From: a virus
DNA length: 21,248 bases
Virus record (IMG/VR): IMGVR_UViG_3300049995_000043
Location: 1-21,248 of that record
Direction: 5' to 3' (one strand)
Shown here one piece after another: positions 1 through 21,248 of this stretch. The position numbers and the translations under genes are program-made. How positions within the stretch are numbered: the stretch's first letter is position 1; the number at the start of each line of letters is the position of its first letter. Under the pieces are notes generated by a model, which saw only the letters and a program-made list of their open reading frames with translations, had not been told where the DNA came from and ran no database searches.

Positions 1-2
1 AG

Positions 3-326
3 AAGATAGTAGATAAGATCGTTGAAAAGACAGTCGAGGTAAACAAACTCACTCCTGAACAGACTGCTGATCTTGCTTTTTTAGCAAAGCAGCGAGCTGA
101 CAAAAGGAATGAGATGATCTTAGGGATTCAGACCAATACCAGTAAAGAACTGTGGCCTGATGATGCACTCAAAATGATGAATGAAGATCTCCTGAAAAGG
201 ATCTTTGATTCTGTTAAGAAAGTGGAAGCTCCGGCAGATTACTCGTTAAATGGTAATTTTGTTGCTGGTGCTGTTACGGAGGAGCCTCTGTATCCTACTG
301 GTGTTGAAATAGAAATTAAAAAGTAA
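3..326 (+). CDS. Prohead protease/scaffold protein, C-terminal fragment (5' end outside the window)
   Basis: The frame is open from base 3 to the TAA at 324-326, giving 107 residues that continue a gene starting upstream; the internal ATG at 114 is not a credible start. The sequence is charged and helical, with a TPEQ turn and then a region around RADKRNEMILGIQ followed by DDALKMMNEDLLKRIF. This resembles the C-terminal tail of Mu-like protease/scaffold fusion proteins, where a residual scaffold segment ends in similar short helices. Its place directly before a decoration protein and the major capsid gene supports a role in procapsid assembly. The catalytic part is not visible, so protease activity is inferred from position and family resemblance; it could be scaffold only. 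Confidence 0.62.
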   Translation, partial: KIVDKIVEKTVEVNKLTPEQTADLAFLAKQRADKRNEMILGIQTNTSKELWPDDALKMMNEDLLKRIFDSVKKVEAPADYSLNGNFVAGAVTEEPLYPTGVEIEIKK

Positions 327-327
327 G

Positions 328-336
328 AAAGGAGGA
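328..336 (+). promoter_or_regulatory. Strong Shine-Dalgarno site of the decoration protein gene
   Basis: AAAGGAGGA lies 7 nt before the ATG at 344, in the 17-nt gap after the preceding stop. It is one of only a few strong SD sequences in the window and fixes the start of the decoration gene. Confidence 0.8.
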
Positions 337-343
337 AATTAAA

Positions 344-844
344 ATGGCATTTAACACTATTGTATTAAAAAATTACTCAGATCATTTTGAGGAATTTAAA
401 GCAAATGCAACCATTACACCTGGTATGTTACTACAGTCTCTGGAATCTAATAATGTTCAGGCACATGCAACGGCTGGAGGAAACTGTTTACCAATAATGT
501 TTGCTTGCGAAGATGGTCTTCAGGGTAAAGAGATACATGACAATTATGTTGCTGGGGATAAGGTAAAAGTTTGGTTACCTCTTCCTGGCGATATTGTCTA
601 TGCAGTCTTAGCTGATGGACAGCATGTTCACAACGGAGATCCACTTGAATCTAATGGTGCTGGATTTTTGCAGGCACATACAGCTGACAAAGAAGCTGAG
701 GGTTCAGGTTATGCAATTTCAGTATATCCCAAACAGATAGTTGGAATTGCTCTTGAAAATAAGAATCTGTCAGGTGAATCAAGTGCTGTTGAAAGTGAAG
801 GAACTCTTGGAACCAATCAGAGGATTCAGGTAAGAATTGTTTAA
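344..844 (+). CDS. Capsid decoration (head-stabilising) protein
   Basis: A 166-residue protein that likely binds the outside of the mature capsid and stabilises it. It opens with FNTIVLKNYSDHFEEF and a TPGMLL segment, then HATAGGN, AGDKVKVW, GDIVYAVLADG and LESNGAGFLQAH, in the order seen in phage decorator proteins placed next to capsid genes. The C-terminus (from about residue 140) is rich in Ser, Glu and Gly. No signal peptide or membrane segment is seen. It sits between the protease/scaffold and major capsid genes with a strong SD, as expected for a high-copy virion protein. Being surface-exposed, it is one plausible acceptor for the glycans made by the downstream cassette; that is inference. 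Confidence 0.82.
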   Translation: MAFNTIVLKNYSDHFEEFKANATITPGMLLQSLESNNVQAHATAGGNCLPIMFACEDGLQGKEIHDNYVAGDKVKVWLPLPGDIVYAVLADGQHVHNGDPLESNGAGFLQAHTADKEAEGSGYAISVYPKQIVGIALENKNLSGESSAVESEGTLGTNQRIQVRIV

Positions 845-852
845 TCTAAAAG

Positions 853-860
853 AAGGAGGA
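853..860 (+). promoter_or_regulatory. Strong Shine-Dalgarno site of the major capsid gene
   Basis: AAGGAGGA lies 8 nt before the ATG at 869 in a 24-nt gap. It resembles the leader of the decoration gene, including the AAATTAAAATG context at the start codon. Confidence 0.8.
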
Positions 861-868
861 AAATTAAA

Positions 869-1969
869 ATGTTCGAAACAAATGTGGATCTTATAATGAA
901 TGGTCAAGGGAGAGGAGAGGTAGCCAGTCTGCTTGCAAATAGTGGAAGGTTAAACCTTGGAAGCCTGCGCCCCTTCATTGGGAATGATGGAAGGACTTAT
1001 ATTACTGTATATAAAGGAGGGAATCCAAAGATTCCAACCAGTTACATAACACGTCCTATCCAAACCAACGGTACTCTCCGTAGGGATGAGTGGAAACAGT
1101 TGGATGCTGCTCTTGTAGAAGTAGCTCGTAACAGAATTGGTGGCTTTGATGATCTGGCTGCCAATGGGTTAGTTTATAACCTTGGAAATGCTATGGGTAC
1201 GACTATATTGGAATGGCATGACGTGAGTGATGCACTTGAGGCAACTATAACAATGGATGCTATTACTCGTGGAAAAAATGACCGCGTTGTGTTCCATACT
1301 AATTATTTGCCAATACCTATTATACATGTTGATTATGAAATCAACGCAAGAGAATTGGCTGCAAGTCGTAATCTGGGAAATCCATTGGATACTACTATGG
1401 TTGAACGTGCTGGTCGTAGGATAGCGGAAAAATTGGAGAAAATGTTATTTACCAATGATCCGTATTCTTATGGTGACGTAGATGATCGTAATCGGAATAC
1501 AATTTATGGTTATGTTAATTTCCCTGACCGTAATACAGTTAACTTGAGTATCCATTGGGATCACTCTGCTATGACCGCTGCTGGCATTTTACAGGATGTT
1601 TTAGAAATGAAACAGGCTAGTATTAATGCCTTACATTATGGTCCATGGCAGTTGTATATCCCAACGGCTTACGAAACCGTTCTGGATGATGACTATGATA
1701 CTACAACTCCTGGGACTACAATCCGTGAGAGAATTCTCAAGATTGCTGGGATAAAAGGTATCAAAGTTATTGATACACTTCCGGCTGATAATGTACTTTT
1801 GGTACAGTTAACATCTGATGTTGTACGGGTTGTACGTGGTATGGGAATCACTAATGTTGAATGGGGTGTAGAAGGTAACATGCTTACCAAATACAAAGTG
1901 ATGACTATCCAGGTTCCTCAGATCAGAAGTGATCAGAATGGCAAGTGTGGTATTGTTCATCTTGCATAG
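869..1969 (+). CDS. Major capsid protein, encapsulin-like HK97 fold
   Basis: A 366-residue protein that forms the icosahedral shell. The order of segments fits encapsulin-like phage capsid proteins: an N-terminal GQGRGEVASLL region, a RRDEWKQLD segment, a long central helix around ERAGRRIAEKLEKMLF (about 190-205) followed by IYGYVNFPDRN, and a C-terminal part with YIPTAYETVLDDDY and a final beta-rich stretch ending KCGIVHLA. There is no obvious long N-terminal delta domain, consistent with a separate scaffold upstream. A strong SD precedes it and a hairpin/T-tract follows it. The family assignment rests on motif pattern and gene order, without an alignment. Confidence 0.88.
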   Translation: MFETNVDLIMNGQGRGEVASLLANSGRLNLGSLRPFIGNDGRTYITVYKGGNPKIPTSYITRPIQTNGTLRRDEWKQLDAALVEVARNRIGGFDDLAANGLVYNLGNAMGTTILEWHDVSDALEATITMDAITRGKNDRVVFHTNYLPIPIIHVDYEINARELAASRNLGNPLDTTMVERAGRRIAEKLEKMLFTNDPYSYGDVDDRNRNTIYGYVNFPDRNTVNLSIHWDHSAMTAAGILQDVLEMKQASINALHYGPWQLYIPTAYETVLDDDYDTTTPGTTIRERILKIAGIKGIKVIDTLPADNVLLVQLTSDVVRVVRGMGITNVEWGVEGNMLTKYKVMTIQVPQIRSDQNGKCGIVHLA

Positions 1970-1977
1970 TAATTAAT

Positions 1978-1998
1978 TGACTAATCAAGTCATTTTTT
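1978..1998 (+). terminator. Hairpin with T6 tract after the major capsid gene
   Basis: TGACT-AATCA-AGTCA forms a 5-bp stem with a 5-nt loop, followed at once by six T. It lies 9 nt after the capsid stop, in one of only two intergenic gaps over 40 bp. A near copy with a compensatory stem change occurs at 13970-13990. The stem is short, so it is probably a leaky intrinsic terminator or an RNA 3'-end/processing signal rather than a full stop. Confidence 0.62.
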
Positions 1999-2011
1999 AA
2001 AACATAAAATT

Positions 2012-2371
2012 ATGGAACGTACAAAAAAAGTAGAAATCGTGGAAACATTAGATGATGGATCGATTCGTTGGAAAAAGGTTGGAGGAGGTTCTTTCAAATT
2101 AGGAAATCGACTTATTAAGCCTGGGCAAATATTTATAGCTCGACCAGAGGAAATTCCTTTGGCTTTTAGAGATGTGGTTGTTGCTCAAGATGCAATTCGT
2201 GAGCATACTCCTGAACCTATACCAGTTGTTAAATCAAAATATACAGTAAAACCTCATGGACAATCTAAGACTTGGTTTGATGTTGTAAATAATACTACTG
2301 GTAAAGTTCTCAACGAAAAGGGTATTAAAAAGGATGTTGCCGAACAGTTGAAACAGGATTTGGAGAAATGA
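2012..2371 (+). CDS. Conserved small protein following the capsid gene, function unknown
   Basis: A 119-residue soluble protein. Residues about 15-60 form one compact, probably beta-rich unit (SIRWKKVGGGSF, then IKPGQIF and PEEIPLAFRD). Residues about 76-119 form a second unit (YTVKPHG, WFDVVN, GKVLNEKG) ending in a charged helix. I recognise the first unit only as the kind of small protein that follows capsid genes in some phages and cannot name a function. The start has no SD, only an A/T-rich leader behind the hairpin at 1978-1998. Its stop overlaps the next start as ATGA, so it is translationally tied to the first gene of the glycan cassette. A head-joining or minor head role is possible. 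Confidence 0.6.
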   Translation: MERTKKVEIVETLDDGSIRWKKVGGGSFKLGNRLIKPGQIFIARPEEIPLAFRDVVVAQDAIREHTPEPIPVVKSKYTVKPHGQSKTWFDVVNNTTGKVLNEKGIKKDVAEQLKQDLEK

Positions 2372-3072
2372 TTTGGCAAGTCCCTCGGATGTGGGAAGGA
2401 GGAGATGTTTGGATAATAGGAGGGGGACCATCAATATCAAAGCAGTTTGGTATTCCGGATGAAGTTATACAGAGTGTATTGCAAGGGACTTCTCCTCTAA
2501 GTGTTTATTCCACTTATATGTCCTCAATACATGACAAGCATGTAATTGGTATTAATGTGGCCTATATGCTTGGTGACTGGGTGGATATAATATTCTTCGG
2601 GGATACAGGATTCTTTCTTCAACATCAAAAGGGATTAGCCAATTTTCCAAATTTAAGGGTTTCAAGTACACCACATACTGATAATATAGAATGGATTAAG
2701 TATGTGGCTAAAGATAGTACTCATTCTCGTGGGATCAGTCCTAATCCGAAGATGATTAGTTGGAATGGAAATAGTGGGGCTGCGGCAATAAGTTTAGCGG
2801 TACATACGGGAGCAAAGAGGATTGTACTATTAGGATTTGATATGAAACTAAATGGTAACAATGATCAACATTGGCATAATATTTATGGTAAGGCACATTT
2901 GGATGAAACAAAGATGCGAAAACTCCCATTTGATAGACATCTTAGAGGTTTTCCTGTTATAGCTCAGGATGCAAAACAAATGGGAGTTGAAATATTGAAT
3001 GCTAATCCAGATAGTGCCATAAATGATTTTCCAAAATTTTCAGTTAAAGAGTTGTTGATGAACAGTAGTTAA
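2368..3072 (+). CDS. MptE/DUF115-like Rossmann protein, possible glycosyltransferase
   Basis: A 234-residue protein and the first gene of the cassette. It has an N-terminal nucleotide-binding type loop GGGPS at residues 18-22. A second core motif runs from NSGAAA (135-140) to VLLGFDM (153-159), followed by HWH at 168-170. This arrangement is shared by DUF115/MptE-like proteins and resembles the GT42 sialyltransferase fold, where GxGPS and a later SG...A...G..I.L.GxD segment bind the donor. Relatives act on nucleotide-linked substrates, including flagellin-modifying Maf proteins. The neighbours suggest sugar transfer, but the exact reaction is not readable. It overlaps the previous gene by ATGA, with GGAG a few bases upstream, and ends one base before the next ATG. 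Confidence 0.65.
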   Translation: MIWQVPRMWEGGDVWIIGGGPSISKQFGIPDEVIQSVLQGTSPLSVYSTYMSSIHDKHVIGINVAYMLGDWVDIIFFGDTGFFLQHQKGLANFPNLRVSSTPHTDNIEWIKYVAKDSTHSRGISPNPKMISWNGNSGAAAISLAVHTGAKRIVLLGFDMKLNGNNDQHWHNIYGKAHLDETKMRKLPFDRHLRGFPVIAQDAKQMGVEILNANPDSAINDFPKFSVKELLMNSS

Positions 3073-3073
3073 G

Positions 3074-3862
3074 ATGAATGTAATAAACCTTTGTGGTGGA
3101 TTAGGAAATCAGTTATTTCAATATGCATTTGGCAGAGCACAGATGGCAACCGGCACTGAGGTTAAATTTGATGCTAGATGGTATAAGAAATTTCATATTC
3201 CATCTAGGTTATATGTATTGGATAAATTTTATGTCGATGTAAAATTAGGTCCATCTCTGTATCAGACAACTATTAAAGAAGGAGAATTTGATGCAACATT
3301 AATTAATGCTCGTGGATTTAATTTCAGAGGATATTGGCAGAATCCTGATTATTTCAAAGCAGTTTTACCGGAATTACGTAAAGAGTTTAGACTGAGAGAA
3401 GAGTTTTATACTGATGGATTTTTGGAGTTGAAGGAAAGGATAAGTAATAATAATTCAGTAGCGATCCATGTCAGACGGGGAGATTATGTAGGTAATAATG
3501 GATGGCGGGTATTGCCAATGGATTATTATTTACATGCATTAAAAATAGTGAAGGGATTGAAACAGGTGGATAAGGTTTACATTTTCAGTGACGATATAGA
3601 ATGGTGTCAGAGGAATTTTGGATGGGCAATTTATGATTGTAAAGGGATTGAAACAGTACATCTGGATGAATGTTTGGACTTTGAGTTAATGAAAGCATGT
3701 AAACATCAGATCATAGCAAATAGTACTTTTAGTTGGTGGGCAGCGGAATTGAATGAGAATCCAAATAAGATAATAATTACACCGGAACAATGGAATGTTA
3801 AAAAGGAACAAGAAGGAAGGTATAATACTTTTCTTTGTCCTGAGGGATGGGTTAAAGTTTAA
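3074..3862 (+). CDS. GT11 family fucosyltransferase (alpha-1,2 type)
   Basis: A 262-residue GT-B enzyme expected to transfer L-fucose from GDP-fucose onto a terminal sugar, usually galactose, in alpha-1,2 linkage. Family motifs are all present: GGLGNQLFQY at 8-17, HVRRGDY at 132-138 (GDP-fucose binding), FSDD at 171-174, a DFELMKACKH segment at 202-211 and ANSTFSWWAA at 215-224. The protein ends shortly after the last motif; its length is slightly below the usual range of about 280-300 residues but no core motif is missing. No membrane anchor is seen, so it should act in the cytosol. GDP-fucose would have to come from the host, since no synthesis gene is nearby. This is the clearest enzyme assignment in the cassette. 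Confidence 0.92.
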   Translation: MNVINLCGGLGNQLFQYAFGRAQMATGTEVKFDARWYKKFHIPSRLYVLDKFYVDVKLGPSLYQTTIKEGEFDATLINARGFNFRGYWQNPDYFKAVLPELRKEFRLREEFYTDGFLELKERISNNNSVAIHVRRGDYVGNNGWRVLPMDYYLHALKIVKGLKQVDKVYIFSDDIEWCQRNFGWAIYDCKGIETVHLDECLDFELMKACKHQIIANSTFSWWAAELNENPNKIIITPEQWNVKKEQEGRYNTFLCPEGWVKV

Positions 3863-3865
3863 AAT

Positions 3866-4603
3866 ATGTATGACATTATAATAACCATAGCGAGAAAGGA
3901 TTTTAACAAACTTCAGTTTGTAGTTAGTTCTATTATTAAAAATGTGCCAGGATTTCATAACATCTATTGCATTTCTAATATATCTATTCCTGACAGATAT
4001 CGAATAGATGGGATTCAATGCTTTATAGATGATGAAGTGATTGATTTTGATTTCTTTAACATACGTATGGTAAATCGAAGAGGTTGGTATAGACAACAGT
4101 TTATAAAACTTTTTCAAGGAATAACTGCTGATAATTATCTTGTAATAGATGGAGATGTATATATAAACAAACCTATGGAAATTAATACAGCACATCCTTA
4201 CTTTCTTTTGGGACGTGATCAACATCATTTACCATATTTTCAATTTATGAAGGATGTCTTTAATTTAGATCAGATGTATCCTCATTCATTTATAAGTGAA
4301 ATGATGTTTTTTAAACGGGGAATGATTGGGTTTATGCTTGATGAATTGAAGGTAGACAAATACCAATTTTTCAATATCTGTGCAAAGGAAATAAACAAAT
4401 TGAATGATCCATCTGGATTTTCTGAATATGAATTGTATGGTAACTATGTAACGAAGAATTGGCCTGATTTGTATCAGTACAAACAGTTAAAAACGATACC
4501 TACAGCTAAGAAACGAGAATGGACAGATGATGAAATAAGAGAACATATCCGTTTTTATTCCAGAGGAAATTATGATTTACTAACAATGCATTCATGGATA
4601 TAG
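3866..4603 (+). CDS. DUF6492-type glycosyltransferase
   Basis: A 245-residue protein with a GT-A-like plan. The N-terminal beta strand is YDIIITIARKD; GWYRQQFIKL at 73-82 is followed by the probable metal/nucleotide-binding DGD at 95-97 in YLVIDGDVYI. Later come HSFISEMMFF (140-149) and FSEYELYGNYV (185-195), all in the order typical of DUF6492 glycosyltransferases. Donor and acceptor are unknown. It starts 3 nt after the fucosyltransferase stop without an SD and overlaps the next gene by 10 nt, so expression is coupled. No signal peptide or membrane helix is visible. Confidence 0.75.
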   Translation: MYDIIITIARKDFNKLQFVVSSIIKNVPGFHNIYCISNISIPDRYRIDGIQCFIDDEVIDFDFFNIRMVNRRGWYRQQFIKLFQGITADNYLVIDGDVYINKPMEINTAHPYFLLGRDQHHLPYFQFMKDVFNLDQMYPHSFISEMMFFKRGMIGFMLDELKVDKYQFFNICAKEINKLNDPSGFSEYELYGNYVTKNWPDLYQYKQLKTIPTAKKREWTDDEIREHIRFYSRGNYDLLTMHSWI

Positions 4604-5478
4604 TAATGTTTCATAGTGGGGATGTATTTCCAGTATTCTTGGAAGATAATTTTAAGCAGTTAAGATTATTTAATCCAGACATAACTGTTTATTTTTTAAC
4701 GGATAAACAATGGTTGGGTGAAGAAATATTTAAAACATATAATATAATTCCTATAAATAAAGATGATTATTATTCACGTAAGATAGATAGTTTCCAAGTT
4801 TATTATGGATATGCTGATAAATCTAAAGACAATCAATTTTGGGTAGTAACTTCGTTACGTTTGATATATATTGAGAATTTTATGAAGTCTAATAAAATGA
4901 GGGATGTATATCATTTTGAAAATGATGTTTTATTGTACACTGATATTAAGGAACTACATAGTAAGTTTATTAAATTATATCCCCATTTGGCAATAACAGT
5001 TGGTGGTCCAGATAAATGTATAACGGGATTTATGTTTATTAAAAGCCATTTGGAACTTGAAGTAATGACTCAATTTTTCTTAGATGCTTTAATGAGACTT
5101 GGGAAAAGGAGAATTGTTGAAAGATATGGGATGGATATGGTTAATGAGATGACTATGATTAGGGCATATAGTAAGGATTATCCAGATAGAATACAATTTC
5201 TTCCAATATTACCGTTTGGTGAGTTCTCAATGAATTTCAATGAGTTTAATTCAATATTTGATCCAGCAAGTTGGGGACAATTCATTGGAGGTAATATACA
5301 AGAGAAAAAACCAGGATTGAAACCCGAGGATCATTACATAGGACAATTACTTAGGAGACATCCAGAATATACTGTGATTTGGAAACAAGGAATACCTTAT
5401 TTCAAATATGATGGACAGGAAGTGAAGATAAATAATTTACATATTCATTCGAAGAATTTACATTCATATATAAGTTAA
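4594..5478 (+). CDS. Probable GT-A fold glycosyltransferase, family not recognised
   Basis: A 294-residue soluble protein. It opens with a short strand (MDIVMFHSGD), and residues 20-45 look like the sugar-nucleotide binding region (LFNPDITVYFLTD). A segment FWVVTSLRLIYIENFM (82-97) leads into HFENDVLLY, where END at 109-111 is placed like the DxD motif of GT-A enzymes. A GGP turn and ITGFMFIKS follow, as in enzymes that recognise acceptor loops. It ends NNLHIHSKNLH, a pattern similar to the closing HIHSK strand of some phage and capsule glycosyltransferases. Donor, linkage and family cannot be named. It starts inside the previous gene and its stop shares a base with the next start (TAATG). 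Confidence 0.6.
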   Translation: MDIVMFHSGDVFPVFLEDNFKQLRLFNPDITVYFLTDKQWLGEEIFKTYNIIPINKDDYYSRKIDSFQVYYGYADKSKDNQFWVVTSLRLIYIENFMKSNKMRDVYHFENDVLLYTDIKELHSKFIKLYPHLAITVGGPDKCITGFMFIKSHLELEVMTQFFLDALMRLGKRRIVERYGMDMVNEMTMIRAYSKDYPDRIQFLPILPFGEFSMNFNEFNSIFDPASWGQFIGGNIQEKKPGLKPEDHYIGQLLRRHPEYTVIWKQGIPYFKYDGQEVKINNLHIHSKNLHSYIS

Positions 5479-6299
5479 TGACAAAAGAGGAATTTATATC
5501 AGGTGACAAGTTTTGGAAGATTGCAGATTTTATTTATTCGGCTGATGCCAAAGAGGATTGCAATAGACTTCCTAATACTTTTGAAACCTGTTGTTTAAAA
5601 TCTGTTAGTATAGTTTATACTCACACAATGTATGTAAAACAGTTGTTTGATATTATAAGACCTTTAAATAAGAAGTTTATTATAATTACTCATAACTGTG
5701 ATATTAACGTAGATAATTCTTTTATTGTACCTGATAATGTGATACATTGGTTTGCGCAGAATGTAAATGTAGTAGATCCAAGAATAGAATCTATTCCAAT
5801 AGGATTGGAAAATGATCGTTGGTATCCTGCGTTGCATAAGAAGGATAAGATGATAATAAAATTAATGCAACCACGATCTTATCGGAATCTTGTTTACATG
5901 AATTATGCGGTAAATACTAACCTTACTGAACGTATTAGGCCTTATCAGTTATTGGAAAACAAAGCATGGGTAACAACTGAACGAGGAGTTAATGGATATG
6001 AATTTGATAATTATATTGATAATATTTATAGGCATAAGTATGTGATTTGTCCACAGGGTAACGGGATGGATACACATAGGATATGGGAAGCACTTTATAT
6101 GGGGTCAGTTCCGATAGTAAAACAGGATACTAATAATTGGTTTTATAATGATATGCCTATATTGTATGTCCACAAATGGGAAGAGGTAAATAGGGAAATG
6201 TTGGAAGAGATGTGGGATACATACCATTTAGGAGAATGGAACAATAAGAAATTAATTTTTAGTTATTGGAAAAATAGGATAATAAATTATGACAAGTAA
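5478..6299 (+). CDS. Exostosin-like glycosyltransferase (GT47-type)
   Basis: A 273-residue protein. The key region is YVICPQGNGMDTHRIWEALY (188-207) followed by MGSVPIV (208-214), closely resembling the exostosin motif in which a short loop and a conserved acidic residue bind the UDP moiety. IPIGLEND at 106-113 precedes it. The N-terminal half is a Rossmann-like region (SIVYTHTMY, KFIIITHNC). Exostosins in animals extend glycosaminoglycans and plant GT47 enzymes build cell-wall glycans; bacterial and phage members are mostly untested, so donor and linkage are unknown. It is coupled by TAATG to the previous gene and overlaps the next by 11 nt. No signal anchor is seen, unlike the eukaryotic enzymes. 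Confidence 0.75.
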   Translation: MTKEEFISGDKFWKIADFIYSADAKEDCNRLPNTFETCCLKSVSIVYTHTMYVKQLFDIIRPLNKKFIIITHNCDINVDNSFIVPDNVIHWFAQNVNVVDPRIESIPIGLENDRWYPALHKKDKMIIKLMQPRSYRNLVYMNYAVNTNLTERIRPYQLLENKAWVTTERGVNGYEFDNYIDNIYRHKYVICPQGNGMDTHRIWEALYMGSVPIVKQDTNNWFYNDMPILYVHKWEEVNREMLEEMWDTYHLGEWNNKKLIFSYWKNRIINYDK

Positions 6300-6978
6300 G
6301 GAATTATGTGATCATGTTCAACAATGTATTGTTGAAGCAGGTAATAAAAAATCTAAATTGCCATCAGAAGGTTTTCCATTAGAGGGGATGACTGTTTTAA
6401 ATAATTGTCATTTGTTAAATAATATATGTAATTGTAAAGATGTTAATTATTTGGAAATTGGACTTTTCAAAGGTACTTCTTTCATATCTTCTTTATTTCA
6501 TAATAAAATAAATTCGGCTTATGTTTGTGATAATTGGAGTGAGGAATTGAGAGGTTTGAGAGGAATAATGAAAAGACATTATAAACAAATAGGAGAATCT
6601 AATTTCTTACGTAATTGTGCTCATTATAATATTACAGGTTTTACTCTTTTTTCAAGAGATTCATTTACAATACCATTAAATGAGATTAAACATAAAATAA
6701 ATGTCTATTTTTATGATGGTGATCATCCTATGGAATCCTCTCGTAAATCTTTAACTTACTTTTATCCTGTTTTGGATGATACTTTTATATTTATAGTAGA
6801 TGATTGGAAATGGGATTTTGTTGCAAAGGGTGTAAGACAGGGAATAGAAGAATGTAAGTTTAAAATTGATTATGAACAATATTTGGATTGGGGTAATGGT
6901 TTTACGGTTTTTGTTTTAAATAAAAATGAAATAAATAATGCACGTAAACTCGAAGTTGGTCATTTGGGTAACGAGTGA
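6289..6978 (+). CDS. Class I SAM-dependent methyltransferase (Methyltransf_24-like)
   Basis: A 229-residue Rossmann methyltransferase. SAM-binding motif I is YLEIGLFKGTSF at 54-65. YDGDH at 142-146 and VDDW at 170-173 match the acidic motifs of the Methyltransf_24/sugar O-methyltransferase group, where they bind metal or the substrate hydroxyl. In a glycosyltransferase cassette the likely substrate is a sugar hydroxyl or a side chain on the glycan. It starts 11 nt inside the exostosin-like gene. Its last 41 nt overlap the next gene, so the tail after about residue 212 (NEINNARKL onward) is shared with that start region and may be a recent extension. Low local GC suggests a different history from the head genes. 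Confidence 0.75.
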   Translation: MTSKELCDHVQQCIVEAGNKKSKLPSEGFPLEGMTVLNNCHLLNNICNCKDVNYLEIGLFKGTSFISSLFHNKINSAYVCDNWSEELRGLRGIMKRHYKQIGESNFLRNCAHYNITGFTLFSRDSFTIPLNEIKHKINVYFYDGDHPMESSRKSLTYFYPVLDDTFIFIVDDWKWDFVAKGVRQGIEECKFKIDYEQYLDWGNGFTVFVLNKNEINNARKLEVGHLGNE

Positions 6979-8188
6979 TTGTAATTTAGATTGCTCACTC
7001 TGTAATCAGAAATATACTAGAACAGTATATGCTGGTTATCAAATGCCTATGAGTGAAGTACAGCATATTGTTGATTCATGTAAGAAACGAGGTATTTATT
7101 TTAGTGTTATTGAAATAACAGGAGGGGAAGTTACATTATGGGAAAATCTTGAAGAAGGTGTTGAAGCATTATGGGAAATTACAGATGATATATTTTTTGT
7201 AACAAATGGCAATAATCCTAAACGAGTTATAAATTTAGGATTGAAACATTGGATATTATCAACAAGTCAAGCTACAAAGGAGCAGATTAAAGAATATAAA
7301 AATTATCTTCCACAAATGGGGGTTAACGGTCATGCTCATAAACCAGTATATAGAGAACCTATTCTAGGTACTTTGCCAGCTATGTGTGTAGCAGGGATAT
7401 CACCTTTTAATTCCAAAGTGAGAGAGAATTCCATAGAATATTTAAAAGGGAAGGTTTATTATTGTAATTCCATCTTTCCGTTGAGTTGTAAGATGCCATT
7501 AACAGATGATTTAGTATGTGATTTTGAAGATGATTTTCTAACTAAATACAAAAATAGGAGATTTGATAAAAAGGTTTGTCAGATTTGTTTATGTAATAGT
7601 AGAGTATGGAGTCGGGTTCCAGAGGTTAATAGGAAAGTAAAAATTAATGGGAAATCATTAACAGGATTATTTGCAGAGAAAGGAATTGGATATTATAATA
7701 CTGATAAGGGAACTGATCATAACTATTTAAAAATTTATGATAGACTATTCTTACCATATAAAAATAAAAAGATAAATGTATTTGAAGCAGGATTTGCTCA
7801 GGGTGGAAGTTGTAAGTTATGGGAGGATTATTTTACAAAAGCTAATATAAGATTTATTGATTATGATAAAAATTGCAAACTTGAATCTACTTCTGGTCGA
7901 GTTAGACTTGATATTATAGAAATTGGAATGTTAACGACTGATTATTTCAATGATTTTCCACCTGACATAGCAATAGATGACAGTAGTCATAAATTAAATG
8001 ATCAACTATGTTTTATTAAAAAAGTTTATCCTGCCTTGCGAAAAGGTGGATTATTAATTGTTGAGGATATTATAAATATTGAAAAATATTTTATATATTT
8101 TAAACATTTAGGAATTCCATTTGAAATAATGGATCAAAGGAAAGAACAGAATAGAACAGATAATGTATTATTGATATTTAGAAAATGA
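6938..8188 (+). CDS. Radical SAM enzyme fused to a C-terminal class I methyltransferase
   Basis: A 416-residue two-domain protein. Residues 1-225 form a radical SAM domain: Cys15, Cys19 and Cys22 make the CX3CX2C [4Fe-4S] motif in DCNLDCSLC, GGE lies at 62-64, and VTNGN at 88-92. Six later Cys (176, 184, 194, 214, 217, 219) could hold an auxiliary Fe-S cluster in SPASM/Twitch fashion. Residues about 240-416 form a methyltransferase of the MycE/TylE sugar O-methyltransferase type: DKGTDHNYLKIYDRLF at 256-271, VFEAGFAQGGS at 281-291 and IDDSSH at 346-351. The reaction is unknown; a radical step plus O-methylation of a sugar is the natural guess. An in-frame TAA at 6932 leaves ATG 6938 as the first possible start. 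The stop overlaps the next gene by ATGA. Confidence 0.82.
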   Translation: MHVNSKLVIWVTSDCNLDCSLCNQKYTRTVYAGYQMPMSEVQHIVDSCKKRGIYFSVIEITGGEVTLWENLEEGVEALWEITDDIFFVTNGNNPKRVINLGLKHWILSTSQATKEQIKEYKNYLPQMGVNGHAHKPVYREPILGTLPAMCVAGISPFNSKVRENSIEYLKGKVYYCNSIFPLSCKMPLTDDLVCDFEDDFLTKYKNRRFDKKVCQICLCNSRVWSRVPEVNRKVKINGKSLTGLFAEKGIGYYNTDKGTDHNYLKIYDRLFLPYKNKKINVFEAGFAQGGSCKLWEDYFTKANIRFIDYDKNCKLESTSGRVRLDIIEIGMLTTDYFNDFPPDIAIDDSSHKLNDQLCFIKKVYPALRKGGLLIVEDIINIEKYFIYFKHLGIPFEIMDQRKEQNRTDNVLLIFRK

Positions 8189-9012
8189 ATACAATACCTA
8201 AAATATGTCATTTGTACTGGGACAAGTCACCAATGTCCTTATTGCAAACATTTACGGTATTGTCCTTTCATAGGCATAATCCTGATTGGAGAATTAAGGT
8301 TTACCTAACCAAACAATCATTAGAAGAGATGGGTAAAAATATCTTTACAAAGGATTATACTGGAAAGGATTATTTTCATCTAATTAAGACTTTGGATTAC
8401 GTTGAGTTTGAAGAGATTGATTTAATTGAATGGAAAATAAATACAAAGGTTCATTCCTGTCAAAGTTCAGACATATTTCGCAGGAATATATTATATAAAG
8501 AAGGTGGAGTGTATTCAGATTTTGATAATATTTGGCTTAAACCAATAGATCATATTAGGGAAGTAGATTGTATAGGTAATCCAAATAATTTTGAAACTAT
8601 TGTTTGTTTTTATGAGTTTACAAAAGGATTTCATAATATTTCAAACTTAATATCTGAACCTAACAGTCCATTCATTTATTCATTGATCGTCAGGCAGGAA
8701 AAGATACATGCTCCTTATCATCATCAATCATTTGGTTCTGTTATGTTAAATAAAAAATATTCTAATTGGGATTCAATAGCAACTAGATATCCAAGAGTAC
8801 TTGCTATCAGGTATGAAACATTCTATCCATATTGTATTTTTAATTTGGAACAATTATACAAAAAGGATGAATTGAATTGTCTTAATAATAAGAATGTGAT
8901 AGGAATACATTGGTTTAATGGGCATGAATTTAGCAAAGATTATGTAAATAACGATGGTTATAAAAGGAAATGCAGTATGACTTCAGTGTTGAAAAAGGAA
9001 GGATATATATGA
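8185..9012 (+). CDS. GT32-family glycosyltransferase (OCH1/capsule type)
   Basis: A 275-residue GT-A enzyme. It begins IPKICHLYWDKSPM (4-17), the usual opening strand of GT32 proteins, and carries the diagnostic SSDIFRRNILY (94-104) followed by GGVYSDFD (107-114), where DFD is the DxD motif that binds Mn2+ and the sugar nucleotide. A GIHWFNGHEF segment near the C-terminus fits the last core strand with the conserved His/Trp. Family members transfer mannose, galactose or related sugars in yeast glycans and bacterial capsules; the donor here is not predictable. It is joined to both neighbours by ATGA overlaps. No membrane anchor is present, unlike yeast OCH1. Confidence 0.85.
   Translation: MNTIPKICHLYWDKSPMSLLQTFTVLSFHRHNPDWRIKVYLTKQSLEEMGKNIFTKDYTGKDYFHLIKTLDYVEFEEIDLIEWKINTKVHSCQSSDIFRRNILYKEGGVYSDFDNIWLKPIDHIREVDCIGNPNNFETIVCFYEFTKGFHNISNLISEPNSPFIYSLIVRQEKIHAPYHHQSFGSVMLNKKYSNWDSIATRYPRVLAIRYETFYPYCIFNLEQLYKKDELNCLNNKNVIGIHWFNGHEFSKDYVNNDGYKRKCSMTSVLKKEGYI
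8995..9003 (+). promoter_or_regulatory. Shine-Dalgarno-like site that decides the GT2 start at 9009
   Basis: AAGGAAGGA lies 5 nt before ATG 9009. An upstream in-frame ATG at 8970 would add 13 residues inside the previous gene and has no such site, so 9009 is preferred. Confidence 0.65.
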
Positions 9013-9788
9013 TTTCAATAGTTATAGCATATTATAACCGAAAGGAATTGTTTCACAGGACTTTACAGTCAATAACTGAGTCTATTTGTAAGGACTTTGA
9101 GGTTATTGTTGTAGATGATGCCAGTAGAGAAGAAGAGAGATTAGAGGATTTGGTAGATAAATTTCCTTTCTTAAAATTGATTCGAGTAGAGAAAAAAGAT
9201 AAATGGTATAAGAATTCTTGTATTCCATACAATATGGGTATTGCTAAAGCCAAAGGGGATATTATTATATTACAGAATCCAGAATGTTTACATACGCAGG
9301 ATATATTAACTTTTGTGACGGAAAGAATTGATGATAGTAGATATCTTACAATGTCTTGTTATGCAATTAATGAAGATATAACAAAAAATATTTTACCTTT
9401 TGTTAATCCATTAAGTCTATTAGAAATACTTCCTAAGCAAACAGTCACCAACTATTTAGGATGGTACAATCATTCAATATATAATCCTTGTTATTTTCAT
9501 TTCTGTGCAGCACTTACTAAGTATAATATGAACAAACTTGGAGGATTTGATGAGAGGTTTGCTTCTGGTATTGGTTATGAGGATAATGAGTTTCTTGAAA
9601 GAATTAAAAGAACCAACTTAAGAATGATAATTGTTGATAAGGTATCTGTAATACATCAATGGCATCCTAAAGTGTATGATCTTGATCTTTCTAATGAACA
9701 TAGAATGTTATATAATATAAATGCAAAACTTCGTGCCAAAGTGAGGAGGGAAAAAGAAGTTGTAAAAGTAAATAATAGTTATGTCTAA
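9009..9788 (+). CDS. GT2-family glycosyltransferase with galactosyltransferase-type C-terminus
   Basis: A 259-residue GT-A enzyme from ATG 9009, chosen because MISIVIAYYN is the standard first strand of GT2 enzymes, an SD precedes it, and it gives an ATGA overlap with the GT32 gene. VVDDAS at 34-39 binds the nucleotide. NPE at 90-92 (in ILQNPECLH) stands where most GT2 enzymes have DxD. GGFDERFASGIG at 178-189 with YEDNEF at 190-195 is the acceptor/catalytic segment seen in Glyco_transf_7C galactosyltransferase-like domains, and HQWHP is at 216-220. The linkage made is unknown. It overlaps the next gene by 8 nt. Confidence 0.82.
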   Translation: MISIVIAYYNRKELFHRTLQSITESICKDFEVIVVDDASREEERLEDLVDKFPFLKLIRVEKKDKWYKNSCIPYNMGIAKAKGDIIILQNPECLHTQDILTFVTERIDDSRYLTMSCYAINEDITKNILPFVNPLSLLEILPKQTVTNYLGWYNHSIYNPCYFHFCAALTKYNMNKLGGFDERFASGIGYEDNEFLERIKRTNLRMIIVDKVSVIHQWHPKVYDLDLSNEHRMLYNINAKLRAKVRREKEVVKVNNSYV

Positions 9789-11073
9789 CAGACCTACCAT
9801 AATATTAGTATTACGTACAGGAGGAGATTTTGCCTACCGTGATGTGGAGCTTATAGTAAAACATATTAATGGTAAATGGCAATCCCTAGTGCGTCCACGT
9901 ATTATCTGTTTGTATGACAAGGTTTCAATGAAATATGATTTAGGGAATGTTGAGTTACATCCACTCACAAACGATTATCCAGGTACTTGGTCAAGAATAC
10001 AACTATATAGTCCTGAAATGGAACAATATCGTCCATTCCTTTATATTGATCTTGATACTGCTATTATTCAATCTCTGGAAAATGTATTTGATTTGGTTGA
10101 AGATCCTACAAAGTTTATTACATTGGAAGACTTTTGGCAGAGAGGACAACTTGCAACGGGACTGGCTTGGATACCTGCTAAGTCAGAAAAGGTAAGTACA
10201 ATTTGGAATCTGTTTAAAGGTAATATGGGGAGTAGGATGGATCGTTATATTCGTTCTGTAACCACAGCTGATGCGTACTGGCAGCATTTAACGGATACAA
10301 TACATGACTTCAAGCCAAAAGGAGGGAAGTTACTCACACAGTTGCATCCGCGAACTTGTATAGTATGCTTCCATGGAAAACCACGCATATTTACAATCGT
10401 GGAGGGTTCAATGACAATTAATTGGGTTAAAGAATATGTAGATACCACTTTTACTGCAAAACCCGTTAAATCGCTTGTAACCGTTATCATTCCTTATAAT
10501 AGAGATCGTGGTTGGTTAAAAGATGCTATAGCAAGTGTTCCTGAAGGAGTACAGTTAATATTAAGTAAAGGAGACGGTAATTGGCCAATGAATTTTAATA
10601 AAGGTCTTGCAGAGGCTACAGGTACTTATATTAAATATTTACATGAGGATGATATGCTCACACCTAATTGCATAGAGGATTCAATTAATGCAATTGAAGA
10701 ACAGGGTGTAGATTTTATTCATGGGAATGCAATTGAAATAATTCAAGGAACAGGAAAGGAACATGTGTATATACCAAGAGAGAAATTTCCAACTGAGACG
10801 TCCTTATTAAAGAAGAATGTTATTCATAGTGCTACTGTTATGTATCACAGAAGGGTATTTGAAAAAGTAGGATTATTTAATGAGGCATTGGAATTGAAAT
10901 CTTTTGAGGAATATGAATTTAATTTGCGTTGTTTGAAGGCAGGATTAAAGATAGGATATTGTAATACGACATTGGCTTATTATCGCAGACATCCTGAACA
11001 GATAATTAGAACAGTAAATAATGTTGAAAGAAATAAGAATAGGAACGAAATATTGCATAAATTTATGATATGA
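9781..11073 (+). CDS. Tandem glycosyltransferase: N-terminal GT-A (DLDT) domain fused to a GT2 domain
   Basis: A 430-residue protein with two sugar-transfer domains. Residues 1-220 resemble a GT8/glycogenin-like GT-A domain: a first strand PTIILVLRTGG, then YIDLDTAII with DLDT at 90-93 as the metal-binding motif, and HGKPR at 198-202 as the late His motif. Residues 230-430 form a GT2 domain: VTVIIPYN at 233-240, LHEDDMLTP with EDD at 289-291, and a FEEYEFNLRCLKAG segment in the catalytic-base region. Bifunctional enzymes of this type can add two sugars in sequence or build a disaccharide repeat. Order and donors are unknown. It starts 8 nt inside the previous gene and overlaps the sulfotransferase gene by ATGA. 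Confidence 0.82.
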   Translation: MSNRPTIILVLRTGGDFAYRDVELIVKHINGKWQSLVRPRIICLYDKVSMKYDLGNVELHPLTNDYPGTWSRIQLYSPEMEQYRPFLYIDLDTAIIQSLENVFDLVEDPTKFITLEDFWQRGQLATGLAWIPAKSEKVSTIWNLFKGNMGSRMDRYIRSVTTADAYWQHLTDTIHDFKPKGGKLLTQLHPRTCIVCFHGKPRIFTIVEGSMTINWVKEYVDTTFTAKPVKSLVTVIIPYNRDRGWLKDAIASVPEGVQLILSKGDGNWPMNFNKGLAEATGTYIKYLHEDDMLTPNCIEDSINAIEEQGVDFIHGNAIEIIQGTGKEHVYIPREKFPTETSLLKKNVIHSATVMYHRRVFEKVGLFNEALELKSFEEYEFNLRCLKAGLKIGYCNTTLAYYRRHPEQIIRTVNNVERNKNRNEILHKFMI

Positions 11074-11747
11074 TTGAAAAGGCACCTATATTGCTTACAG
11101 GGATACCAAGGTCAGGTACTTCAATTATTGCAGGAGTTATGAAACAATGTGGAGCATTCATTGGTAATATATCTAAACGTGGAATGTATGAAAATGATAA
11201 TATAAAGAACCATATTGTCAAACCATATTTTTATCGTATTGGTGCTGATCCAAATGGGCAATTTCCTATACCTGAAACAAAAGGTTTGCCAATCCCAGGG
11301 AATTGGAGAGAAAGAGTTGAGAAGATAATAATTATGGAAGGTTATAATGAATGGGAGACTGAAGGTAAACAATGGATTTATAAAGGTACAGGGATGAGTT
11401 TAATTTGGCCTGTTTGGCATAATGCTTTTCCCAATGCTAAATGGATTATTGTGCGTAGAAGGACAGGTGATGTGATACAGTCGTGTTTGAAAACAACATA
11501 TATGAAAGCCTACAATGATATTGATGGTTGGAAAGGTTGGATTCATCAATATGAGAAGAAGTTTGTGGAAATGATAGAAGCCGGAGTTAATTGTAAAATA
11601 ATGTGGCCGGAACGTATGGTACGTGGAGATTTTCAACAGATGAAAGAAGTATTAGAATGGGTAGGATTACAATGGAAGGATGAAGTAGTAGATTTTGTAA
11701 ATCCATTGTTTTGGAATAGTAGACAAAAAGAAAGGGGGATAACATAA
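11070..11747 (+). CDS. PAPS-dependent sulfotransferase family protein
   Basis: A 225-residue P-loop-like sulfotransferase and the last gene of the cassette. TGIPRSGTS at 10-18 is the 5'-phosphosulfate binding loop, and WIIVRRRTGDVIQSCLKT at 125-142 carries the Arg and Ser positions of the 3'-phosphate binding site. The family moves sulfate from PAPS to hydroxyl groups of sugars, proteins or small molecules; with ten glycan enzymes upstream, a sugar hydroxyl is the best guess. At 225 residues it is compact and lacks the membrane anchor of Golgi enzymes. PAPS must come from the host. Its stop shares a base with the start of the connector gene (TAATG), so the cassette passes straight back into the structural operon. 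Confidence 0.85.
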   Translation: MIEKAPILLTGIPRSGTSIIAGVMKQCGAFIGNISKRGMYENDNIKNHIVKPYFYRIGADPNGQFPIPETKGLPIPGNWRERVEKIIIMEGYNEWETEGKQWIYKGTGMSLIWPVWHNAFPNAKWIIVRRRTGDVIQSCLKTTYMKAYNDIDGWKGWIHQYEKKFVEMIEAGVNCKIMWPERMVRGDFQQMKEVLEWVGLQWKDEVVDFVNPLFWNSRQKERGIT

Positions 11748-12130
11748 TGGCAGTATTAGCAACGTATGGTGATGTACAAACATTAATTGATGATTCAGCA
11801 ATTAGTTCTACTTACATTACAAGTGTATTAACTACGGTGGATCTTATCTTAACTAAGATCTATAAGGATAGTGATTGTGTAATAAGTGATGAATTGCTTA
11901 CAGAATTACAGAAGTATTTTGCAGCTCATATTATTGCATCTACCACATCAAGGATGGCTAGAGTTGAGAAACTTGGGGATGCTCAGGTTGAATATATAGG
12001 GAAATTTGGGGTAGGATTGGATCTTACTCCTTATGGACAGATGTTAAAACTTCTTGATCCATGTGGATTAATTGCTAAAACTGGAAAACAGGCAGCAAGT
12101 ATTTATGCAGTTAAAAACTTTGAGGACTAA
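11747..12130 (+). CDS. Head-tail connector/adaptor protein
   Basis: A 127-residue, mostly helical protein. It opens AVLATYGDVQTLIDDS, a usual start for gp6/gp15-type adaptor proteins, and has the AAHIIASTTSRM helix and a GLDLTPYGQMLKLLDPCG segment like that of DUF4054-type adaptors. It should bind the portal ring and form the first neck layer. It is preceded by AAGGGGG, a usable SD, and coupled by TAATG to the sulfotransferase before it and to the stopper-like gene after it. It is the first gene of the neck/tail module, so it marks the 3' edge of the inserted cassette. Confidence 0.76.
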   Translation: MAVLATYGDVQTLIDDSAISSTYITSVLTTVDLILTKIYKDSDCVISDELLTELQKYFAAHIIASTTSRMARVEKLGDAQVEYIGKFGVGLDLTPYGQMLKLLDPCGLIAKTGKQAASIYAVKNFED

Positions 12131-12534
12131 TGGGAATGGAAAATTTCATAGCAAGGCAATGTACACAGACCTGCGTCTATTGGGGTAATCCAGTGAATGA
12201 CGGAGAAAATCATTTTACGTTTGATAATCCTGTGGAGATACTATGTAGATGGGAAGGTAAAGTTCAGATTGTAAAAGACTGGGATGCAAAAGGAGGTGAA
12301 GTAGAATGTGTTGCAATGGTTTATGTTTTGCAGGATTTGGATAAAGAAGGATTTTTATTCTTGGGTACATTGGACGATCTATTGGATAGTAGTGGAGATA
12401 GTAGTGGAGAATATTATGATCCAATGGTACTGGAAGGGGCTTATAGAATAAAACAATTTGAAAAGATCCCTGCTCTTAAATCAACAACGGAATTTATAAG
12501 AAAGGCATTTTTATCACAATGGAATTATAGATAA
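12130..12534 (+). CDS. Probable head closure (stopper) protein
   Basis: A 134-residue beta-rich protein. Residues about 10-80 alternate short strands (CVYWGNP, VEILCRWEGK, VECVAMVYVL, FLFLGTLDDL), consistent with the small barrel of head-closure proteins such as SPP1 gp16 or the minor capsid proteins at this position. A short acidic/Ser-Gly insert DSSGDSSGE lies near residues 86-94, encoded by a perfect 12-bp tandem repeat. YRIKQFEKIPAL near the C-terminus matches the last strand region. Assignment rests mainly on order: connector, this gene, gp10-like protein. ATG 12136 is an alternative start; 12130 gives the TAATG overlap. Confidence 0.62.
   Translation: MGMENFIARQCTQTCVYWGNPVNDGENHFTFDNPVEILCRWEGKVQIVKDWDAKGGEVECVAMVYVLQDLDKEGFLFLGTLDDLLDSSGDSSGEYYDPMVLEGAYRIKQFEKIPALKSTTEFIRKAFLSQWNYR
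12385..12408 (+). repeat. Perfect 12-bp tandem duplication inside the stopper-like gene
   Basis: GATAGTAGTGGA occurs twice without a break (12385-12396 and 12397-12408) and encodes DSSG-DSSG in a probable surface loop. Confidence 0.85.
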
Positions 12535-12538
12535 GATT

Positions 12539-13114
12539 ATGGCATCAGGAAGTTGGAGTAAATATTTGAATGTATCAAGTGGTATCCGTAGAAATTGGGA
12601 AGATATGGATAAAGTTATGGAAAATCTTAATATTGAAATAGAACAAGTACAAGGGAAAAGTCAGGCTGGATTGATTAAAGCCGCTGCATTAATAAGAAAT
12701 GAAACTGAACATGGTGCTGTGAAGACTCCAGTAGATCTAGGTAATTTAAGAGCAAGTTGGTTTACGGTAACAGCAAATGCAGCAATTATTTCAGGAGGTG
12801 GTAAGAGTCATACTCCAGAAGGGGCAAATGCAAATTTTGTAGGACCTAAGGCTGGTGAATTTGCATCTAGTCATGCTGCAATGATTAACGAGATGAGAGG
12901 GAATGCTCTGAAATTATCTCAAACATACGATGGACCATTTTTAATAATGGGATATTCTGCTAATTATGCTTTGTGGGTACATGAAATGATAGGGGTAAAA
13001 GAAGAAAATTGGAGTAGAAAAGGGTCTAATGCTAAATGGTTTGAAGCGGCATTAAAAAAACAAAGAGACAATATTGTAAAAATAATACGTGATAATGCTA
13101 AAATAAAAAGATGA
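12539..13114 (+). CDS. HK97 gp10-like neck/tail completion protein
   Basis: A 191-residue protein. Family marks are a helical N-terminus with AGLIKAAALIRNETE, the TPVDLGNLRASWF segment (about 60-74), ANYALWVHEM (about 146-155) and a final helix AKWFEAALKKQRDNI. HK97 gp10-like proteins sit at the neck and help attach or complete the tail. A glycine-rich stretch around residues 84-105 (GGGKSHTPEGANANF) is probably a loop insert. It starts 4 nt after the previous stop with no SD and overlaps the terminator-protein gene by ATGA. Confidence 0.84.
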   Translation: MASGSWSKYLNVSSGIRRNWEDMDKVMENLNIEIEQVQGKSQAGLIKAAALIRNETEHGAVKTPVDLGNLRASWFTVTANAAIISGGGKSHTPEGANANFVGPKAGEFASSHAAMINEMRGNALKLSQTYDGPFLIMGYSANYALWVHEMIGVKEENWSRKGSNAKWFEAALKKQRDNIVKIIRDNAKIKR

Positions 13115-13512
13115 ACAGACCAAGTGAAGATATAAAAGATATGTTGTTGGCGGAAAGTTCAATAGGTTTGACGTTTGGAAAAGGTGGTGATTTGTTTCTT
13201 AATGCAGAACCCTCTACTCCAGATAATTGTGTTACAATATTTGATACTTATGGATTTCCACCACAACTTACAATGGATCCTGAGGAACGTTATGAAAGTC
13301 CATCTATTCAGATTAGAATACGAAGTAACAAACAATCAAATGCATGGATTATTATTGAAGGAATAATGACGTCATTACACGGGCGAAATCACGAGACGTG
13401 GAATGGCACATTATATACTGTTATCAAAGCAGCAAGCAGTCCCGCTCTGCTGGATTGGGATGATAATGGGAGATGTAGATTCGTGATTAACTTTAATTTA
13501 CAAAGGAGGTAA
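13111..13512 (+). CDS. Tail terminator/tail completion protein
   Basis: A 133-residue protein between the gp10-like and tail-tube genes, the usual place of the tail terminator that caps the tube. Segments NCVTIFDTYGFPPQ, SPSIQIRIRSN, IIEGIMTSLHG and YTVIKAASSPALLDWDDNGRC follow the layout of minor capsid/terminator proteins of the lambda gpU and HK97 type: a ferredoxin-like alpha/beta fold with a late strand that closes the ring. It begins at an ATGA overlap. Its stop lies within the SD of the tail-tube gene, so the two are closely linked. Confidence 0.78.
   Translation: MNRPSEDIKDMLLAESSIGLTFGKGGDLFLNAEPSTPDNCVTIFDTYGFPPQLTMDPEERYESPSIQIRIRSNKQSNAWIIIEGIMTSLHGRNHETWNGTLYTVIKAASSPALLDWDDNGRCRFVINFNLQRR
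13502..13510 (+). promoter_or_regulatory. Strong Shine-Dalgarno site of the tail-tube gene
   Basis: AAAGGAGGT lies 7 nt before ATG 13518 and overlaps the stop codon (13510-13512) of the preceding gene. It is the best SD match in the window. Confidence 0.82.
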
Positions 13513-13517
13513 AGCAA

Positions 13518-13961
13518 ATGTCAAGTAAAGCAATCGCTGGCGTAGGGACAAAGTTTCGCAGGTGGAGTGGATCTGCCTGGGCTTCCCTCGCTGAGGTAAA
13601 CTCGATTAAAGGTCCTGGTATGTCAAGAAGTCCAATAGATGTAACGTCTTTGGATTCTATTGGGGGTTATCGAGAGTTTATTGCTGGATTTCGTTCTGCG
13701 GGTACAATAACACTTACAATGAACTTCACACGTCATTCATTTGACTTGATGTTCGACGATTTTGAAAGTGATGTGGCTCAATTTTACGAAATTATTCTGC
13801 CAGACGTAGAGGAAACTACACTAGAATTCGAAGGTCTGGTAACTGAATGTCCGCTTAGCATTCCAACTGATGACAAAGTCACAGTAGATGTTACCATTCA
13901 GATTACAGGACAGCCTGTTGTTAATTCAGGCTCAGGTTCAGGTACTGGTACAGTACATTAA
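13518..13961 (+). CDS. Major tail (tube) protein
   Basis: A 147-residue, beta-rich protein that stacks as hexamers to form the tail tube. WSGSAWASLAEVNSIKGPG near the N-terminus, SPIDVTSLDS and the GGYREFIAGFRSAGTI loop (about 49-64), and late strands TLEFEGLVTECPLSIPTDD and VTVDVTIQITGQP are typical of gpV/TP901-type tube proteins. The last 11 residues are a flexible Gly/Ser/Thr tail (NSGSGSGTGTVH region) that would lie at the surface and could carry O-linked sugar; that is inference. There is no separate sheath gene, so the tail is non-contractile. A strong SD precedes it and a hairpin/T6 follows it. Confidence 0.88.
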   Translation: MSSKAIAGVGTKFRRWSGSAWASLAEVNSIKGPGMSRSPIDVTSLDSIGGYREFIAGFRSAGTITLTMNFTRHSFDLMFDDFESDVAQFYEIILPDVEETTLEFEGLVTECPLSIPTDDKVTVDVTIQITGQPVVNSGSGSGTGTVH

Positions 13962-13969
13962 TCTTTGGT

Positions 13970-13990
13970 TCACTAATCAAGTGATTTTTT
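13970..13990 (+). terminator. Hairpin with T6 tract after the tail-tube gene
   Basis: TCACT-AATCA-AGTGA forms a 5-bp stem with a 5-nt loop, followed by six T. Loop and T-tract match the element behind the capsid gene at 1978-1998, while one stem pair is swapped (C-G for G-C), which keeps pairing. It lies in the 56-nt gap before the chaperone gene. Likely a partial terminator or RNA 3'-end signal. Confidence 0.65.
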
Positions 13991-14017
13991 ATTATAAACA
14001 ATTAAAAATTTAATCAA

Positions 14018-14452
14018 ATGGGAAAATTATTAGATCGCAAGAAACTTCTCGAAAAAGAGAAACTTGAAGTTGCTAAGGTAAATTTTGAGGATGGTGATTT
14101 TGTTTATGTACGTCAAATGACAGGACATGAACGTGATGCTTTTGAAGGAACCTTGTTAAAAAAGAAAAGGGATGCAAAAGGAACGATAACCAGTTATGAA
14201 CAGAATACTGAGGATTATAGAGCAAAATTAGCAGTACAAACTATTTGTGATGAAAAGGGTGAATTGATAATGGATGAAAAGGATTGGTCTATTTTGAGTC
14301 ATAACATGAGTGCAAAGAGACTTGAAACAATTATAAACAAAGCACAGGAATTAAACAAGATATCAGAAGAGGATAAGGAGGGATTGGTAAAAAACTCAGA
14401 AGCCGTCCTGGACGGCAATTCCAATTTAGACTCTGTAGAGAAGTCGGAGTAA
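14018..14452 (+). CDS. Tail assembly chaperone, short form (gpG-like)
   Basis: A 144-residue charged, helical protein (GKLLDRKKLLEKEKLEV at the start, FEDGDFVYVRQMTGHERDAFEG, LAVQTICDEKGELIMDEKDW, then IINKAQELNKISEEDKEGL). This is the plan of gpG-like chaperones that coat the tape measure during tail assembly and are absent from the finished virion. The leader has no SD, only an A/T-rich run after the hairpin at 13970-13990. Ribosomes that do not slip at 14389-14395 end at TAA 14450; those that do make the longer GT protein. Confidence 0.8.
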   Translation: MGKLLDRKKLLEKEKLEVAKVNFEDGDFVYVRQMTGHERDAFEGTLLKKKRDAKGTITSYEQNTEDYRAKLAVQTICDEKGELIMDEKDWSILSHNMSAKRLETIINKAQELNKISEEDKEGLVKNSEAVLDGNSNLDSVEKSE

Positions 14453-14862
14453 TACATCCGGATTTTCTATTAAGTGGTACGGTTGATGTTTATAGAATAT
14501 TTGGAATACCTATATTTTATAAACATAGAAAAGGACTAAATTCTACTCAGATTAGTGAGTGGGAGGCAATGAATAGGTTGGATCCTATTGGGACATGGAG
14601 AAGTGATTTTAGAACAGCACAACTTATATCAGTAATAATTAACATAGTGAATGTTTTGTATGCGAAGGAAGGACATAAACCAGAAACAGTAGCTCCAATA
14701 GATTTTATGCCGGATTGGACTGGTGAAGGTGAAGAAGAAGTTATTAAACAGCAGGATCCAGAAGAGATGAAACAGATACTTTTAGGTATAGTAAAGTCAG
14801 TTCAGAAGAAGAATGAGAAAGAACAAGGAAGTCAGAAGCCACCAACTAAATTAAGAAAGTAA
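14018..14862 (+). CDS. Tail assembly chaperone, long form by -1 frameshift (gpGT-like)
   Basis: Frame 14018-14395 is joined to frame 14395-14862 by a -1 shift, giving about 281 residues (126 + 155). The second frame is open from 14377 and has no good start of its own; the in-frame ATG at 14569 lies inside a conserved stretch. Residues just after the shift, CREVGVIHPDFLL, then QISEWEAMNRLDPIG and WRSDFRTAQL, match the T domain of lambda-type GT chaperones (DUF4035-like), in which an EW...L.P.G..R.D.R core recruits tail-tube protein. The end is charged. The stop shares a base with the tape-measure start (TAATG), so coupled translation links GT to the protein it binds. Confidence 0.86.
14389..14416 (+). 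promoter_or_regulatory. -1 programmed ribosomal frameshift signal
   Basis: The slippery heptamer A AAA AAC occupies 14389-14395 in the correct phase of the G frame (AAA at 14390-14392, AAC at 14393-14395). After a 6-nt spacer, GCCGTC (14402-14407) and GACGGC (14411-14416) form a perfect 6-bp, GC-rich hairpin with loop CTG. Slippage by -1 enters the T frame. The hairpin stands out in an AT-rich genome. Confidence 0.9.
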
Positions 14863-17800
14863 TGGCAGATTTAGGAACAATGACAGCAACCTTGGGTATT
14901 ACAACCAAGGGAATTGCACAGGCACAGAGTGCAATAATAGGTATGTTAAATACTATTAATGTAAAACTAGATCAGACAAAAGCTAAAATGGATCAGACGC
15001 TTAGAAGAGGAGTGAGAACTCCTCCTATTGTTCCTATATTTGATCCTACTGCGGCTTTGAAAGGAATAGATAATTTTACTGGATCTATATTTCGTTCAGC
15101 TCAACGATGGAGAACTGTAGGATATTTAACTTCAATTGTACTCACGGCTCCTATTATAATGTTTGGGAAGGCTGCAATTACTGCCGCTTCTGACTTTGAA
15201 TTTGCAATGAAAAAGACAATAGGGTTGGCAGGATTGGCTAAAGAATCAATTAAGGGAATTTCTGAGGCAATATTAAAAATGGCTCCTGCTGTAGCACAAA
15301 CTCCTCAAGCATTGGCTGAAGCCTTTTATTTTATTAGTTCTTCTGGATTTAAAGATAAGGCAAGGGCGTTAGATATTTTAAAAGTTTCAGCAACGGCAGC
15401 AACGGCAGGAATGGGTGAGACAGCTGATATAGCAAAGTTATTGGTATTTTCATTAAATAACTATGCTACATCAGGTCTTACCGCAGCTAAAGCCGCAGAT
15501 ATTTTTACAACTGCTGTAAAGGAAGGTGCAATTGAAGCTGAAGGATTTGCTTCATCTCTTCAATCTGTATTAATGATTGCTGCACCAATGGGAGTGGATT
15601 TGACAAATATTGCAGGAGCAATGGCAGCATTGTCTTTGCAAGGAGCTACAGCAGCCAGAGCTGCAACATATTTGAGAGGAATGCTTAATTCTTTACTTCA
15701 GGTAAAGCCAACAAATCAAGCAGGTAAAGCTCTCAAAGAGTTGGGGATTGATGTAAATGATCTTTATAAATTATTAAAGGAAAAAGGAGGAGTACTAAAG
15801 ACAGCTATATTCTTACAAGATGTTTCAAAGCAGTCAACTGGTAATGTATTCTTAAAAGAAATATTTGCAAATGTACGTGCTCTCCAAGCTGAACTGGGTC
15901 TTGCCGGTGAAAATGTAAAATACAATATTGAATTAATGGACCGTATGTATAATAGTTATGGTGCATTGGCAAAGGCGAGTGAAGGAGTAGAGAATACTAT
16001 AAAAGTCAGAATGGCACAAATAAAAGCAACTCTGGCTGTTGTAAAGACTACACTTGGAGTACCATTAGCTAATTATGTATTACCTGCATTGCAGTCATTA
16101 GTAAATGTTTTGAAAAATCTGATAGATTGGTTTACTAATTTAGGTAGAGGGGCACAAAAAACAATAATACATATTCTTGGATTTATAGCAGCAATAGGTC
16201 CATTGGCTTTATTAAGTAGTGTTTTAAAATATGCTTATGGAGGATTGTTTGGTTTCTTAATCAAAGGATTTAATTCCGTCAGATTTATTGTAAAAGGGTT
16301 GACGGGGGATATAGCATCAATGCAGATGGCCTCTGCCTTGATGCCAAGACTAACTAATATCCTTGGGAAAACAAGTGCAGGCGGTCGTGGTGCACTTGCG
16401 GGTGTAGCTGCGACAAATGCTGCAAGGGCAGCCGCCGCAGGAGGTGTAGGAGCTGCTGGGGCAGAATTAGTAGGCGTAGGAACTATTATACCTTACGTAG
16501 CTTTGGCAGCAGCAGTGACAGCAGTAACAATAGCTATTGTAACATTGATAAGAAGGCAAAACGAATATAAACGGGTACAAAAAGAAATTGTTGGGCAAAC
16601 TGCGGAGGAAATTGTAACAATGAGTGGTTTGTTTTCACGAGCATCTGATCTTACAAGGAGTACTGAACAAAGAAAGAAGTCAATAGATTCTATCAATAGT
16701 CTTTATGGGGAGTATCTGAAAAATATGTTGACTGAAGCAAGTTCAGCACAGGAAATTGCAGATGCTTATAATATTGCATCTAAAGCAATGATAACTAACA
16801 TGGCTTTGAAGACAAATACTGAGGTTCTTCAAAAACATGCAGAAAAAACAAGTAATCAGTTTAGAAAATCATTTGGGGATATGGCAGTATTGATTGCCAA
16901 ACAGAAACCAGATATGTTGGCTGATTTCTATGTAGATGTATATGCTCTTGCTGATAAAGCACTTCTAATAGGGAATGAAAATCTTAGAAATCAATTCGTT
17001 ACATCTGAGTTTAAAAAATTATGGGAAACTTATTTAAAGAGTTTTTCAAAAAATGATTTAGCTGCTTCTATTTCCTTAGCCAGACTTACAAGTGAGTTTT
17101 ATAAATTTATGGGAATCAGAGCTACTGAACTTCCATACGCTAAACAGGTAGTAGCACTTACTTCAAAATTTGATGATCTTAAAAGTTCAATAGATAAAAC
17201 AAAGGAGGCATTATCGGCTTTTATTAATTTTAAAATACCTGAAGTAAAATTTCCAGAAACACCAACAATTAAACTTAATGATAGTTTATGGCAATCTTTT
17301 AAAAATGTTGGGAAAGGACAATCTTCTTTTCTTAAACCTTTAGGTGATTTAAAAGTATCTCTTACTGAAACAACAAAAATTCTTAATGATGCTGAGGAAA
17401 AGATTAAAAGTTTTTTTGCTGCAAAAGGATATAAATTTGGTGCCAATGAGACAATGGACAAACTGATTCTTTCAACTTATGACGTTGCAAAAGCCACAGA
17501 ATATGCAGAGAAATGGAATAAGAGTGTTGGAATTGAATATAATAAAAATCAGGAATTAATTAAAGTTTATACTGAGGCATTAGAAACTTTCAAATCAACA
17601 TTGGGTGATACAAGTCCTGTTACTATTTATTTTGCAAAAGCTCTCGGACAAGCACAAAGAGCTGAAAGAGATTATAAAGATCAATTAAAGGAATCAAATA
17701 AGGAACTTAAAGAATCAGAGAAAATCCGTAGTGCAGCAACAAAGATTATGCATGACTTAAATGCCTCTCTTGCAGTAAATAAAATAAAAGGCAAACTGGG

Positions 17801-18866
17801 ACTTCCTTCATTTGATATTAATACTGCCAATTTGGAAGCATACAATAAAGCAATTACTGATCTGGCTGAGAATTATGTTGCATTAAATAATTTGCCTAAA
17901 GTTAATTGGTTTGATGCTATGTTGGATAAGGCCAAGATGGATGCTATTATAGCAATGATTGCAAAATATACTGATGACATTAGAGAGACTACAAAATCAC
18001 AACAAGACTTGACAGATGAGAGTATGCTTCATATTTTAAATGCTGAAGCTGATGCTTTTGGTGGTATGGCTGGTAAGGTGGAAGTGTTGAATTTTGCTCT
18101 CCAAGCTGCACAGAGAGAATTAAGGGATATGTTTACTAAAAAGGAGAATGAGAAAGGTTATATTTTAGATGAGAATAGAGTAAAAGAATTAGTAGGAACA
18201 ATTAATGGTTTGAAAATTGCTTATGTTGATGCACAGGATGCAATGAATATACAATATCTAAGTGATATGAATAATGCACTGGGTACTGTTGCTACTGTCA
18301 GTGATTTATTATCTGGTCATATTTCTGCACTTCAAAACACATTGAAGGAGATGTCTGCGGCAGGTTTAGGAAGTACTGAAATGTTTAAGACATTGGCAAA
18401 TCAGATGCAGAGTTTAATTGTTTCACAAACTCTTATTAATTCTTTAGCGGATGCATTTACTGAATTGTTTGGTGCAATCATTGACAGTGGACAAAATATG
18501 AGGGAAGTCCTTGGAAATATAATGAAAGGACTATTGAAAGACATAATGGCTTATATAATGAAACTAATAGCTGCGAAGATATTGACCTCACTTATTACAG
18601 GAGCTGTTGGTGGTTTTATTGGAAAAGCTGGATCTTCATTTTTAAGTATGCAAACAGGAAGATATGCCAAAGGAGGAATAGTTCCACCAGGTTACCCAAA
18701 TGATACCTATGCTGCATTGCTTACTTCTGGAGAAACTATTTTACCAAAAGGAATAAGTAATATAGCAATGCCTGAATATCAGTTTGAAGATGTTAAATTT
18801 GTTATTGAAGATAATCAATTAGTAGGAATATTGAAAAAGAGTGATAGGAAAAAATCCAGTTATTAA
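14862..18866 (+). CDS. Tail tape-measure protein, TP901 family
   Basis: A 1334-residue protein that sets tail length and is ejected with the DNA. Residues about 105-335 form the TP901 core (FEFAMKKTIGLAGL, MAPAVAQTPQALAEAFYFIS, GMGETADIAKLL, LQGATAARAATYLRGML). Hydrophobic segments occur near 86-105, 430-455, 540-565 and 1235-1255. A long helical coiled-coil region covers about 580-1200. The C-terminus holds YAKGGIVPPGYPNDTYAALL and then TSGETILPKG, the usual end motif of tape measures. No peptidase or lysozyme domain is recognised. With the common value of about 0.15 nm per residue the tail would be near 200 nm. Its start overlaps the GT stop and its stop overlaps the next start (TAATG). Confidence 0.92.
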   Translation: MADLGTMTATLGITTKGIAQAQSAIIGMLNTINVKLDQTKAKMDQTLRRGVRTPPIVPIFDPTAALKGIDNFTGSIFRSAQRWRTVGYLTSIVLTAPIIMFGKAAITAASDFEFAMKKTIGLAGLAKESIKGISEAILKMAPAVAQTPQALAEAFYFISSSGFKDKARALDILKVSATAATAGMGETADIAKLLVFSLNNYATSGLTAAKAADIFTTAVKEGAIEAEGFASSLQSVLMIAAPMGVDLTNIAGAMAALSLQGATAARAATYLRGMLNSLLQVKPTNQAGKALKELGIDVNDLYKLLKEKGGVLKTAIFLQDVSKQSTGNVFLKEIFANVRALQAELGLAGENVKYNIELMDRMYNSYGALAKASEGVENTIKVRMAQIKATLAVVKTTLGVPLANYVLPALQSLVNVLKNLIDWFTNLGRGAQKTIIHILGFIAAIGPLALLSSVLKYAYGGLFGFLIKGFNSVRFIVKGLTGDIASMQMASALMPRLTNILGKTSAGGRGALAGVAATNAARAAAAGGVGAAGAELVGVGTIIPYVALAAAVTAVTIAIVTLIRRQNEYKRVQKEIVGQTAEEIVTMSGLFSRASDLTRSTEQRKKSIDSINSLYGEYLKNMLTEASSAQEIADAYNIASKAMITNMALKTNTEVLQKHAEKTSNQFRKSFGDMAVLIAKQKPDMLADFYVDVYALADKALLIGNENLRNQFVTSEFKKLWETYLKSFSKNDLAASISLARLTSEFYKFMGIRATELPYAKQVVALTSKFDDLKSSIDKTKEALSAFINFKIPEVKFPETPTIKLNDSLWQSFKNVGKGQSSFLKPLGDLKVSLTETTKILNDAEEKIKSFFAAKGYKFGANETMDKLILSTYDVAKATEYAEKWNKSVGIEYNKNQELIKVYTEALETFKSTLGDTSPVTIYFAKALGQAQRAERDYKDQLKESNKELKESEKIRSAATKIMHDLNASLAVNKIKGKLGLPSFDINTANLEAYNKAITDLAENYVALNNLPKVNWFDAMLDKAKMDAIIAMIAKYTDDIRETTKSQQDLTDESMLHILNAEADAFGGMAGKVEVLNFALQAAQRELRDMFTKKENEKGYILDENRVKELVGTINGLKIAYVDAQDAMNIQYLSDMNNALGTVATVSDLLSGHISALQNTLKEMSAAGLGSTEMFKTLANQMQSLIVSQTLINSLADAFTELFGAIIDSGQNMREVLGNIMKGLLKDIMAYIMKLIAAKILTSLITGAVGGFIGKAGSSFLSMQTGRYAKGGIVPPGYPNDTYAALLTSGETILPKGISNIAMPEYQFEDVKFVIEDNQLVGILKKSDRKKSSY

Positions 18867-21199
18867 TGGCTTACAATCTCAAATATCAATCAGACTTTTA
18901 TAATATCTTTGGAAAACTTGTTTCCGTAAAGATTTATAAAAAGGATTATAGTAGTCATGCACCTATACTTCTTCGTACAAGTGAGGTTACTATTGAGGTT
19001 AATTATCAAGACGAGAATACCCCTATTATTGGCACAGGAGCAAAAGTAAACGTTGTAAATACGGGAGCGTTTGATTCATTGGAAGACTTATTGACTTCTC
19101 TTGAGAAACAATTTTATTGTACTATTGAATATAATTCAGTTATAGTATTTCATGGATTTTCAATATGTGACTTAAATGAACAACAATTATTGCCTTGGGC
19201 AAGAATAACATTGCAATTTACAGACTATTTACACAGACTGGAAAATGATCAACCTGTACTATTGGATGATATAGGACTGACTTCGAACCTAAATGCTTTA
19301 TTGCATAATGCTCTTATTACAATGATGGGAGCAGATAATCCAATTCCTGTATGTGTTAATTCTACATTGTTTGAAACCACAATGGCTCATGCTGTCACGG
19401 ATACTGCGATGGAACAGGTATGGATGGAGAATGATATGTTTTATTCTAATACCACAGATCATGATAATACTTATGTTGCATTAAATAAGATATTACTTTC
19501 TCTTGGAGCATTCTTATATTCTTATGGTACGAGTTGGTATGTGGAAAGACAAGAAGATATTTTAAGGTCTGGTAATTGGGTACGTTACCCTGATTTTGTA
19601 CTTAGTGTAATTAACGGAGCAGAAACACCGGCAAGTCTTAAACAGGAACTCAATAAACAGGATGGAGATTTTAAATATGTAGAAGAAAGTCAGAATATAG
19701 AGTATGATTCAGGTTTGCAGAAACTTGTACTTAATTTAAAAGATAAGAAGTTTGATACATTTGTATTTAATAACTTTACTACCAGTATGTTTTCTGTATC
19801 GGATAAAACTCCTGATGCTGGTACATTAGCTGAACGTACGTGGTACGCTTATAATACAGTACAGGAAGTTGCTGTGGGGTATTCTTTCCGTGGTATAAAT
19901 AAATATTTTAAATGGACGTATGATGCTGGAAATACCAATTTTGAGGATGAAGGATTATATTATAGTTTTGAAGTTTATTTTAATAATACAGAGGAAGTAC
20001 CAACGGAATTATCTGTAAGTTTTAAAATGGCAGGTGAACAATCTTTAAATTTCTTTGTAGCAGCCAGACTTAAATTTGCTTTACGTTTTGACGGAGGATC
20101 TTTATCGAATCAGTATCTTGGTTATGTATTAGGGCCGGATAACGTTACACAAAATCTTGTTTATGGAACAGCTCCTATTATAAATCGTCAGGAATTTGTT
20201 CCCACTTCAGATAAAGAAGTAAAAATGTGGACCTTATCACAATCCTTTAATTTAACAGATAGGAGAGTAATTCCACAACCTTCTCCTTTGCCTCCTTCAA
20301 CTCTTTTAAGTATATGGGAAGCTTTGGGGAAGCCAACATCTCAGAAATTTATAATTATGTTTTTCCCTATTGAATATAAACTTCCTGTTACAAGTATATA
20401 TGAACGAATCAATTACATAGGTGATATTGAAGTTACAATTACTCAACAGGAAATACTTAATAAACTTACTTACACTGTCAATAGAAATTTTATAAAAACT
20501 GATGAAATTGATATTGATTTCTTTGATTTGGTAAATAAGAATTTTAGTAATGGTCTTTTAACCGGTACTTATCCTGCTCTTACAAAGACGGCTTTATGGA
20601 CATCGCAATGGAATACTACTCCAAAACCGTTAATGGATATATTAGCAGCAGATAGATTTCGTAAATATTATCATACTGCTCATAAATTAAAGGCAAAGAT
20701 TATGTTTGATGGTCATTTAAAACCTTTTTCAGTTTTAACTGATGATCAGTTATGGACGGATTCTTCTAATAATAATATGAAGTTAATAGTTAATAGTTAT
20801 GTGTGGGATTTAAATAATGGTATGTATGATATAGAAACAATAGAATATACTGATGAGGAAATTACATTTGATGAAGCTGGAGAATTAATAATTCCTGTAG
20901 GTTTAACAGTTACTCAACCGGAGGCCGGTGAACACATGCACGTACAATGGACTGCCGTTACTGGAGCAACGGGATATATGTTACAACGTAAACCATATTC
21001 TTATAATCCCGGATATCAAAACGATTCTTGGATAACTGTATATATTGGTTCATCTACTTCATTTGATGATAATATTCAAGATGAACCGTATGTTATGACT
21101 GGTCTTACAAGTATTTCTTATCGTATATGTGCGTATGTGCCAAATGGACCAACGGCATATTCAGCAGTGGTGACAGGAACGTGGTATCCTACTTCTTAA
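18866..21199 (+). CDS. Large distal tail/baseplate protein with C-terminal fibronectin III-like domain
   Basis: A 777-residue protein directly after the tape measure, where the distal tail hub is normally encoded. Residues 1-130 are beta-rich (LVSVKIYKKDY, EVTIEVNYQDE, YCTIEYNSVIVFHGF, ARITLQFTDYLHRL) and resemble the Dit-like N-terminal domain of large Bacteroidota phage tail proteins. The middle part, about 130-670, has no fold I can name; it has several Tyr/Trp-rich segments suggestive of beta structure. Residues about 675-777 form a fibronectin III-like unit (VGLTVTQPEAG, VQWTAVTGATGYMLQRK, SYRICAYVPNG). Likely roles are tail-tip assembly and surface contact. It may combine Dit and Tal functions; no hydrolase motif is evident. 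Confidence 0.72.
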   Translation: MAYNLKYQSDFYNIFGKLVSVKIYKKDYSSHAPILLRTSEVTIEVNYQDENTPIIGTGAKVNVVNTGAFDSLEDLLTSLEKQFYCTIEYNSVIVFHGFSICDLNEQQLLPWARITLQFTDYLHRLENDQPVLLDDIGLTSNLNALLHNALITMMGADNPIPVCVNSTLFETTMAHAVTDTAMEQVWMENDMFYSNTTDHDNTYVALNKILLSLGAFLYSYGTSWYVERQEDILRSGNWVRYPDFVLSVINGAETPASLKQELNKQDGDFKYVEESQNIEYDSGLQKLVLNLKDKKFDTFVFNNFTTSMFSVSDKTPDAGTLAERTWYAYNTVQEVAVGYSFRGINKYFKWTYDAGNTNFEDEGLYYSFEVYFNNTEEVPTELSVSFKMAGEQSLNFFVAARLKFALRFDGGSLSNQYLGYVLGPDNVTQNLVYGTAPIINRQEFVPTSDKEVKMWTLSQSFNLTDRRVIPQPSPLPPSTLLSIWEALGKPTSQKFIIMFFPIEYKLPVTSIYERINYIGDIEVTITQQEILNKLTYTVNRNFIKTDEIDIDFFDLVNKNFSNGLLTGTYPALTKTALWTSQWNTTPKPLMDILAADRFRKYYHTAHKLKAKIMFDGHLKPFSVLTDDQLWTDSSNNNMKLIVNSYVWDLNNGMYDIETIEYTDEEITFDEAGELIIPVGLTVTQPEAGEHMHVQWTAVTGATGYMLQRKPYSYNPGYQNDSWITVYIGSSTSFDDNIQDEPYVMTGLTSISYRICAYVPNGPTAYSAVVTGTWYPTS

Positions 21200-21209
21200 A
21201 TTATTTATT

Positions 21210-21248
21210 ATGAGTACAACAATAACCAAAGTAAGTTCTTACCGCACA
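21210..21248 (+). CDS. Start of a further tail-region gene (3' end outside the window)
   Basis: ATG at 21210 opens a frame with 13 visible codons (MSTTITKVSSYRT), 10 nt after the previous stop and without an SD, as at most starts here. Its place after the distal tail gene suggests another tail or receptor-binding protein, but nothing can be said from 13 residues. Confidence 0.45.
   Translation, partial: MSTTITKVSSYRT

Follow-up and report, generated by a model that had tools for sequence, protein, structure and literature searches.

A hypervariable glycan-enzyme locus between the capsid and connector genes of an uncultured phage lineage, with Ser-rich virion loops as candidate acceptors

In the present study, a block of eleven adjacent open reading frames (ORFs), most of them resembling glycan-building or glycan-modifying enzymes, was compared with the same junction in related phages, and the number of genes in the junction was found to vary together with the length and Ser content of a loop in the head decoration protein. 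The block is probably a virion-glycan ("phage serotype") locus, acting on Ser residues of virion surface loops. The window, i.e. the whole stretch of DNA analysed, is a linear virus record of 21,248 bp (G000) and is a fragment.

The cassette in the window

The gene row of the window comprises the decoration protein, the major capsid protein (MCP), g119, the eleven cassette ORFs (g1 to g11), con1 to con3, a tail terminator, the tail-tube protein, chaperones, a tape measure and a tail protein (Table 1). All eleven ORFs, spanning 2368-11747, are present at the positions and on the strand given in a preliminary description of this DNA, and the location it reported between capsid and connector genes was borne out by profile searches of the flanks, which identified the decoration protein, MCP, tail terminator and tail-tube protein. 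The stop/start overlaps it had read at both ends were also observed, with ATGA at the entry, where the end of g119 (2371) overlaps the start of g1 (2368), and TAATG at the exit, where position 11747 is both the last of g11 and the first of con1. The GC content drops to 28-31% in the middle of the cassette (g3-g9), and that of the bookend genes (34-37%) is like that of the backbone. The small gene g119, located between MCP and g1, is part of the locus.

Table 1. Features of the window (nucleotide positions unless residues are indicated)
Feature	Position	Strand	Match	Remark
Head decoration protein	344..844	+	phrog_766 1e-10; PDB 9ocb_H "capsid decoration protein" 9e-6, residues 15-111	
Ser-rich loop of decoration protein	residues ~138-159			NKNLSGESSAVESEGTLGTNQ; ahead of last strand; candidate main acceptor
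MCP	869..1969	+	DUF6260 1.5e-16; phrog_771	Anchor for comparison
g119	2012..2371	+		Small two-domain protein directly 5' of g1
g1	2368..3072	+	PF01973 1.2e-4; phrog_4603 5e-31	Maf_flag10/GT42-like transferase; proposed Ser initiator
g2	3074..3862	+	GT11 4.3e-26	Fucosyltransferase family
g3	3866..4603	+	DUF6492 1.9e-5	GT-like; DGD motif
g4	4594..5478	+	No confident family match	GT-A-like motif END
g5	5478..6299	+	GT47/RXYLT1_C-like 3.2e-8	
g6	6289..6978	+	Methyltransf_24 8.8e-6; phrog_1458 1.5e-23	
g7	6938..8188	+	Radical_SAM 1.4e-8; phrog_21658 2e-13	Radical SAM (CxxxCxxC) fused to C-terminal methyltransferase-like domain
g8	8185..9012	+	GT32 (Gly_transf_sug) 1.5e-9	DXD sugar-binding
g9	8970..9788	+	GT2 with Glyco_transf_7C 1.9e-15	
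g10	9781..11073	+	phrog_1962 5e-22; GT2 2.6e-9	Two GT domains in one ORF
g11	11070..11747	+	PF13469 (Sulfotransfer_3) 5.9e-8	PAPS-type sulfotransferase; 3' bookend
con1	11747..12130	+	DUF4054 0.02 (weak)	Head-tail adaptor-like; downstream anchor, kept in relatives
con2	12130..12534	+		Connector protein; loop LLDSSGDSSGEYYDP, possible second acceptor
Tail-tube protein	13518..13961	+	Phage_TTP_11 3e-11	C-tail VNSGSGSGTGTVH, possible acceptor

The enzyme families assigned in the preliminary description were right in substance by profile, except that "GT-A-like" for g4 comes from motifs alone and that the label MptE is less apt for g1. Profile searches yielded no family for g4, the sole cassette ORF without a confident one, which accompanies g3 in relatives. 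The counterpart of g10 is split into two separate ORFs in L005, L006, L012, L019 and L029. A PADLOC match of g7 to viperin (2.9e-7) spans residues 9-93 only and was rejected as generic radical-SAM similarity. The terms fucosylated, O-methylated and sulfated describe the enzyme families and not the product.

The score of g1 against PF01973 (MptE-like) is 22.3 bits, under the Pfam gathering cut-off of 34.6, and its best phage family, phrog_4603, is annotated as "alpha-2,3-sialyltransferase". The predicted structure (AF2 pLDDT 95.5) has a CstII-like fold (Foldseek match to 1ro8, E 2.7e-6, probability 1.00, although TM is only 0.46-0.48); an archaeal MptE-type pyrophosphokinase follows as a weaker match after CstII and its relatives. 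Maf enzymes, which O-glycosylate Ser/Thr of bacterial flagellin, contain PF01973 as their Maf_flag10 domain, and this domain is CstII-like (PMC11339370). For g1, GT42/Maf-like is a better label than MptE. A match to JBP1 was weak (0.019) and was discarded. Among eleven large relatives, CTP_transf_3 (the CMP-sugar synthetase family), as a nonulosonate donor gene, was found in just one, and the sugar donor of g1 could come from the host. That relative (G010, the L061 contig) carries CTP_transf_3 at 49073-49669 and a thymidylate-synthase-like gene at 13729-14073, the only such genes among the eleven.

The g119 gene was detected in 77 of the 84 junctions described below, and its fold had no match in PDB; at a guess, it is a targeting partner for g1. 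Duplication of g119 inside the junction, alone or together with g1, was seen in L022, L031, L043, L072 and L081, and an additional gene of one common family (~240-290 aa) lies between MCP and g119 in L017 and L064. In phage D3, the small orf6.5 (L082:4771-5058) occupies the same position between MCP and the g1 homologue and is a possible distant counterpart.

The junction across relatives

The first set consisted of 80 viral contigs with MCPs 60-73% identical, mapped by tblastn, to which genome-contig loci were added; after four further scans, the collection comprised 146 distinct MCPs, with 84 junctions that could be used. Many contigs are fragments and ORFs were counted mechanically, and the cassette gene numbers are approximate. 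As the preliminary description had suggested, relatives were compared at the same junction, and a variable cassette ranging from empty to loaded was observed. In the 40 complete junctions of the first set, the distance from MCP to the connector genes ranges from 121 to 9,781 bp with 0-13 genes, and the cargo falls into 95 families, 59 of which occur in a single locus only. Despite this turnover, order was kept in 532 of 537 cases (99%) for families co-occurring in at least three loci. The layout has g1 (DUF115/GT42-like) first, a sulfotransferase usually last and turnover in between: g1 was detected in 73 of the 84 junctions, including all 66 with at least three cargo genes, and a sulfotransferase in 69. 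In a census of 242 cargo ORFs, there were 33 Sulfotransfer_3, 25 GT2, 15 Methyltransf_24, 14 FkbM, 13 MptE-like and 11 NAD-epimerase matches, together with GT11, GT9, GT32 and GT47.

Empty or near-empty junctions were found in L214, L243, L089, L137 and L171, and in the cultured Brevundimonas phage MaInes. A sulfotransferase occurs without g1 in L053, L092, L127, L156 and L202, which suggests that sulfation can stand alone and may have another target, protein or otherwise. The preliminary description regarded the full set as unusual; within this lineage it is not, sets of 5-13 such genes being found in many relatives, but among phages generally the arrangement does look unusual. Literature searches on phage sulfotransferases and similar loci gave no match. 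As regards the host, relatives of the MCP occur in bins of Bacteroidota, Balneolales, Spirochaetota, Puniceicoccales and Syntrophomonadaceae, but the inspected flanks of the largest contig, L092, hold phage-like ORFs only.

Shine-Dalgarno sites precede 87-97% of the MCP, decoration and tail-tube genes, 54% of con1 genes and 18% of cargo genes; strong sites on structural genes and scarce ones on cargo are expected if the enzymes share an operon with the structural proteins. Moreover, in eleven relatives of 56-78 kb, all 20 matches to GT2 (10) and Sulfotransfer_3 (10), the two families covered by this genome-wide test, lie in the junction or at most 2.6 kb away, the margin being needed because two junctions were cut by the fetched locus; the junctions make up 11% of the sequence of these relatives. 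A GT2-like ORF outside the junction was seen in the L092 phage (L280:6996-8438), which is not among the eleven.

Ser-rich loops and tails as candidate acceptors

Inspection of C-termini revealed that the last strand of the decoration protein is preceded by a loop rich in Ser, Gly and Asp, which is long at loaded loci and short at empty ones. Across 84 loci, loop length correlated with cargo gene number (rho 0.67, p 2e-12), as did the Ser count of the loop (rho 0.60), whereas loop Thr did not. Independent contrasts on the MCP tree gave r 0.48 (p 5e-6) for loop length and r 0.44 for Ser, and r 0.37 (p 1e-3) when only the loci that carry g1 were considered. As this pattern had emerged from the first set, a second test was run on 44 separate loci with MCPs less than 90% identical to that set, and rho values of 0.55 (loop length) and 0.58 (Ser) were obtained. 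Ser constitutes 22% of the loop and 5.6% of the rest of the protein, and the loop holds 3.7 Ser in loci with g1 versus 0.8 in those without. Among the control proteins, MCP, g119, con3 and the tail terminator showed no length trend with gene number, but three other lengths did trend, namely con2 (rho 0.53), the non-loop part of the decoration protein (0.41) and, weakly, con1 (0.25, p 0.02). Part of the loop trend may therefore reflect subclade or capsid type, and the decoration loop shows the strongest, but not the sole, length trend.

The C-tail of the tail-tube protein is also Ser/Gly-rich in most loci with g1, with 2.9 Ser versus 0-1 in loci without it, the latter being few (11), with a usable tail in only the four scored. 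Three loci (L113, L150 and L217) carry g1, yet have neither a Ser loop nor a Ser tail. The con2 loop was rejected as a general acceptor; it is Ser-rich in some loci only, and its Ser content is unrelated to that of the decoration loop (rho -0.02). Loop Tyr is slightly commoner where a sulfotransferase is present (p 0.04, uncorrected for kinship), which bears on Tyr sulfation of the decoration loop, and 3-mers common to the loop and tail of the same phage are only marginally above those of mismatched pairs (p 0.046). We infer that the loop Ser residues are sugar-bearing sites. Judged from sequence, the co-occurrence of bigger enzyme sets with longer Ser-rich loops suggests that these phages cover their own virions with sugars that vary and are often sulfated.

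Alternative explanations and known systems

The GT families of the cargo overlap with capsule and O-antigen genes, and NDP-sugar epimerases and dehydratases are also among the cargo; both observations would suit enzymes that remodel a host envelope glycan, for receptor masking or superinfection exclusion, like those of serotype-converting phages. However, no flippase, polymerase, lipid-carrier transferase or export gene was found among the Pfam families listed for the cargo, and a hydropathy scan revealed no clear membrane proteins, as 476 of 482 ORFs lack a hydrophobic segment over the cut-off and the other six barely exceed it. The locus also lies within the structural operon, and co-variation with a virion loop is not predicted by envelope remodelling, which we regard as unlikely. 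Glycosylation of phage DNA bases has a precedent, as phage GTs commonly glucosylate phage DNA (PMC12619734), but the sulfotransferase and the structural position fit it poorly; a thymidylate-synthase-like gene (PF00303) is present in one of the eleven large relatives, and Tet/JBP (PF12851) in none of them by a search run without a positive control. This explanation appears highly improbable.

The junction might alternatively be a neutral landing site (a moron island) and the Ser loop a flexible linker whose lengthening coincides with the same subclades. The low GC of the middle genes, the many singleton families and the correlated lengths of con2 and the non-loop decoration protein are in keeping with this explanation, but the commonest cargo Pfam families are, with few exceptions, enzymes of glycan or methyl transfer, and the conserved order, the presence of g1 in every loaded junction, the Ser enrichment of the loop and the contrasts that remain significant within loci carrying g1 argue against it, so that we find it improbable. 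None of these alternatives predicts the loop result as directly as virion glycosylation. Decoration of virion proteins, as the preliminary description had read the block, is best supported, given the Ser-loop co-variation, the confinement of GT2 and sulfotransferase matches and the lack of clear membrane components, but the mimicry of mucin or capsule that it also raised is unsupported.

Herein, we propose that the cassette would be co-transcribed with the capsid operon and that g1, as a cytosolic Maf/GT42-like enzyme, would add the first sugar to Ser of exposed loops, its targets being the decoration loop, the tail-tube C-tail and perhaps con2. GTs (GT11, GT32, GT47, GT2 and others) would then lengthen the glycan in the cytosol, methyltransferases would alter it and the sulfotransferase would often cap it, and gain and loss of middle genes could give each phage a differing coat. 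The order of enzyme action, the glycan structure and its purpose, whether shielding or surface binding, are likewise part of this proposal.

Among known systems, the virions of mycobacteriophages Che8, Corndog and Myrna are described as glycosylated by phage-encoded GTs (Freeman et al. 2023, as cited in PMC12363180, PMC12619734 and PMC11256854), with glycans at the C-termini of capsid and tail-tube proteins according to the same three papers. As far as these accounts go, phage-encoded GTs are shared with the present lineage and the C-terminal sites may correspond to its Ser/Gly-rich tail-tube tail. The mycobacteriophages are described as having a single GT or a few each, located in Maravista close to the genomic 3' end, whereas here up to 13 genes, including a sulfotransferase and a Maf-like gene, lie at one capsid-side site; the mycobacteriophage glycans were measured and those considered here are predicted from sequence. 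The Maf flagellin O-glycosyltransferases, which modify Ser/Thr of a surface filament protein, share the PF01973 match and CstII-like fold with g1, but g1 (234 aa) lacks the extra Maf domains and does not reach the Pfam cut-off, and a nonulosonate pathway was not seen here.

Homologues of g1 are also present in phages P1 (pmgO) and, as "alpha-2,3-sialyltransferase" genes, D3 (orf7) and PAJU2 (gp10), and pmgQ, in the pmg cluster of P1, is a homologue of the first half of g10. In D3 and PAJU2, the g1 homologue lies beside capsid/connector genes, in D3 between MCP and the adaptor with a methyltransferase nearby; unlike the present lineage, these phages have two or three such genes, and no sulfotransferase was seen. 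Both pmgO and pmgQ are non-essential in the laboratory (PMC10695390). The homologues of g1 and of the first half of g10 are near each other in P1 (L277, NC_005856) and adjacent in XacN1 (L278, ORF373-375), which suggests an old working pair beyond this lineage.

Bacterial capsule (K) and O-antigen loci resemble the junction in having fixed outer genes and a hypervariable middle, but the present locus has no export or polymerisation genes among the families listed, would act in the cytosol and lies inside a virion operon. There is, in our estimation, an even chance that the junction is the phage counterpart of a bacterial capsule locus, i.e. an island of hypervariable content just downstream of the capsid gene by which every phage would acquire a distinct virion coat, often a sulfated one, with one Maf-like starter acting on Ser-rich loops that have evolved in step with the cassette. 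If this is true, virion glycosylation, familiar from a few phages of actinobacteria, would extend to a broad lineage of uncultured phages, and phages would diversify the surface chemistry of their particles as bacteria diversify their capsules. Moreover, candidate acceptor sites would have been named, and the P1 homologues pmgO and pmgQ would open the idea to testing in a laboratory strain.
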